NCBI GenBank assembly: GCA_004020315.1 | Contig: SAQG01000029.1 | Span: 1 to 64,000 of the forward strand | From: Mesorhizobium sp. | GTDB taxonomy: Bacteria > Pseudomonadota > Alphaproteobacteria > Rhizobiales > Rhizobiaceae | DNA: 64,000 nucleotides | Direction of reading: 5' to 3' | Part shown: positions 1-64,000 of the stretch, one piece after another | Numbering within the stretch: position 1 is the stretch's first letter | Layout of the letters: every line of letters begins with the position of its first letter | Program-made: the position numbers and the translations under genes | The notes under the pieces: generated by a model | What the model saw: only the letters and a program-made list of their open reading frames with translations | The model's database searches: none | What the model was told of the DNA's origin: nothing

Positions 1-109
1 ACTTCGACCATCAGTGCGATGTTGGCGCCGCGCTGGCCGCCGCCATGAAAGGCGCGATGCTTGCCTTCGGCGGCCAGCGCGGCGCCAACATCGCACTGAT
101 GGTCGAAGT
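1..109. repeat. 42-bp perfect inverted repeat at the window edge
   Basis: Bases 1-42 are the exact reverse complement of bases 68-109, separated by a 25-nt spacer. The right arm lies in conserved coding sequence of the dehydrogenase fragment. The left arm begins exactly at base 1 and replaces whatever should precede it. A coding gene would not normally carry a 42-bp perfect fold-back, so I infer a chimeric or fold-back contig end, perhaps nucleated at the short natural inverted pair near 32-41 and 69-78. A genuine inversion or longer palindrome extending left of the window is the alternative. Confidence 0.85.
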
Positions 110-404
110 TCTGGCGGCGGGCCTGTCAGGCGCCAACTGGTCGCTCGATGCGCCATGGTTTAGCGGCGGACCGGACAGTCCGGGAACCGGCCTCTTCGTG
201 CTGGCCGTCGAACCCAAGCTGCTCGATCCGGATTTCGAGAAGCGCATGAAAGATCAGCTCGACCGGTTGCGCCGCCGCTACGGCGTGCATGTGCCCGGCC
301 GCGCCCGGGCCGAAGCAGCGGAGAAGGCGGCGGCACGGGGCATAACAGCTCAGAAAGCCGTGGTGCAGCGCATCTCCGAATTCGCCGCGCGCTACTCTTC
401 CTGA
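3..404 (+). CDS. Ldh-family (malate/L-lactate/sulfolactate-type) dehydrogenase, C-terminal fragment
   Basis: This is the 3' end of a gene that starts left of the window. The readable part has the C-terminal signature of the Ldh_2 family of NAD(P)-dependent 2-hydroxyacid dehydrogenases: KGAMLAFGGQRG, then ALMVEVLAAGLSGA, a GGP loop and a GTGLFVLAVEP strand, ending in a basic helix and the PGRAR segment that usually precedes the tail. These enzymes oxidise malate, lactate, sulfolactate or ureidoglycolate; the substrate cannot be told from this fragment. Residues encoded before about base 32-43 come from the inverted-repeat arm and are probably not native. The family is about 340 residues, so roughly 125 are seen here. 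Family assignment is from recognition of the motif pattern. Confidence 0.65.
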   Translation, partial: FDHQCDVGAALAAAMKGAMLAFGGQRGANIALMVEVLAAGLSGANWSLDAPWFSGGPDSPGTGLFVLAVEPKLLDPDFEKRMKDQLDRLRRRYGVHVPGRARAEAAEKAAARGITAQKAVVQRISEFAARYSS

Positions 405-480
405 AAAATCCTGATCGCCGGCAACCAGCGATTTCGCAGGCTAAAGCACGCGTTTGAGCGGGTTACGGCGCGCTTAAGTT

Positions 481-535
481 CTTGTTTTTATGCATGTCGT
501 TCGCAAATCGCTGCGCACCTTTGTGCGACCTGAAT
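481..535. repeat. Degenerate palindromic intergenic repeat
   Basis: The stretch contains a broken dyad (GTCG..CGCAAA against TTTGTGCGAC) preceded by ATGCATGTCG, which matches the start of the longer repeat at 32147. It resembles the short palindromic repeats scattered between genes in Mesorhizobium. The rest of the 334-nt gap between the dehydrogenase end and the DoxX gene holds the hairpin at 603-628 and no convincing gene. Confidence 0.45.
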
Positions 536-602
536 GGAAGCCGGTCGGGGCGAATGTTTTCGAAGCACTTGATGAATCTTTTTGCGCGACGCCAAGTCAC
601 CT

Positions 603-628
603 GAAAACCCCGCTTCGGCGGGGTTTTC
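603..628. terminator. Hairpin with TTCG loop, likely terminator
   Basis: An 11-bp perfect stem (603-613 with 618-628) closes on a TTCG tetraloop; the arms are GAAAACCCCGC and its complement, so the 3' arm ends in a short T run. It has the form of a rho-independent terminator readable from either strand. On the plus strand it lies about 200 nt after the dehydrogenase stop codon and 110 nt before the DoxX start. Confidence 0.75.
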
Positions 629-738
629 CGCGTTCTCGCCTCTGCTCAGTTAACATGCCTGCCTTGGTCAACTTTTGTTCATTTGACTTCGACCGAGGTG
701 GTCGGGTGTTTGCGCGAAGCAGCAAAAGAGGAGCCCTG

Positions 739-1191
739 ATGTCCGCAAGCACCGACAATTCCAGCAGAAGCCTTTTCGTCCCAGCCCTCGGCAGCCTCTA
801 TGCGGCGCTGAACACCACCTCTGAAACCATCCTGCGTGCCGTAGCCGGCATCTTCCTCACCATCCACGGCTCGCATAAGATCACCGATCCGTTTGGCGCC
901 GCCGAGATGGTCGAAGGCCTCGGCTTCTATCCGGGCGCATTCTGGTCCCTGCTCTTGGCCTGCACCGAGTTCTTCGGTGGCATTTTCATCGCCATAGGTC
1001 TCTTGACCCGACCGGCCGCCTTCGCCGGAATGTTCGTGCTTCTCGTCACCGTCTGGTTCCACTGGGTCACCATGGGCGAGGGTTTTTCGGGCGCCGAAAA
1101 ATCGCTGCTGTGGGCCGCGATCCTGTTCTTCTTCGTTATCCGCGGCGGCAACCGCCAATCGGTCGACGCGCGCATCGGCAAGGCGTTCTGA
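739..1191 (+). CDS. DoxX family membrane protein
   Basis: A 150-residue DoxX/DoxD-type integral membrane protein of the inner membrane. After a short polar N-terminus it shows the family pattern: a first membrane segment with RAVAGIFLTIHGSHKI, then LGFYPGAFWSLLLACTEFFGG, a third segment after GLLTRPAA, and a last one at LLWAAILFFFVIRGG. DoxX proteins are linked to quinone, thiol or thiosulfate redox functions in various bacteria; the role of this one is unknown. I chose the ATG at 739 because AAAGAGGAG lies just upstream and the family alignment begins close by; the same frame is open further upstream (from 490) but that part crosses the terminator hairpin and looks noncoding. Confidence 0.85.
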   Translation: MSASTDNSSRSLFVPALGSLYAALNTTSETILRAVAGIFLTIHGSHKITDPFGAAEMVEGLGFYPGAFWSLLLACTEFFGGIFIAIGLLTRPAAFAGMFVLLVTVWFHWVTMGEGFSGAEKSLLWAAILFFFVIRGGNRQSVDARIGKAF

Positions 1192-1303
1192 CGCGGTCGA
1201 AACAAGGTCTCCGGCGACTTATCGTCACCCTTTGCGTTTGGCGCGAAACGGACTATGAAACGGCCTGAGCCAAGCCCATCTGGAAAGCGCGCCGGAGCCC
1301 GCA

Positions 1304-2278
1304 ATGACCGAAATCCTGCAGACCCCAAAGCTCGTCGTCGTGTTCGGCGGCTCCGGCTTTGTCGGCCGCCACGTGGTGCGGGCGCTGGCCAGGCGCGGCT
1401 ATCGCATCAGGGTCGCCTGCCGCCGGCCCGATCTCGCCGGCCATCTACAGCCGCTCGGCAATGTCGGCCAGATCCAGCCGGTGCAGGCTAATGTTCGCGT
1501 GCGCTGGTCGGTCGACCGCGCTGTGCAGGGCGCCGATCATGTCGTCAATTTGGTGGCCATCCTGCATGAGAGCGGCCGGCAGAAATTCACGTCTCTCCAT
1601 GAATTCGGCGCACGCGCGGTCGCCGAAGCGGCGCGCGCCCTCGGCGCCGGCCTCACCCATATCTCGGCGCTGGGCGCCGATCTGAACGCACAATCGGAGT
1701 ATGCGCGCACCAAGGCGCTCGGTGAAAAGGCGATTCTGGAGACGATTAGCGATGCCGTCATCTTGCGACCATCGATCAATTTCGGGCCGGAGGACCGTTT
1801 CTTCAACCGCTTCGCCAATATGGCGCGTTATTCGCCGGTCCTGCCGCTGATCGGCGGCGGGCAGACCAAGTTCCAGCCGGTCTATGTCGGCGATGTCGCC
1901 GAGGCGGTGGCGCGCTCGGTCGACGGCAAAGTCCAGGGCGGCCGGATCTATGAGCTTGGCGGACCGCAGGTGCTCACTTTCAAAGAATGCATGCAGGAAA
2001 TGCTTACCATCACCGACCGCAAGCGGCTTCTGGTGTCGGTGCCATGGTGGCTGGCCAACATGCAGGCATCGATCCTCGGCCTGTTGCCCAATCCGCTGCT
2101 GACCAAGGATCAGGTCCTGCAGTTGCGCCAGCACAACATCGTGTCGGAAGCGGCCATCAGGGAAAACAGGACGCTCGCCGGCCTCGATATCCAGCCACAG
2201 TCGATCAGCAGCATCCTGCCGAGCTATCTCTGGCGCTACCGGCCCGCGGGCCAGTTCCAGCGCAAGACGGCGGCCTAG
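1304..2278 (+). CDS. Complex I NDUFA9-like NAD(P)-binding protein
   Basis: A 324-residue atypical short-chain dehydrogenase/reductase. The N-terminus has the Rossmann glycine motif VVVFGGSGFVGRHVVRAL (about residues 10-27), followed by a helix-strand NAD(P) pattern, an HISALGAD strand and a YARTKALGEKAI segment standing where SDR catalytic Tyr-Lys residues occur. It resembles the mitochondrial complex I accessory subunit NDUFA9 and its alphaproteobacterial homologues. The usual inference is a role in complex I or quinone metabolism, but the sequence does not show a reaction. GGAG sits six bases before the ATG. It is convergent with the P450 gene, with stops only 15 nt apart. Confidence 0.85.
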   Translation: MTEILQTPKLVVVFGGSGFVGRHVVRALARRGYRIRVACRRPDLAGHLQPLGNVGQIQPVQANVRVRWSVDRAVQGADHVVNLVAILHESGRQKFTSLHEFGARAVAEAARALGAGLTHISALGADLNAQSEYARTKALGEKAILETISDAVILRPSINFGPEDRFFNRFANMARYSPVLPLIGGGQTKFQPVYVGDVAEAVARSVDGKVQGGRIYELGGPQVLTFKECMQEMLTITDRKRLLVSVPWWLANMQASILGLLPNPLLTKDQVLQLRQHNIVSEAAIRENRTLAGLDIQPQSISSILPSYLWRYRPAGQFQRKTAA

Positions 2279-2293
2279 CCAATCAGGCGCTCA

Positions 2294-3664
2294 CTAAACG
2301 CGCCGCGTGACCTGCATCGGCAGGCCGCCCTCCGGTTGCGTCGTCAGTTTCTGCACCGGCCACGGTTTGGTCTCAGCGGTGGTATCGAAGCGGAAGCGCG
2401 ACAGCATGATCGCCAGCGCGATGATCGCTTCCTGCATGGCAAAGCTGGCGCCGATGCAGACGCGAGGACCGGCGCCGAACGGCAAATACTGGAAGCGGTC
2501 GATCTTTTCGCGATTTCCCGGATGGAAGCGTTCGGGCATGAAGGCGTCGGGCCGGTCCCACAGCTTGCGATGACGGTGGACGACCCAGGGCATGACCAGC
2601 ACCGCGGCACGCCTCGGTATATAGAGGCCGTTCCAGGTTTCGGGCTCGATCGGCTCGCGGTTGATCGACGGCGCCGGCGGATAAAGCCTGAGCGCCTCCT
2701 CGAAGGCGGCGCGTGTGAACGGCATGGCGTCGAGCCACTTTGTCGGGTCGGGCTCGCGCGCCAGCACCGCGTCGATCTCGCGCTCTATCCTTTCGCGCTC
2801 CCAAGGCGCTTCGGCCAGGCAATAGAGCGTCCAGCCGAGCGCACGCGCCGTGGTCTCATGGCCGGCGCCGATGAAGGTGATGATGTTGTCCTCGACTTCG
2901 GCGCGCGTCAGGCCGTCCGGTCCCTCCGCGTTGAGCAAAAGCGTCAGAAAATCCTGCGGCACGGTGTCCGGTTCGCGCTTGAGCCGCTCTTCGCGCATCT
3001 TGACGGTGTCGGTGACGATTTTGCGGAAATAGGCCATGGTCTTGCGGCCGCGGATGCGGGTCAGGCGCGGCAGCCAATCGGGCGCCCGCAACAGATCGAG
3101 CGGATCAACCCGGCCCATGGTCTCGAACAGCCGGTCGATCTCCTTGGCGAAGCTGCCCGGCTCACCTGATATCTCGCCGGAAAACAGCGTCTCGGCCAGG
3201 ATGTCAAAGGTTAACAGCGTCATGTCGTGAGCGATGTCCGACATGCCGCCGCTCTCATAGCGTGTGACGAACTCCCGCGTGCGCCTCAGCATCGGCTCGG
3301 CAAAACCGAAGATGTGGCGCGGCGTGAACACCGGCGCCATCGCCTTGCGTGAACGCCTCCAGACCTCACCCTCGGCGGTCAGCAAGCCGTCGCGCAGGAT
3401 CGGCCGCAGGATCATCTGGCGCACCGTCGCCATCTTGTAGTTTTTGGCATTGTCGACCAGCACGTGGCGGATGAGGCCGGGGTCGTTGGCGATGACCAGC
3501 GGCCCGCCTATGCCGGTCACCGAAATCCAAGGCTGGTTGTAGGTCGGCTCGCCCCACAGTTCGAGTGGATTGCGGTAGACGATGCGGATCATCTCCAGCG
3601 TGGAAGGCGGCGACGTACGCGGCCTCGGCGCCGGCGGGACGAAGGGGGCGGGCTGACTGTCCAT
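2294..3664 (-). CDS. Cytochrome P450
   Basis: A complete 456-residue soluble bacterial P450, a haem-thiolate monooxygenase. Hallmarks are present in order: the I-helix oxygen-activation motif AGHETT (about 267-272), the K-helix EALR (323-326), a PERF segment (about 377-380) and the haem-binding loop FGAGPRVCIG (396-405) with Cys403 as thiolate ligand. There is no N-terminal membrane anchor; the N-terminus is proline-rich. No ferredoxin or reductase gene is adjacent, so redox partners must come from elsewhere. The substrate is unknown. GGAG lies seven bases before the ATG. It is transcribed divergently from gyrB across a 345-nt gap. Confidence 0.93.
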   Translation of the reverse strand: MDSQPAPFVPPAPRPRTSPPSTLEMIRIVYRNPLELWGEPTYNQPWISVTGIGGPLVIANDPGLIRHVLVDNAKNYKMATVRQMILRPILRDGLLTAEGEVWRRSRKAMAPVFTPRHIFGFAEPMLRRTREFVTRYESGGMSDIAHDMTLLTFDILAETLFSGEISGEPGSFAKEIDRLFETMGRVDPLDLLRAPDWLPRLTRIRGRKTMAYFRKIVTDTVKMREERLKREPDTVPQDFLTLLLNAEGPDGLTRAEVEDNIITFIGAGHETTARALGWTLYCLAEAPWERERIEREIDAVLAREPDPTKWLDAMPFTRAAFEEALRLYPPAPSINREPIEPETWNGLYIPRRAAVLVMPWVVHRHRKLWDRPDAFMPERFHPGNREKIDRFQYLPFGAGPRVCIGASFAMQEAIIALAIMLSRFRFDTTAETKPWPVQKLTTQPEGGLPMQVTRRV

Positions 3665-3793
3665 GGCGTGCTCCGCTGGTCATCTCAATGTAGTGGCTGG
3701 CAAGGCAAGCGTCCATGTCGCCGAACGGCAAAGGCGATGCACCCCGCTCTCCGGAAATGTGACCGGGGCACCGGAAAGTACCTGATCGTCTAA

Positions 3794-6481
<2,688 letters not shown>

Positions 6482-6515
6482 AGCCCAGGTCGGCCGCTCA
6501 ATTTCAGGCGCTTGA

Positions 6516-6549
6516 GCATCATTGGTAGGCCTAGGCCTACCGATGATGT
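6516..6549. terminator. 34-bp palindrome downstream of gyrB, probable hairpin terminator
   Basis: The palindrome is centred at 6532/6533. All 17 base pairs can form, two of them as G-T wobbles (6523-6542 and 6516-6549); the core is GGTAGGCCTAGGCCTACC. Starting 35 nt after the gyrB stop it could fold as a strong RNA hairpin and end transcription or protect the gyrB mRNA 3' end. There is no following T-run, so it is not a classic intrinsic terminator. A protein-binding site is the alternative. Confidence 0.5.
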
Positions 6550-6608
6550 CTGCTGCATCGCAACAAGGGTCACCCGAAAGCCGGCCGGAACGGAAAGGCT
6601 TCCAAGGC

Positions 6609-6626
6609 ATTGTGATTGATCACAAT
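6609..6626 (+). promoter_or_regulatory. 18-bp palindromic operator-like site
   Basis: ATTGTGAT and ATCACAAT flank a 2-bp centre, a perfect 8-bp dyad. It resembles CRP/FNR-class half sites, but the spacing does not match CRP (TGTGA-N6-TCACA) and the half sites do not match FNR (TTGAT-N4-ATCAA). It ends 17 nt before the ATG of the small membrane peptide at 6644, so a bound protein would block or activate that gene and its downstream partner. Confidence 0.5.
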
Positions 6627-6643
6627 CGCCGCAGGAGGCACTT

Positions 6644-6721
6644 ATGGGACGTGGCATTTTGCTCTGGCTTCTCGGAGTCCCGATTCCGATCATTATTCTC
6701 ATACTGCTTTTCGCACGGTAG
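6644..6721 (+). CDS. 25-residue hydrophobic membrane peptide
   Basis: The predicted product starts MGRGILLWLLGVPIPII and ends LLFAR: one uninterrupted hydrophobic segment of about 20 residues with a proline-containing centre, so a single-pass inner-membrane peptide. A strong ribosome site (GCAGGAGG, 6631-6638) lies at good spacing from the ATG. The stop codon comes 9 nt before the ATG of the next membrane protein, so they are probably co-transcribed. I recall similar tiny peptides in rhizobial genomes; no function is known to me. The clear Shine-Dalgarno and membrane-like composition are the support for it being a real gene. Confidence 0.65.
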   Translation: MGRGILLWLLGVPIPIIILILLFAR

Positions 6722-6730
6722 GGGGCTGAC

Positions 6731-7648
6731 ATGCAGTCAACCCTAACAGCTGTCGACGTTTCCGCACCGACGGAATCCTCTTCCACCGCTGTCAGCTGGG
6801 GACCGATCGTGGCCGGCGCCTTTGCTGCGTCGGCGCTAACCTTGATCCTGATGCTGCTCGGCTCCGGGCTCGGGCTGACCATGGTTTCGCCGTGGTCCGG
6901 CTTGAGCACCTCGGTCACAACTTTCGCGGCCTCCACCGCTGCGTGGCTGATCATCGTGCAGTGGCTGTCGTCGGCTCTCGGCGGTTATCTTGCTGGGCGC
7001 CTACGCACCAAATGGGTCGGCGTCCACAACGATGAAGTCTTTTTCCGCGATACCGCCCACGGCTTCCTCGCCTGGGCGCTTGCGACGTTGCTCGTCGCCG
7101 GCGTGCTCGGCTCGGCGCTTTCCGCAGCTGTCGGAACCGGCGTCCAGGCCGCTTCGACAGTCGCGTCGGGCGCGGCAATGGGCGCTTCGGCAGGTGCTGC
7201 TGCAAACGCCGGAGGCGCCGCGACCGACAACGCAACGTCGTATTTCGTCGATGCGTTGTTCCGCCCGGCCGATGCGGCCAGGCTTGCTGCCGCCAATCCG
7301 GAGAGCGATGCGGCGGCAATGGCGCAGGCTTCGCGCATTTTGATCGCGAGCGCAGCAGCAGGCGAAGTGTCTGCCGACGACAAGACCTATCTGTCGCAGC
7401 TGGTGGCTGCCCGCACCGGGCTGTCGGAACCCGATGCCAGGGCCCGTGTCGATGCCGTACTTGCCAGGGTCGAACAGGCGAAGGTCCAGGCCCAGCAGGC
7501 TGCCGATACAGCCAGGAAAGCCGGTGCCACCTTCGCGCTGCTTGGCGCATTGTCGTTGGTCGTCGGCGCTTTCATCGCAAGCGCCGCGGCAGCAATTGGC
7601 GGCAGGCAGCGCGACGACGAGGAGGCGGTCTTCCTGACCAACCGTTGA
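6731..7648 (+). CDS. Multi-pass membrane protein of unknown function (PhnA-like/YrzE-type)
   Basis: A 305-residue integral membrane protein. It has membrane segments at about residues 22-50 (PIVAGAFAASALTLILMLL), 60-85, 108-130 and a C-terminal one near 272-292 (LLGALSLVVGAFIASAAAA). Between them are an alanine-rich loop and a soluble region rich in A/D/E/Q that probably forms a coiled coil (about 225-265). Rhizobial homologues are often labelled PhnA-like, without functional support. AGGGGG stands six bases before the ATG. It follows the 25-residue peptide and is probably in one transcript with it under the 6609-6626 palindrome. Function unknown. Confidence 0.7.
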   Translation: MQSTLTAVDVSAPTESSSTAVSWGPIVAGAFAASALTLILMLLGSGLGLTMVSPWSGLSTSVTTFAASTAAWLIIVQWLSSALGGYLAGRLRTKWVGVHNDEVFFRDTAHGFLAWALATLLVAGVLGSALSAAVGTGVQAASTVASGAAMGASAGAAANAGGAATDNATSYFVDALFRPADAARLAAANPESDAAAMAQASRILIASAAAGEVSADDKTYLSQLVAARTGLSEPDARARVDAVLARVEQAKVQAQQAADTARKAGATFALLGALSLVVGAFIASAAAAIGGRQRDDEEAVFLTNR

Positions 7649-7668
7649 TCGGTGGTTGACGGATTCTA

Positions 7669-7696
7669 TCGATGCCGGGGCTGTGCCCGGCATCGA
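7669..7696. terminator. Bidirectional hairpin terminator
   Basis: A perfect 11-bp stem (7669-7679 with 7686-7696; arm TCGATGCCGGG) closes on a 6-nt loop. It lies between two convergent genes, the membrane protein ending at 7648 and the hydrolase ending at 7753, and can serve both. Confidence 0.7.
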
Positions 7697-7752
7697 CCGG
7701 CTGATTTGACGGCGTCACGCCAGGGATTGCGAGCCGGGTCGCCGAAGCAAGC

Positions 7753-9258
7753 CTATCTTCCAGCGAAAGTCGTCGGCGCCGCCTGGCTTGGCTCCAGTTT
7801 GCGGCCGAGATCGACGGCGTCGCGCAGCACGTCGATGTGCGAGCGCGGTGGCGTGCCGGCGGCTGCGGCGACCTCGACGCCGGTCGCCTTCAGCGACCAG
7901 TAGAGCCTGTGGGTGAAGATGCGGCCAAGTGAACCGCGCAGCTCGACCTGAATGTTCTCCACGCCAGGACCGAAATTTTCCGCCATCGGTCCAGAGATCG
8001 GGTCGCCGGTCAGCCAGCCATTGCCCCTGTCGAAGATGTTGGTCCAGCGCGTCGCGGCAAATACCGCGCCATGATGCACCGCCCGCTGCGGCTTGCCCGA
8101 ACGGCTGCGCCCTTCCAGATAGAGGACGGTTCCACCGACCGCCGTCTCGGCGATCGGCGGGCATGCCGAGAACAGCCGCTCAGCGATGCCGCGCCTGAAT
8201 TCGGCGAGATTGTAGGTCACCAGAAATTCGCTGTGGGTCAGCGGGCTGCCAAGCGTGACGAAATCGCTGATCTTCCATGGCAACGGATGATCGTTGTCCC
8301 TGGCGCGGAGTTGGCGACAGAGTTCCCATTGATCTCGCCGGAATCCGGAGAGGTCATCCAAGCTTTCGGGCCATGCAGAACCATCGGCGTTAAGCGTAGC
8401 CTTGTCGACGGCGCGGATCGCTTTCAGCCTCGCCTTGTCGCGGACAGCCTCCAGCTTTCGGGGCCTGAAATCGGCCCATAATATCTGCAGCAGATCATAG
8501 GCGATGATTGATCCAAGGCTGTGCGAGACCAGGACGATCCGGTCGTAGCCATCGTCCATCATAAGGCGCCGCAGCAGCGTCAGGCCACGTTCGCGGACAA
8601 GCGCGCGCTTTTCGACCGTTGCCGCTTCGGCACGCACATAGGCGGCCACATCGCCGAAATAAGGAAGGCCAAACCGGTCCACCGACCAGATGACGAATGA
8701 GGCCAGGATCGTGACGAGCGTGCCCGTGGTCCAGGAAATATCTCCTTGCAAGGCCGACGCGGCGAGCAAGAGCGCTGCGCACAGCACTGTTGTGACGGCC
8801 AGAAGCGTGACGACATAAAGCCCGCGGGCATCGCGCGGAATGTCGGCGGGCTTGCGCCAGAGCAGATTCGTCACCCAGGCCGCAAGCCGGCCCCGCGTCG
8901 TGCCCTGCGTGATGTCGGCCCAGTAAAGCTCATAGAAATCGGTGCGACGGCCATCGACATCGTAAGGGGTGGTGATCCGGCGAAGCTCGTGCGAGTTCGT
9001 CCGGCTGTCAGGCGTGATCCAGCTCTGGTTGATCTTCTCGCCGCCGGGATCGGCCGGATCGGCGACATGGGCATAAAACGGCGCGCGGGCGGGATCGTGA
9101 CTCCAAACGGCATGAACAAATTCCCTCAGCGTGCCCATGGGCCGCTGTTCGCCCATGCCATGCACGATCACCACGGCCTGGCTGAGCTTGCGCGGCGCCT
9201 TTCCGAAGGCCGGCGGACTGGTCTTGGCCGGCGACGCTACAGGATCAGGGTCGGACAC
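7753..9258 (-). CDS. Membrane-associated alpha/beta-hydrolase-like (lipase-fold) protein
   Basis: About 501 residues. An N-terminal strand AVVIVHGMGEQRPMG resembles the start of an alpha/beta-hydrolase core. A central hydrophobic region (LYVVTLLAVTTVLCAALLLAAS and GTLVTILASFVIWSV) indicates two membrane segments. The second half of the hydrolase core has IVLVSHSLGSIIAYDLL, where the Ser of SHSLGS is the expected nucleophile, followed by FVTLGSPLTHSEF. This split arrangement, with the hydrolase core interrupted by membrane helices, is seen in uncharacterised proteobacterial proteins. The substrate is unknown. I chose the GTG at 9258 because GGAGG lies five bases upstream; the frame is open to 9354 but that extension lacks a ribosome site. 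Confidence 0.7.
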   Translation of the reverse strand: MSDPDPVASPAKTSPPAFGKAPRKLSQAVVIVHGMGEQRPMGTLREFVHAVWSHDPARAPFYAHVADPADPGGEKINQSWITPDSRTNSHELRRITTPYDVDGRRTDFYELYWADITQGTTRGRLAAWVTNLLWRKPADIPRDARGLYVVTLLAVTTVLCAALLLAASALQGDISWTTGTLVTILASFVIWSVDRFGLPYFGDVAAYVRAEAATVEKRALVRERGLTLLRRLMMDDGYDRIVLVSHSLGSIIAYDLLQILWADFRPRKLEAVRDKARLKAIRAVDKATLNADGSAWPESLDDLSGFRRDQWELCRQLRARDNDHPLPWKISDFVTLGSPLTHSEFLVTYNLAEFRRGIAERLFSACPPIAETAVGGTVLYLEGRSRSGKPQRAVHHGAVFAATRWTNIFDRGNGWLTGDPISGPMAENFGPGVENIQVELRGSLGRIFTHRLYWSLKATGVEVAAAAGTPPRSHIDVLRDAVDLGRKLEPSQAAPTTFAGR

Positions 9259-9354
9259 CAGTGCCTCCGTTGGTGACAAATCCCGGAACAGAATTTGCCC
9301 ATCGTAGCTCTGAAACCGGCATGAGAGCAAAGGACGCCGGATGCTCAGGGCCAA

Positions 9355-9379
9355 GAAAAAAACCCGGCGCGGGGCCAGG
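9355..9379 (-). terminator. Rho-independent terminator after pntB
   Basis: Read on the minus strand: CCTGGC, a 5-nt loop, GCCGGG (one G-T pair), then seven T. It lies about 47 nt beyond the pntB stop codon and ends the transhydrogenase operon. Confidence 0.75.
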
Positions 9380-9425
9380 CTTTTGTTTCGAGCAACTAGC
9401 GATGTATCGGGGCCGCCAGCCCGGA

Positions 9426-10823
9426 TCAGTGATCCATGGCCTTGACGATCTCTTCGGTCATCTTCTTGGCGTCGCCGAGCAGCATCATGGTGCCGTCCTT
9501 GTAGAACAGCGTGTTGTCGATGCCGGCATAGCCGGAGCCGAGCGAGCGCTTGACGAACAGGCAGGTGCGAGCCTTGTCGACGTCGAGGATTGGCATGCCG
9601 AAAATAGGGGAGCTCTTGTCGTCCCGCGCCGAAGGGTTGGTGACGTCGTTGGCGCCGATGACATAGGCGACGTCGGCCTGCGCGAATTCGGAGTTGATGT
9701 CCTCGAGCTCGAACACTTCGTCGTAGGGCACGTTGGCTTCGGCCAGGAGCACGTTCATGTGGCCAGGCATGCGGCCGGCGACCGGATGAATTGCGTACTT
9801 CACGTCGACACCGTTGGCCTTGAGCTTGTCGGCCATCTCGCGCAGCGCATGCTGCGCCTGGGCGACCGCCATGCCGTAGCCCGGCACGATGATGACCTTC
9901 TGCGCGTTAATCATCAGATAGGCGGCATCGTCGGCCGAACCCTGCTTGACCGTGCGCTCGATGCCATCGTCGGCAGTGGCTGAAGTCTCGCCGCCAAAGC
10001 CGCCGAGGATGACCGAGATGAACGACCGGTTCATGCCCTTGCACATGATGTAGGACAGGATCGCGCCTGACGAGCCGACCAGTGCGCCGGTGATGATCAG
10101 CGCCAGATTGCCGAGCGTGAAGCCGAGTGCCGCAGCCGCCCAACCCGAGTAGGAATTCAGCATCGAGACGACGACCGGCATGTCGGCGCCGCCGATCGGG
10201 ATGATGAGAAGGACGCCAAGAACAAGCGATGCCGCCACGATCAGCCAGAACACCAGTTTGGACTCGGTGGTGACCAGCAGCACGATCAGCACGATCAGCC
10301 CGATGCCGAGGGCGGCGTTGATGAAATGGCGGCCGCCGATCATGATCGGCTTGCCCGACATGCGGCCGTCGAGCTTGAGGAAGGCGATGACCGAGCCGGT
10401 GAAGGTGATGGCGCCGATGGCGACGCCGAGGCTCATCTCGATCAGCGCCTGGGCGTGGATGTCGGCGACGGTTCCGATGCCGAAGCTTTCCGGCGCATAG
10501 ACGGCGGCAGCCGCCACCATCACGGCGGCAAGGCCAACCAGTGAGTGGAAGGCAGCGACCAGCTGCGGCATCGAGGTCATGGCGATGCGCCGTGCGGTGA
10601 CCGCGCCGACCGAGCCGCCGATCAAAAGGCCGAGCACGATGAGACCGAAGCCTCCCGCCGAAGGGGTCGCCAGCGCCAGCGTAGTAACAATGGCGATGGC
10701 CATGCCGATCATGCCGTACATGTTGCCCTGACGGCTGGTGGTCGGGTGCGACAGGCCACGCAATGCCAGGATGAACAGGATGCCGGAGACCAGATAGAGG
10801 AAGGAGGCGAAGTTGGCGTTCAT
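9426..10823 (-). CDS. pntB: NAD(P) transhydrogenase subunit beta
   Basis: A complete 465-residue PntB. It forms half of the proton channel and carries domain III, which binds NADP(H), in the membrane enzyme that uses the proton gradient to reduce NADP+ with NADH. The first half is a series of membrane helices; the C-terminal half holds the NADP domain with VIIVPGYGMAVAQAQHALRE, VKYAIHPVAGRMPGHMNVLLAEA, VAYVIGANDVTNPSAR and GYAGIDNTLFY. The ATG follows the pntAb stop by six nucleotides in the operon, and an intrinsic terminator follows. It supplies NADPH for biosynthesis and redox defence. Confidence 0.96.
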   Translation of the reverse strand: MNANFASFLYLVSGILFILALRGLSHPTTSRQGNMYGMIGMAIAIVTTLALATPSAGGFGLIVLGLLIGGSVGAVTARRIAMTSMPQLVAAFHSLVGLAAVMVAAAAVYAPESFGIGTVADIHAQALIEMSLGVAIGAITFTGSVIAFLKLDGRMSGKPIMIGGRHFINAALGIGLIVLIVLLVTTESKLVFWLIVAASLVLGVLLIIPIGGADMPVVVSMLNSYSGWAAAALGFTLGNLALIITGALVGSSGAILSYIMCKGMNRSFISVILGGFGGETSATADDGIERTVKQGSADDAAYLMINAQKVIIVPGYGMAVAQAQHALREMADKLKANGVDVKYAIHPVAGRMPGHMNVLLAEANVPYDEVFELEDINSEFAQADVAYVIGANDVTNPSARDDKSSPIFGMPILDVDKARTCLFVKRSLGSGYAGIDNTLFYKDGTMMLLGDAKKMTEEIVKAMDH

Positions 10824-10829
10824 GTCGCT

Positions 10830-11255
10830 CTACTTGTCCTTCTTCTTGTACATCGCCAGCATGCGCTGGGTGACGAGAAAGCCGCCGAAGATGTTGACCG
10901 AGACCAGCATCAGCGCGACGAAACCGAAGCCGGTGGCGATGCCGGATGCCGAGATGCCGACGGCAAGCAGCGCGCCGACGACGATCACGGAGGAGATGGC
11001 GTTGGTGACGGCCATCAGCGGCGTGTGCAGCGCCGGCGTCACCGACCAGACGACGTAATAGCCGACGAAGATCGCCAGCACGAAAATGGCGAAGCGGAAG
11101 ACGAAGGGATCGATCGCCCCGCCGGACAGCGCGTGCGCGGCGTCGCCCGCCGCCTCGGTGCCGCCGGGAGCAGTGGCCAGATCCTGCACCGCGAGCCGGA
11201 CGGCGGCGGTCGCCTGCTCGAGCTGGTCAAGGGCCTTCTGCAAGGTCTGGTCCAT
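10830..11255 (-). CDS. pntAb: NAD(P) transhydrogenase subunit alpha 2 (membrane part)
   Basis: A 141-residue separate membrane part of the alpha subunit, typical of alphaproteobacteria where PntA is split in two. The N-terminal 50 residues are soluble; three or four membrane helices follow, with [42 protein letters not shown] and a final helix before [11 protein letters not shown]. The upstream gene's TGA shares one base with this ATG (TGATG), so translation is coupled. A GTG directly upstream in frame (11258) is the alternative start. Confidence 0.93.
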
Positions 11256-12526
11256 CACGCGATCCCTTTCGGCTTACTAGCGGGCGACTTGGGTGCGGCA
11301 AGTTTCTTGAGGGCGGCAGGGCTCTTGGGAGCGGCCGGTTTCTTTGCAGCAGCGGGCTTCGCAGGCTCCGCCGAGGCGATCATCACCGCCGGCTTGCCGA
11401 TGAAGGCCGGATGCACGATCTTGCCGGCATCGGTGAGCATCGTCGCCTTGACCAGATCGTCCTCGCGGTTGATGGCAAGCGTCTTCGTGGTCTTGTCGAC
11501 CAGCGTCTCTAGGAACGCAAAGAGGTTCCTGGCGTAGAGCAGCGAGGCGGAGGCTGCAACGCGGCCCGGTGCGTTGAGATGGCCGACGATTTTCACCCCG
11601 TTGGCCGTGGTCACCACCTGCCCGGGCACGGCGCCTTCGACATTGCCGCCACGTTCGACCGCGAGATCGACGATCACCGAGCCCGGCTTCATCGAGGCGA
11701 CCATCGCAGCCGAAACGAGCTTCGGCGCCGGACGGCCGGGGATCAGCGCCGTGGTGATGACGATGTCCTGCTTGGCGATGTGCTCGGCGGTCAGCGCCGC
11801 CTGCTTGGCCTGGTATTCCCTAGACATTTCCTTGGCGTAGCCGCCAGCCGTCTCGGCCGCCCTGAACTCCTCATCCTCGACCGCCAGGAACTTTGCGCCC
11901 AGCGAGGCAACCTGTTCCTTGGCGGCGGGACGGACGTCGGTGGCGGTGACGACGGCGCCAAGTCGCCTTGCCGTCGCAATGGCCTGCAGGCCGGCGACGC
12001 CGACGCCCATGATGAAGGCTTTCGCCGCCGGCACGGTGCCGGCCGCCGTCATCATCATCGGCAGTGCCCGGTCATATTCGGCAGCCGCGTCGATCACTGC
12101 CTGATAGCCGGCGAGGTTGGCCTGGCTGGACAGGACGTCCATGGATTGGGCGCGCGTGATGCGCGGCATGAACTCCATCGAGAAGGCGGTGACGCCGGCC
12201 CTTGCCAAAGCATCGACGGCAGCATCGTTGCCATAAGGATCCATGATGGCGATGACGGCAGTGCCCGGGCGATAGGCCTTCAGCTCCGCCTGATCTGGCC
12301 GGCGCACCTTCAGCACCACATCGGCCTTGGCGACATCGCCGGCCTTGCCGATCACAGCCCCGGCCTTGGCGAACTCCTCGTCGGGAATGCGCGATGCCGT
12401 GCCGGCGCCGCTTTCGACGATCACGTCGAAGCCCAGCCCCGCCATTCGCTTTGCCGTGTCGGGCGAGGCAGCAACGCGCGGCTCGTTCGCATCGAGCTCA
12501 CGAGGGATGAAAACCGTCTGTCCCAC
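11255..12526 (-). CDS. pntAa: NAD(P) transhydrogenase subunit alpha 1 (NAD-binding)
   Basis: A 423-residue NAD(H)-binding domain I subunit. Recognisable parts are [18 protein letters not shown] at the start, [20 protein letters not shown], the Rossmann segment [22 protein letters not shown], and the mobile-loop region [19 protein letters not shown]. It passes hydride to domain III of PntB. The start is a GTG with AAGGA at good spacing; an ATG four bases earlier is out of frame. The last 40 or so residues form a low-complexity tail of Lys, Ala and Pro (repeats of PAAPKSPA type) which is not part of the enzyme fold and looks like a linker or histone-H1-like tail. Confidence 0.95.
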
Positions 12527-12610
12527 CGCATGATCCTTTCGGCTGGAACCTGTCTGCGCAGGACGCCGGCCGGACTTCCGGCGATGTCGCGGGCAAGGGT
12601 TTTGAAGAAT

Positions 12611-12835
12611 TTACCGGAGAATGAAAGCGCCGACGGCGAGGATCAGAACGAACAGGACAAACGCCGAGAAGAAGCCGCCCGCAAAGAAGCCGAAAGCCAT
12701 TGCCAGAAGCACGGCGGCGCAAAAAAGCGATCCGTATTTGGCGAGCATGACAAAGCCGGCATAGGTGCGGTCGTGCTCGGCATAGTCCATCTTCGCGCCT
12801 AGTTCGACAGGACCGGTCGGCGAGTGATCAGCCAT
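12611..12835 (-). CDS. aa3-type cytochrome c oxidase subunit IV
   Basis: A 74-residue single-span membrane protein of the small aa3-type oxidase subunit IV family. It has the typical DYAEHDRTYAGFVMLAKYG segment ahead of one hydrophobic region (LFCAAVLLAMAFGFFAGG and FSAFVLFVLILAVGAFIL). I chose the ATG at 12835 because AGGGG lies eight bases upstream and the conserved sequence starts with MADHSPTG; an in-frame ATG 33 nt upstream lacks support. The pntAa gene follows 84 nt downstream in the same direction, an arrangement common in rhizobia, so the four genes may share a transcript. Confidence 0.88.
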   Translation of the reverse strand: MADHSPTGPVELGAKMDYAEHDRTYAGFVMLAKYGSLFCAAVLLAMAFGFFAGGFFSAFVLFVLILAVGAFILR

Positions 12836-13035
12836 AGGAATACCCCTTCGAAGACATCTTTCAGGCACATAGCGAAAAGCCAGGCTGAGGGCAATGGCGC
12901 TATTGCCGCATCGCTGGAGACAACAGCCTCAAAGGAAAATTGGAGCCGCCATGCAGGAGGATGTTTCGGAGGCGATCGCGGCGGGCCGCCTTGCGCTTGC
13001 TTGCCGGCTAACGCGCGCCGCGCCTGCCGGCATTT

Positions 13036-13185
13036 TCAGCCGGCGAGCTGCGGAAACAGCCCAAGCAGGCCGACAACGATCAGATAGAGCGCGACGATGT
13101 AGTTGAGGAGTCGCGGCATCACCAGGATCAGCACGCCGGCAATCAGCGAGATCAGTGGAGTGAGTGCGAGCGTGGAAATGGTCAT
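13036..13185 (-). CDS. DUF3096 family small membrane protein
   Basis: A 49-residue hydrophobic protein whose sequence matches the DUF3096 pattern: LTPLISLIAGVLILVMPRLL, a short NYIVALYLIVVGLLGL segment and a short tail. This gives two closely spaced membrane helices with a MPRLLNY turn. GAGAGGA lies seven bases before the ATG. It stands alone between the oxidase subunit gene and the N-acyl synthase gene, in the same orientation. No function is established for the family. Confidence 0.85.
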   Translation of the reverse strand: MTISTLALTPLISLIAGVLILVMPRLLNYIVALYLIVVGLLGLFPQLAG

Positions 13186-13312
13186 GTCGGGTTCCTCTCG
13201 ATAGAATTGCCGCCGAAGCGATGCAGATTGACGTCGTCCACGCGCCGCCGGCGCGCCTCCCAGAACGCCGAAGCGGGCTGAAAGCTCCAGCCGCGCTCTA
13301 AATTTGCCAAGG

Positions 13313-14083
13313 TCAGGCGGCTTCGCGGTAGTATTTGGCGGTCGGCAGAATGGTCAGCGGCGCGAGTTCACCGGCACCAGGTGTCTCAAACAGCATGCGT
13401 TGCTCCATCGGCGTCGACCGAAAGAACGGGAACCGGGCGTAAGTCTCGTTCTTGATTGCCAAGACATCGGCCTGATAAAGCAGCGCAAAACAGTTGATCA
13501 CGCCTGCATAGGGACGCGCGTCACCGATCGGCCGGGCCCGATAGATTCGCTTGTAAAAAGCGGCGTGATCTTCGCGGATCATGGATATGCAATAGGGCGC
13601 TTGGAAATGGAAGCACGCCATGCCGGCAAGGCGCAGCGTGACGTACGGAATCTGCGGATATACCCGCGACCATTCGGCATCTACGGCAAAACGGCTTGGG
13701 TCGACAAAGAGTTCACCAGCGGCCAGACGCGGCATCAACAAGTCCCTGTAGACGCTGAGAGCCGGCGACGCTGGGTTATCGGCGGATACATTGTGCAGTC
13801 GCATCGTGCTGACCAGCCGCCCGTCGATGTAGATGCCGAATGTATGGCAATTCGGCAGCTCGTCGAATTCGTCGTGGACCTCACGGGAAGCATTCTCGGG
13901 CACTAACTCGTTCATCCGATAGGCGTTGTAGCGCAACCTGTAGATGCTTTCGAAATCTTCGCCGGTTTCACAGCGGCGGTACTCCGTCCGGTCGAGCAGC
14001 GCATAAACGTGCTGAGCGAAACTAGACATGTTCTGGTGCTCAGCACCCGCCGCCTGGCGAGGCAAACTCAACTCAACAACCAT
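13313..14083 (-). CDS. FeeM-like N-acyl amino acid synthase / acyltransferase
   Basis: A 256-residue protein of the FeeM group, which belongs to the GNAT fold together with LuxI-type autoinducer synthases. FeeM proteins join long-chain acyl-ACP to an amino acid such as tyrosine. Visible features: CETGEDFESIYRLRYNAYRMNE (the N-terminal pocket region; residues about 38-58), HTFGIYIDGRLVSTMRLH (the core beta strands with the conserved Arg), ELFVDPSRFAVD, and FYKRIYRARPIGDARPY. The upstream 148 nt are unusually AT-rich and hold a minus-strand TATAAT (14200-14205), a plausible promoter element. The neighbour is a GGDEF-EAL protein in the same orientation. The product and its function are not known. 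Confidence 0.75.
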   Translation of the reverse strand: MVVELSLPRQAAGAEHQNMSSFAQHVYALLDRTEYRRCETGEDFESIYRLRYNAYRMNELVPENASREVHDEFDELPNCHTFGIYIDGRLVSTMRLHNVSADNPASPALSVYRDLLMPRLAAGELFVDPSRFAVDAEWSRVYPQIPYVTLRLAGMACFHFQAPYCISMIREDHAAFYKRIYRARPIGDARPYAGVINCFALLYQADVLAIKNETYARFPFFRSTPMEQRMLFETPGAGELAPLTILPTAKYYREAA

Positions 14084-14231
14084 GAACTCGGTCCCCGCAA
14101 ACTGCCGCCACGATCAACACTACGGCAGGGTCGCAAGATGTAAAAGATGAAAACAAGATAGAGATCGTTTACCAGCTATTAAGGTTAATAATGGTTAAAA
14201 TTATACTAAAGTACAACATTCTGCGGTAGAA

Positions 14232-16589
14232 TCAGCGATGGCTCGCTCTCCTGGCCGTCTTGATGTCCTTGGCGAAGGGCCAGACCGTGCTCGACATCGT
14301 CTCGATGCCGGACGCGCTGAGCGCCGAGCCGAACAGGAATCCCTGAACCAGGTCCGGCTTGACCTGCAACGCCAGGATCTTGAGCTGCTCGAAAGTCTCG
14401 ACGCCCTCGACAGTCACCGAAAGCCCTAACGGCCGCGACAGGTTGACGATGCCTTTGAGCAGTTCGAGCGAACGGCTGTTCTGGGTGACGTCCATCAGGA
14501 ACGAACGGTCGATTTTGATCTTGTCGAGCGGAAGTTTGTGGAGATAGCTCAGGCTCGAATAGCCGGTGCCGAAATCGTCGAGCGCGATGCGCACGCCAAG
14601 CCGCTTTAATTCCTCGATATACTGACGTGTCAGCGACTTGTCGTCGAGCAACGCCGTCTCGGTGACCTCGATCTCCAGGCGGCCGGCGGCGAGGCCGGAG
14701 CTGGCGAGCGCATCGCGAACCTTCTGGACAACGTCGCGGTTGCGAAAGTCCTTGGCCGAGAGGTTGACCGAGACACTGGTCTGTATGGGCCATTTGGCGC
14801 ACTCGGTGCACGCCGCATGCAGGACAAACGTGCTGATCTCGGAAATGATGCCCATTTCTTCCGCCAGCGGAATGAAGATGCTGGGCGAGATCGGTCCGAG
14901 ATCGGGGTGGTCCCAACGGCACAGCGCCTCGCAACTGGCTATGCGCATCGTGCTCATCGCCACGATCGGCTGGTAGACCACCCGCAACCCCTTGCTTTCC
15001 ACCGCAGTGCGCAGATCCGCCTTCATCAGCTGACGGTTGCGGAAAGCGGCTTCCATCGATGCCTCGAACAGCCGCCAAGTGTTCTTGCCGAGTTCCTTGG
15101 CCTTGTAGAGCGCGAGGTCCGCCTTGACGATCATGGCGTCGACATCGGTATCCCTGACCCGCGACAGCACCGCGCCACCGCTGGCCTGGATGCGCAGTCC
15201 ATGGCCGGCGACGTCGACCTCGCCCTGCAGGTCAATGAAAATCTCGTCGATTTGGCCGCTCAGATGGCTCTCGTCCTCAACGCGGTCGAAGAAGATCATG
15301 AACTCGTCGCCGCCGAAACGGCTGATGGTGACGCCTGGCCCGGCGATCGCTGCCAGCCGCTCCGCGACGGCGTAGATCAATCCGTCGCCGACCGGGTGCC
15401 CAAGCGTGTCGTTGACGCTCTTGAAGTCGTCGAGGTCGAGCACGGCGAGCCCGCACAGACGCTCGAGGTCGCCGGATGCCATCGCCTCGCCGATCAACTC
15501 GTGGAAATAGGCGCGGTTGGGCAGGCCGGTGAGGCTGTCGTAGCGCGCCATGAAGCGGATCTTGTCTTCCGCCTCGACGCGGGCCGTCACATCCTCGAAG
15601 GTGATGACGCCCAGTTCCTGGCTGCCTTCGCGCGCCGAGAACTCATAGTGCTGACCATTCGCAAGCGAGACGAGAACCTTGCGATCGCGGCCCTCGCGCA
15701 GGGCCCGCGTAAGCTGGGCTTCGATGTAGCGGCAGTCCTTCAGCGCCAGCATGCCGCCGGCAACGCCGCGCATCAGCAGACCGTGGATCGATCGCCCGAG
15801 CAGCGCGTCGGGCGATTTGAGCGACATCAGATGCGCGGCTTCGGCATTGGCCACCGCCACCCGGCCGTCAGGGCCAAGCATGACAAGGCCGTGCGACATG
15901 GTGTTCAGCGCTCGATTGAAGCGCTGGGCGAGGCGGTTCGCCTTCTTTTCCTCTGACAGGGCGGTAGATAAGACTTCCCGGGCGATATCGGCGAAACGCT
16001 TGATCGCGAAGAGAAAGGGGGCCGACAGCAGACCGAGTACGACATGGTAGACATCACCACGAAGGATGAAACCGAGCGATATCGGCCATGTGGTGGTCAT
16101 GATGAAGATCATGACCATCCGCGGCGAACCATAGTTGCGGCCGGAAATCGACGTGACCGACGCTAGCGTCACGCAAACGGCGGCTATTTCGGCATAGTTG
16201 TCGTGGCTATCGTTTGCCAGGTAGATGCTGACGAAACAGAAAGTGCCGAGCATGAAGCCGTGCATCGAACCGAAAATAATGTAGTCGTTTTCGCGACTAC
16301 GGGCTTCCTCCCATGTCTTCGGGGAAGGAAGCCGATTGTATTTTCGGATGTTGCGAAGGCGCAGCGCGCCGACGATGATGAGTCCGGAGGCAACCAGGAG
16401 ATACGCGAGATCCGTGGTCTTCCAGTAGACTAGAATGACGAGGAGTGTTTGTGCGACAAGGCCGATCGCCAACGTCAGGCTGTCGCGGAACAGAGTTTCC
16501 ACGAACGGAATATAGACGTCGACCGGTATCTCGTTTTTTCTTTTCAGATTCACGCCTGAGTCCCACCCTGGGGAGCCAAGCAGTGTCAC
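14232..16589 (-). CDS. Membrane GGDEF-EAL protein (c-di-GMP synthesis and/or breakdown)
   Basis: A 785-residue sensor-type protein. The N-terminal 200 residues form a membrane region of several helices; a PAS-like domain covers about 220-335; GGDEF covers about 340-505 with an intact FGGDEF (425-430) and DSLTGLPNRAYF; EAL covers about 515-765 with intact CEAL (553-556), VNLSAKDF, EVTETAL, DDFGTGYSSLSYL (671-683), EGVET and QGFLFG. Both catalytic sites look active. I see no RxxD inhibitory site before GGDEF. It probably tunes motility and attachment. GTG start at 16589 with AAGG upstream; a GTG at 16550 is possible. Confidence 0.92.
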   Translation of the reverse strand: MTLLGSPGWDSGVNLKRKNEIPVDVYIPFVETLFRDSLTLAIGLVAQTLLVILVYWKTTDLAYLLVASGLIIVGALRLRNIRKYNRLPSPKTWEEARSRENDYIIFGSMHGFMLGTFCFVSIYLANDSHDNYAEIAAVCVTLASVTSISGRNYGSPRMVMIFIMTTTWPISLGFILRGDVYHVVLGLLSAPFLFAIKRFADIAREVLSTALSEEKKANRLAQRFNRALNTMSHGLVMLGPDGRVAVANAEAAHLMSLKSPDALLGRSIHGLLMRGVAGGMLALKDCRYIEAQLTRALREGRDRKVLVSLANGQHYEFSAREGSQELGVITFEDVTARVEAEDKIRFMARYDSLTGLPNRAYFHELIGEAMASGDLERLCGLAVLDLDDFKSVNDTLGHPVGDGLIYAVAERLAAIAGPGVTISRFGGDEFMIFFDRVEDESHLSGQIDEIFIDLQGEVDVAGHGLRIQASGGAVLSRVRDTDVDAMIVKADLALYKAKELGKNTWRLFEASMEAAFRNRQLMKADLRTAVESKGLRVVYQPIVAMSTMRIASCEALCRWDHPDLGPISPSIFIPLAEEMGIISEISTFVLHAACTECAKWPIQTSVSVNLSAKDFRNRDVVQKVRDALASSGLAAGRLEIEVTETALLDDKSLTRQYIEELKRLGVRIALDDFGTGYSSLSYLHKLPLDKIKIDRSFLMDVTQNSRSLELLKGIVNLSRPLGLSVTVEGVETFEQLKILALQVKPDLVQGFLFGSALSASGIETMSSTVWPFAKDIKTARRASHR

Positions 16590-16634
16590 ATTCGCCTTAA
16601 GAAAGATTTAGAAAGGCCGTTTTGGGCCTCACCG

Positions 16635-19600
16635 TCAGGTCGGCTGACGCTGGGGAAGATATTCTTCAGGTAAGCAAGGCATATCGAAACACTCGGCGGC
16701 CTGGAGTTCCGGCCGAACCGGCGTCTTTGCCAGGCGGTCGAGCAGCCTTAGGCGCTCGCCAGCCGCCTTTTCGGCGCTGGCCTGCCTGACATGGCCATAG
16801 CCGCGAATGAGCGCCGGCATCGAGGCAAGCGCTGCCGCGGCCTCGACCTTGCCCGGCGCCAGCGCGCCGGCGACGAGATCCAGATCGGCCTCGTACTGGG
16901 CAAGAAGCTGCCGTTCCATACGCCTTTCGGTGCTGTAGCCGAACACGTCGAAGACCGTGCCGCGCAATCCTTTCATCGCTGCCAGCAGGCGGAACCCCTT
17001 CATCATCCAGGGACCGAAACTCGACTTCCTCGGTTTGCCGTCCTTGCCGCGCCTGCCCATGATCGGCGGCGCGAGATGGAATTCGAGTTTGTCGTAGCTC
17101 TGGAACTGCTTGCCCAGCTCGGCGGCGAAGGAGCCATCGGTGTAGAGCCTCGCCACCTCGTATTCGTCCTTGATCGCCATCAGCTTGAACAGGCTCCTCG
17201 CAGCGGCCTCGGTCACATCGGTTGAACCGGGCATCGCCCTGGTTTCAGCGTTGCGCAGCGCGGCCAGTCTGTCGGCGTAGCGCTTGGCATAGGCGGCGTT
17301 CTGATAGGCGGTGAGGAAGGCGACGCGGCGGGCGATGATGTCGTCCAGCGTTTCGGCGACAGCGGCGCTCTGTGCAGCCGTGCCCGGCTGGGCGACGAGG
17401 CCGCGCACGAAATCCGGCTGGTGGGCGGCGCGGCGGCCCCAGCGGAAGGCTGAGACGTTCATCGCCACGGCCTGGCCGTTGAGTTCGATCGCCTTTTCAA
17501 CTGCCTCGGCCGACAGCGGCAAGCCGCCATGCTGGAAGGCGAAGCCGAGCATGAACATGTTGGCGCCGAGCGAACTGCCGAACAGCGCGGTGGCGGTGCG
17601 GGTGGCGTCGAAGAAATGCGCCTTGTCGTCGCCGGCGGCAGTGCGGATCGCCTTTTTCAGCCGCTCGACAGGCAGCGAGAAATCCGCCGACCGGGTAAAC
17701 TCGCCGGGCATGATCTCGGCGGTGTTGGCGAGAAAGATCGTGTGGCCTTCGCGCACCGCGGCGAGCACCTTTTGAGCGCCCGACACGACGAGGTCGCAGC
17801 CAAGCACAAGGTCTGCCTTGCCGGCCGAAACGCGGATGGCATGGATATCGCCCGGGCTGCGTGCAATGCGGACATGGGTGAACACCGAGCCGCCCTTCTG
17901 GGCAAGGCCGGCCATGTCGATCATGCCGCAGCCCCTGTCTTCGAGATGGGCCGCCATGCCGAGCACCGCGCCGATGGTGACGACGCCGGTGCCGCCGACG
18001 CCGTCGATGATCGCCGCCCAGCCTTGGTCGCCGAGCGGGAATTCGGCGGGCGCGGGCACGCCGTCGAGCGGATCGGTCGTGCCGGCCATACCCTCGGCCT
18101 TCCTGATCTTGGCGCCATGCACGGTGACGAAAGACGGACAGAAGCCGTTGATGCAGGAGAAATCCTTGTTGCAGCTCGACTGGTCGATCCTGCGCTTGCG
18201 GCCGAATTCGGTCTCAACCGGCTGGATCGACACACAATTCGACTGCACCCCGCAATCGCCGCAGCCTTCGCAGACCAGTTCGTTGATGAACACGCGCTTG
18301 TCGGGATCGGGGAAGGTGCCGCGCTTGCGGCGGCGTCGTTTTTCGGCGGCGCAGGTCTGGTCGTAGATCAGCACGGATGTACCCTTGACCGCGCGCAATT
18401 CGCGCTGGACGAGGTCGAGGTCGTCGCGGTGATGGATGGTGGCGCCGGCGGGGAATTCGACCTTGCCGGTATATTTGTCCGGCTCGTCGGTGACGATGGC
18501 GATCCGCTCGACGCCCTCGGCCCGCACCTGCCTGGCGATCATGTCCACGGTCAGGCCGCCCTCGTGCGGCTGGCCGCCGGTCATGGCGACGGCGTCGTTG
18601 TAGAGGATCTTGTAGGTGATGTTGGCGTCGGTCGACAGCGCGAAGCGGATCGCCAGCGCGCCGGAGTGGTTGTAGGTGCCGTCGCCGAGATTCTGGAAGA
18701 TGTGGTCGCGTTTCGAGAACGGCGCCTGGCCGACCCATTGCGCGCCCTCGCCGCCCATGGCGGTGAAACCAACGGTGTTGCGATCCATCCACAGCGCCAT
18801 GAAATGGCAGCCGATGCCAGCGGCGGCGAGCGAGCCGTCGGGCACCTTGGTCGAGGAATTGTGCGGGCAGCCGGAGCAGAAGAACGGCGTGCGCGAGGCG
18901 ATGTCTGACGTGTCGGCGAGCATCGCCTGGAATTGGCGAAGTTTCGCCACCCGCGCGGCAATCTCGTCCGACGGGCCGATCGTCCGCAAGATTCTCTCGC
19001 CGAGCTCTATGGCGATGTCGTTGGGATCAAGCGCGCCCTTGGCCGGGAACAGTCCGTCGCCGCGCTCGTCCTTCTTGCCGACGATGACCGGCTGCGTGGC
19101 GGTGCCGTAAAGGTTCTCGCGCAGTTGCACCTCGATCAGCGAGCGTTTCTCCTCGACGACGACGATGGTGTCGAGGCCGCGAGCGAAGTCGGCGACGTGC
19201 TGCAGGTCGAGCGGCCACGGGCAGCCGACCTTGAACAGTCTGATGCCGATGCGGTTGGCGGCGGCTTCGTCGACGCCGATGTCTTCCAGCGCCTGGCGAA
19301 CATCGAGATAGCTCTTGCCGATGGTGACGATGCCAAGCTTCGGGCTGCTGCCGCCGGTATAGACGATCCGGTTCAGCCCGTTGGCATGGATGAAGGCCGA
19401 AGCGGCGGCGCGCTTGTATTCATGCAGCCGCTCCTCCTGGCCGAGCATGTCGATCTCGTTGCGGATGTTGAGGCCGCCAGGCGGCATGTCGAAGTCGGGG
19501 ACGACGATATCAAGCCGTTCGAGCGCGGCATCGACCGAAGCCGTCGATTCGATGTTGTCCTTGACACATTTGATCGCCGCCCAGGTGCCGGCGAAACGCG

Positions 19601-20168
19601 ACATGGCGATGCCGTAGAGCCCATAGTCGATGATCTCCTGGACCCCGGCCGGATTGAGGATCGGCACCATGGTGTCGACGAACAGGAACTCGGTCGCGTG
19701 CGCGTTGGTCGAGGATTCGGCCATGTGATCGTCGCCCATCAGGGCGAGCACGCCACCATATCTTGACGAGCCGGCGAGATTGGCATGGCGGAACACGTCA
19801 CCGGAGCGGTCGACTCCCGGTCCCTTGCCGTACCAGACCGAAAAGACGCCGTCATGCGTGCCCTCACCCAGCAATTCGGCCTGCTGCGATCCCCAGCAGG
19901 CGGTGGCCGCGAGTTCCTCGTTGAGGCCGGGCTGGAAGACGATGTCCGACTGGGCGAGCTGCTTCCTGGCCTTCCAAAGCTGCATGTCGAGGCCGCCAAG
20001 CGGCGAACCGCGATAGCCGGAGACGAAGCCGGCGGTGTTCAGGCCAGCCCGGCGGTCGCGCTCGCGCTGCATCAGCAGCATGCGGATGACCGCCTGCGCG
20101 CCGGAAAGGAAGATGCGCTCCTTGCCCAGGTCGAACTTGTCGTCGAGCGCGACATCATGCAGCGTCAT
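16635..20168 (-). CDS. Indolepyruvate ferredoxin oxidoreductase, fused subunits
   Basis: About 1,177 residues joining the alpha (TPP-dependent) and gamma parts of the 2-oxoacid:ferredoxin oxidoreductase family. It decarboxylates aryl pyruvates to aryl-acetyl-CoA and reduces ferredoxin. N-terminal region: AGFVSGYRGSPLGGLD. TPP domain: MGGEGAQWVGQAPF and LGDGTYNHSGALAIRFA. A ferredoxin-like Cys cluster follows: CEGCGDCGVQSNC, then CNKDFSCINGFCPSF. The gamma domain begins DGVGGTGVVTIGAVLG. I chose the ATG at 20168, seven bases after GAGGA; the frame is open to 20405 but the extra N-terminus has no family match. Confidence 0.9.
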   Translation of the reverse strand: MTLHDVALDDKFDLGKERIFLSGAQAVIRMLLMQRERDRRAGLNTAGFVSGYRGSPLGGLDMQLWKARKQLAQSDIVFQPGLNEELAATACWGSQQAELLGEGTHDGVFSVWYGKGPGVDRSGDVFRHANLAGSSRYGGVLALMGDDHMAESSTNAHATEFLFVDTMVPILNPAGVQEIIDYGLYGIAMSRFAGTWAAIKCVKDNIESTASVDAALERLDIVVPDFDMPPGGLNIRNEIDMLGQEERLHEYKRAAASAFIHANGLNRIVYTGGSSPKLGIVTIGKSYLDVRQALEDIGVDEAAANRIGIRLFKVGCPWPLDLQHVADFARGLDTIVVVEEKRSLIEVQLRENLYGTATQPVIVGKKDERGDGLFPAKGALDPNDIAIELGERILRTIGPSDEIAARVAKLRQFQAMLADTSDIASRTPFFCSGCPHNSSTKVPDGSLAAAGIGCHFMALWMDRNTVGFTAMGGEGAQWVGQAPFSKRDHIFQNLGDGTYNHSGALAIRFALSTDANITYKILYNDAVAMTGGQPHEGGLTVDMIARQVRAEGVERIAIVTDEPDKYTGKVEFPAGATIHHRDDLDLVQRELRAVKGTSVLIYDQTCAAEKRRRRKRGTFPDPDKRVFINELVCEGCGDCGVQSNCVSIQPVETEFGRKRRIDQSSCNKDFSCINGFCPSFVTVHGAKIRKAEGMAGTTDPLDGVPAPAEFPLGDQGWAAIIDGVGGTGVVTIGAVLGMAAHLEDRGCGMIDMAGLAQKGGSVFTHVRIARSPGDIHAIRVSAGKADLVLGCDLVVSGAQKVLAAVREGHTIFLANTAEIMPGEFTRSADFSLPVERLKKAIRTAAGDDKAHFFDATRTATALFGSSLGANMFMLGFAFQHGGLPLSAEAVEKAIELNGQAVAMNVSAFRWGRRAAHQPDFVRGLVAQPGTAAQSAAVAETLDDIIARRVAFLTAYQNAAYAKRYADRLAALRNAETRAMPGSTDVTEAAARSLFKLMAIKDEYEVARLYTDGSFAAELGKQFQSYDKLEFHLAPPIMGRRGKDGKPRKSSFGPWMMKGFRLLAAMKGLRGTVFDVFGYSTERRMERQLLAQYEADLDLVAGALAPGKVEAAAALASMPALIRGYGHVRQASAEKAAGERLRLLDRLAKTPVRPELQAAECFDMPCLPEEYLPQRQPT

Positions 20169-20386
20169 CAGCATTTCCTCTGCGGAGGCCGCAGTTCGAG
20201 CGCAGCCAACGTCGGAGTTGGAGGCTGCAGTGTTTCTTCCCTTGCCGGGCAGGTCAAACAAAATCGAAGATGCCAGGCGCGGCGCAACAAACGATCCGAT
20301 CCACGCCCGATTGTGTAAGAGACCACACACTCGTTGCTCCGTCAGCGCACGAAAATTCCGGCCGCGGCCGCAACCGCCGTGACGCG

Positions 20387-20926
20387 TTAACCGGCCTTCG
20401 AACAATCGAGCTTGGGCGTGCCCGGCAGCTTGCCGTCCGGATGGCCGGCAAGCTCTGGATTGGGCGTATAGAGCTGGTCGATGACCAGCGGCCGGTCGGG
20501 CAGGACCGATTGGTCCTGCGTCGACATCAGCGTGCTGTCGATCTTCTGGAGGACCGTGTCGTCGGCATCCTTGATACTGATCGCGATCGCATAAGGCCTG
20601 TCCTTGACGATGCAGGAAAGCGCCGGGCTCTCCAGCGACACCTTGCCGAGCTTCGGCCAGATTTTCTGTTCGACGATCAGCGGCTCGCCGCCTGCCGGAT
20701 TCTGGAAGCTGGCGACCGCAACCTGTCCTTCTCCCATCGGCTGCAACGGTCTCAGCGTGACGACAAAAGTCGCCCTTGCGAGCCGATAATTGAAGACGAC
20801 CAGCTTGCCGGAAATCTCGAACAATCGGCCTTCGCTGTCTTTGCCGGTATCGCGGCAGGCACCGAGCGCCGTCGCTGCCACGAGCCCGGCGCCGACAACG
20901 ATCAGGCGCAAGATTTTCCTAGACAT
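20387..20926 (-). CDS. Putative lipoprotein of unknown function
   Basis: A 179-residue secreted protein. The signal peptide MSRKILRLIVVGAGLVAATA ends in a lipobox LGAC with Cys24, so it should be lipid-anchored. The mature part has alternating hydrophobic strands and no motif I recognise; it contains one further cysteine pair candidate (Cys near 103 and Cys near 175). The start overlaps the stop of the CGNR gene by 8 nt, so the two are translationally coupled. Function unknown. Confidence 0.7.
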   Translation of the reverse strand: MSRKILRLIVVGAGLVAATALGACRDTGKDSEGRLFEISGKLVVFNYRLARATFVVTLRPLQPMGEGQVAVASFQNPAGGEPLIVEQKIWPKLGKVSLESPALSCIVKDRPYAIAISIKDADDTVLQKIDSTLMSTQDQSVLPDRPLVIDQLYTPNPELAGHPDGKLPGTPKLDCSKAG

Positions 20927-21527
20927 TGGCGGTCCCTCTGGCTGCCGTTCGGCGGCGATAGTGGCGGCTTGCCTTCTGGCGGTTGCCGCACACCGCCATG
21001 TCGCACCAAAGACGGCTGGAATTGCGGCTTCTGTCGACGAACAGCCAAGTGCAGTTGGGGCAGATCCTCAGCCTTGCGACGGTGTCGCCCTGCAGCAGCG
21101 ACAACGCGGAGATCGCAAGTGCCGCCTCGAAGGCGATGGGCGTCGCCGGATCGCCGAACGGCCGTCCCGGCGCACCGATCTCGGTGCGGCTGTGCGCGAG
21201 GCCCTCGGCGCAGGCCTTTAGGAAACCAGGCAGATCGCCTGTGGCGACCGCGCCTTTTGACACCGCACCGCGAAACAGCCGGTCGGTCGTCTCGCGGATC
21301 GCCAGCACGACCGGCGCGATCTTGTCCGGCGACGGCGCTTCGAGCCGCCTGCCGCCAAGTTCGGCGGCGCGAAAGCCGCTTGCGGCATCGGCGAAACGGG
21401 CGATCTCCGCCGGATCTTTGAACCGGTCGAAGGTTTTCTGGGGATCGTCACGCAGCACGACGGTGTTCGCCGTGTCGAGTGCAAGAAGACCGCCGGTGAA
21501 GCGGTGCGGGGTCCAGGAAACCGTCAT
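20919..21527 (-). CDS. CGNR zinc finger / ABATE domain protein, putative regulator
   Basis: A 202-residue protein of the DUF1470 (ABATE) plus CGNR family. The N-terminal half carries the ABATE pattern (RFTGGLLALDTANTV), and the C-terminal 45 residues carry the zinc ribbon: ICPNCTWLFVDRSRNSSRLWCDMAVCGNR followed by a basic tail. The family is thought to act in stress-responsive transcription. The ATG at 21527 lacks a Shine-Dalgarno; a promoter candidate only 8 nt upstream suggests a leaderless message. The frame is open to 22001 but overlaps the divergent permease gene, so the longer form is rejected. It is the first gene of a pair with the lipoprotein. Confidence 0.85.
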   Translation of the reverse strand: MTVSWTPHRFTGGLLALDTANTVVLRDDPQKTFDRFKDPAEIARFADAASGFRAAELGGRRLEAPSPDKIAPVVLAIRETTDRLFRGAVSKGAVATGDLPGFLKACAEGLAHSRTEIGAPGRPFGDPATPIAFEAALAISALSLLQGDTVARLRICPNCTWLFVDRSRNSSRLWCDMAVCGNRQKASRHYRRRTAARGTANV

Positions 21528-21535
21528 GCATGCAA

Positions 21536-21563
21536 TTTCTAACCGATAAATCACGTTTGACAA
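21536..21563 (-). promoter_or_regulatory. Candidate promoter for the CGNR gene
   Basis: Minus-strand TTGTCA (21563-21558) and TAGAAA (21541-21536) have a 16-nt spacer. Transcription would begin at or very close to the ATG at 21527, in keeping with a leaderless transcript. A plus-strand TTGACA at 21557-21562 overlaps it and could be the -35 of the divergent LivH gene, but its -10 is poor. Confidence 0.4.
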
Positions 21564-21626
21564 GTTAGATTCCTGGTGCAATCTGCTCCGCATGGACGCG
21601 GTCCTCCGCGATCCAAGGACATTCGC

Positions 21627-22532
21627 ATGCTCTATTTCTTCCAGCAGGTCCTGAACGGGCTGCATTCCGGCGCGCTCTATGCGCTGCTCGCCTTCGGCTA
21701 TGTGCTGACCAACGGCATCCTGCACCGGACGAACCTTGCCTATGGCGCGCTGTTCGCCTTTTGCGGACAGACGATGATCCTCACCGCGGCTTTCAGCTAT
21801 CAGGCCCTGTGGCTGACCCTGTTCGCGGCCGTGGCGGTCGGCATTGTCGCGGCGTTCCTGTATGCGGCACTGATCAGCCAAATCTTGTCGCGCAGTATCT
21901 TCGAGCCGCTGGCCGACCGCACGCCCAATGCGATCGTGGTGACGACGCTGGGCATATTGCTGCTCCTGTCGGAGGCAAGCCGCATCGCCGCCGACACACA
22001 TGATCTGTGGCTGCCGCCAATGCTGGCCCAGCCCATCATTTTTGCGAAGGGGACCAATTTCAATGCCACGCTAACGCTCATCCAGTTGCTCGACTGCGGG
22101 GTCGTCGTGGCAACCATCGGGCTCGCCGCCTGGGCGTTCGCCCGCTCGAGCTTCGGCCGGCGCTGGCGCGCCGTGTCCGACGACTCCAAAGCCGCCGCCA
22201 TGTGCGGCGTCGACGTACGCGCGGTGTTTCGGCATGCGGTGCTCGCCGGCGGCCTTTGCGCGGCGCTGGCCGGTGTCCTCGCCGGCCTTTACTACGGCAA
22301 TATCAGCTTCGGCTCCGGCCTGGTCTACGGGCTGAAAATCCTGTTCGTGACGGCGGTGGGCGGCTATCTCTCGCCGTTGCGGGCAGCACTTGGCGCTGCC
22401 GCTTTCGGCATGGCCGAATCGCTGTGGGCCGGCTATTTCCCGGTAGAGTGGCGCGATGCCTGGATGTATCTGTTCCTCGTCGCCATGCTGGTGCTGATCG
22501 GCGCCGGGCGAGACCAGAGCAAGATTGCCTGA
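21627..22532 (+). CDS. LivH-type branched-chain amino acid ABC transporter permease, orphan
   Basis: A 301-residue inner-membrane permease of the HAAT family, with about eight membrane segments. Family features include LNGLHSGALYALLAFGYVLTNGI near the start and the ATPase-contact region RRWRAVSDDSKAAAMCGVDVRAV about two thirds through. No LivM, LivG, LivF or binding protein is nearby on either side, so it must work with parts encoded elsewhere or be a remnant. ATG at 21627 starts the conserved sequence. It is divergent from the CGNR regulator, which may control it. Confidence 0.8.
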   Translation: MLYFFQQVLNGLHSGALYALLAFGYVLTNGILHRTNLAYGALFAFCGQTMILTAAFSYQALWLTLFAAVAVGIVAAFLYAALISQILSRSIFEPLADRTPNAIVVTTLGILLLLSEASRIAADTHDLWLPPMLAQPIIFAKGTNFNATLTLIQLLDCGVVVATIGLAAWAFARSSFGRRWRAVSDDSKAAAMCGVDVRAVFRHAVLAGGLCAALAGVLAGLYYGNISFGSGLVYGLKILFVTAVGGYLSPLRAALGAAAFGMAESLWAGYFPVEWRDAWMYLFLVAMLVLIGAGRDQSKIA

Positions 22533-22544
22533 CAGCATCGGACC

Positions 22545-22680
22545 TGGGTAGACTTTGGTTGCATGACGTCTACAGCGCCGTGCGTCTTCTCTAATGCGCA
22601 AAGGACGCTTTAGCACTTTGATTTTGCGCATGTTCCCCAGCGGAAGTCGATTCCGATTTTCGGGGGTCATGCGCTGCGTC
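22545..22680. repeat. Composite palindromic intergenic repeat
   Basis: The 324-nt gap between LivH and dctQ is largely this repeat. Its last third has GCGCATG (22626-22632) pairing with CATGCGC (22668-22674) around AGTCGATTCCGATTTTCGG, matching the third module of the repeat at 32147-32312. The remaining gap sequence up to the dctQ ribosome site holds no gene that I can support. Confidence 0.6.
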
Positions 22681-22856
22681 AGGCGGCTGTTTCGCCCGTT
22701 CCTCATCTCACAAGCCCCTTCCTCACTTCACAAGATTGTTTTACTCGGTCTGCCCTGTGTTGACCCGCCGGGCCACCCACGGCATACCGTTGGGCCACAT
22801 CGAAGCGGCGGAAAACAAGCGGGAATTGGCGCGCCGCTGACATAAGGGAGGAATGC

Positions 22857-23441
22857 ATGGCAGGGCTTCTCGCTCTATCCAGAATCATTGACCGTGTGAA
22901 CGAGTTCATCGGCAAATGGGTGTCGTGGCTGATCCTGCTGGCAATCCTGGTCAGCGCCGCCAATGCGGTCATCCGCAAGACGTTCGACATGTCGTCGAAC
23001 GCCTGGCTGGAACTGCAGTGGTATCTGTTCGGCGCCGCCTTCATGCTGGCCGCTGCCTACACGCTGAAGCAGAACGACCATATCCGCATCGACATCGTCT
23101 ACGGCATGTTCTCGCGCCGCGTGCAGCACTGGATCGACCTTCTCGGTCACCTCTTTTTCCTGATGCCGTTCGTCACGCTGATGGTGATCTATTTCGTTCC
23201 CTATGTGTCGCTGTCGTTTCGCAGCGGCGAAATGTCGAACAATTCCGGCGGGCTGATCATCTGGCCGGCAAAGGCGATCCTGCTGGTCGGCTTTTTCCTG
23301 CTCGCGCTCCAAGGCATCTCTGAGATCATCAAGAAAATCGCCATCATGCGCGGCGACATGGACGATCCCACCCCGTTCATATCGGTACATGAGCAGGCCG
23401 AACTCGAAGCGAAAGCGCTCGCCGAAGAGGTGCGCTCGTGA
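22857..23441 (+). CDS. dctQ: TRAP transporter small permease (DctQ)
   Basis: A 194-residue small integral membrane component of a tripartite ATP-independent periplasmic transporter. It has four membrane helices with the family pattern: WVSWLILLAILVSAANAVIRKTFDMSSNAWLELQWYLF, then LKQNDHIRIDIVY in the first loop, and a last helix ILLVGFFLLALQGISEIIKK. GGAGG lies at good spacing before the ATG. Its stop overlaps the dctM ATG by one base. With DctM it drives sodium-coupled uptake of an organic acid delivered by a DctP protein. Confidence 0.93.
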   Translation: MAGLLALSRIIDRVNEFIGKWVSWLILLAILVSAANAVIRKTFDMSSNAWLELQWYLFGAAFMLAAAYTLKQNDHIRIDIVYGMFSRRVQHWIDLLGHLFFLMPFVTLMVIYFVPYVSLSFRSGEMSNNSGGLIIWPAKAILLVGFFLLALQGISEIIKKIAIMRGDMDDPTPFISVHEQAELEAKALAEEVRS

Positions 23442-25210
23442 TGGAGTTCATCGCCCAGAACATGGCGCCGATCATGTTCGCCTCGCTGATCATCTTCCTG
23501 CTGATCGGCTATCCGGTCGCGTTTTCGCTCGCCGCCAACGGCTTGCTGTTCTTCTTTATCGGTGTCCTCCTGTCACCCTATTCGGGCGGCTCGATCAATC
23601 TCGCCTGGCCGCTGCTGCACGCACTGCCGGACAATTTCTACGGCAGCCGGGTGATGTCGAACGACACGCTGCTGGCCATCCCTTTCTTCACTTTCATGGG
23701 CATCGTGCTCGAACGATCGGGCATGGCCGAGGACCTTCTCGACACGATCGGCCAATTGTTCGGACCGATCCGCGGCGGCCTCGCCTATGCCGTGATCTTC
23801 GTCGGCGCGCTGCTCGCCGCAACCACGGGCGTGGTGGCTGCTTCCGTCATCGCGATGGGCCTGATCTCGCTGCCGATCATGCTGCGCTACGGCTATGACC
23901 GTCGTGTGGCGTCCGGCGTCATTGCCGCATCGGGTACGCTCGCCCAGATCATTCCGCCCTCGCTGGTGCTGATCGTTCTGGCCGACCAGCTCGGCCGCTC
24001 GGTTGGCGATATGTATGCGGGCGCGCTGATCCCGGGGCTGGTTCTGACCGGCCTTTACACGATGTATATCGTGATCATGTCGATCGTCCGGCCGAAGTCC
24101 ATGCCGGCCCTGCCGCTGGAGGCCCGCACCCTCGGCCACGGTGTGCTGTCGCTGCTGGTCGCGGTGCTGGCGGCAGTCGTGGTTTCCTACGCGGCGTATC
24201 GCTATCTTGCGCCCTCGCAGGGCCAAAACGCCGACATCCTCGGCGCCACCATCGGCGTGATCCTCATCTATGTCGTGGCGATCGCCGACCAGCGCCTGAA
24301 GATCAACATGATGTCGCGGCTGGCCCAGCAGGTGATCATCGTGCTGATCCCGCCGCTGGCGCTGATCTTCCTGGTGCTGGGCACCATCTTTCTTGGCATC
24401 GCCACTCCGACCGAGGGTGGCGCCATGGGCGCTGTCGGCGCGCTGATCATGGCGGCGATGAAGGGGCGGCTGTCGCTGGACGTGATCAAGCAGGCGCTGG
24501 CGTCGACGACGCGGCTGTCGTCCTTCGTGCTGTTCATCCTGATTGGGGCGCGGGTGTTCTCGCTCACCTTCTACGGCGTCAACGGCCATATCTGGGTGGA
24601 GCACCTACTGACATCGCTGCCGGGCGGCGAAATCGGCTTCCTGATCGGGGTGAACATCCTTGTCTTCCTGCTCGCCTTCTTTCTCGATTTCTTCGAGCTC
24701 GCCTTCATTATCGTGCCGCTTTTGGCGCCGGCCGCCGACAAGCTCGGCATCGACCTGATCTGGTTCGGCGTGCTGCTCGGCGTCAACATGCAGACCAGCT
24801 TCATGCATCCGCCCTTCGGCTTCGCACTGTTCTACCTGCGTTCGGTCGCCGCCAGGGTGCCCTATCTGGATCGCCTCACCGGCAAGCAGATCGCACCGGT
24901 GACCACCGGCCAGATCTATTGGGGTGCGGTTCCCTTCGTTTGCATCCAGGTCATCATGATCGGCCTGACCATCGCCTTCCCGCAGATGGTGATGCACTAC
25001 AAGGGCACGCCAGTCGATCCGGGTACGATCGATTACCAGGTGCCGGAAACGCCGGGCCTGTCGCCGCTTGGCACACCGCCGGCGGGTGGCGGCACGGCGC
25101 CGACCGCGCCTGCACCGGATCTGTCGCAGCCGCCGAATTTCGGTGAAACGCCGCCGGCCAAGCCGGCAGCGCCAGCACCCGATCTGTCCCAACCACCGAG
25201 TTTCAATTGA
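23441..25210 (+). CDS. dctM: TRAP transporter large permease (DctM)
   Basis: A 589-residue permease. The first 530 residues carry the many-helix DctM fold with PYSGGSINLAWPLLHALPDNFYG, LAQIIPPSLVLIVLADQLG and TPTEGGAMGAVGALIMAA. The length and the insert after residue 220 fit the larger subtype that pairs with TakP/FcbT-like binding proteins for 2-oxoacids, mannitol or aromatic acids. Odd feature: a C-terminal cytoplasmic or periplasmic tail of about 55 residues, rich in Pro, Ala and Thr, with two copies of APAPDLSQPP. The GTG one codon earlier is a possible start, but the TGATG overlap supports the ATG at 23441. Confidence 0.93.
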   Translation: MEFIAQNMAPIMFASLIIFLLIGYPVAFSLAANGLLFFFIGVLLSPYSGGSINLAWPLLHALPDNFYGSRVMSNDTLLAIPFFTFMGIVLERSGMAEDLLDTIGQLFGPIRGGLAYAVIFVGALLAATTGVVAASVIAMGLISLPIMLRYGYDRRVASGVIAASGTLAQIIPPSLVLIVLADQLGRSVGDMYAGALIPGLVLTGLYTMYIVIMSIVRPKSMPALPLEARTLGHGVLSLLVAVLAAVVVSYAAYRYLAPSQGQNADILGATIGVILIYVVAIADQRLKINMMSRLAQQVIIVLIPPLALIFLVLGTIFLGIATPTEGGAMGAVGALIMAAMKGRLSLDVIKQALASTTRLSSFVLFILIGARVFSLTFYGVNGHIWVEHLLTSLPGGEIGFLIGVNILVFLLAFFLDFFELAFIIVPLLAPAADKLGIDLIWFGVLLGVNMQTSFMHPPFGFALFYLRSVAARVPYLDRLTGKQIAPVTTGQIYWGAVPFVCIQVIMIGLTIAFPQMVMHYKGTPVDPGTIDYQVPETPGLSPLGTPPAGGGTAPTAPAPDLSQPPNFGETPPAKPAAPAPDLSQPPSFN

Positions 25211-25229
25211 TGCCGGAGGCGCAACAGAG

Positions 25230-26252
25230 ATGAAAGCGGTACGGCTGGAGGGCGTGGACAGCATTGCCCTGCGCGAGGTCGGCAAACCGTCCGCCGGGCC
25301 GGACGATCTCCTGGTGCGGATCGAGGTATGCGGCGTCTGTGGCACCGACCGGCATCTTTTCCATGGCGAATTTCCGTGCATGCCGCCGGTGACGCTCGGA
25401 CATGAATTCTCCGGGATCGTCGAGGCGATTGGACCCGCTGTGTCCGGCTTTTCGGTCGGTAATCGCGTCACCGGCGATCCCAACATCGCCTGCGGGCGCT
25501 GTCCGCACTGCCATGCCGGTCGCATCAATCTCTGCCATAATCTGGTTGCCATCGGCATCCGCCGCGACGGCGGCTTCGCCGAATATGTCGTGCTGCCTCA
25601 GAAGCAGGCCTTCCTACTTCCGAAAAACCTGAAGCCGACGCATGGCGCATTCTGCGAGCCGCTTGGCTGCTGCCTGCATGGCATGGACCTGGCCCGGATA
25701 AAACCCGGCTCCTCGGTCGCCGTGCTTGGCGGCGGGGTGATCGGCCTGCTCACCGTACAATTGGCGAGGCTTGCCGGCGCGACGACAATCATCCTGTCGA
25801 CGCGCCAGGCCTCGCGGCGTGCCCTCGCCGAAGAATTGGGCGCAACGGCGACGGTCGACCCAACCGCCTGCGATATCATCGACACGGTCGTCAGTCCGTC
25901 GGGCCTCATGCCGGGCGGCGTCGATGTGGTGTTCGAATGTGCTGGCGTAAGAGAGACGGTCGAGCAATCGATGCGGCTCGCCAGGGCCGGTGGTACGGTT
26001 GTCGTGGTCGGCGTGATGCCTCAAGGCATGAAGGCAGAATTCGAACCTTTCGACCTGTTGTTCCGGGAATTGAGGGTCCTGGGCTCGTTTCTCAATCCAT
26101 TTACGCATCGCCGGGCTGCGGATCTCATCGCCTCGGGTGCGATCGAGATCGACAAGCTCATCTCCCGGCAGGTGACGCTTGAGGAGGCGGCTGCGGTGAT
26201 CGCCAATCCGCCTGCGCCAGGCGAGGTCAAGGTGTTGGTGGTGCCGCGCTGA
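25230..26252 (+). CDS. Zinc-dependent alcohol/polyol dehydrogenase (MDR family)
   Basis: A 340-residue medium-chain dehydrogenase. Catalytic zinc ligands are visible in EVCGVCGTDRHLFHG (Cys), GHEFSG (His-Glu) and FCEPLGC (Glu). The structural zinc loop is CGRCPHCHAGRINLC. The NAD(P) motif is VAVLGGGVIGLLTVQLA. It resembles sorbitol/L-idonate/threonine dehydrogenases; the substrate is undetermined. It follows dctM by 19 nt with its own GGAGG, so it is in the TRAP operon and probably oxidises the imported compound or its product. Confidence 0.9.
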   Translation: MKAVRLEGVDSIALREVGKPSAGPDDLLVRIEVCGVCGTDRHLFHGEFPCMPPVTLGHEFSGIVEAIGPAVSGFSVGNRVTGDPNIACGRCPHCHAGRINLCHNLVAIGIRRDGGFAEYVVLPQKQAFLLPKNLKPTHGAFCEPLGCCLHGMDLARIKPGSSVAVLGGGVIGLLTVQLARLAGATTIILSTRQASRRALAEELGATATVDPTACDIIDTVVSPSGLMPGGVDVVFECAGVRETVEQSMRLARAGGTVVVVGVMPQGMKAEFEPFDLLFRELRVLGSFLNPFTHRRAADLIASGAIEIDKLISRQVTLEEAAAVIANPPAPGEVKVLVVPR

Positions 26253-26267
26253 TCGGCAAATCGAAGC

Positions 26268-26308
26268 GTTACGGCGCCACGCGTCCGAAGAACGCGTGGC
26301 GCCGTAAC
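26268..26308. terminator. Strong bidirectional hairpin terminator
   Basis: A perfect 17-bp stem (26268-26284 with 26292-26308; arm GTTACGGCGCCACGCGT) closes on a 7-nt loop. It lies between the convergent dehydrogenase (ends 26252) and dctP (ends 26314) genes and can terminate both. Confidence 0.85.
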
Positions 26309-26313
26309 TGTTG

Positions 26314-27441
<1,128 letters not shown>

Positions 27442-27711
27442 TCAACAGACCGACGTTCGGGAAAATGCTCTGTGCCCCGGATCGGCTTCGCGGCAAACAA
27501 TACACGGGCAAGAAGTCGAGTCCAGCGCGGCAGCCGGTTTTGCAGGCGGCGTTTCTGCGAAATTCGCGGCGCGTACGCACCTCCTGCAACTTAAGTCTAA
27601 CGCTCTTTCCGTGGACCATGCGACATGCCGAACTTGTCATGGCAAAGCGCCTTCGGATCGCCTATTTTAAAGGCAGATACATCCCTGCACCGAATGGACC
27701 CCGGATCAAAA

Positions 27712-28485
27712 ATGCAGCAGCCGCTAGTCGCCATATCGACCGACGTCCGTCAGTTCGACAACTACACCTGGCATGCCGCTCCGCAGCAATATCTGGAGGC
27801 GGCGCTTTCGGGCGCCGGCGTGTTCCCGGTGCTGGTGCCGTCCTTCGGCGATCGGCTCGACTTCGATGAACTCCTGTCATCGGTCGACGGCGTCATGATC
27901 ACCGGTTCGAAGTCCAATGTGCATCCCTCGCTCTATGGCGGCGATGCCAGCGAGGCCAACGGTCCCTACGATCCTGCCCGCGACGCCACGACGCTGCCGC
28001 TGATCCGAAAGGCAGTGGAGCGCGGCGTGCCGCTGCTCGCCATCTGCCGCGGCATCCAGGAGATGAATGTGGCGCTGGGCGGCACGCTGGCCACAGAGAT
28101 TCAGGAGCGCGAGGGGTCACTGGACCATCGCGCGCCGGCGAGCGACAATCAGGACGAACGCTTCGCCATCCGCCAGACCATTTCGATCAAGCCCGGAAGC
28201 TGCCTCGCCGGCGTGTTCGGGGCGGGCGACATCATGGTCAATTCGGTGCACCGCCAGGCCATCGACCGGCTCGGCCCGAAGCTGCAGATAGAAGCGGTCG
28301 CCACCGACGGCACCGTCGAGGCGGTTTCGGTGCGGGACGCCCGCGCCTTCGCCGTCGGCGTCCAGTGGCATCCCGAATACTGGGTCAAGTCGGACAGCGT
28401 CTCAGCAAGGATATTCCGCGCCTTCGGCGACGCGGTGCGCCTGCACGCCGCAGCGAAATCCGGCGCGCGGGCCGCCGCGGAATAG
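27712..28485 (+). CDS. Gamma-glutamyl-gamma-aminobutyrate hydrolase-like glutamine amidotransferase
   Basis: A 257-residue class I glutamine amidotransferase-fold hydrolase of the PuuD (putrescine pathway) type. It shows VDGVMITGSKSNVHPSLYGG, the nucleophile motif LLAICRGIQEMNVALGG with Cys, and the His-Glu of VGVQWHPEYW. E. coli PuuD releases GABA from gamma-glutamyl-GABA. A glutamine-synthetase-like ligase, possibly PuuA-type, is encoded 11 kb away at 39531, so both could serve polyamine breakdown, but they are not linked in an operon. Start chosen at 27712, where the conserved sequence begins; ATG at 27694 is possible. The upstream 288 nt, shared with divergent dctP, show no other gene. 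Confidence 0.87.
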   Translation: MQQPLVAISTDVRQFDNYTWHAAPQQYLEAALSGAGVFPVLVPSFGDRLDFDELLSSVDGVMITGSKSNVHPSLYGGDASEANGPYDPARDATTLPLIRKAVERGVPLLAICRGIQEMNVALGGTLATEIQEREGSLDHRAPASDNQDERFAIRQTISIKPGSCLAGVFGAGDIMVNSVHRQAIDRLGPKLQIEAVATDGTVEAVSVRDARAFAVGVQWHPEYWVKSDSVSARIFRAFGDAVRLHAAAKSGARAAAE

Positions 28486-28493
28486 TTCAGCCG

Positions 28494-28889
28494 TCAATCG
28501 CTGCTGGCTGCCAGCGACAGTAGCGGCAGGGCTGGCGCGTAGGATTCATAACCATCGCCGTCGGCGACGCCGAAAGTGACGATCGGGTCGATGCCGTTCG
28601 CGCTGAAGGTGACCGTGCCGTCATCCTGCTCACGCCAGAATTTCGCGCGCTCGATGCCGGGCAAGACCTGGCGGCAATTCGCAGTTACCGTCAACAGCGA
28701 CAGACCATGCGAAACCTCAGTGCCGCGCTTGACCGCGCAGGACGCTTCGTCGCCATTGGCCACCAGCCTGTAGTCGCCGGGCGACTGCGTTGTCTCATCG
28801 GCTGTGCCGTCTTCGCCGCTGCCGCCGTGAAACAGCTGAACGCCGCCGAACAACGCGGCCACCGCTATCAATGCAGCAAGTGCTTTCAT
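28494..28889 (-). CDS. Exported AprI/Inh-like small beta protein
   Basis: A 131-residue protein with an N-terminal hydrophobic signal segment (MKALAALIAVAALFGGVQLF). The mature part has a GDYRLVANGDEASCAV strand, a second cysteine in TANCRQVL, a Trp in KFWREQDDGTVTF and a final VADGDGYESY strand. This layout recalls the AprI/Inh metalloprotease-inhibitor barrel, which has one disulfide and a GxWxL...C pattern, but the match is only partial. A longer N-terminus is open to 28934; the signal peptide starts at the ATG at 28889. Convergent with the amidotransferase gene (8 nt between stops). Confidence 0.5.
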   Translation of the reverse strand: MKALAALIAVAALFGGVQLFHGGSGEDGTADETTQSPGDYRLVANGDEASCAVKRGTEVSHGLSLLTVTANCRQVLPGIERAKFWREQDDGTVTFSANGIDPIVTFGVADGDGYESYAPALPLLSLAASSD

Positions 28890-28974
28890 CCTGTATGCTC
28901 CGCATGTGTGGCAATAGATGCAAAATGGTTTCAAAGCATTAACCCGACGTTAATAGAATAGGAAAGGTTGCCGC

Positions 28975-29958
28975 TCAGCCACGCGCCTTGACCTTTTCCG
29001 TTTCCGGTACCGGCGTCAGCGCCCTCCCTTCCGAAAACCAGGAAACCAGATTGTCGACGCACAGATCGGCCATGGCGCGGCGGGTATGTTCCGAAGCCGA
29101 GCCGACATGCGGCAAAAGCGAGGTGTTGGGGGCGGCAAGCAGCGCCGGCGGCACGTTCGGTTCCTCGGCGAAGACGTCGAGCCCGGCAGCTGCGATGGTG
29201 CCATTGGCCAGGGCTGCGGCAAGAGCTGCCTCGTCCACCGTGCTGCCGCGACCGATGTTGACGAAGACGCCATTCGGGCCGAGCGCCGACAGGATCTCGG
29301 CATTGACGGCTTTTTCGGTCGAGGCACCGCCGGGCGCCACCGAGATCAGCGTGTCGACCGCCTCGGCGAGGCCTTTCAGTGTCTGATGATAATCATAGGC
29401 CAGGCCTTCGACGCGGCGCCGATTGTGATACGCGATCGGCAGGCCGAAGGCCTCCAGCCGTCGGGCTATGGCGAGACCGATGCGGCCCATGCCGAAAATG
29501 CCCACGCTGCGACCGCGCAAGGTCAGCCGGCTTAGCGGATAGTTGCCGTTTCGTGCCCAACTGCCGTCGCGCAGCCAGGTCTCGGCGCGCGGCAACTCGC
29601 GGACGGTGTTGATCAAAAGCCCGATCGCCGTGTCGGCGACCTCCTCGGTCAGCACGTCAGGCGTGTTGGTGACCATGACGCCGCGCTGTGCTGCGTGACG
29701 GGCATCGACCGAATCATAGCCGACGCCGAAATTGGCGATGATCTCGAGATTCGGCAGCGCGTCGATGAGGGCTGCGTTGATCCCGCCGAAGGCAGCAATG
29801 CCGCGCACCGTCCGGCGCATCTCGTCGGTGACCAGCGACGCATCAGGCCGTTCGATCCAGACGCGGCTGAACGTGCGGTCGATGCGGCCGACCGCGTGGT
29901 CGTTGAATTGGCCCGGCACCAGAATGGCGACTGCTTGCTGCTGTTCGGCTTTTGTCAT
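28975..29958 (-). CDS. D-2-hydroxyacid dehydrogenase
   Basis: A 327-residue NAD(P)-dependent 2-hydroxyacid dehydrogenase resembling glyoxylate/hydroxypyruvate reductases. Features: NFGVGYDSVD, the nucleotide motif VGIFGMGRIGLAIARRLEAFG, ISVAPGGASTEK, the catalytic Arg in VNIGRGSTVDEAAL, Glu in DVFAEEPNVP and His in LLPHVGSAS. It reduces a 2-oxoacid to the D-hydroxy acid or the reverse. The start overlaps the LacI stop by four bases (ATGA), so the regulator and enzyme are one operon and the enzyme's substrate is probably the regulator's inducer pathway. Confidence 0.9.
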   Translation of the reverse strand: MTKAEQQQAVAILVPGQFNDHAVGRIDRTFSRVWIERPDASLVTDEMRRTVRGIAAFGGINAALIDALPNLEIIANFGVGYDSVDARHAAQRGVMVTNTPDVLTEEVADTAIGLLINTVRELPRAETWLRDGSWARNGNYPLSRLTLRGRSVGIFGMGRIGLAIARRLEAFGLPIAYHNRRRVEGLAYDYHQTLKGLAEAVDTLISVAPGGASTEKAVNAEILSALGPNGVFVNIGRGSTVDEAALAAALANGTIAAAGLDVFAEEPNVPPALLAAPNTSLLPHVGSASEHTRRAMADLCVDNLVSWFSEGRALTPVPETEKVKARG

Positions 29959-30977
29959 GCACGTTCCACTGGTTTGCCGGTCGACTGGCGCACATGCAGT
30001 TCCGGCTTGATCAATTCCTGCGACGGCCGCACCATCTGCCCATTGAGCTTGTCGAGCAGCGCGCTGGCGGCGCGACGGCCGACTTCACGCTGGCCATTCC
30101 ACACGGTGGTCAGCGCCGGCGTCGCGATCGCCGCTTCCTCGAGATCGTCATAGCCGGTCACGGATATGTCAATGCCCGGCACCAGCCCGGCGCGTGCAAT
30201 ACCGTTCATCAGGCCGATGGCGACGAGGTCGTTCCAGCAGCAGGCCGCGGTCGGCTTGTCCTTCAGCGCCAGGAACTGCCCGGCGGCCTCGAAGCCGGCC
30301 TGTTTGGTGCGCGGGCCTGCAATGCGCCAGGACGGCCTGACGTCCAGCCCTGCCGCTTCCATGGCGTTGACATAGCCCTGGTAGCGATCGCGGCCGGTCG
30401 AGGTCTGGTCAGTGCCGCCGATCATGGCGATGCGCTTATGGCCGAGCGAGATCAGATGGTTGGTGGCGAGCCCGGTGCCGTAGGCATCGTCGCCGCGAAA
30501 CACCGGCACGTCAGCGCCTTCGACGGTGCGTGCGATCAGCACCGCCGGCAGGCCGTTTTCCTCGGCCATGAAGATGTCCTCGGGCGGCGTGCCGATGGCC
30601 GGCGACATGATGACGCCGTCGGCACCAAGCTGCAAAAGCGTGTCTATGAAGGTGCGCTGCTTTTCGAGCTGGTCGTAATGGTTGGACAGGATGAAGGTCT
30701 GCCGGCTGCGGTCGAGCTCGCTTTCGATCGAGCGCAGTATCTCGGCGAAGAAGGGGTTCATGATGTCGTGGACGACGACGCCGACGATGCCCGAACGCGA
30801 GGTGCGCAGGCTGGCGGCGCGGCGATTGTAGATATAGCCGATGGCGCGGGCATGTTCCTTGATGCGATCGCGAGTGTTTCCGGCAACCAGCGGGCTGTCG
30901 CGCAGGGCCAGCGAGACCGTGGCCGTGGACACACCGAGCGCATCCGCGATCGTCGAAAGCTTGATCTTCTGTGCCAG
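29955..30977 (-). CDS. LacI family transcriptional regulator, probable CTG start
   Basis: A protein of about 340 residues. The N-terminal helix-turn-helix is KLSTIADALGVSTATVSLAL, with a hinge NRRAASLRTSRSG, and the periplasmic-binding-type core follows (VHDIMNPFFAEILRSIE, ISLGHKRIAMIGG, VTGYDDLEEAAIATPALTTV). No ATG, GTG or TTG occurs at the family start; the codon where homologues begin (MAQKIKLS) is CTG, placed nine bases after GGGGGAG. The frame stays open to 31262 through a palindromic repeat, but that extension is not protein-like. It probably controls itself and the downstream dehydrogenase; an 11-bp dyad at 31053-31063 is a candidate operator. Confidence 0.85.
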   Translation of the reverse strand: MAQKIKLSTIADALGVSTATVSLALRDSPLVAGNTRDRIKEHARAIGYIYNRRAASLRTSRSGIVGVVVHDIMNPFFAEILRSIESELDRSRQTFILSNHYDQLEKQRTFIDTLLQLGADGVIMSPAIGTPPEDIFMAEENGLPAVLIARTVEGADVPVFRGDDAYGTGLATNHLISLGHKRIAMIGGTDQTSTGRDRYQGYVNAMEAAGLDVRPSWRIAGPRTKQAGFEAAGQFLALKDKPTAACCWNDLVAIGLMNGIARAGLVPGIDISVTGYDDLEEAAIATPALTTVWNGQREVGRRAASALLDKLNGQMVRPSQELIKPELHVRQSTGKPVERA

Positions 30978-31010
30978 CGCCTTGCGCTCCCCCGACGATC
31001 TAGAGCTGAT

Positions 31011-31063
31011 CCATGATCTTTTCCCCGGATACCGCTTTTCGGGATCATGGTCTAAACAGTTTA
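31011..31063. repeat. Palindromic repeat plus 11-bp dyad upstream of lacI-type gene
   Basis: CCATGATC (31011-31018) pairs perfectly with GATCATGG (31043-31050) around CCCCGGATACCGCTTTTCGG, a common Mesorhizobium-type repeat. Just beyond it lies TAAACAGTTTA (31053-31063), a dyad that could be the operator of the LacI regulator. The rest of the gap to the EamA gene has no gene. Confidence 0.55.
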
Positions 31064-31095
31064 AACGCGGCCTTATGCCACCCTTCCGGAACAAA

Positions 31096-32067
31096 TCAAA
31101 GTTTTTTTGCCAGCGCTTCCACCTCGACGTCGAGGGCGGCGCGGTTGCGCACGCGAATCCGGTGCTCGCGATGAACGATATAAAGACCGCTGGCGACGAT
31201 GACGGCAGCGCCGACGAGTGTCCAGCGGTCGGGAAACTGGTTGAAGACAATCCAGCCGGCAATGATCATCCAGATCATCTGCGAATAGGGATAGGGAGCC
31301 AATGCCGTGGTGGTGGCGAGACGATAGGCCTGAACCAGGAGCCAGTGGCCGATTGCGCCGAAGACGCCAAGCATCAGCAGGATGAACCAGTGCCAGCCGT
31401 CCTGCGGCAGGGAAAGCGAAAACGGAAGCATCGGCAGGAGCAGTACGGCCGGCGCCAGCGCCGAAAAGAGGATGAGGCTCTCCGAGGTTTCTGTGGCCGA
31501 CATGCGCCGCGTCATGATGACGTAAAAACAGTTCGACAGCATGGAGCCGAGCGCGAAGAGGTGGCCGAGGCCAAAGACGCCAACGCCAGGCCGGGTGATG
31601 ATGAGGACGCCGACGAAGCCGCTCAGGATCGCCAACCAGCGCCGCCAGCCCGCCCATTCGCCGAGCAAAGGACCGGCGAGTGCTGTGATCACCATCGGCG
31701 CGAAGAAATAGATCGAGGTGGTTTCGGCCAGCTGCAAGGTCCGCAGCGCCATGACGTTGCAAATGGTCGATCCGAACAGGAAGGCGCCGCGCAGGATATG
31801 CGCCGGCAGATTGTTGGCGCGAAAGCGCGCCGGCTCGCGCCATCCGCGCAGAAGGACACCGACAAGCACGACATGGACGGCGAAGCGAGCCCAGGCGACG
31901 ATCAGCGCCGAGACGCCGGCCAGGACAAGATATTTGCTGCTGGTGTCGAGAACGGTGAAAAATACATAGACGGAAAGCATACAGAGGATCGCCGCCGGAG
32001 GCGTCGCGCTTTCGTCTTGTCTTTGGGGAGCACTCAATTTCAGGCCGGATAGTGGGGTAGAGCCCAC
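31096..32067 (-). CDS. EamA (DMT) family permease
   Basis: A ten-helix drug/metabolite transporter of about 323 residues, made of two EamA halves. Visible parts are AILCMLSVYVFFTVLDTSSKYL, FAVHVVLVGVLLRGW, the first-half pattern LQLAETTSIYFFAPMVITALAGPLLGE and WLAILSGFVGVLIITRPG, and the second-half pattern ALAPYPYSQMIWMIIAGWIVF. It exports or imports an unknown small metabolite. I chose the GTG at 32067, close to where the family starts; the frame is open to 32232 but that part runs into the palindromic repeat. Start uncertain. Confidence 0.85.
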   Translation of the reverse strand: MGSTPLSGLKLSAPQRQDESATPPAAILCMLSVYVFFTVLDTSSKYLVLAGVSALIVAWARFAVHVVLVGVLLRGWREPARFRANNLPAHILRGAFLFGSTICNVMALRTLQLAETTSIYFFAPMVITALAGPLLGEWAGWRRWLAILSGFVGVLIITRPGVGVFGLGHLFALGSMLSNCFYVIMTRRMSATETSESLILFSALAPAVLLLPMLPFSLSLPQDGWHWFILLMLGVFGAIGHWLLVQAYRLATTTALAPYPYSQMIWMIIAGWIVFNQFPDRWTLVGAAVIVASGLYIVHREHRIRVRNRAALDVEVEALAKKL

Positions 32068-32146
32068 CTTTGCGGGAATTGCCACCTGCCGGCAAGCCAA
32101 AAGAGACTGGCACAACAACCAGCCGCCACAGGCTGGTCCTTGTTTC

Positions 32147-32312
32147 TGCATGTCGTTATCCCAACAGCTATCAAGCCCGAGGGCAAGCGTTTGGGCGAAA
32201 TGCATTAGAGCGACGTGCGTCCACTTGGACACACAAAGTACGCTCTAACACTTTTGATTTAGCGCATCGTTCTTTCCGAAAATCGACTACGATTTTCGGG
32301 CCGATGCGCTAG
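32147..32312. repeat. Three-module palindromic repeat element
   Basis: The element contains three successive dyads. The first runs from TGCATGTCGTTATCCC to TTGGGCGAAATGCA; the second from TAGAGCG to CGCTCTA; the third is nested, with TAGCGCATCG (32260-32269) pairing with CGATGCGCTA (32302-32311) and an inner perfect stem CCGAAAATCG/CGATTTTCGG (32276-32285, 32290-32299). Related pieces occur at 481-535 and 22545-22680. Its right end supplies the TAG stop codon of the DUF2000 gene. Confidence 0.8.
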
Positions 32313-32716
32313 GGATGCATACGGGCGCCCTTGGTGATCTTGTCGACAAGCTTCTTTTCGGCGCGCAGAGCGATGCCGACGACCTTGGCGTCGTCGGGTG
32401 CGAATTCGGCAAAGACGGCGCGGTTCGCCGCGTCGTGGCCGGTCGAAAACATTTCGTCGACGTAGAGCGAGGTCGTCACACCGCGCTCCAGCGCCCGCCG
32501 GTGGATCGCACTGAGCGTCGGGCGATCGGCCGAAAGCACGATGACCGGCTGGATCGACAGCGGATTGTAGATGTTGCCGGCGCGGTCGCGATAGGGTTCG
32601 CCGATGATGTCGCTATGCTGCGCGACGATGCCGCTGGTCAGGAAGGCGGTAACATTGAGCTTCTGCCAGACGGGAAGATCGTCCTGCAGCACGATTGCAA
32701 ATTTCGTGTCGAACAT
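32309..32716 (-). CDS. DUF2000 family protein
   Basis: A 135-residue protein of the DUF2000 family, starting MFDTKFAIVLQDDLPVWQKLNV, with SDIIGEPYRDRAGNIYNPL, PVIVLSADRPTLSAIHRRAL and a C-terminal VVGIALRAEKKLVDKITKG. The family folds like peptidyl-tRNA hydrolase II-type proteins but no activity is known to me. The ribosome site is poor; the ATG at 32716 begins the conserved sequence. The TAG stop lies inside the palindromic repeat. Its start is only 23 nt from the divergent AraC regulator start, which suggests that the regulator controls it. Confidence 0.8.
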   Translation of the reverse strand: MFDTKFAIVLQDDLPVWQKLNVTAFLTSGIVAQHSDIIGEPYRDRAGNIYNPLSIQPVIVLSADRPTLSAIHRRALERGVTTSLYVDEMFSTGHDAANRAVFAEFAPDDAKVVGIALRAEKKLVDKITKGARMHP

Positions 32717-32739
32717 GAGACATTTACCATTCGAGGTTT

Positions 32740-33630
32740 GTGAACGAAGCGATGTCACACGGTCTAGAGGGCGAGGCCTTTCAGGGTCTTGGACGTTTGT
32801 GCGTTGACGCGGCTGAGAACTGCGTCATCTCGGCCCCCGATTCAGTCGGCATGGAGCGTATCGAGGCCCGGTTCCACGGCAGCGCCTTCGATCTCCATCG
32901 TCACGATACCTACGCCATCGGCGTGACGCTGCATGGCGTCCAGACCTTCCGTTATCGTGGCGCGACGCATCACAGCCTGCCCGGCCAGATTATCGTGCTC
33001 CATCCCGACGAATTGCACGACGGCGGTGCCGGCACTGAAGACGGCTTGCGTTACAGGATGCTTTATCTGGAGCCGTCTATCGTGCTGGACTGCCTCGATA
33101 CAACAGGTGCATCGCTGCCTTTCGTCAGGGAGGCCGTGGTGACGGATCCTGTCTTCCGCACGACGCTGCTTTCGGCGCTGGGGCCGTTGGACCAGAAGCT
33201 GGACGATCTCTTTGTCGCCGATTTCATCGCGCAATTGATGCAAAGCCTGGCACGGCATGCAGGCCTGCCGGCGAAACCGATCCCACGGACGGCGTGGCGG
33301 GCTGCCAGCCTGGCACGCGACTATCTGGAAGAAAATGTTTTCCGTATCGTCTGTTCCGAGGAGCTGGAGGCGATCACCGGGCTGGATCGCTACGCTCTAT
33401 CGCGGCATTTCCGTGCCGCTTTCTCCACCAGTCCGCACCGCTTTCTCTTGATGCGCCGGCTTCAACGAGCACGCCGCATGATCGAGGCGAGCGAGCCATT
33501 GGCGCAGATCGCAATAGCGGCCGGTTTCAGCGACCAAAGTCATTTCAGCAGGCACTTCAAGAAGGCGTTCGGTGTCACGCCGGGCCGCTGGTCGGCATTG
33601 ATCCATGGATCGTCAGCAGCCGCTGCCTGA
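32740..33630 (+). CDS. AraC family transcriptional regulator
   Basis: A 296-residue activator with an N-terminal cupin sensor domain (FHGSAFDLHRHDTYAIGVTLHGVQTFRYRG and HSLPGQIIVLHPDELHDG) and a C-terminal pair of AraC helix-turn-helices (ITGLDRYALSRHFRAAFSTSPHRFL and IAIAAGFSDQSHFSRHFKKAFGVTPGRW). It likely binds a small ligand and activates the divergent DUF2000 gene. The start is GTG 32740 or ATG 32752; neither has a good ribosome site. It is convergent with the MarR gene. Confidence 0.9.
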   Translation: MNEAMSHGLEGEAFQGLGRLCVDAAENCVISAPDSVGMERIEARFHGSAFDLHRHDTYAIGVTLHGVQTFRYRGATHHSLPGQIIVLHPDELHDGGAGTEDGLRYRMLYLEPSIVLDCLDTTGASLPFVREAVVTDPVFRTTLLSALGPLDQKLDDLFVADFIAQLMQSLARHAGLPAKPIPRTAWRAASLARDYLEENVFRIVCSEELEAITGLDRYALSRHFRAAFSTSPHRFLLMRRLQRARRMIEASEPLAQIAIAAGFSDQSHFSRHFKKAFGVTPGRWSALIHGSSAAAA

Positions 33631-33646
33631 TGGCGTCAGCCGCGGA

Positions 33647-34117
33647 TCATTCGTCGGCGTCGATCTCATCGTCGACGAGAACCATCTCTCCGTTCGAGAG
33701 GTTCGCCTCAACGCGGGCGAGCAGCTTGAACAGCGCCTTCTGGTCCTTTTTATCGAGCCCCTTCAGCGCCTGCTTCTCGGTCTTTTTCACCGACTTCTCG
33801 ATGGCATGAATGATTTCACGCCCAGTGTCGGTCAGAAAGATATGGGCCTGGCGGGCATCGGCGGAGGAGGCGCGTTTCTCCAGAAAACCCTGCGCCTGCA
33901 GCCGGTTGATGGTCTTGGTGATGGTCGGCGGGCGCACACCGAGGCGACCGGCAAGATTGCCGGGCGTCTGCCCGTCCTCACGGTCGAGCGCCAGCATGAT
34001 CTGGTCCTGGCCGGCATAGAAGCCGTGCGCCAGAAGCCGCGCGGCCAGTGCCGTACGTGCCAACCGCGCCGCCGAATGCAGCCGGCTCATTGTCGCAGTC
34101 TTGTCCGCCTTGGCCAT
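33647..34117 (-). CDS. MarR family transcriptional regulator
   Basis: A 156-residue winged-helix regulator: SRLHSAARLARTALAARLLAHGFYAGQDQIMLAL (dimer helices), TPGNLAGRLGVRPPTITKTINRLQAQGFLEKR (recognition helix) and ASSADARQAHIFLTDTGRE (the wing), then an acidic C-terminus. GAGGG directly before an ATG at 34123 fits better with the next ATG (34117), which I chose. It lies downstream of the exported intradiol dioxygenase in the same direction and might sense an aromatic compound; this is inference. Confidence 0.88.
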   Translation of the reverse strand: MAKADKTATMSRLHSAARLARTALAARLLAHGFYAGQDQIMLALDREDGQTPGNLAGRLGVRPPTITKTINRLQAQGFLEKRASSADARQAHIFLTDTGREIIHAIEKSVKKTEKQALKGLDKKDQKALFKLLARVEANLSNGEMVLVDDEIDADE

Positions 34118-34336
34118 GGTCATCCCTCTTCGGCCGAACCGGTACGGACAGCATAGAGGCAGCCGCCCAGTTGGCAATCGACGATCAAAAGATCCGGCTT
34201 TGCAAAACAGCTTTGCCGGCAAGCAATGCGATGTCCGCCGTGGCTAATGCCAGATGTTTATTTCAGTTAGATGACAAACGACTTTTCAGTGCAGGTGGAA
34301 GCTTTCAGGAGGAGCGCCGCACACGCGATACGAGAC

Positions 34337-35068
34337 TCAATCAGCCTTTACCGCGACGATCATCAAGGCTTGGTAGGCGTCCGCCACCTCACGCAGCGCC
34401 GCCTGCGACAGCGGCCCGGCGCGCCGCGCAATACCGTCCCTGGCGTTCGACGTATCCCGCTTGCCGGACCGGTCGGTGTAAGGCGTGACAGTGGTGAATA
34501 TCTGCTCGCTGAGGCTGTCGGGGAAAAACAGCTGGCCGGTCATCACCGAATTGTCGTCGGGGAAGACCTTGAAGTGGATGTGGGTGGTGCGGCCGCGATA
34601 CCAGCCGGGATAAATGGTGGCAAATGAGACAATGCCGGTGTCATCGGTCTTTTGCCAACCGCGCAGAAAACTCTGGCCTGACGTATCGACATCCTGGCCG
34701 TCGCCTTGTCCCGGATAGCCCGAATAATGTCCTTGCGCGTCGCAATGCCAGATGTCGACACGCGCGCTGGCAAGCGGCCGGCAGCCCGCGTCGACCACCT
34801 GCAGGCGCACATTGAGGGCAATGCCCGCCTTGCCCTCGGTGATATCGGCGCGCTCGAGCTTCGGGTCGAAATAAAACGGTCCCTCGGTCGCTTCCGGCGT
34901 GATCGCGCAGACGCCGGCACCGCCATCGAACAGGGCAAGCCCGGCATAGGGCGAAGCCTGCTGAGCCAGCGCGATGCCCGGCAGAAAGACGCCGCCGCCC
35001 GCGCTGACGGCAATGAGGCCGAGCGCCTGACGCCGGCTCAACGGCAAGGAGGACGATTTGTAGGACAT
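34337..35068 (-). CDS. Tat-exported intradiol ring-cleavage dioxygenase
   Basis: A 243-residue protein of the protocatechuate 3,4-dioxygenase/catechol 1,2-dioxygenase family with an N-terminal twin-arginine signal (SRRQALGLIAVSAGGG, cleavage near ALAQ). The core has TPEATEGPFYFDP, VDIWHCDAQGHYSGY, FLRGWQKTDDTGIVSFATIYPGWY, and RGRTTHIHFKVF, which supply the Tyr, Tyr, His, His ligands of Fe(III). So the metal site looks intact, but the enzyme is sent across the inner membrane, unlike the classic cytoplasmic dioxygenases. Substrate unknown. It is divergent from the CobW-type gene across 196 nt. Confidence 0.88.
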   Translation of the reverse strand: MSYKSSSLPLSRRQALGLIAVSAGGGVFLPGIALAQQASPYAGLALFDGGAGVCAITPEATEGPFYFDPKLERADITEGKAGIALNVRLQVVDAGCRPLASARVDIWHCDAQGHYSGYPGQGDGQDVDTSGQSFLRGWQKTDDTGIVSFATIYPGWYRGRTTHIHFKVFPDDNSVMTGQLFFPDSLSEQIFTTVTPYTDRSGKRDTSNARDGIARRAGPLSQAALREVADAYQALMIVAVKAD

Positions 35069-35149
35069 CCGGCGCCTCTTTTGGTTCTTTCGAGCAAGCT
35101 GCCTTGTTCTTATCTAGGCAGTGAGACCAGCCAGCGCCAATGAAATCCC

Positions 35150-35179
35150 GGCAATGTTGGGAAAGTCAGGCAATGTTGG
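35150..35179 (+). promoter_or_regulatory. Direct repeat upstream of the CobW-type gene
   Basis: GGCAATGTTGG occurs at 35150-35160 and again at 35169-35179 (19 nt start to start, about two helical turns), in the divergent region between the dioxygenase and the metal GTPase gene. Such spacing suits a regulator binding the same helix face. No known zinc-regulator box is recognisable. Confidence 0.4.
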
Positions 35180-35264
35180 CGACCTGTTTGGCCCATCGGT
35201 TTGCCGCGTGCAAAAGCACGGCGCACATCCTATATGGAGCCGACAATCCTTTTCGAGGCCCAAC

Positions 35265-36323
35265 ATGAACGATGCACAGACGACGCAGATCCCCGTAACC
35301 GTTCTCACCGGCTATCTCGGCGCCGGCAAGACGACGCTGCTCAACCGCATCCTTTCGGAAAACCACGGCAAGCGCTACGCCGTCATCGTCAATGAATTCG
35401 GCGAGATCGGCATCGATAACGAGCTGATCGTGGAATCCGACGAGGAAATCTACGAGATGAACAATGGCTGCGTCTGCTGCACGGTGCGCGGCGACTTGAT
35501 CCGCGTCGTCGAGGGCCTGATGCGCCGGCCAGGCCGCTTCGACGCCATCGTGATCGAAACGACCGGCCTCGCCGATCCGGTGCCGGTGGCGCAGACCTTC
35601 TTCATGGACGACGACGTGCGCTCCAAGACCAGGCTCGACGCGGTGGTGGCGCTGGTCGACGCCAAGCACCTGCCGTTGCGGCTGAAGGATTCCCGCGAAG
35701 CCGAGGACCAGATCGCATTTGCCGATGTCGTCGTGCTCAACAAGACCGATCTCGTCACGCCGGAGGAACTGAGCAAGGTCGAGGCGACGATCCGCGCGAT
35801 CAACCCGGCGGCAAGAATCCATCGCACCACCCGCGCCGGCCTGGCGCTGTCTGAAGTGCTCGACCGCGGCGCCTTCGATCTGTCCCGGGCGCTGGAGAAC
35901 GATCCCCATTTCCTAGAGGCGCATGACGACCATGGCCACGACCATCATGACCATGACGGGCATCATCACCATGATCATGACGGGCACGATCACCATCATC
36001 ACGCGCACCCCTCCGATATCCATGACGTGACGGTGCAGTCGGTGTCGCTGCGCGGCGGTGAGATGGACCCGAAGAAATTCTTCCCGTGGATCGAGAAGAT
36101 CACCCAGATGGAAGGCCCGAACATCCTGCGGCTGAAGGGCATCATTGCGCTCAAGGGCGATGACGAGCGCTACGTCATCCAGGGCGTGCACATGATCATC
36201 GAGGGCGACCACCAGCGCGCCTGGAAGGACGGCGAGAAGCACGAGAGCCGGCTGGTGTTCATCGGCCGCGAACTCGACGCCGAGCGGCTGAAGAAGAGCT
36301 TCGACGCCTGCCAGGCAGCTTGA
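35265..36323 (+). CDS. COG0523/CobW-type GTPase, putative zinc metallochaperone
   Basis: A 352-residue G3E GTPase. P-loop [10 protein letters not shown] (15-24), the metal-binding CVCC motif (69-72), ETTGLADP in the switch region, the NKTD guanine specificity motif, and a histidine-rich linker of about 30 residues (about 222-250, mostly H and D with G) before the CobW C-terminal domain ([18 protein letters not shown] and [13 protein letters not shown]). These proteins insert or deliver zinc or cobalt to client metalloproteins; with the CxCC and His-rich loop, zinc is the likelier. GAGG precedes the ATG. It is followed by a WD40 gene in the same direction. Confidence 0.9.
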
Positions 36324-36349
36324 TTTCCAAGTCAAATTTACGGCGTTAG

Positions 36350-36469
36350 CGCTGCCTCTCATCCGGCTGCCGCCACCTTCTCCCCGTGAAGAACGGGGAG
36401 AAGGCGAAGCTCCGACGCTGGTGACCCCTTCCCCACGCTTACGGGGAGGGGGTAAGGGTGAGGCAGCGG
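36350..36469. repeat. Palindromic intergenic repeat with two internal hairpins
   Basis: A 120-bp element with inverted ends (CGCTGCCTC at left, GAGGCAGCG at right). Inside is a perfect 12-bp stem (CCTTCTCCCCGT, 36376-36387, with 36393-36404) and a second C-rich/G-rich hairpin around 36425-36452. It fills the gap between the CobW-type and WD40 genes and might attenuate read-through. Confidence 0.8.
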
Positions 36470-36493
36470 AAATCTCTAATGGAATAGTCTCTC

Positions 36494-37468
36494 ATGCCGA
36501 CAGTCGCCCCGCTTGATCTCCAGGGACATTGCATCGCCGCCGTCTTCCTCGGCGACGTGCCGCATTTTGCGCTGGCCGACGGTGCCGTCCACCGGCTCGA
36601 TCATGGTCACAAGACGGTGCAGGCCAATGACGGCCTGCTCGCCGCAGTCTACGATGCGGCCAACGACCGGCTGATCACCGGCGGCGAGGATGGCAAGATT
36701 TTTTCGACTACCGCGGGCGGCAATGCAGCAGAACTGGCAAGCGCCGGCAAAAAATGGATCACCAGCGTTGCGGCTGGACCACAAGGCGCCATCGCCTATG
36801 CCTCGGGCAAGACCGCGTATGTGCGTTTCGCCGACGGCAAGACCAAGGAATTCTTGCACCCGCGTTCGGTCGAGGGGCTGGCGTTCTCGCCCAAGGGCAT
36901 GCGCTTCGGCGTCGCCCGCTACAATGGCGCGACGCTGCATTTCCCGGCGGCCGACGGCAAGCCAGTCGAGCTGGAATGGGCCGGCGCCCATACCGGCATC
37001 ACCTTCTCGCCGGACGGCGCCTTCCTCGTCACCACCATGCAGGAGAACGCGCTGCATGGCTGGAAGCTGGCCGACGGCAAGCACATGCGCATGAGCGGCT
37101 ATCCCGGTAAAGTCAAAAGCCTGTCGTGGAGCGCCAAGGGAAAATGGCTGGCCAGTTCCGGTGCGCCGGCGGCGATCGTCTGGCCTTTTTCGGGCAAGGA
37201 CGGGCCTATGGGCAAGGCGCCGCTGGAACTCGGCACGCGCGGCAACGCCATGGTGACCTCGGTCGCCTGCCATCCAAGCCAGGATGTCGTCGCCGTCGGC
37301 TATGACGACGGCATGGTGATGGCGGTGCGTTTCGCTGACGCCAAGGAGGTGCTGCTGCGCCGGCCGGGCAAGGGCGCCATCACCTCGATGATGTGGGACA
37401 AGGAAGAGCGCCGCGTCGCCTTCGGCAGCGCTGCCGGCGACTGCGGCGTCATCGATATTTCCGCATAA
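36494..37468 (+). CDS. WD40-repeat beta-propeller protein
   Basis: A 324-residue protein composed of about seven WD40-like blades. Segments such as LLAAVYDAANDRLITGGEDGKIFS, VEGLAFSPKGMRFGVARYNGATL, HTGITFSPDGAFLVTTMQENALHGW and VTSVACHPSQDVVAVGYDDGMV show the repeat. No signal peptide, so cytoplasmic. A WD40 protein next to a COG0523 GTPase is a recurring alphaproteobacterial arrangement; it may scaffold metal delivery, which is an inference. A palindromic repeat separates the two genes. It is convergent with the next gene (11 nt). Confidence 0.85.
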   Translation: MPTVAPLDLQGHCIAAVFLGDVPHFALADGAVHRLDHGHKTVQANDGLLAAVYDAANDRLITGGEDGKIFSTTAGGNAAELASAGKKWITSVAAGPQGAIAYASGKTAYVRFADGKTKEFLHPRSVEGLAFSPKGMRFGVARYNGATLHFPAADGKPVELEWAGAHTGITFSPDGAFLVTTMQENALHGWKLADGKHMRMSGYPGKVKSLSWSAKGKWLASSGAPAAIVWPFSGKDGPMGKAPLELGTRGNAMVTSVACHPSQDVVAVGYDDGMVMAVRFADAKEVLLRRPGKGAITSMMWDKEERRVAFGSAAGDCGVIDISA

Positions 37469-37479
37469 CCGGGAGTTCT

Positions 37480-37932
37480 CTACTCGGCCCCGCAGGAGAC
37501 TTTGTCGGTCAACGCGGCAGGCATGCCGTCGCCGCCAGTGTCAGCCGTGCCCTCATAGATTGCGAGCGAATAGCGCCCGTCATAGGTGCCTTCTTCGCTG
37601 GCCTTGGTCACGATCGTCAGTTCGACAGAACTGTAGGTGTTTGCGACCTCGTGCTCGCGATAGACGAGCAGCCGCAATTCCTTGCCGTCGAGCCAATATT
37701 GGGTGAGGTTGGAATCCTCGAACACTGTCTTGCGCAGATCGTCGCCAACGGGCCTGCCGAGAATTTCGAGGTCGCCGCGAAAATTGAACGTTGGACCGCC
37801 CATGCCTCTGGTGACGCCGGCTTCGACTTGGAATTTCACCGCTGCATCCTCGGCCGAGCACCAGATGCCGCCGGTGGCGAACGCCGAGCCGGCCGACAAC
37901 AGCAACGTCGTCACACCGAAGATCGTCCGCAT
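37480..37932 (-). CDS. Exported protein of unknown function
   Basis: A 150-residue protein with a signal peptide (MRTIFGVTTLLLSAGSAFA, cleavage near AFA-TGG). The mature part has two cysteines, at the start (IWCSAED) and the end (DKVSCGAE), likely a disulfide joining the termini, with beta strands between (FNFRGDLEIL, YWLDGKELRLLVYRE, VELTIVTKA, GRYSLAIYEG). GGGGGAAGAG precedes the ATG at 37932, which I prefer over the upstream open frame. No family is recognised; small periplasmic beta protein. It is convergent with the WD40 gene. Confidence 0.7.
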   Translation of the reverse strand: MRTIFGVTTLLLSAGSAFATGGIWCSAEDAAVKFQVEAGVTRGMGGPTFNFRGDLEILGRPVGDDLRKTVFEDSNLTQYWLDGKELRLLVYREHEVANTYSSVELTIVTKASEEGTYDGRYSLAIYEGTADTGGDGMPAALTDKVSCGAE

Positions 37933-38098
37933 CTCTTCCCCCAAAGCCACAAACCCTATTCGCATTGATGCTGGAGGATGCCCTGAGGTCAAGCGTCAGT
38001 TCTTCTCACCGTGGCCGCTGAACCAATGCAGGGCAGCCGCACGGCCAATTGCGGTTCCGGACGTCGATTGGCTAGAGTGACGTATGAGAGGGGCATTC

Positions 38099-39481
38099 AT
38101 GCATACAATCGACCATTCAAAGACGTCCATCGGTGGCATCAGCACTGCCCGCATCGCCGATCTGCGCAGGACTGAGGCCGAAGCCTTCCGCAAGGAGCGA
38201 CCGAAATCGGCAGCCATGGTCGGCAATGGCCTGCCGGGCTTCTTCGATGGCGTGCCGATGCACTGGATGAAAGACTGGCCGACGCCGTTCCCGATCCTGG
38301 TCGACAGCGCCAGAGGCGCCATCATCACCGATATCGACGGCAACCGGCTCGACGATTTCTGCCTCGGCGACACCGGCTCGATGTTCGGCCACTCGCCACC
38401 ACCGGTCGCCCGCGCCATCCGTCGGCAGGCCGGACGCGGCCTGACCTACATGCTGCCTTCGGAAAACGCACTCGCCATCGGCCCGCTGCTGCAACAGCGC
38501 TTCGGCCTGCCGTTCTGGCAGATCGCGACCACGGCGACCGATGCCAACCGCTTTGCGCTGCGCGTCGCCCGTGCCATCACCGGCCGGGAAAAGATCCTGG
38601 TCTTCAACGGCTGCTATCACGGCTCGGTCGACGAGACGATGGTGCGGCTGGTCGATGGCAGACCGGCCAACCGGCCGGGACTGGCCGGCGAATTCCGCGA
38701 CCTGACCCAGGCAACGGATGTCATCGAGTTCAACGATGTGCCGGCGCTTGAGCGAGTGCTCAAGGACAGGCGAGTTGCCTGCGTCATCACGGAGCCGGTG
38801 CTGACCAATTCCTGCATGGTGCTGCCCGACCCCGGCTTCCACGACGCGTTGCGGCGTCTCAGCCGCGCGGCCGGCACCCTGCTGCTGATCGACGAGACGC
38901 ATACGATCTCGACCGGTCCGGGCGGCTACATCAGGAAACACGGCTTGGAGCCGGACTTGTTCGTGCTCGGCAAGCCGATCGCCGGCGGCGTGCCGGCCAG
39001 CGTGTGGGGGATGAGCGAAGACGTCGCTATCCGCTATGCCGACTATATCAGCACCAAGGAACCAGGCTATTCCGGCATGGGTACGACGCTGTCGGCCAAT
39101 CCGCTGCAATTCGCGGCAATGCGCGCCACGCTCGAAGACGTGATGACCGAGGAGAATTACAACCATATGGACCACCTGGCGCGGCGGCTCGACGCCGGGC
39201 TGACCGCCGTCATCGACCGTTACCGCCTGCCTTGGCACGTTGCCCGAGTCGGCGCCCGCGTCGAGTTCATCTGCGCGCCCGGCCCGCTGAGGAATGGCGG
39301 CGAGGCGGAAACAGCGCACGCACCTGAGCTTGAAGCGGCTATCCATGTCGCGCTGGTCAATCGCGGCGTGCTGATCGCGCCGTTCCACAATATGATGCTG
39401 ATCTCGCCGGCGACCAGCGCTGCTCAGGTGAACCGCCTGATCACAGCCTTCGGCGCGGTTGCGGCAAGCCTCGCGGCATGA
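38099..39481 (+). CDS. Class III PLP-dependent aminotransferase (GSA-aminomutase-like)
   Basis: A 460-residue fold-type I PLP enzyme resembling glutamate-1-semialdehyde aminomutase and related aminotransferases. ITDIDGNRLDDFCLGDTGSMFGH (substrate/dimer loop), KILVFNGCYHGSVDE (PLP ring), LLLIDETHT (Asp265 holds the pyridine nitrogen) and FVLGKPIAGGVPASVWG (Lys292 forms the Schiff base). Not a haem-synthesis HemL: the context is a catabolic pair with the glutamine-synthetase-like gene directly downstream. Start at 38099, with GAGAGGGG six bases before; an ATG 15 nt upstream lies on top of that ribosome site. Confidence 0.88.
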   Translation: MHTIDHSKTSIGGISTARIADLRRTEAEAFRKERPKSAAMVGNGLPGFFDGVPMHWMKDWPTPFPILVDSARGAIITDIDGNRLDDFCLGDTGSMFGHSPPPVARAIRRQAGRGLTYMLPSENALAIGPLLQQRFGLPFWQIATTATDANRFALRVARAITGREKILVFNGCYHGSVDETMVRLVDGRPANRPGLAGEFRDLTQATDVIEFNDVPALERVLKDRRVACVITEPVLTNSCMVLPDPGFHDALRRLSRAAGTLLLIDETHTISTGPGGYIRKHGLEPDLFVLGKPIAGGVPASVWGMSEDVAIRYADYISTKEPGYSGMGTTLSANPLQFAAMRATLEDVMTEENYNHMDHLARRLDAGLTAVIDRYRLPWHVARVGARVEFICAPGPLRNGGEAETAHAPELEAAIHVALVNRGVLIAPFHNMMLISPATSAAQVNRLITAFGAVAASLAA

Positions 39482-39530
39482 GACAAGCTTGCGTATGAGA
39501 GAAGCCCACAAACAAATTTTGAACGCCATT

Positions 39531-40916
39531 ATGACATCACCTTCGGGCTCGACGCCCGCCGAGGCGCAAACCTTTCTCGACGCCCATCCCGAAATCGAAG
39601 CGTTCGATATCGTGCTGACCGACGCCAATGGCGTCGGGCGTGGCAAGATCGTGCGCCGGCACGAATTGATGAGTATCTTCGAGGGCGGCCGGCACATGCC
39701 GATCTCGATCCTCGGCCTCGACATCACCGGCGAGGACGTTCATGAGACCGGGCTGATCTGGACGACCGGCGACGGCGATCTCAGAGCATGGCCGATTCCC
39801 GGTACGCTGGTGCCGCTGTTCGGCACACAGCCGCCGCGCGGCCAGGTGCTGATGGCGATGTATCATCTCGATGGTCAGCCCATGTCCTCCGACCCGCGAC
39901 TGGCGCTAGCCCGTCAGGTGGAGATACTGGCAGCCAAGGGTTTGCATCCGGCCGGCGCCTTCGAGCTCGAATTCTTCTTGCTCGCCAATGATCGCGACGC
40001 CGACGGCAAGGTGCAGCCGGCGCGCGCGGTGCTCGACGGCCGCCGCTCGGCCAAGACCGAGGTCTATTCCGTCGACCATCTGCACGGCATGGAGCCGCTG
40101 TTTTCCGACATTTATGCCGCGGCCAAGGTGCAAGGCATCCCAGCCGAGACGGTCATTTCCGAATACGCGCCCGGCCAGTACGAACTGACGCTGAACTACC
40201 GCAACGATGTGATGCGGGCGGCCGACGACCTCGTCATGCTGAAGCGGCTGGTGCGGGCACAGGCGCGCCGCCACGGCGTCACCGCTTGCTTCATGGCCAA
40301 GCCGATCGAGAAATATGCCGGCTCCGGCATGCATTTCCATGTCTCGCTGCAGGACGAGGCCGGCAAGAACGTCTTCACTGAGGCCAGCGGGGAGACTTGG
40401 TCCTTGCCACTGCTGCGCGGCCTGGGCGGCCTCATCCAGACCATGGCCGAATCGATGCTGGTGTTTGCGCCGCACGCCAATTCATGGCGGCGCTTCGTCT
40501 CGCAATCCTATGCCCCGGTGGCGCCGACCTGGGGCGTCAACAACCGCTCGGTGGCGCTGCGCGTGCCGGCGGGTGATGCGAAAAACCGGCGCATCGAGCA
40601 CCGGCCGTCGGGCGTCGACGCCAACCCCTATCTGGTCGCGGCAACTGTGCTGGCCGGCATCACCAAGGGTCTCGACGAAGGCCTCGATCCCGGCCCCGAA
40701 ACCACCGGCAATGGCTACGAATCAGCCGTGACACGGACGACAATGCCAGTGGACTGGCGTGCGGCGATCGAGGCGGCAAGGGCCTCGACATTCCTGAAAG
40801 GGGCGCTGGGGGAAGACCTGCACCGGACATTCGTGGCGATCAAGCAATCCGAATATCTGCGCGTGGCGCGCACGGTCAGCGAACTGGATTATCACCTCTA
40901 TCTGCATGAGGTGTGA
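39531..40916 (+). CDS. Glutamine-synthetase-like ligase (gamma-glutamylamine type)
   Basis: A 461-residue member of the glutamine synthetase superfamily of the PuuA/GlnA-III kind. FELEFFLLAND, EYAPGQYELTLNYRN (metal-binding Glu residues), ACFMAKPIEKYAGSGMHFHVSLQD (His), FAPHANSWRRFV, and VNNRSVALRVPAGDAKNRRIEHRPSGVDANPYL. It probably ligates glutamate to an amine as a first step of amine catabolism. The preceding aminotransferase ends 49 nt upstream, and the two may act in one pathway. Three in-frame ATGs (39459, 39495, 39531) are possible; I chose the last by family length. Confidence 0.88.
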   Translation: MTSPSGSTPAEAQTFLDAHPEIEAFDIVLTDANGVGRGKIVRRHELMSIFEGGRHMPISILGLDITGEDVHETGLIWTTGDGDLRAWPIPGTLVPLFGTQPPRGQVLMAMYHLDGQPMSSDPRLALARQVEILAAKGLHPAGAFELEFFLLANDRDADGKVQPARAVLDGRRSAKTEVYSVDHLHGMEPLFSDIYAAAKVQGIPAETVISEYAPGQYELTLNYRNDVMRAADDLVMLKRLVRAQARRHGVTACFMAKPIEKYAGSGMHFHVSLQDEAGKNVFTEASGETWSLPLLRGLGGLIQTMAESMLVFAPHANSWRRFVSQSYAPVAPTWGVNNRSVALRVPAGDAKNRRIEHRPSGVDANPYLVAATVLAGITKGLDEGLDPGPETTGNGYESAVTRTTMPVDWRAAIEAARASTFLKGALGEDLHRTFVAIKQSEYLRVARTVSELDYHLYLHEV

Positions 40917-41034
40917 GGCATCGCATCGCCGGTCAATTCGCCCGGCTATGCCGACCGGGCCAATGTGAAGGAACCTTTCGGGGACTTCGCTCATTCCGCA
41001 TCTGATCGCAGCAGCGGACAAGGCCGCACCAGCC

Positions 41035-41727
41035 ATGATCGCCAGGATGCAGACAAATCCCAGTCCACACCACGCCAAGGTGCAGGCAAGACGCTGGCCC
41101 AAGCCTGAATTGCCTGAGACAGCGGAAGACGATGGCGCAAGCACCATTCCCGAACTCAGCGAAGTGGCGAAAGCCTGCCGTCGCTGCCCGCTTTGGCGCA
41201 ACGCAACGCAGACCGTGTTCGGTGAAGGGCCTGACAAGGCCAAGGTCGTTTTCGTCGGTGAACAGCCGGGCGACCAGGAGGATCTGGCCGGCAAACCTTT
41301 CGTCGGGCCGGCAGGCAAGGTCTTCGACGCCATTCTGGATGACGCCAGCGTCGACCGGCTGAAAGTCTATGTCACCAATGCGGTCAAGCATTTCAAATTC
41401 GAGCCGCGCGGCAAGCGGCGCATCCACTCCAAGCCGAATGCCGGCGAGGTGCAAGCCTGCCGCTGGTGGCTCGACAAGGAGCTAGACCTGATCAAGCCCA
41501 ATCTCGCTGTGGCGCTCGGCGCAACGGCGGCGCAGTCACTGCTCGGCAAGGTCGTGCCGATCATGAAGATGCGCGGCACGGTCGTGGAGCGGGATGATGG
41601 CTTGCGTGTGTTCGTCACCATCCACCCGTCCTTCATTCTGCGTATTCGCGAGCCGGCGGACAAACAGGCCGAACGCGAGCGGTTCCTGCAGGACATGAAG
41701 GCGGTGAAAAAGCTGATGGCGGCCTGA
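41035..41727 (+). CDS. udgX: UdgX-type uracil-DNA glycosylase
   Basis: A 230-residue UDG superfamily protein. It carries the UdgX signatures: GEQPGDQED (75-83) and the distinctive KRRIH loop (127-131), whose His is the residue that forms a covalent bond to DNA at the uracil site in characterised UdgX, plus IHPSFILR near the end. UdgX thus captures uracil-containing DNA irreversibly. N-terminal 35 residues are basic and poorly conserved. Only three cysteines (48, 51, 142) are present, although this family usually has a four-Cys iron-sulfur site. Start uncertain between 41035 and 41047. Convergent with the glycerate kinase gene (2 nt between stops). Confidence 0.9.
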   Translation: MIARMQTNPSPHHAKVQARRWPKPELPETAEDDGASTIPELSEVAKACRRCPLWRNATQTVFGEGPDKAKVVFVGEQPGDQEDLAGKPFVGPAGKVFDAILDDASVDRLKVYVTNAVKHFKFEPRGKRRIHSKPNAGEVQACRWWLDKELDLIKPNLAVALGATAAQSLLGKVVPIMKMRGTVVERDDGLRVFVTIHPSFILRIREPADKQAERERFLQDMKAVKKLMAA

Positions 41728-41729
41728 AC

Positions 41730-42995
41730 CTATCTGATCAATATCGCCCGGAGATCATTGACGTTCGTCCCGGTCGGGCCGGGCACGAAGAGATCGCCGA
41801 CGGCGTTGAATGCCGTCCAGGCATTGTTGCCGGCAAGCATCGCCTTGGCATCGACGCCGGCCGCCCGCATCCGCGAAACCGTCGAACCGTCGGCAAAGGC
41901 GCCGGCATTTTCTTCCGAACCATCGATGCCGTCGGTGTCGGCAGCCAGCGCATGGATACCTTGCGCGCCGCTGATACCGATGGCGAAGGCAAGCAGGAAC
42001 TCGCTGTTGCGGCCGCCCTTGCCCTTTGCCCGCAAAGTCACCGTGGTTTCGCCGCCCGAAAGGATCAGCACCGGCTTCCGGAATGGCCGGTTGCGAGTCG
42101 CTACCTCACGCGCGATCGCTGCGTGGACACCGCCGACCTCGCGCGCCTCGCCCTCGATGGAATCGGAAAGGATGACCGCCTCGATACCTTGCCGCCTGGC
42201 TTCCGCCGCAGCCGCCTCCAGCGACACGCCGGCCGAGGCGATCAGATGCACTTCGTTGCGCGAAAAACGCGGATCGTCGGCGCGCGGCGCATCTGCGGCC
42301 GGCGAATTGATATGCGCCATCACCGACGCCGGCAGTTTCATGTCATAGGCGGCGATCGACGCCAATGCGTCTTCGCGGCTGCCGGAATCGGGAACGGTCG
42401 GGCCGGAAGCGACCAGCGCCGGATTGTCGCCGGGAATGTCGGAGACGACCAGGGACACCACCTTGGCGGGATAGGCTGCTGCCGCCAGCCTGCCGCCCTT
42501 GATCGTGGAAATATGCTTGCGGATGGTGTTCATGGCCGCGATCGGCGCGCCGGAGGCGAGCAGCGCCTCGTTGACGGCGATCTCGTCGGCCAGAGTCAGA
42601 CCTTCAGCGGGCGACGGCAGCAGCGCCGAACCACCGCCGGAAATGAGCGCCACAACCAGATCATCCGCGGTCAGCCCCTGCACCTTTTCGAGTAGCCGGC
42701 GCGAGGCTTCGAGCCCCGCGGCGTCCGGCACCGGGTGCGCCGCTTCGATGATCTCGATGCGCTGACAAGTCGCGCCATAGCCGTAGCGGGTAACGACCAG
42801 CCCTTCGATCGGTCCGTCCCACACTTTTTCGAAAGCCGCCGCCATCTGCGCCGAGCCTTTGCCTGCACCAATGACGATGGTGCGCCCTTTCGGCGTTGCC
42901 GGCAGATGATCCCTGATGGTCCTCTGGGGATCGGCAGCGGCAACGGCGGCATTGAAGATCGAGGTGAGGAAGGTCTTGGGATCGATCTCAGTCAT
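41730..42995 (-). CDS. ttuD: Glycerate 2-kinase (TtuD/MOFRL family)
   Basis: A 421-residue type II glycerate kinase, formerly often labelled hydroxypyruvate reductase. N-terminal domain: TIVIGAGKGSAQMAAAFEK and VVALISGGGSALLPSP; mid-part: NTIRKHISTIKGGRLA and VVSLVVSDIPGDNPALVASGPT; C-terminal MOFRL domain: PVLILSGGETTVTLRAKGKGGRNSEFLLA and ADTDGIDGSEENAGA. It phosphorylates D-glycerate to 2-phosphoglycerate, here presumably the end of glyoxylate assimilation from ureide breakdown. It overlaps the upstream UPF0303 gene by four bases (ATGA) and ends the purine operon read from puuD. Confidence 0.92.
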   Translation of the reverse strand: MTEIDPKTFLTSIFNAAVAAADPQRTIRDHLPATPKGRTIVIGAGKGSAQMAAAFEKVWDGPIEGLVVTRYGYGATCQRIEIIEAAHPVPDAAGLEASRRLLEKVQGLTADDLVVALISGGGSALLPSPAEGLTLADEIAVNEALLASGAPIAAMNTIRKHISTIKGGRLAAAAYPAKVVSLVVSDIPGDNPALVASGPTVPDSGSREDALASIAAYDMKLPASVMAHINSPAADAPRADDPRFSRNEVHLIASAGVSLEAAAAEARRQGIEAVILSDSIEGEAREVGGVHAAIAREVATRNRPFRKPVLILSGGETTVTLRAKGKGGRNSEFLLAFAIGISGAQGIHALAADTDGIDGSEENAGAFADGSTVSRMRAAGVDAKAMLAGNNAWTAFNAVGDLFVPGPTGTNVNDLRAILIR

Positions 42996-43495
42996 TTTGC
43001 TTCCGGCGGCAGCGCCAACTCGCGCCCGTCGACGCCCAGATGGCTGCACAGCGCATCGACGACGACGCCGTGATCCTCGCGTTCCGGCAGCCCCGAGACC
43101 GCGATCACGCCGATCACACCGGCGCCCCTGACCGTGACTGGAAAGCCACCGCCGGCCAGCACGTAGTCTGATATGTCGAGCCCCTCGCCCGGCTTGAAGC
43201 TGCGGTCGGGACGCTGCTGCTCCAGCACCATGCGGTAAGTGCTTTTCAAAAACCGCCGCACGACGTTGATCTTGCGCCGCGCCCAATCCGGATTGGAAGC
43301 GTTCGAGCCCGGCATTGCGGCGTAGAACAGCGGCCGGTCGAAGGTTCTGATATCGATGATGATCGGCAGGTTTTCCTTCAGAGCCCGGTCGCGGATCGCG
43401 GAGCCGATCTGGAAGGCGATAGCCTCATCGAAGGCGGGGAAGACGAGCGCGGCTTCCTGTTTCTGGATCAGAGCGATGTCGTCCGCAAGAGCCAT
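42992..43495 (-). CDS. UPF0303/heme-degrading-domain-like protein
   Basis: A 167-residue protein of the UPF0303 (GlcG/HbpS-like, PF03928-type) family. Characteristic segments are IQKQEAALVFPAFDEAIAF, LPIIIDIRTFDRPLFYAAMPGS, DWARRKINVVRRFLKSTYRM and FPVTVRGAGVIGVIAVSGLPEREDH. No enzymatic role is certain. It is part of the guanine deaminase operon, 70 nt behind guaD and overlapping ttuD by four bases; similar proteins accompany glycolate and ureide genes, so a link to glyoxylate or hydroxyacid metabolism is possible. Confidence 0.82.
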   Translation of the reverse strand: MALADDIALIQKQEAALVFPAFDEAIAFQIGSAIRDRALKENLPIIIDIRTFDRPLFYAAMPGSNASNPDWARRKINVVRRFLKSTYRMVLEQQRPDRSFKPGEGLDISDYVLAGGGFPVTVRGAGVIGVIAVSGLPEREDHGVVVDALCSHLGVDGRELALPPEAK

Positions 43496-43565
43496 GTCGT
43501 TCCCCTGTCAACTCGCACGCTTTGACCGATGGCTGCCGCTTGGTCAAGTCTCGGGCATATGACGG

Positions 43566-44879
43566 CTAAACCGCCATATCCGTCTTGGCCGCCCGTCCGG
43601 CGACATAAACCTCGCGCACGGCGCGGTCATCGCCCAGCGTCTGCAGCAGAAACAACTCCTCCGCCAGCGTGTCCGCCGTCTCCATCCGCAGCCGCATGGC
43701 CGGCGTGGCGCGGGCGTCGAGGACGACGATATCGGCATCGCTGCCTTGGTCCAGCGTGCCGATTTTTTCTACGACCGACAGCACCTCGGCATTGCCGCGG
43801 GTGATCTGCCAGAACGACTGGAACGGGTTTAGCTTCTCGCCGTTCAGCGCGATGATCTTGTAGCCCTCATCCATGGTGCGCAGCATCGAGTAGTTGGTGC
43901 CGCCGCCGACATCGGTGGCGGCGGCGATGCGGAGAGCTTTGTCACGCGTGCGGTAGCGCTGATAATCGAACAGGCCTGAGCCGAGGAACAGGTTCGAGGT
44001 CGGGCAGAACACCGCCACGGAGCCGGTATCCGAGAGCACATCCGCCTCGCGTTCCGACAGATGGATGCAGTGGCCGAGCAGGCTTTTGCGCCCGAGCAGC
44101 CCGTAACGCTCGTAGACATCGGTATAGTCGCGTGCCTGCGGGTAGAGTTGCAGCGTAAAGGCAATCTCGGCGTGGTTTTCCGACAGATGCGTCTGCACAT
44201 GCAGATCGGGATATTCGCGGTAGAGCGCGCCCGCCATTTCCAACTGCTCGGGGGAAGAGGTGATGGCAAAGCGCGGCGTGATGGCATAGTGCTGGCGCCC
44301 CTTGCCGTGCCACTCGGCGATCAGTGCCTTGCTGTCGTCATAGCCCGATTGCGGCGTGTCGAGCACACCCGCCGGCGCGTTGCCGTCCATCATCACCTTG
44401 CCGGCGATATTCAGCATGTTGCGGTCATGCGACTCGGTAAAGAATGCTTCGGCCGATTCCTTGTGCACTGAGCAATAGGCGGCGACCGTCGTCGTGCCGT
44501 GGCGCAGCATCTCGTCGAGAAACAGCCTGGCGATGCGGCGGCCATGCTGGGCGTTCTGGAATTTGGTTTCCTCGGGAAAAGTGTAAGTGTTCAGCCAGTC
44601 GAGCAGCTCGGCGCCGTAGGATGCGATGACCTGCATCTGCGGAAAATGCGCATGCGCGTCGATGAAGCCAGGCAGCAGCAGATGCGGGCGGTGGTCGATC
44701 TTTTTTGCGCCTTCATCAGCCTTTTTCTCGACGTCAGCATAGGCGCCAGCGGCAACGATGCTGCCGTCGCGGAGCAGCAGGCCGCCATCGTCTTCGTAGC
44801 GCCAGGCGGAATGGTCGTCGACGGTCTCAGGCCAGCGCAGGAAGGACAGCGTGCGGCCGCGCAGGAGTGTGCTGGTCAT
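43566..44879 (-). CDS. guaD: Guanine deaminase (amidohydrolase family)
   Basis: A 437-residue metal-dependent amidohydrolase that turns guanine into xanthine. Motifs: PGFIDAHAHFPQMQVIASYGAELLDWLNTYTFP (HxH metal ligands and the guanine deaminase signature), FAITSSPEQL, HLSEN and GHCIHLSE (His), ATDVGGGTNYSMLRTMDEGYK (Asp). The start at 44879 gives the family length; a longer open frame overlaps puuD. It follows puuD by two nucleotides and precedes the UPF0303 and glycerate kinase genes. Confidence 0.95.
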   Translation of the reverse strand: MTSTLLRGRTLSFLRWPETVDDHSAWRYEDDGGLLLRDGSIVAAGAYADVEKKADEGAKKIDHRPHLLLPGFIDAHAHFPQMQVIASYGAELLDWLNTYTFPEETKFQNAQHGRRIARLFLDEMLRHGTTTVAAYCSVHKESAEAFFTESHDRNMLNIAGKVMMDGNAPAGVLDTPQSGYDDSKALIAEWHGKGRQHYAITPRFAITSSPEQLEMAGALYREYPDLHVQTHLSENHAEIAFTLQLYPQARDYTDVYERYGLLGRKSLLGHCIHLSEREADVLSDTGSVAVFCPTSNLFLGSGLFDYQRYRTRDKALRIAAATDVGGGTNYSMLRTMDEGYKIIALNGEKLNPFQSFWQITRGNAEVLSVVEKIGTLDQGSDADIVVLDARATPAMRLRMETADTLAEELFLLQTLGDDRAVREVYVAGRAAKTDMAV

Positions 44880-44881
44880 GC

Positions 44882-46099
44882 TTATTTCCCTGCCCCCTCG
44901 AACCATGCCACCAGCAGTGCCCGCTCCTGGTCGGTGATGTGGGTGACATTGGCGGGCGGCATCGCGTGGCTGCGGCCGGCCTGCAGGTAGATCTCGCGGG
45001 CCTGCTCGGCGATACCGGCGTCGGTGTCGAGCATCACACCTTTCGGCGCGTGATAGATGCCCTCGTAGGACGGCTCCTGCGCATGGCACATCGAGCAACG
45101 GCCAAGCACCGTGTCGCGCACCGCGGGAAAATGCGCCGAGGCGACGTAGACTTGTGCCGCCGATGAGGCCTTGACCTCCCCGGTCAGCACTTTCGGCACC
45201 GTTGACAGCCAGATGATGACGACGAACAGGACGGCGGCCGCCAGCCAGGTCCAGGTCGGGTCGCCCTTGCGCGCATGCATGGTGTTGAAATAGTGCCGGA
45301 TCAGCACGCCTATGGCGAACACCAGCGAGGCGATCACCCAGTTGAATTCAGTGCCGAAGGCCAGTGGATAGTGGTTCGACAGCATCAGGAACAGAACGGG
45401 CAGCGTCAGATAATTGTTGTGCAGCGAGCGCTGCTTGGCGATCTTGCCGTATTTCGGGTCGGGCTTGCGGCCGGCGATGAGGTCGGCGACGACGATCTTC
45501 TGGTTGGGGATGATGACCATGAAGACGTTGGCCGACATGATCGTCGCAGTGATGGCGCCAAGATGCAGGAATGCGGCGCGGCCGGTGAACAGATGGGTGA
45601 GACCCCAGGCGATGAACACCAGGACGCCATAGAGCACCAGCATCAGTCCGGTATCGCTGTTGCCGAGCGGCGAACGGCATAAGAGATCGTAGACCACCCA
45701 GCCGACGCCGATTGTCGCCAGTGACAGCAAGATGCCTGTAGGCACCGACATGGCGAGCACATTGGGATCGATCAGGAACAGGTCCGCCCCGGCATAGTAG
45801 ACCACGCATAGCATGGCAAAGCCCGACAGCCAGGTGGCATAGGATTCCCATTTGAACCAAGTCAGGTGCTCGGGCATTTCGGCCGGCGCCACCAGATATT
45901 TCTGGATGTGGTAGAAGCCGCCGCCATGCACCTGCCATTCCTCGCCAAAGGCGCCGACAGGCATTCCCGGTCGCTGGCGCAAGCCAAGATCGAGCGCGAC
46001 GAAATAGAAGGACGAGCCGATCCAGGCTATGCTGGTAACGACATGCAGCCAGCGCACGGCGAAACTCAGCCAGTCCCAGAAAATCGCGAAATCCATCAT
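44882..46099 (-). CDS. puuD: Membrane urate hydroxylase PuuD with cytochrome c domain
   Basis: A 405-residue inner-membrane protein that oxidises urate to 5-hydroxyisourate, the bacterial alternative to uricase. N-terminal membrane part: DWLSFAVRWLHVVTSIAWIGSSFYFVALDL, IIPNQKIVVADLIAGRKPDPKYGKIAKQRSLHNNYLTLPV and further helices. C-terminal cytochrome c domain: CSMCH haem site and AMPPAN (Met ligand). The electron acceptor is therefore the respiratory chain and no H2O2 is made. The start is 46099 or the next codon (ATGATG). First gene of the minus-strand operon puuD-guaD-UPF0303-ttuD, divergent from a LysR regulator. Confidence 0.93.
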   Translation of the reverse strand: MMDFAIFWDWLSFAVRWLHVVTSIAWIGSSFYFVALDLGLRQRPGMPVGAFGEEWQVHGGGFYHIQKYLVAPAEMPEHLTWFKWESYATWLSGFAMLCVVYYAGADLFLIDPNVLAMSVPTGILLSLATIGVGWVVYDLLCRSPLGNSDTGLMLVLYGVLVFIAWGLTHLFTGRAAFLHLGAITATIMSANVFMVIIPNQKIVVADLIAGRKPDPKYGKIAKQRSLHNNYLTLPVLFLMLSNHYPLAFGTEFNWVIASLVFAIGVLIRHYFNTMHARKGDPTWTWLAAAVLFVVIIWLSTVPKVLTGEVKASSAAQVYVASAHFPAVRDTVLGRCSMCHAQEPSYEGIYHAPKGVMLDTDAGIAEQAREIYLQAGRSHAMPPANVTHITDQERALLVAWFEGAGK

Positions 46100-46161
46100 T
46101 GAAAAGTCGTCCCTGCCGATCGGGTGACTTTACGGACTGGAGCGCAAACGGAAAGGGCCGA

Positions 46162-46193
46162 GCTGCACGATGACTTTCAAAAAAAATTGGAAA
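46162..46193. promoter_or_regulatory. Candidate regulator site in puuD/LysR divergent promoter
   Basis: GCTGCA-N5-ACTTTCAAAAA (46162-46183) also occurs, with the same 5-nt spacing, in the uraH/puuE promoter region at 54922-54943. Here it overlaps a LysR-type dyad, TTTC-N11-GAAA (46175-46193). It lies 55 nt before the LysR ATG and 62 nt before puuD. The natural candidate binder is the LysR protein encoded at 46239. Confidence 0.55.
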
Positions 46194-46238
46194 ATACTAG
46201 GCTGATCACACGCAGCTGCATGAGAGCCACGAATCCGC

Positions 46239-47159
46239 ATGGCCTATCTCGACAACATCGCCGTTTTCGTCCGCGTCGTCGAGCTCGGCAATCTGTCGGC
46301 GGCGGGCCGCGACATGCGCATTTCGCCGGCGGTCGCCTCCAACCGCATCAAGGAGCTCGAAAAACATCTTGGTGTCAGGCTGTTCAACCGCACGACGCGG
46401 CAATTGATGCCGACCGAGCACGGCACGGTGTTCTACTCCGGCGCCAAGCAGGTGCTTGAGGCGGTCACCGAGGCGGAAGCCGCGGTCAGCGCCCTGTCCG
46501 GCCAGCCGCGCGGCACCATCAAGGTGACAGCGCCGCTCGGGCTTGGCCGGCGGCTGGTGGCGTCGGGCATCCCCGATTTTCACGACAAATATCCTGACAT
46601 CGAGGTGCGGCTAAGGCTTTCAGACCACAATGTCGACATCATGAAGGAAGGCATCGACGTTGCCTTCCGGCTGGGCATCATTGAGGATTCCAGCCTCAGG
46701 ATGCGCGGCATCATGGAATGCGAGCGGGTGCTGGTGGCGGCGCCGAAATATCTGGAGGCACGCGGCGAGCCGAGCGAACCGCAGGAACTGATCGGCAAGA
46801 AGCACGATTGCCTGATGCTGCGCTATTCCGGCGCACGCGAATACGTCTGGACGCTGCAGATGGCGGACGGCCCGCGAAAGTTCGAAGTGCACGGGCCCTA
46901 TGACACCGACGATGGCGACGTGCTGACTGGCTGGGCACTGTCGGGCCGCGGCATCATCAACAAGCCGCGCTTCGAGGTCGAGCCGTTCATCCGCGACCGG
47001 CGACTGAAGGTGATCCTGCCCGACACGCCGCCGACACCGGTGCAGTTCGCCGCCGTCTACCCGCACAAGAAGCTGCAAGACCCGAAGGTGCGGCTGCTGC
47101 TCGACTTCATGGCCGAGCGTTGCCAACGGCTGATCAAGGATATTCTGGCCGGCAAATGA
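46239..47159 (+). CDS. LysR family transcriptional regulator
   Basis: A 306-residue LysR-type regulator: N-terminal winged helix (FVRVVELGNLSAAGRDMRISPAVASNRIKELEKHLGVRLFNRTTR), then the inducer-binding domain (GTIKVTAPLGLGRRLVASGIPDF, DIMKEGIDVAFRLGII). Read divergently from the puuD-guaD operon with 139 nt between, the classic layout for regulation of that operon. A purine intermediate such as urate, xanthine or hypoxanthine is a reasonable inducer (inference). It may also control the uraH/puuE promoters, which share the site. Confidence 0.9.
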   Translation: MAYLDNIAVFVRVVELGNLSAAGRDMRISPAVASNRIKELEKHLGVRLFNRTTRQLMPTEHGTVFYSGAKQVLEAVTEAEAAVSALSGQPRGTIKVTAPLGLGRRLVASGIPDFHDKYPDIEVRLRLSDHNVDIMKEGIDVAFRLGIIEDSSLRMRGIMECERVLVAAPKYLEARGEPSEPQELIGKKHDCLMLRYSGAREYVWTLQMADGPRKFEVHGPYDTDDGDVLTGWALSGRGIINKPRFEVEPFIRDRRLKVILPDTPPTPVQFAAVYPHKKLQDPKVRLLLDFMAERCQRLIKDILAGK

Positions 47160-47235
47160 TCGCCGGCTGGCCGGTTGCTTTCCGTACAGCCGCCGAAGAT
47201 AGTTCCTGAGGAATCTCACTCGCTAGGAAAGACCG

Positions 47236-48248
47236 ATGGCCGGCGGCGCCAAAATGCATCTTGCCGTTTCACTGTCTCCGGAAACCGCTCCTTCCCATCC
47301 GTCCGACGCCGGTCCGGATTTCGGTCTTCTGGCGCGGCTCGTGCAAAAGGCCGAAGCAGCCGGGCTGGACATGGTGTTGCTCGCCGATTCCGCGCCGGCT
47401 GCAGGCGGCGGCGCACCGCACCGGCAAGTGCCCTTCGAAGCGACAACCCTGCTGGCGGCGCTGGCGACGGTAACCAGCCGGATCGGCCTCGTCGCCGCAG
47501 CGTCGACGGTCGCCCACCAGCCCTACAATCTGGCGCGCCGTTTCGCATCGACGTCATCAGCCATGGCCGTGCCGGCTGGCACGCAAGCATGGTCCCCGAT
47601 CCGCGCGAGGCAGCCAATTTCAGCCGGCCAGAGGGTTTTTCCCGCGGTGATTTCCGCCGTCGTGCGGAAGAATTCATCGGGATTGTGCAGGGCTTGTGGC
47701 GCGGCTGGGATGCGGACGCGCTGCTGTTCGACAAGCGTGGCGGCCGCTTCTTCGACCCTAAAAAGATGCATCTGCTCGACCACAAGGGCGAGTTTTTCTC
47801 CGTGCGCGGGCCGCTGAATGTTGCACGCTCGCCGCAGGATATGCCTGCGCTCGTCATATCAGGCCTGTCGGAGCCCAACATGGATATTGGTGCCCGCGTG
47901 GCCGACGTCATCCTGCTGGACGAGCCATCGGTCGCGAAGGCCGACGATCTGAAGCGCCGCGCGCTTGCGTTTGAACGCAGTCCAGACGCGATAACGGTGC
48001 TGATGAACGTCGCGCCGGGTGCTGAAATGGCCGGCAGGCCGGGCGTGATCGCGGACAAGCTCGAAGAGTCCTTCCGATCGAAGAGCTGCGACGGTTTCAA
48101 CATACTCATGCCGCCGGTGCTGTCTGTGCTCGACGATTTCGTCGACCTCGTGCTGCCGGAGCTTCGCCGTCGCGGCCTTGTTCGGCAAGATTATCGCAAT
48201 GCCACGCTGCGCTCCCATCTCGGACTTGCCGGGGAGGAGGGACAATGA
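47236..48248 (+). pseudogene. LLM-class flavin-dependent monooxygenase, frameshifted
   Basis: Two overlapping reading frames make one luciferase-like (LLM) monooxygenase of about 337 residues. Frame one starts at 47236 (MAGGAKMHLAVSL) and runs to NLARRFAS at 47550; the protein then continues one frame over with IDVISHGRAGWHASMVPDP to the stop at 48248. The paralogue next door reads LARTFLSLDHLSGGRAGWN at this place, so the correct join is clear. Restoring ATCG after GCATCG (a lost copy of a 4-nt tandem unit near 47547-47551) repairs the frame. Either a recent inactivation or a sequencing error. The protein is also shorter than typical DszA-type enzymes. The stop overlaps the next gene by four bases. 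Confidence 0.85.
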
Positions 48249-49504
48249 CCGCCCGTCAGATGAAGCTCGGCGCCTTTCTGTGGGCAACAGGCCACCACAT
48301 CGCCGCCTGGCGCCATCGGCAGGCGCATGCGACGGCGGGTGTCGACATCGATCATTACATCCGGCTGGCGCGGACGGCAGAAGCGGCGAAGTTCGATATG
48401 CTGTTTTGCGAGGACGCCGCCGGCGTACGCGAGGCCAATGTCAATATCGCCAGCCAGACGTCACGTTCGATCGGTTTCGAGCCGATCAGCCTGCTTGCCG
48501 CACTCGCGGTCCAGACCAGCCACATCGGCCTCGTATCCACGGCATCGACGAGCTACAACGAGCCTTACGGGCTGGCGCGGACCTTCTTGTCGCTCGACCA
48601 TCTGAGTGGCGGGCGCGCCGGCTGGAACCTGGTCACCTCCGCCAGCCACATCGAAGCCGCCAATTTCGGCTCGACCGGCTTGCGCCCGCATGCCGACCGC
48701 TACGAGCGCGCGCGTGAGTTCGCTGCCGTGGTCGCCGGCCTCTGGCGCGGCGCGGAAACCAGCGGCTTCAATCACGAAGGCAGAAGTTTCTCCGTGCGCG
48801 ACCCGCTCGATCTGCCGCGCTCGCCGCAAGGCGCGCCCGTCATGGTTCAGGCCGGGGCATCGGACGAGGGCAGGGATCTCGCCGCCCGGACCGCTGACGT
48901 TGTGTTCACGGCGGCGCAGACATTCGAGGAGGCGAAGGCCTTCTACGACGATCTCAAGGGGCGTCTGGCGGCCTATGGGCGCGAGCCTGATGACATCAAG
49001 ATCATGCCCGGCGTCGCACCGGTCGTGGCGGAAACCGAGGCTGAAGCACAGGAAAAATACGAGGAATTGCAGGAGCTGATCCCCGACGATGTCGGCGTGG
49101 CGCTGCTGTCCAGCTATCTCAGCATTTCCGATCTGTGGCGCTATCCCATCGACGGGCCGCTGCCGGAGCTGCCGCCCAGCGAAGGCATGCAGAGCCGGCA
49201 AGCCCTCGTTATCGAGCAGTCGCGCCGGGACAACCTCTCCATCCGGCAGCTTGCGCGTCACTTCGCCGGCGCGCGCGGCCACTGGCGCGTCGTCGGCACG
49301 CCGGCCCAGATCGCCGATGAGCTCGAAGCGAGGTTCGAGGGCGGCGCGGCAGACGGCTTCAACGTCATGCCATCCTATTTTCCTGGTGAACTCGATGCCT
49401 TTGCCGCGCTCGTCGTGCCGGAGCTGCAGCGGCGCGGGTTGTTCCGCAAGGACTATGAAGGCACCACGCTGCGCGACCATCTGGGCCTGAAGCGGCCGAT
49501 CTGA
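48245..49504 (+). CDS. NtaA/DszA-type FMN-dependent monooxygenase
   Basis: A 419-residue LLM-class monooxygenase of the NtaA/SnaA/DszA/SoxA family, using FMNH2 from a separate reductase. MKLGAFLWATGHHIAAWRH at the start, FDMLFCEDAAG, LVSTASTSYNEPYGLARTF, SGGRAGWNLVTSASHIEAANFG, and MVQAGASDEGRDLAARTADVVFTA. Members act on sulfur compounds, aminopolycarboxylates or other xenobiotics; the substrate here is unknown. Its ATGA overlap with the damaged paralogue indicates one operon. The next gene is convergent. Its place within a purine cluster suggests it could act on a purine-like or N-heterocyclic compound, which is only inference. Confidence 0.9.
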   Translation: MTARQMKLGAFLWATGHHIAAWRHRQAHATAGVDIDHYIRLARTAEAAKFDMLFCEDAAGVREANVNIASQTSRSIGFEPISLLAALAVQTSHIGLVSTASTSYNEPYGLARTFLSLDHLSGGRAGWNLVTSASHIEAANFGSTGLRPHADRYERAREFAAVVAGLWRGAETSGFNHEGRSFSVRDPLDLPRSPQGAPVMVQAGASDEGRDLAARTADVVFTAAQTFEEAKAFYDDLKGRLAAYGREPDDIKIMPGVAPVVAETEAEAQEKYEELQELIPDDVGVALLSSYLSISDLWRYPIDGPLPELPPSEGMQSRQALVIEQSRRDNLSIRQLARHFAGARGHWRVVGTPAQIADELEARFEGGAADGFNVMPSYFPGELDAFAALVVPELQRRGLFRKDYEGTTLRDHLGLKRPI

Positions 49505-49561
49505 GCAGGAATCTATGGAAGCGCGCCTGCGCGAAAATGCAACTCGGCGGAATATTAGCAG

Positions 49562-50554
49562 TCAGCCCGCCATTGCGGTGCCACGAGGGACGGGGTGTGG
49601 AGCGGCTCGCGCGCCAGCATGAGCGGCTAGCGCCGTCATGACCTCGGCCGCCGCAAGCGCCGCGATCACTTGCGGACGCTTGTCCTTGACCGCATCGGCG
49701 CCGATCGGCGAGACGAGGCGGGCAAATTCCGCCTCGCTTCCGTCTGCCGACTTCAGGAACCAGTTCCTGAATGTCGCCTTTTTGGTCTTCGAACCGATCA
49801 TGCCGACATAGGCGGCATCCCGGCGTTTCAGTGCCTCGGCAACGATCAGGAAATCCAGCGCGTGGTCGTGGGTTAGGATGACGAAGGCGGCCCCGGCCGG
49901 AGCCTCGCGCACCATTGCCTCGGGCATCGGCGTCAGGCTGGTTTGGACCGTGTCCGGCATGCCCTCCAGCGCCTCGGCCCGCGTCTCCACGACGACGGCA
50001 CGTACCGGCAGCAAGGCCACCGCCGATGCCAGCGCCTGGCCGACATGACCACCACCAAAGATGTAGACATGCGGCAGTTGCGCTTCCTCGGCTTCCGCCG
50101 CCTGAATCAGTTCGGCTTCAAGCGCTGCGTCGACCAGCCGGATCAAAACCTGAACCCTGCCGCCGCAGCACTGGCCGATTTCCGGCCCGAGCTGGATGTC
50201 GAGCGTGGCGCGGATATCCCTCCCCCTCGAGGGGAGGGTGGCGGCGAAGCCGCCGGGTGGGGTCGCCGCGGCAGTGCTCGACGCTCTAGCGGTGCCTTCT
50301 GAGACGACCCCCTCTGGCCGCTTCGCGGCCATCTCCCCCTCGAGGGGGGAGAAAAGCATCTGCCGTGCCTTGTCGATTGCCATGTATTCGAGTTGGCCGC
50401 CGCCGATCGTGCCAAAAATTGCTGCGCCAGAGACGAGCATGAAGGCGCCCTTCTCGCGTGGCGTCGAACCTTTCGTTGCCGCCACTTCGACCAGGGCGAC
50501 CCGGCCGGCGCGCGCAAGAAAAGCTTTCAGGCTTTGCACTTTCGCGTTCATCAT
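49562..50554 (-). CDS. xdhC: Xanthine dehydrogenase accessory protein XdhC with repeat-derived insertion
   Basis: XdhC binds molybdenum cofactor, helps its sulfuration and inserts it into xanthine dehydrogenase. About 330 residues: N-terminal VEVAATKGSTPREKGAFMLV and FGTIGGGQLEYMAIDKARQML, then GPEIGQCCGGRVQVLIRL, and the Rossmann part with HVYIFGGGHVGQALASA, DHALDFLIVAEALKRRDAAYVGMIGSKTKKATF. Residues 68-114 are not part of the family: they are encoded by a palindromic repeat (50213-50353) inserted in frame between KARQML and RATLDIQLGPE. Start at 50554, with AGGGA six bases before; ATG at 50560 is possible. Last gene of the uraH-xdhA-xdhB-xdhC operon. Confidence 0.92.
   Translation of the reverse strand: MMNAKVQSLKAFLARAGRVALVEVAATKGSTPREKGAFMLVSGAAIFGTIGGGQLEYMAIDKARQMLFSPLEGEMAAKRPEGVVSEGTARASSTAAATPPGGFAATLPSRGRDIRATLDIQLGPEIGQCCGGRVQVLIRLVDAALEAELIQAAEAEEAQLPHVYIFGGGHVGQALASAVALLPVRAVVVETRAEALEGMPDTVQTSLTPMPEAMVREAPAGAAFVILTHDHALDFLIVAEALKRRDAAYVGMIGSKTKKATFRNWFLKSADGSEAEFARLVSPIGADAVKDKRPQVIAALAAAEVMTALAAHAGARAAPHPVPRGTAMAG
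50213..50353. repeat. Palindromic repeat inserted in frame inside xdhC
   Basis: About 140 bp with inverted arms of roughly 45 nt. Each end is itself a palindrome around CCCCCTCGAGGGG (left near 50222-50234, right near 50334-50347); inward lie GCGGCGAAGCCGCC at left and GGCCGCTTCGCGGCC at right, then GGGGTCG against CGACCCC. It has no stop codon in the xdhC frame and encodes FSPLEGEMAAKRPEG and about 30 further residues. It looks like the intergenic repeat type frequent in Mesorhizobium, here inside a gene. Confidence 0.85.
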
Positions 50555-50626
50555 TCGCATTCCCTATCGGGAAATATAGAGTTTTCAGCCTGAATTGCAC
50601 GCATTCTGGGATTTCAAAGGCTGGAT

Positions 50627-52975
50627 TCACCTGCCGGTCTCGGCTTCCCTCTTCAGCCGTTCGATCGCCATCAGCACTCGCTCCGGCGTTGCCGGTGGGT
50701 CGAGGCGCGGGCAGATCCGGTGGTCGGCAACGCTCGCCACCGCATCCGACAGCGCATGCAGTACCGAAATGCCGAGCGGGAGAGGCGGCTCGCCGACCGC
50801 CTTGGAGCGGTGCACCGTCGGCTCGCTCGCTTCCGGCCAATCGGCCAGCGTCACGTTGAAGATTTTCGGCCGATCCGAAGCGAGCGGGATCTTGTAGGTC
50901 GACGGCGCGTGGGTGCGCAGCCGGCCCTTGTCGTCCCACCAAAGTTCCTCCGTCGTCAGCCAGCCCATGCCCTGGATGAAGCCGCCCTCGACCTGGCCGA
51001 GGTCGATAGCGCGGTTCAGCGAACGGCCGGTCTCGTGCAGGATATCGGTGCGCTCGACCATATACTCGCCGGTCAGTGTGTCGACCGAGACTTCCGAGCA
51101 CGCGGCGCCATAGGCGAAATAATAGAAGGGGCGACCCTCGCCCTTGTCGCGGTCCCAGTGGATTTTCGGCGTCTTGTAGAAGCCCGCCGCCGAAAGCTGG
51201 ATACGCGCCATGTAGGCCTGCCTGACGAGATCGGCGAAGGCGATTTCCTGGTTGCCGATGCGAACCCGGTTGGGCAGGAATAGCACCTGTTCGCGCGGCA
51301 CCTGGTATTTTTCGGCGGCGAAATTGGTCAGCCGCTCCTTGATCTGCCGGGCTGCGTTCTGCGCCGCCATGCCGTTGAGGTCGGAGCCGGACGATGCGGC
51401 GGTCGCCGAGGTGTTCGGCACCTTGCCGGTCGTCGTCGCGGTGATCTTCACCTGGTCGAGGTCGATCTGGAATTCTTCCGCCACAACCTGCGCCACCTTG
51501 ACGTAGAGGCCCTGCCCCATTTCGGTGCCGCCATGGTTCAGATGCACCGAACCGTCGGTGTAGACATGCACCAGCGCGCCGGCCTGGTTGTAATGCGTAG
51601 CGGTGAACGAGATGCCGAACTTGACCGGTGTCAGCGCCAGCCCGCGCTTGATGAAGCGGCTGTTGGCGTTGAAGGCTTCAATGGTGCGGCGTCGCCTTGC
51701 ATAATCGCAACTTGCCTCCAGCTCGGCGACGATGCGGCGGATGATGTTGTCCTCGACCGTCTGGTGATAGGGCGTGATGTTGCGGTCGCTCGTGCCATAA
51801 AAGTTCTTCTTACGAATCTCGAGCGGGTCCTTGCCGACGGCAAAGGCGACCTCTTCGATGACGCGCTCGGCCCCGACCATGCCTTGCGGACCGCCAAAGC
51901 CGCGGAAGGCGGTGTTCGACACGGTGTTGGTGTAGAGCGGCGCCGATTGCGCATGAACCGCCGGCCAGAAATAGGTGTTGTCGCAATGGAACAGCGCGCG
52001 GTCGGTCACTGGTCCTGAGAGGTCCGCCGAGAAGCCGCAGCGCGCCGCAAACATGAAATCGACACCGAGGATATTGCCCTCATCGTCGAAGCCGACCTCG
52101 TAGTCGACCAGAAAGTCGTGGCGCTTGCCGGTGGCGATCATGTCGTCGTCACGATCAGGCCGGATTTTGACGGCGCGATGATGTTTTTTCGCAGCAATCG
52201 CCGCGAGCGCGGCAAACTGGTTACCTTGCGTTTCCTTGCCGCCAAAGCCGCCACCCATGCGGCGGATCTCGACCGTGACGGCATGGCTCGGCACGCCGAG
52301 CGCATGGCTGACCATGTGCTGGATTTCGCTCGGATGCTGGGTCGAGGAATAGATGGTGACGTCCTGATCCTCCCCGGGAATGGCCATGGCGATCTGGCCT
52401 TCGAGATAAAAATGGTCCTGGCCGCCGATGCGCATTTTTCCCTTCAGCCGGCGCGGCGCCGCGTTGATCGCAGCCGTTGCATCGCCGCGTCTCAGGGTCA
52501 GCGGCGGCGTGACCAGCTTGTCCTTGCGGGGATCAAGCACGTCGATGTCGGTGACGAAGGGCAATTCCTTGTATTCGACCTTGGCCAGCCTCGTGGCGCG
52601 GCGTGCCTGCTCGCGGGTTTCGGCGATGACACAGAAAATCGGCTGGCCGAAAAACTGCACCTTGCCGTCGGCCAGCACCGGTTCGTCGTGACGGCCGGTC
52701 GGCGAAATATCGTTTTCGCCCGGCACGTCGCTGGCCGTCAGCACGTCGACGACGCCGGGCGCGGCGCGCACCGCCGACAGGTCCATGCTGGTGATGGTGG
52801 CGTGCGTGGCCGTCGAAAGCCCAAGGCAGCCATGCAGCGTACCGGCCGATTCCGGCATGTCGTCGATATAGACGGCCGTTCCGCGGACGTGCTTATGCGC
52901 GGAATCATGGCGCTGGTTGGTGGCAACGCCACCGGAGATTTTTTGCGCCTTGAGGTTGGGAGCGTGCGTGGTCAT
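50627..52975 (-). CDS. xdhB: Xanthine dehydrogenase large (molybdopterin) subunit
   Basis: A 782-residue Mo-cofactor subunit that hydroxylates hypoxanthine and xanthine to urate. Visible motifs: GGQDHFYLEGQIAMA, RRMGGGFGGKETQ, the substrate Arg region NTAFRGFGGPQGM, GGTEMGQGLYVKVAQVVAEE and the catalytic Glu region SKAVGEPPLPLGIS. Its start overlaps the xdhA stop by one base. XdhC, needed for its cofactor sulfuration, is encoded downstream after 72 nt. Confidence 0.96.
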   Translation of the reverse strand: MTTHAPNLKAQKISGGVATNQRHDSAHKHVRGTAVYIDDMPESAGTLHGCLGLSTATHATITSMDLSAVRAAPGVVDVLTASDVPGENDISPTGRHDEPVLADGKVQFFGQPIFCVIAETREQARRATRLAKVEYKELPFVTDIDVLDPRKDKLVTPPLTLRRGDATAAINAAPRRLKGKMRIGGQDHFYLEGQIAMAIPGEDQDVTIYSSTQHPSEIQHMVSHALGVPSHAVTVEIRRMGGGFGGKETQGNQFAALAAIAAKKHHRAVKIRPDRDDDMIATGKRHDFLVDYEVGFDDEGNILGVDFMFAARCGFSADLSGPVTDRALFHCDNTYFWPAVHAQSAPLYTNTVSNTAFRGFGGPQGMVGAERVIEEVAFAVGKDPLEIRKKNFYGTSDRNITPYHQTVEDNIIRRIVAELEASCDYARRRRTIEAFNANSRFIKRGLALTPVKFGISFTATHYNQAGALVHVYTDGSVHLNHGGTEMGQGLYVKVAQVVAEEFQIDLDQVKITATTTGKVPNTSATAASSGSDLNGMAAQNAARQIKERLTNFAAEKYQVPREQVLFLPNRVRIGNQEIAFADLVRQAYMARIQLSAAGFYKTPKIHWDRDKGEGRPFYYFAYGAACSEVSVDTLTGEYMVERTDILHETGRSLNRAIDLGQVEGGFIQGMGWLTTEELWWDDKGRLRTHAPSTYKIPLASDRPKIFNVTLADWPEASEPTVHRSKAVGEPPLPLGISVLHALSDAVASVADHRICPRLDPPATPERVLMAIERLKREAETGR

Positions 52976-54456
52976 CACGCCGCCTCGTGCCGCGAAAGCT
53001 GGATCGGCGCCTTGGTGCCACTGGTCTCGGCAAAGAAGCGCAGCAGCAGGTTGCGAGCCGCCAGTGCCCGGTATTCGGCGCTCGCCCGCATGTCGGTCAG
53101 CGGGGTGAAGTCTTTGGCGTACTCGGCCATGGCCGCCTCGACCGTTGCCTCCGTCCAAGGCCTGCCGAGCAGCGCCTTTTCCACGCCGAAAGCCCGCTTC
53201 GGCGTTGCCGCCATGCCGCCATAGGCGATGCGGATATCCGCCACCGTGCCGTCCTTGGCCAGGGTCAGCAGGAACGCGCCGAGTGCTGCGGTGATGTCCT
53301 CGTCACGGCGCTTGGTGATCTTGTAGACGGCAAATTTCGTGTCCCTGGCAGGCACCGGGACGTGCACGGCCTCAACGAATTCACCCGGCTGCCGGTCCTG
53401 CTTGCCATAGGCGATGAAGAAGTCTTCAAGCGGGATCGTCCTCCGCTTGTTGCCGCGGCGCAGCGTCAGCCGCGCACCCAAAACGATCAGCGGCGGCGGC
53501 GTGTCGCCGATCGGCGAGCCGTTGGCGATATTGCCGCCTATGGTGCCCATATTGCGCACCTGGTCGCCGCCAATGCGATCGAACAGCGGGCCCAGCGCCG
53601 GGATGCGTTTCGCCAGCGTCGAGAAAGCCTCGGTGTAGGTGACACCAGCGCCGATCGAGATGATGCCCTTGTCCTCGGAAATCGTGCACAGCCCGTCGAG
53701 ATTGCCGACGAAGATCGCCGGCGAGATCTCGCGCATGTGCTTGGTCACCCACAGGCCCACATCGGTCGAACCGGCAACAATGGTGGCGCCCGGCTCCTTG
53801 TCGAGTACGGCGGCGAGATCGTCGATATTCGCGGGCACGACCAGCCGCTGCTTACCGGCGCCGATCTCGATGCGCGCACCGTCTTTCATGGCCGCGAGCT
53901 TCTCGGCGATCGCCTTGCGCTCCGCTGCCAGCGGGTCCTTTGCCGCCTTGCCATAGCTGGAGATGGCGCGGGCGGCCCGTATGATCGCTTCGTACCCGGT
54001 GCAGCGGCAAAGATTGCCCTGCAGTGCCTTTTCGATGGCCGCATCCGACGGCTCCGGCGCTCTCATCCACAACGCGTAAAGCGACATGACGAAACCCGGC
54101 GTGCAGAAGCCGCATTGCGAGCCGTGGAAATCGACCATCGCCTGCTGCACCGGATGCAGTTTATCGCCGTCGCCGCGCAGATGTTCGACGGTCACGACAT
54201 GCGTGCCATCGAGCGAGCCAAGGAATCGGATGCAGGCATTGACGCTTTCATAGACCAGCCGGCCGCCTGACAGCCTTCCGACCAGCACGGTGCAAGCGCC
54301 GCAGTCGCCCTCGGCGCAGCCTTCTTTGGTGCCGCGCAGCGAGCGCTCGAGCCGCAGCCAGTCGAGCAAGGTCTCGTCGGGCGCTACCATGGTCAGCGCA
54401 ACGTGCTCGCCATTGAGGATGAAGCGTATCTCATTGCGTATCTTGAGCCCGGCCAT
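52975..54456 (-). CDS. xdhA: Xanthine dehydrogenase small (FeS/FAD) subunit
   Basis: A 493-residue subunit carrying two [2Fe-2S] clusters and FAD. First cluster: GTKEGCAEGDCGACTVLVG. Second: SQCGFCTPGFVMSLYAL and NLCRCTGYEAIIRAA. FAD domain: ATIVAGSTDVGLWVTK and GGDQVRNMGTIGGNIANGSPIGD. It passes electrons from the Mo site to NAD+. The ATG lies three nucleotides after the uraH stop, with the ribosome site GAGGAA inside the uraH end. Confidence 0.96.
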   Translation of the reverse strand: MAGLKIRNEIRFILNGEHVALTMVAPDETLLDWLRLERSLRGTKEGCAEGDCGACTVLVGRLSGGRLVYESVNACIRFLGSLDGTHVVTVEHLRGDGDKLHPVQQAMVDFHGSQCGFCTPGFVMSLYALWMRAPEPSDAAIEKALQGNLCRCTGYEAIIRAARAISSYGKAAKDPLAAERKAIAEKLAAMKDGARIEIGAGKQRLVVPANIDDLAAVLDKEPGATIVAGSTDVGLWVTKHMREISPAIFVGNLDGLCTISEDKGIISIGAGVTYTEAFSTLAKRIPALGPLFDRIGGDQVRNMGTIGGNIANGSPIGDTPPPLIVLGARLTLRRGNKRRTIPLEDFFIAYGKQDRQPGEFVEAVHVPVPARDTKFAVYKITKRRDEDITAALGAFLLTLAKDGTVADIRIAYGGMAATPKRAFGVEKALLGRPWTEATVEAAMAEYAKDFTPLTDMRASAEYRALAARNLLLRFFAETSGTKAPIQLSRHEAA

Positions 54457-54459
54457 GTA

Positions 54460-54834
54460 TCAGCTTCCTCGATAGGTCGAATAGCCGTAGGGCGATATGA
54501 GCAGCGGCACATGATAGTGCACTGGCTCTGCCATGCCGAAGCGGATCGGCACGCTGTCGAGGAAGGCCGGTTCCGGCAGCCTCAACCCCTGCCGGCGCAG
54601 ATAGTCGCCGGCCGCGAAGACCAGTTCATATTCGCCGGTGCGGAATTCCGCGTCGGCAAGCAGCGGCGCGTCACAGCGGCCGTCGATATTGGTGATCGCC
54701 GTCTTCAGATGCGTCCGCATATCGCCGTTGATGCTGTAAAGCTCGATCGACAAACCTGCCGCAGGCCGGCCGGTCGCGGTGTCGAGAACATGGGTCGTCA
54801 GACGTCCGCCTTCGGCTTTCGACGTTTCCGCCAC
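54460..54834 (-). CDS. uraH: 5-hydroxyisourate hydrolase (transthyretin-like)
   Basis: A 124-residue periplasm-independent HIU hydrolase that converts the PuuD product to OHCU. Transthyretin-fold features are [19 protein letters not shown] (catalytic His), [11 protein letters not shown] (Arg) and the C-terminal YRGS. It starts with GTG at 54834, six bases after GGGAG. First gene of the uraH-xdhA-xdhB-xdhC operon, divergent from puuE over 174 nt. Confidence 0.95.
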
Positions 54835-54921
54835 TGGCTGCTCCCATTCCGGTACGGTCGAACATGTTTGACGAATTGTGCGCCAATTAAAGGCAATGCA
54901 TAAGTCCTGGTCGAGCGAAGT

Positions 54922-54955
54922 GCTGCAAAAACACTTTCAAAAATTTTCGGGGGAA
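54922..54955. promoter_or_regulatory. Candidate regulator site in uraH/puuE divergent promoter
   Basis: GCTGCA-N5-ACTTTCAAAAA (54922-54943), identical in sequence and spacing to the site at 46162-46183. It lies 65 nt before the puuE ATG and 87 nt before uraH. The TTTC half of the LysR-type dyad is kept (54935-54938); the other half is degenerate (G after N11, then GGGAA). Confidence 0.55.
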
Positions 54956-55008
54956 TGCGCAAGCGGCCCTTTCGACTATCCTGATCACACCATCCGGCAG
55001 GAGCGACG

Positions 55009-56442
55009 ATGCGTTACGAACGAGACATGCGCGGCTACGGCGCCAATCCGCCGGATCCGAAATGGCCTGCCGGGGCGCATGTGGCGGTGCAGTTCGTCGT
55101 CAATTACGAGGAAGGCGGCGAGAACTGCGTCCTGCATGGGGACAAGGCTTCGGAAGCCTTCCTGTCCGAGATTGTCGGCGCCGCGCCCTGGCCCGGCCAG
55201 CGTCACTGGAACATGGAATCGATCTACGAATATGGCGCCCGGGCCGGCTTCTGGCGATTGCTGCGCCTGTTCACCGAGGCTGAGGTACCGGTCACCTGCT
55301 ACGGCGTCGCCACAGCGCTGGCGCGTTCGCCCGACCAGGTCGCGGCGATGCAGGAGGCCGGCTGGGAGATCGCCTCGCACGGGCTGAAATGGATCGACTA
55401 CCGCGACCATGCGCCGGAGGACGAGCGCCGCGACATGGAAGCGGCGATCCAGCTGCACTACGAGGTGACAGGGGCGCGGCCGACCGGCTGGTACACCGGC
55501 CGCACGTCGATCAACACTGTGCGGTTGGCAGCGGAAGAAGGCGGCTTCGACTATGTGTCGGACACCTATGACGACGAGTTGCCTTACTGGTTCGAGCATG
55601 ATGGGCGAGACGGGTCGACAAAGCCGCAACTCATTATTCCCTATACGCTCGACGCCAACGACATGCGTTTCGCCACGCCGCAGGGCTTCAACTCGGGCGA
55701 CCAGTTCTTCGCCTATCTCAGGGACAGTTTCGACACGCTCTATGCCGAGGGCGAGGCAGGACGGCCGCGCATGATGAATATCGGCCTGCACTGCCGTCTT
55801 GTCGGGCGGCCGGGCCGGGTCGCGGCGCTGAAGCGCTTCGTCGACTACGTCAAATCGCACGACAAGGTCTGGCTGGCGCGGCGCATCGACATTGCCAGGC
55901 ACTGGCACGAAACCCACCCGTTCCGGCTACCGGCGCTGCGGCCGTCGAAAATGGAATTCGAGGCCTTCGTCCAGGCCTTCGGCGGCGTGTTCGAGCATTC
56001 GCCGTGGATCGCCGAGCGCGCCTACGAACTGGAACTCGGCCCGGCGCATGACAGTGCCGGCGGCCTCCAAAATGCGCTGTGCCGGGTCTTTCGCGCGGCC
56101 AGCGAGGCCGAGCGGCTCTCCGTGCTCAACGCCCATCCCGACCTTGCCGGCAAATTGGCTCAGGCCAAAAGGCTGACAGCGGAATCGGCCAGAGAACAGG
56201 CTTCCGCCGGGCTCGACGCGCTGACCGACAAGGAGCGCGAGCTGTTCTCGAAGCTCAATGCCGCCTACGTCACCCGTTTCGGCTTCCCCTTCATCATCGC
56301 GGTGAAAGGCAGGACCAAGGCGGACATCCTGGCGGAGGTCGAGGCGCGCATTGGCAACAGCCGCGGCGTTGAATTCGAAACCGCCTGCAAACAGGTCGAG
56401 CGCATCGCACTGCTCCGCCTCAAGGACATGCTTCCGCAATAG
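55009..56442 (+). CDS. puuE: Allantoinase PuuE fused to OHCU decarboxylase
   Basis: A 477-residue bifunctional protein. Residues 1-305 are the PuuE allantoinase, a metal-independent relative of polysaccharide deacetylases (RDMRGYGANPPDPKWP, VQFVVNYEEGGENCVLHGD, MESIYEYGARAGFWRLLRLF, GWYTGRTSINT, DTYDDELPYW). Residues about 315-477 are OHCU decarboxylase (MEFEAFVQAFGGVFEHSPWIAERAY, LNAHPDLAGKLAQ, ASAGLDALTDKERELFSKLNAAYVTRFGFPFIIAVKG). The fusion handles the steps OHCU to S-allantoin and S-allantoin to allantoate. GCAGGAG precedes the ATG. First gene of a plus-strand operon that runs on to allA. Confidence 0.95.
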   Translation: MRYERDMRGYGANPPDPKWPAGAHVAVQFVVNYEEGGENCVLHGDKASEAFLSEIVGAAPWPGQRHWNMESIYEYGARAGFWRLLRLFTEAEVPVTCYGVATALARSPDQVAAMQEAGWEIASHGLKWIDYRDHAPEDERRDMEAAIQLHYEVTGARPTGWYTGRTSINTVRLAAEEGGFDYVSDTYDDELPYWFEHDGRDGSTKPQLIIPYTLDANDMRFATPQGFNSGDQFFAYLRDSFDTLYAEGEAGRPRMMNIGLHCRLVGRPGRVAALKRFVDYVKSHDKVWLARRIDIARHWHETHPFRLPALRPSKMEFEAFVQAFGGVFEHSPWIAERAYELELGPAHDSAGGLQNALCRVFRAASEAERLSVLNAHPDLAGKLAQAKRLTAESAREQASAGLDALTDKERELFSKLNAAYVTRFGFPFIIAVKGRTKADILAEVEARIGNSRGVEFETACKQVERIALLRLKDMLPQ

Positions 56443-56481
56443 CCGCAATACGCCTTGGCTTCCGCAACAGGCTTTGAACTG

Positions 56482-57342
56482 ATGGATATGAAAATGGCCA
56501 ACCGAACCTATTACGCGCCGCATGGCGGCCACCCCGGCCAGAGCGAGCTGCTGACCGGCCGTGCCGTCTTTACCGAGGCCTACGCCGTGATTCCAAAGGG
56601 GGTGATGCAGGACATCGTCACCAGCGCCTTGCCGTTCTGGGACAGGACCCGCGTCTGGGTGCTGTCGCGCCCGCTGTCGGGCTTTGCCGAGACGTTTTCG
56701 CAATACATCGTCGAGGTCGCGCCCGGCGGCGGCAGCAACCGGCCGGAACCGGATGCCGGCGCCGAGGGCGCCTTGTTCGTGGTCGAGGGCGAACTGACCG
56801 TCTTGTTGGCTGGCGAGAAACATGTCCTGCAGCCGGGCGGCTTTGCTTTCCTGCCGCCGGCCAGCGGATGGACCGTTCGCAATGAGAGCGGTGCAGCCGT
56901 CCGCTTTCATTGGATCCGCAAGGCTTACGACGCCGTCGAAGGCATTGAAGTTCCGCAAGCCTTCTTCGCCAACGAACGAGACATCGCGCCCACGCCGATG
57001 CCGGGCACCGAAGGCAGATGGGCGACGACGCGCTTCGTCGGCCCGGCCGACATGCGCCACGACATGCATGTCACCGTCGTCACGCTCGAGCCGGGCGCGG
57101 TCATTCCCTTCGCCGAGACCCATGTCATGGAGCACGGTCTTTATGTGCTGGAGGGCAAGGCGGTCTACCGCCTCAATCAGGACTGGGTCGAGGTCGAGGC
57201 CGGCGACTATATGTGGCTGCGCGCCTTCTGCCCGCAGGCCTGCTATGCCGGCGGTCCAGGCCAGTTCCGCTACCTGCTCTACAAGGACGTCAACCGGCAT
57301 GCCAAGCTTGGCGGCGCCGGCGTCGCGAGGCGCGCGCCATGA
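56482..57342 (+). CDS. (S)-ureidoglycine aminohydrolase (bicupin)
   Basis: A bicupin protein of about 286 residues that removes ammonia from S-ureidoglycine, giving ureidoglycolate. MANRTYYAPHGGHP and FTEAYAVIPKGVMQDIVTSALPFW at the start; first cupin near EGALFVVEGELTVLLAGEKHVLQPGGFAFLPP; second cupin with the Mn-binding set HDMHVTVVTLEPGAVIPFAETHVMEHGLYVLEG. Starts at 56482, 56488 and 56494 are all in frame; a GGA sits seven bases before the last. Its stop overlaps allA by four bases. Confidence 0.92.
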   Translation: MDMKMANRTYYAPHGGHPGQSELLTGRAVFTEAYAVIPKGVMQDIVTSALPFWDRTRVWVLSRPLSGFAETFSQYIVEVAPGGGSNRPEPDAGAEGALFVVEGELTVLLAGEKHVLQPGGFAFLPPASGWTVRNESGAAVRFHWIRKAYDAVEGIEVPQAFFANERDIAPTPMPGTEGRWATTRFVGPADMRHDMHVTVVTLEPGAVIPFAETHVMEHGLYVLEGKAVYRLNQDWVEVEAGDYMWLRAFCPQACYAGGPGQFRYLLYKDVNRHAKLGGAGVARRAP

Positions 57343-57842
57343 CCCGCATCGTGGCGCGCCCGCTGACCCGCGAAAACTTCGCCGAGTTCGGCGACGTCAT
57401 CGATATGGGCGGCGACAACCACTACCCGATCAATGGCGGCAGAGCGGAACGCTACCACGACCTCGCCACCGCCGAGGCACAGGGATCGAATGCCCGCGTG
57501 CTGATCTCCATGGTGCGCGGCACGCCTTACGATTTTCCGCTGAAGCTCACCATGGTCGAGCGTCACCCGTTCGGCAGCCAGGCTTTCATCCCGCTGTCGC
57601 CCCGGCCATTCCTGGTCATCGTTTGCCATGATGGCGACGACGGTCCGGGTGAGCCGCACGCCTTTATCACCGCGCCTGGGCAAGGCGTCAATTACCCACG
57701 CAATCGGTGGCACGGCGTGCTGACGCCGATCGGCGAGGCCCAGGATTTTCTCGTCGTCGACTGCGGTGGCGACGGCTCCAATCTCGAAGAGTGCCATTTC
57801 TCGCACGCTTACGAGATCGATCTCCCCGACGGGACCGCATGA
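57339..57842 (+). CDS. allA: Ureidoglycolate lyase
   Basis: A 167-residue AllA-family enzyme splitting ureidoglycolate into glyoxylate and urea. Features: ARPLTRENFAEFGDVID, AERYHDLATAEAQG, MVERHPFGSQAFIPLSPRPFLVIV and PGQGVNYPRNRWHGVLTPIGE, where the His in RWHG belongs to the cupin active site. ATGA overlap with the preceding gene and TGATG-type overlap with the following deaminase show a tightly packed operon. Confidence 0.94.
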   Translation: MTRIVARPLTRENFAEFGDVIDMGGDNHYPINGGRAERYHDLATAEAQGSNARVLISMVRGTPYDFPLKLTMVERHPFGSQAFIPLSPRPFLVIVCHDGDDGPGEPHAFITAPGQGVNYPRNRWHGVLTPIGEAQDFLVVDCGGDGSNLEECHFSHAYEIDLPDGTA

Positions 57843-58435
57843 TGACCGACATCTCGCTGATCGACCAACTGCTCGACGTGATCGAGTATGACATCGTGCC
57901 GAAGACGGCCGAAGGCGTCGCCCATGGCAACAAGCTGTTTGGCGCGGCGATCCTGAGAAAGGACGACCGCTCGCTGGTGCTCGCGGAGACCAACAACGAG
58001 ACGGAGAACCCACTCTGGCACGGTGAAGTGCATTGCCTGAAGCGGTTCTACGAAATGCCGAAGGCCGAGCGCGTCGATACCAAGGACGCGATCTTCCTCG
58101 CCACGCACGAGCCCTGCTCACTCTGCCTGTCGGCGATCACCTGGACCGGCTTCGACAATTTCTACTATCTGTTCAGCCACGAGGATTCGCGCGACAGCTT
58201 CGCCATCCCGCATGACCTGAAGATCCTGAAGGAGGTCTTCACCCTCGACCCCGGCGGCTACAATGCCGAGAATGCCTACTGGAAGAGCTTTTCGATCCGC
58301 AAACTGGTGCGGTCGCTGCCCGAGGCCGAGCGCCAGCGGCTGGAAACGCGGATCGGGAATATCTCGGCGCGCTATGACGAACTGTCCAGCGCCTACCAGG
58401 CGAGCAAGGCCGAAAACGACATTCCGCTGAGTTGA
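57842..58435 (+). CDS. Cytidine-deaminase-fold deaminase, unknown base substrate
   Basis: A 197-residue zinc deaminase of the CDA superfamily. Zinc site: HGE (60-62) with catalytic Glu62 and PCSLC (91-95) with Cys92 and Cys95. Most base deaminases of this class have HAE; HGE is like fungal cytosine deaminase. A C-terminal extension of about 90 residues (KILKEVFTLDPGGYNAENAYWKSFSIRKLV and a helical end) is unlike TadA. Its place behind allA in the ureide operon suggests an aminopurine, cytosine or related substrate. Start 57842, or ATG at 57839. Confidence 0.85.
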   Translation: MTDISLIDQLLDVIEYDIVPKTAEGVAHGNKLFGAAILRKDDRSLVLAETNNETENPLWHGEVHCLKRFYEMPKAERVDTKDAIFLATHEPCSLCLSAITWTGFDNFYYLFSHEDSRDSFAIPHDLKILKEVFTLDPGGYNAENAYWKSFSIRKLVRSLPEAERQRLETRIGNISARYDELSSAYQASKAENDIPLS

Positions 58436-58518
58436 CGCGGATTGACCAGCCGAATTCGTTGGCTGGCCCACGACGCGGCAGGGTCGGGCTCCATCATACA
58501 GTCAGCCAGGAGCCCCGC

Positions 58519-60504
58519 ATGAAAACCGTCACTGAATTTCCCCGCAAGGTCGTTGAGTTTCCGGACATGGGGATCGTCATGCCGGATGGCTGCCGGCTGT
58601 CGGCGCGGGTGTGGATGCCGGCCGATGCTGCCGACGATCCGGTGCCGGCGATTCTCGAGCATTTGCCCTACCGCAAGCGCGACGGCACGATTTATCGGGA
58701 CCAGCTGACCCATCCCCATTTCGCCGGCCACGGCTACGCCTCGATCCGCGTCGACATGCGCGGCAATGGCGATTCCGAAGGGCTGATGGACGACGAATAT
58801 TCCGAGCAGGAATTGCAGGATGCTTGCGACGTGATTGCGTGGGCGGCTGCCCAGCCCTGGTGCAACGGCAATGTCGGCATGATGGGCATCTCCTGGGGCG
58901 GCTTCAACTGCCTGCAGACGGCAGCCAAGCAGCCACCGGCGCTGAAGGCAGTCATCAGCCTGTGCTCGACCGTCGACCGCTACGCCGACGACATCCACTA
59001 CAAGGGCGGCTGCCTGCTGATCGAGAATTTCGGCTGGGCCTCGACCATGCTGTCCTATTCCTCGCGGCCGCCGGATCCACTGCTGGCCGGCGACACCAGA
59101 TGGCGCGACCTGTGGCTGACCCGGCTGGAGAACCAGCCCTTCCTGGCGCCGCTGTGGCTGAAGCATCAGTACCGCGACGCTTACTGGAAGCGCGGCTCTA
59201 TCTGCGAGGACTATTCCGCCATCCAAGCCGCCGTGCTGTCGATCGGCGGCTGGCATGACGGCTATCGCAACACCATTTCCCATCTCGCCGCCAATATCGA
59301 GGCGCCGGTCAAAGGCATCGTCGGCCCGTGGATCCACAAATACCCGCACTATGCCGCGCCTGAACCGCGCATCGGTTTCCTGCAGGAGGCCTTGCGCTGG
59401 TGGGACCGCTGGCTGAAAGGCGTCGACACTGGCGTCGACGCCGACCCCGCCTACCGCGCCTATGTCATGGACAGCGTCCGCCCCGCGCGCTGGCATCCCG
59501 AACGGCCGGGCCGCTGGGTGGCTGAATCGGAATGGCCGTCGCCTGATATCAAGACGCAGGAAGTCGAGCTGATCCCCGAAGGCAGCAAGCCCGCCATCGT
59601 CGCTTCACCGCAAAGCTGCGGTCTCGCCGGCGGCGAATATTTTCCCTTCACCTTCGGCCCGGAACTGCCTGGCGATCAGCGCCCCGACGATGTGCTGTCG
59701 GTGTGTTTCGACCAGCCGGTGCTAACTGAGGCGATCGACATTGTCGGCGCGCCGGAAGTGCTGGTCAGGGTTTCGTCGGACCGGCCGCAAGCGAACATCG
59801 CCATTCGGCTTTGTGACGTGCATCCCGACGGCGCGTCCGAGTTGATCTCCTATGGCGTGCTCAACCTGACGCATCGCGACTCGCACGAATTCCCCGAGTC
59901 GCTGGTGCCGGGCGAAACCGTCAGCGCGCGGGTCGTGCTAGACCAATGCGCCTATCGCGTGCCGGCCGGTCACCGTCTGCGTATTGCCGTTTCGAACGCC
60001 TACTGGCCGATGATCTGGCCGTCGCCGGAGCCGGTCCGGCTCGACCTTTCGGCGGCAACGCTGAAGCTGCCGTTGCGCCCGCCGGCGCAAGGCGACGAAA
60101 TCACGTTCCCCACACCCGAGGCAGCCACGCCCTGGGCGACCGAAACGGTCCGCGCCGCCAATTCCGAGCGTCATGTCGATCGCGACGAAAAAACCGGGAA
60201 AACCACGCTTTCCATCGTCGACGATTTCGGCGAGGTGCGCGATCTGGAGCATGGCCTGGCCAACGGCAGCATCGCGCGAGAGACATGGGCGATCCATCCC
60301 GACAATCCGCTGTCAGCGTCGGGCAAGACACATTGGACGCAGACGCTGTCGCGAAATGGATGGTCGGTGCGCACCGAAACCTTCGCCGAGATGCGGTCCG
60401 ACGCGCAAAACTTCGTGGTTAGCGCCAGAATCGAAGCCTATGAAGGCGAAATCCTGATTTTCGAGCGCAACTTCGAGGAGGCAATCCCGCGCGCTCTGCT
60501 TTGA
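58519..60504 (+). CDS. CocE/NonD family hydrolase
   Basis: A 661-residue alpha/beta hydrolase of the cocaine esterase/X-Pro dipeptidyl-peptidase family. Nucleophile Ser125 in MMGISWGGF; RVDMRGNGDSEG precedes it; IVGPWIHKYPH holds the likely catalytic His; C-terminal jelly-roll domain from about residue 360 (PEVLVRVSSDRPQANIAIRLCDVHPDG). It hydrolyses an ester or amide bond of an unknown compound; no signal peptide, so cytoplasmic. AGGAG seven bases before the ATG. It follows the deaminase by 83 nt and leads to a peptide-type ABC transporter, so it may process what that transporter brings in. Confidence 0.9.
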   Translation: MKTVTEFPRKVVEFPDMGIVMPDGCRLSARVWMPADAADDPVPAILEHLPYRKRDGTIYRDQLTHPHFAGHGYASIRVDMRGNGDSEGLMDDEYSEQELQDACDVIAWAAAQPWCNGNVGMMGISWGGFNCLQTAAKQPPALKAVISLCSTVDRYADDIHYKGGCLLIENFGWASTMLSYSSRPPDPLLAGDTRWRDLWLTRLENQPFLAPLWLKHQYRDAYWKRGSICEDYSAIQAAVLSIGGWHDGYRNTISHLAANIEAPVKGIVGPWIHKYPHYAAPEPRIGFLQEALRWWDRWLKGVDTGVDADPAYRAYVMDSVRPARWHPERPGRWVAESEWPSPDIKTQEVELIPEGSKPAIVASPQSCGLAGGEYFPFTFGPELPGDQRPDDVLSVCFDQPVLTEAIDIVGAPEVLVRVSSDRPQANIAIRLCDVHPDGASELISYGVLNLTHRDSHEFPESLVPGETVSARVVLDQCAYRVPAGHRLRIAVSNAYWPMIWPSPEPVRLDLSAATLKLPLRPPAQGDEITFPTPEAATPWATETVRAANSERHVDRDEKTGKTTLSIVDDFGEVRDLEHGLANGSIARETWAIHPDNPLSASGKTHWTQTLSRNGWSVRTETFAEMRSDAQNFVVSARIEAYEGEILIFERNFEEAIPRALL

Positions 60505-60659
60505 GCGCTTATCGAGGTTGGTCCAATTGCGACGTACGATTTACGCCACGGCATGTCGCATTCGGCCTTGCTTACAGCTTTCCGTTGCGGTCATTATTCT
60601 CCTCAGAAGAAACCATAAAAAACGGCCACAAGGTCGAACCACAGAGTGAGGAACTCAAC

Positions 60660-62246
60660 ATGTCGAACGAACTGGAATTTCTAAGCCGGCGCGTCGCATC
60701 CGGCAAACTGAGCCGTCGTGATTTTCTCGGCCGGGCGGCAGCGCTCGGCGTCACCGCGACCTTCGCCAACTCGCTGCTTTCAAGTGCGGCGCACGCCGCG
60801 GGTCCGGTCAAGGGCGGCACGCTGAAGGCCGGCCTTGTCGGCGGCGAGTCCACCAACAGCCTCGATCCGGCCCTGTTCATGACCCAGGTGCCGTTCGCCT
60901 TCGGCAAGATGTGGGGCGAACTGATCGTCGAGCTGTCCCCGGAAGGCACTCTCGAGAACCGCATCGCTGAGGAGATCGGCTCGTCGGACGACGCCAAGGT
61001 ATGGACCCTGAAGATCCGCGACGGCATCGAATTCCACAACGGCAAGACGGTGACCGCCGAGGACGTGGCCGCCACGCTCGAACGCCATTCGGACGAGAAA
61101 TCGAAGTCGGGCGCGCTCGGCTACATGAAGGGCATCGAGAGCATCAAGGCCAGCGGCAAGGAAGTCGTGCTGACCCTGAAGGAAGCCAATGCCGACCTGC
61201 CCTATCTGCTCAGCGACTACCATTTGATCATCCAGCCCAATGGCGGCAAGGACAAGCCCGATGCGGGCATCTCGGCCGGACCCTATAAAATCACCACCAA
61301 CGAACCCGGCGTGCGCCATGGCGGCGAGCGCTTCGCCAATTACTGGCAGGCCGACAAGATGGGCCATGCCGACCAGATCGAGATCATCGTCATCAACGAC
61401 GCCACGGCGCGTACGGCCGCCCTGCAGGGCGGCCAGGTCAACATGATCAATCGCGTCGAGCCGAAGATCGTCGACCTGATCAAGCGTCTGCCCGGCGTCA
61501 CTATCCGCAACCATTCGGGACCCGGCCACTACGTTTTCATCATGCACTGCAACACCGCGCCGTTCGACAACAATGATTTGCGAATGGCGCTGAAGCTGGC
61601 GATCGACCGCGAGGAAATGCTGGACAAGGTGCTGCGCGGCTATGGCTCGCTCGGCAACGACTTCCCGATCAATGCTTCTTACCCGCTCTTCACTGAGATC
61701 GAGCAGCGCAAATACGATCCCGACAAGGCCAAATTCCACTACAAGAAGTCTGGCCATGAGGGTGCCATCCTGCTCCGGACATCGGATGTCGCCTTCCCCG
61801 GCGCCGTCGATGCGGCGCAGCTGTTCCAGCAGAGCGCGGCGAAGGCAGGCATCACGCTGGAGATCAAGCGCGAACCGGGCGACGGCTACTGGTCGGAAGT
61901 CTGGAACAAACAGCCCTTCTGCGCCTCTTACTGGGGCGGCCGCTCGACGCAGGACCAGATGTATTCGACCGCCTATCTGTCGACGGCCGACTGGAACGAC
62001 ACACGTTTCAAGCGTCCGGATTTCGACAAGATGGTGCTGGCGGCCCGCGCCGAGCTCGACGAGGCCAAGCGCAAGGCAATGTACCACGACATGGGCGTCA
62101 TGGTGCGCGACGAAGGTGGCCTGATCCTGCCGATGTTCAATCAGTTCATCGACGCGACGGGCGCCAAGGTCGCCGGCTGGGTCGACGATCCGCATCAGGA
62201 ACTGATGAACGGGTATGCTCTGGCAAAGTGCTGGCTCGAAGCCTGA
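60660..62246 (+). CDS. Peptide/opine-type ABC transporter substrate-binding protein
   Basis: A 528-residue family 5 extracellular solute-binding protein (DppA/OppA-like) with a Tat signal (SRRDFLGRAAALGVTAT, cleavage near AHAA). Core: GGTLKAGLVGGESTNSLDPAL, WTLKIRDGIEFHNGKTVTAEDV, AGPYKITTNEPG, LRMALKLAIDREEMLDKVL and YWGGRSTQDQMYS. It delivers an oligopeptide-like or other amphiphilic ligand to the two permeases downstream. Upstream, the 155-nt gap to the CocE gene contains no recognisable promoter element. Confidence 0.93.
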   Translation: MSNELEFLSRRVASGKLSRRDFLGRAAALGVTATFANSLLSSAAHAAGPVKGGTLKAGLVGGESTNSLDPALFMTQVPFAFGKMWGELIVELSPEGTLENRIAEEIGSSDDAKVWTLKIRDGIEFHNGKTVTAEDVAATLERHSDEKSKSGALGYMKGIESIKASGKEVVLTLKEANADLPYLLSDYHLIIQPNGGKDKPDAGISAGPYKITTNEPGVRHGGERFANYWQADKMGHADQIEIIVINDATARTAALQGGQVNMINRVEPKIVDLIKRLPGVTIRNHSGPGHYVFIMHCNTAPFDNNDLRMALKLAIDREEMLDKVLRGYGSLGNDFPINASYPLFTEIEQRKYDPDKAKFHYKKSGHEGAILLRTSDVAFPGAVDAAQLFQQSAAKAGITLEIKREPGDGYWSEVWNKQPFCASYWGGRSTQDQMYSTAYLSTADWNDTRFKRPDFDKMVLAARAELDEAKRKAMYHDMGVMVRDEGGLILPMFNQFIDATGAKVAGWVDDPHQELMNGYALAKCWLEA

Positions 62247-62262
62247 GCCCGGCCTTGCGGAT

Positions 62263-63222
62263 ATGTCCTCACCCATCGTGAAACTGGTGGCCCAGCGCAT
62301 TGCGCTGGGCATCCTCCTGCTGTTGGCCGTCTCGGTCCTGATCTTCGCCGGCACCCAAATCCTGCCCGGCGACGTCGCGCAAGCCATCCTTGGGCAGTCG
62401 GCGACACCGGAGTCGCTCGCCAATCTGCGCGAGCAGCTCGGCCTCAACGATCCGGCCTTTATCCGCTATTTCCGCTGGCTCGGCGGCGTGGTGACCGGCG
62501 ATCTCGGCACCGCCATGTCGAGCGGGCAGGATATTGCGACGTCGATCAAGGGGCGGTTGTGGAACACGTTGTTCCTCGCCTTCTGGGCGGCGGTCGTGGC
62601 CGTGCCGCTGGCGATCATTCTCGGCCTGATTGCGGTGCGTTACCGCAATGGCTGGGTCGACAAGCTGATCTCCGGGCTGGCGCTTGCCTCGACATCATTT
62701 CCCGAATTCTTCATCGGCTACGTGCTGGTCTATTTCTTTGCCGTGAAGTACCAGATCTTCCCCGGCATCTCGACCGTCTATGACGGAATGCCTTTCGGCG
62801 AACGCATGCTGGCGATCATGCTGCCGGCGGCGGCACTGACGCTGGTGGTGCTCGCTCATATGATGCGCATGACGCGCGCCGCGATCCTCAATGTCATGCA
62901 GTCGGCTTATGTGGAAACCGCCGAGCTCAAGGGGCTTTCGGCCTTCGCCGTCATCCGCAGGCATGCCTTCCCCAATGCGATTGCGCCGATCATCAACGTC
63001 GTCATGCTCAACCTCGCCTATCTCATCGTCGGCGTCGTCGTGGTCGAGGTGATCTTCGTCTACCCGGGCATGGGCCAATATCTCGTCGATCACGTCACCA
63101 AGCGCGACGTGCCGGTGGTGCAGGCGGTCGGGCTGATCTTCGCCGCCGTCTACATCAGCTTGAACATCATTGCGGACATTGCGGCGATCGTCGCCAATCC
63201 GCGTCTCAGACATCCGAAATAG
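62263..63222 (+). CDS. Peptide-type ABC transporter permease (DppB-like)
   Basis: A 319-residue inner-membrane permease with six helices. VSVLIFAGTQILPGDVAQAILG near the start is the DppB signature; the EAA-type cytoplasmic loop is AYVETAELKGLSAFAVIRRHAFPNAIAPI. It starts 17 nt after the binding-protein stop and is followed 11 nt later by the second permease. Confidence 0.93.
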   Translation: MSSPIVKLVAQRIALGILLLLAVSVLIFAGTQILPGDVAQAILGQSATPESLANLREQLGLNDPAFIRYFRWLGGVVTGDLGTAMSSGQDIATSIKGRLWNTLFLAFWAAVVAVPLAIILGLIAVRYRNGWVDKLISGLALASTSFPEFFIGYVLVYFFAVKYQIFPGISTVYDGMPFGERMLAIMLPAAALTLVVLAHMMRMTRAAILNVMQSAYVETAELKGLSAFAVIRRHAFPNAIAPIINVVMLNLAYLIVGVVVVEVIFVYPGMGQYLVDHVTKRDVPVVQAVGLIFAAVYISLNIIADIAAIVANPRLRHPK

Positions 63223-63233
63223 GGGAAGCGGAC

Positions 63234-64000
63234 ATGCTCGACATAAAACGCATTCCCATCCCGGCGCTGATCGGCCTGGTGCTGACTGCGCTGTTCGTGC
63301 TGGCGGCGATCTTCGCGCCCTGGATCGCGCCGTATGGCAATGGCGAGATTGTCGGCGATGTCTGGGGACCGATGTCGGCGACACATTGGCTGGGCACCGA
63401 CAATCTCGGCCGCGACCTCCTTTCGCGCATGATCTACGGGGCCCGCGTCACGCTGTTTATCGCGGTGCTGGCCACCGCACTGTCCTTCTCGCTCGGCGCC
63501 ATCCTTGGCTTCTCGGCGGCGGTTTTCGGCGGCTGGTTCGACACGCTTATGTCGCGCCTCGTCGATCTCCTGATGTCGATCCCGACGCTGATCATGGGTC
63601 TCGTCGTGCTCTCGGTACTGCCGACCAATCTGGTGACGCTGATCCTGGTTATGGGCATTCTCGACTCGACCCGCGTCTATCGCCTGTCGCGGGCGGTCGC
63701 CGTCGACATTAACGTCATGGATTTCGTCGAGGCGGCCAAGCTGCGCGGCGAAGGCAGCATGTGGATCATCTTCCGCGAGATCCTGCCCAATGCGTTGTCG
63801 CCGTTGGTTTCGGAACTCGGCCTGCGCTTCATCTATGCCGTGCTGTTCCTGTCGACGCTGTCCTTCCTCGGGCTCGGCGTGCAGCCGCCTAGCGCCGATT
63901 GGGGCGGCATGGTCAAGGAAAACAAGGACGGCATCGTCTTCGGCATCGCGGCGGCGCTGATCCCCGCCGCGGCGATCGCGATGCTGGCGATTTCGGTCAA
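63234..64000 (+). CDS. Peptide-type ABC transporter permease (DppC-like), 3' end outside window
   Basis: The frame is open to the right edge (255 codons). It has the DppC pattern: a cytoplasmic start followed by LVLTALFVLAAIFAPWIAPYG, THWLGTDNLGRDLLSRMIYGARVTL, and the EAA loop FVEAAKLRGEGSMWIIFREILPNALSPL followed by STLSFLGLGVQPPSADWG. About 25-40 residues are missing by family length. Two ATPase genes would be expected beyond the window. The ATG at 63234 follows GGGGAAGCGG. Confidence 0.92.
   Translation, partial: MLDIKRIPIPALIGLVLTALFVLAAIFAPWIAPYGNGEIVGDVWGPMSATHWLGTDNLGRDLLSRMIYGARVTLFIAVLATALSFSLGAILGFSAAVFGGWFDTLMSRLVDLLMSIPTLIMGLVVLSVLPTNLVTLILVMGILDSTRVYRLSRAVAVDINVMDFVEAAKLRGEGSMWIIFREILPNALSPLVSELGLRFIYAVLFLSTLSFLGLGVQPPSADWGGMVKENKDGIVFGIAAALIPAAAIAMLAISV

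Follow-up and report, generated by a model that had tools for sequence, protein, structure and literature searches.

The locus described here raises the question of how a dispersed palindromic repeat came to lie within the reading frame of a conserved gene, and whether the protein that carries it still works. The gene is xdhC, found in a 64,000-nucleotide stretch of a Mesorhizobium sp. contig (SAQG01000029.1, positions 1 to 64,000; hereafter the window), and the features of the locus are as follows.

49562..50560, minus strand: xdhC, xanthine dehydrogenase accessory protein, 332 aa, a single open frame across the element.
50216..50354, minus strand: type-A palindromic element, in-frame in xdhC, giving the peptide FSPLEGEMAAKRPEGVVSEGTARASSTAAATPPGGFAATLPSRGR at residues about 70-114.
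50305..50354, minus strand: first half-unit on the gene strand, with terminal palindrome TCTCCCCCCTCGAGGGGGAGA, hairpin GGCCGC-GAA-GCGGCC, then GAGGGGGTCG; 75.2 bits with the covariance model.
50216..50265, plus strand: second half-unit, inverted, with terminal palindrome CCCTCCCC-TCGA-GGGGGAGGG and hairpin GGCGGC-TTC-GCCGCC (gene-strand letters); 75.8 bits with the covariance model.
50627..52975, minus strand: open frame which we take to be xdhB, its start at MTTHAPN picked by eye.
52975..54456, minus strand: open frame of 493 aa which we take to be xdhA.

The names xdhB and xdhA are provisional and do not rest on a profile. XdhC itself was assigned as an equivalog of TIGR02964 (281.2 bits vs a cut-off of 161.6, E 7e-84), with the profile match split into two stretches. 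A first-pass annotation, made from the sequence alone, had claimed that a palindromic repeat of roughly 140 bp lies inside xdhC without breaking the frame, and this held, the element spanning about 139 bp in one open frame. Its placement of the added residues at 68-114 (50213-50353) also held with a small correction, to about F70-R114 (50216-50354). The linker reads KARQML-FSPLEGEMAAKRPEGVVSEGTARASSTAAATPPGGFAATLPSRGR-DIRATLDIQL-GPEIGQCCGG, where DIRATLDIQL represents ten further linker residues between the repeat-derived part and GPEIGQCCGG.

Read along the xdhC strand, the element runs TTCTCCCCCCTCGAGGGGGAGATGGCC...GGCGGCTTCGCCGCCACCCTCCCCTCGAGGGGGAGGGAT and is a double-hairpin repeat that adds about 45 linker residues to XdhC. 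It is composed of two units of about 50 nt in inverted order which flank a loop, each unit comprising a terminal palindrome, a small GC-rich hairpin and GGGGTCG. When 150 nt around the element were folded with RNA parameters (+ strand), a single long hairpin of -101.7 kcal/mol was obtained. We rejected an Rfam identity for the element, as the best match, MIR1858, reached 37.5 bits against a gathering threshold of 137 and all matches were far sub-threshold. The Rfam matches are mostly to eukaryotic microRNA families, which we attribute to the element being a long hairpin that draws such matches.

A 150-bp BLAST query taken from the element returned 74 matches in this genome at E<=10, including three near-full-length copies besides the window's own (84-86% identity, E 4.4e-41 to 3.7e-34), so the element is not a chance palindrome. 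A covariance model of the half-unit, built from 29 sequences (alignment A1), found 138 matches in this genome at E<=0.1. The xdhC half-units at 50305-50354 and 50216-50265 are the fourth and first best of these matches genome-wide, ranks that are partly by construction since both belong to the 29 source sequences. Had the element proved unique in the genome the first-pass reading would have been refuted; its dispersal in both searches means that it was not. We grouped the 138 matches by hand into 71 clusters, leaving out some weak matches, and 48 of the clusters are at least 100 bp long. Copies may be missing from this count because the covariance model scored 150 of 6817 first-look candidates. 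Nor do the 71 clusters amount to one clean family, since the model also gathers a sister repeat with CGCCCC ends (which includes the ABC-ATPase copy described below) and B-like copies such as the one in hrpB.

Family A, to which the window's element belongs, is dispersed, as are families B, C and the low-copy D. At E<=0.001, family B gave 79 matches in genome G029 and 21 in this genome, family C gave 72 in G001, 67 in G093 and 33 in this genome, and family D gave 5 in G133, 2 in G145 and 1 in this genome. These figures are matches and not copies, with the two strands of one palindrome counted separately. Family C, which in certain relatives occupies the xdhC linker, also has an intergenic copy in the window.

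36350..36463, plus strand: intergenic family-C copy (E 9.1e-23), flanked by a stop near 36324 and a start at 36495.

More relevant to the origin of the insert is the state of the same linker in relatives. We took 110 XdhC loci, of which 108 were readable (all except L096 and L122) and 97 were distinct in the gene core. The linker is 21-37 residues long in 42 of the 97 distinct genes and 47-96 residues long in 55; by class, 42 are short, 37 carry family A, 8 family B and 4 family C, with 6 classed as other. A shared insertion in all XdhC homologs would have refuted the first-pass reading, and the 42 short genes leave it standing. Its claim that the insert adds residues to the linker held only in part, as certain relatives have the repeat substituted for part of a different linker, so that it is not a simple addition. 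Because these loci (L031-L140) are the top hits of a search with an insert-bearing query, inserts are over-represented among them, and we also drew a 1-in-4 sample of the genus, taking every fourth genome (37 stretches from 36 of 146 genomes). After exclusion of G097 (contig end), and without counting L229 (contig edge) and L235 (N run), both of which have apparent family-C sequence, 35 linkers were readable. Repeat-derived peptide was found in 20 of these 35 (A 14, B 4, C 2) and the remaining 15 linkers are 27-39 residues long. The pattern used to read linkers detects in-frame linkers only. In L235 (genome G057) the N run falls within the apparent family-C element, and such repeats may break assemblies of xdhC.

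On a tree of the xdhC core without the linker (97 distinct genes), at least 30 changes of linker class are needed in total: 8 for the 8 genes with family B, 4 for the 4 with family C, and 18 for family A, while long versus short alone requires at least 21. For example, L076 (family C) groups with L040 and L042 (family A) at 100/100. The bootstrap of the tree as a whole is unsettled, and the tree comes from one gene core, so that recombination between species could inflate the apparent changes. Family A lies in a single direction in 37 of 37 genes; family B is forward in 6 and reverse in 2, family C is forward in 4, and two of the linkers classed as other hold C in reverse. Some B orientations are weak because B is nearly palindromic (in L104, 68 vs 63.5 bits). 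A single orientation for A and both for B and C fit one or few old A insertions followed by repeated later replacement. In three loci (L130; L254 1553-1639; L257 1546-1635) the low-copy repeat D, about 85 bp, is nested in the A element of xdhC and is still in frame. By eye, the linkers of L085, L078, L083, L091 and L092 hold remnants that look like two joined element ends, and we infer that short remnants of this kind are scars of lost elements. Only L085, the one short linker among 42 that matched a reference repeat by BLAST, has support beyond inspection, so the scar reading of the other remnants rests on eye. Together, the empty sites and the turnover of families show that elements have landed in the xdhC linker repeatedly, and that they came from several repeat families.

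It could be argued that XdhC has a native loop of low complexity that evolves fast, and that the long linkers are this loop and merely resemble GC-rich repeats. In favor of this, two of the 55 long linkers (L111 and L118) match no repeat reference, and the linkers of the short form vary in length too (21-37 residues). Against it, the other 53 match a reference repeat by BLAST at E<=1e-3, with B and C in both orientations, and the same repeats are dispersed in intergenic DNA and in other genes. Among control stretches from the window only 5 of 300 matched: two showed family C, over 33 and 119 nt, and the other three matched along just 14-19 nt. Given the dispersed copies, we take the native-loop explanation as refuted for families A, B and C, and it is all but excluded overall.

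The second question is what the repeat-derived sequence in the linker does to the protein. An AlphaFold2 model of XdhC (49 aligned sequences) has a mean pLDDT of 83.1, with residues 74-113 below 50 and most others high, and places the insert between a helix at 55-69 and a strand at 117-124. A natural short-form XdhC was modelled at a mean pLDDT of 90.1, and its helices and strands follow one another in the same order. The solved structures that best match the XdhC model are 3on5 (TM 0.63) and 2we8 (TM 0.41). These models predict that the insert is a disordered loop and that the rest of the fold is as in the natural short form.

The first-pass annotation had offered two outcomes, that an active XdhC tolerates a surface loop or that the insert inactivates it. 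In support of inactivation and a gene on its way out, the insert is long and lies close to the GQCCGG motif. The counter-evidence is as follows: insert-bearing genes keep a single open frame (exactly one frame was matched in all 110 XdhC loci), GQCCGG and the other invariant columns are kept in 49 of 49 aligned rows, 12 of them insert-bearing, and the core of 23 insert-bearing genes has pN 0.111 against pS 0.412. Further, family A is common to many species. We consider inactivation very unlikely. That XdhC remains functional despite the insert is our inference from purifying selection, conserved motifs, the unchanged predicted fold and the open xdhA and xdhB frames upstream; there are no activity data, and the tolerance of the loop by an active protein is supported by inference only.

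Within the insert, loop and hairpin arms evolve differently. In the 23 insert-bearing genes the loop has pS 0.204 and pN 0.177, and with a pN/pS of about 0.87 it appears nearly free at the protein level. The arms have pS 0.096 and pN 0.052 (pN/pS about 0.54, from only about 24 silent sites), a silent-site divergence about fourfold lower than that of the gene core. Because even silent sites are held in the arms, the arms are held at the nucleic-acid level, although some protein-level constraint is not excluded. Divergence at fourfold sites of the core is tracked by the loop (rho 0.46) and not by the arms (rho 0.05), in 24 genes whose pairs are not independent. Pairing in four local hairpins is kept in 95.7% of cells. 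Covariation is weak: both sides have changed in 4 cells, which belong to 2 pairs; 23 of 500 shuffles also reach 2 such pairs, and slid versions give up to 3. The conservation of the arms could be explained either by selection on the hairpins or by copying from other elements, and these cannot be distinguished here. A bolder reading, possible but less likely than not, is that the elements are still being maintained as nucleic acid in their coding copies, with the XdhC linker as an exchangeable slot for several of them. If this is true, the stretch is translated and at the same time subject to a function at the DNA or RNA level or to ongoing copying from dispersed masters.

In-frame copies in this genome were identified by a codon-usage scan of the cluster flanks together with profile searches. 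Of the 71 clusters, sixteen passed the codon-usage test and 55 failed. Ten of these sixteen are in frames that belong to a conserved family, including L194, which sits in the tail of a Suv3-like helicase, a tail without an assigned family, and is listed apart. The other nine are in-frame elements of the wider repeat class in seven conserved genes: xdhC, glyQ, glyS (two elements), a fused hydantoinase A/B gene (two elements, in opposite orientations), cobN, hrpB and an ABC-transporter ATPase gene. All four near-full-length copies of the window's subfamily are inside these host genes. GlyQ, GlyS, CobN and HrpB score above NCBIfam cut-offs, while the hydantoinase and the ABC protein do so for Pfam only. 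The ABC-ATPase copy is located between what we take to be Walker A and the Q-loop. Several candidates were set aside as hosts: C133:215990, where the frame has NIR_SIR domains directly before the element, and C34:89341, C130:14026 and C9:69531, which showed no protein family. C166:99047 and C70:38912 were left out of the host count without a profile search. The first-pass annotation, which considered xdhC alone, had understated the case, as the class is in-frame in six further conserved genes and unrelated families occupy the same linker in relatives.

The glyQ insertion also has empty sites. A glyQ match was found in 60 of 61 genus genomes, with the element at the same place in 7 (own included) and absent in 53; of 30 loci, 28 were readable, 7 filled and 21 empty. 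An empty site reads AGAP-ASNDNLPM-HRMVFPAYDQ and a filled one AGAP-FSPLEG...KGEGY-HRLVFPAYDQ, the element replacing eight codons. Together glyQ and glyS hold three in-frame elements (L165 2707-7245, own genome C80), and two more half-unit matches lie between them (C80:535261-535310 and C80:535737-535787). In CobN (L171 2421-5921) a second stretch, GGATEHQPSSLANSRHFPF... from residue 513, looks on inspection like a decayed copy of the sister repeat found in the ABC ATPase.

Beyond this genome, type-A peptide matches at E<=1e-5 were found in 19 of 37 genomes, own included. Stop-free frames of at least 300 residues contain 59 of the 72 A-peptide rows, but long frames may be spurious in GC-rich DNA. 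Profile searches show as a further host a UvrB (L320 499-3897, above cut-off), with a type-A element at residues 106-152 within an N-terminal extension of about 250 residues; the uvrB loci L304 and L308 are cut and score under the cut-off. In a UvrD/PcrA-like helicase (L318 1962-4850) the type-A element is in-frame between LVDEYQDTN and CVGDDDQS. Its best profile is PcrA at 767.6 bits, under the cut-off of 911.2, and the same flanking motifs identify L317, L319, L323 and L324 as the same host. Two pyruvate dehydrogenase E2 hosts (L316 and L322, above cut-off) carry elements at different places.

These data make it very likely that a dispersed, non-autonomous palindromic repeat became part of xdhC, with tolerance of the loop and turnover of families. 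The element occupies the loop that joins the last helix of the N-terminal XdhC/CoxI part to the strand before GQCCGG. In the mechanism we propose, this loop tolerates additional residues and the element has no stops in the reading frame it is given, so that frame-keeping copies survive as a disordered loop. An old family-A insertion would since have been passed on, altered, reduced to in-frame remnants, invaded by a second repeat, or exchanged for B or C, and the same process would have placed elements in other conserved genes, including both glycyl-tRNA synthetase subunits. Known marks of transposition were not seen: no consistent target-site duplication emerged among 40 copies whose ends were taken from the model (the glyQ site shows the eight-codon replacement), and a search for the Y1 (RAYT-type) transposase PF01797 gave no match in this genome at E<=0.001, while the same search was positive in 5 of 14 control genomes.

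A hot spot could also arise at the DNA level, if further palindromes tend to insert or recombine there because of the linker DNA itself or of a palindrome already present. This is supported by the presence of at least three repeat families plus nested elements at one place, the CTCCCC/GGGGAG ends shared by A and B, which make exchange by recombination possible, and the three loop versions of A, which change at least seven times on the tree. On the other hand, insertion points differ by several codons among families and lineages with no common target word (by eye), elements in other hosts lie at sites unlike xdhC, and a tolerant protein loop suffices. We judge a DNA-level target unlikely and infer that the hot spot is due to tolerance by the protein.

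Protein-coding palindromes have been known mainly in Rickettsia and Wolbachia, which live inside cells and have small genomes, and are now seen in the soil genus Mesorhizobium. Because most of Mesorhizobium can be cultured and its available genomes number well above a hundred, one can follow from species to species how elements are gained, lost and replaced, and test this experimentally. The genes glyQ and glyS and the uvrD/pcrA-like gene would be expected to be essential or central to repair. Inserts in these genes show the extent to which protein loops tolerate new sequence. In the open-access literature searched, which did not cover the intragenic-REP supplement of PMC3733652, we found no report of in-frame palindromes in Mesorhizobium, and priority is unsettled.

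Among known repeats, the intragenic GTAG/CGTC REPs are similar in being palindromic, within genes and often dimers (PMC3733652), and their authors suggest that linkers or loops may tolerate them (PMC3733652). That survey covers Bradyrhizobium, also of the Rhizobiales, with no Mesorhizobium in its main text (PMC3733652). REP units, however, are 20-40 bp with GTAG or CGTC tags, whereas the Mesorhizobium elements are double hairpins of about 140 bp. The RIME, Sm-repeats and AB/C palindromes of Sinorhizobium (PMC2573895) and the CIR of Caulobacter and Brucella (PMC2229807) are likewise mosaic palindromes, many of them intergenic like most clusters here. They differ in being described as intergenic; CIR is stated to be absent from genes and has stops in all six frames (PMC2229807).

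The closest likeness is to the Rickettsia palindromic elements (RPE), which the first-pass annotation had also proposed, and both anatomy and in-frame habit fit by analogy. RPE are dispersed stem-loop repeats of about 100-150 bp, as is the Mesorhizobium element, are often in-frame inside conserved, unrelated genes, a feature met here too, and occupy solvent-exposed sites in their host proteins (PMC10969869, PMC2229807, PMC3767692). The Wolbachia elements (WPE) are again protein-coding palindromic repeats in an alphaproteobacterium (PMC3767692, PMC3733652, PMC2229807). A guanylate kinase carrying an RPE is reported to be active with a changed substrate affinity (PMC2229807), and R. conorii uvrB is a palindrome host (PMC3733652), as is the UvrB with a type-A element in the Mesorhizobium relative (L320). 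By analogy, and with no sequence comparison to RPE or WPE, the Mesorhizobium elements work like these coding palindromes. They differ from RPE in that Mesorhizobium is a free-living member of the Rhizobiales and that several families of repeat replace one another within a single codon interval. For RPE-4, RPE-6 and RPE-7 of R. japonica, the choice between hot spots and one diverged insertion was left open, with a common origin favored (PMC3767692). The xdhC linker of Mesorhizobium bears directly on this question, for here several families have landed at one site.
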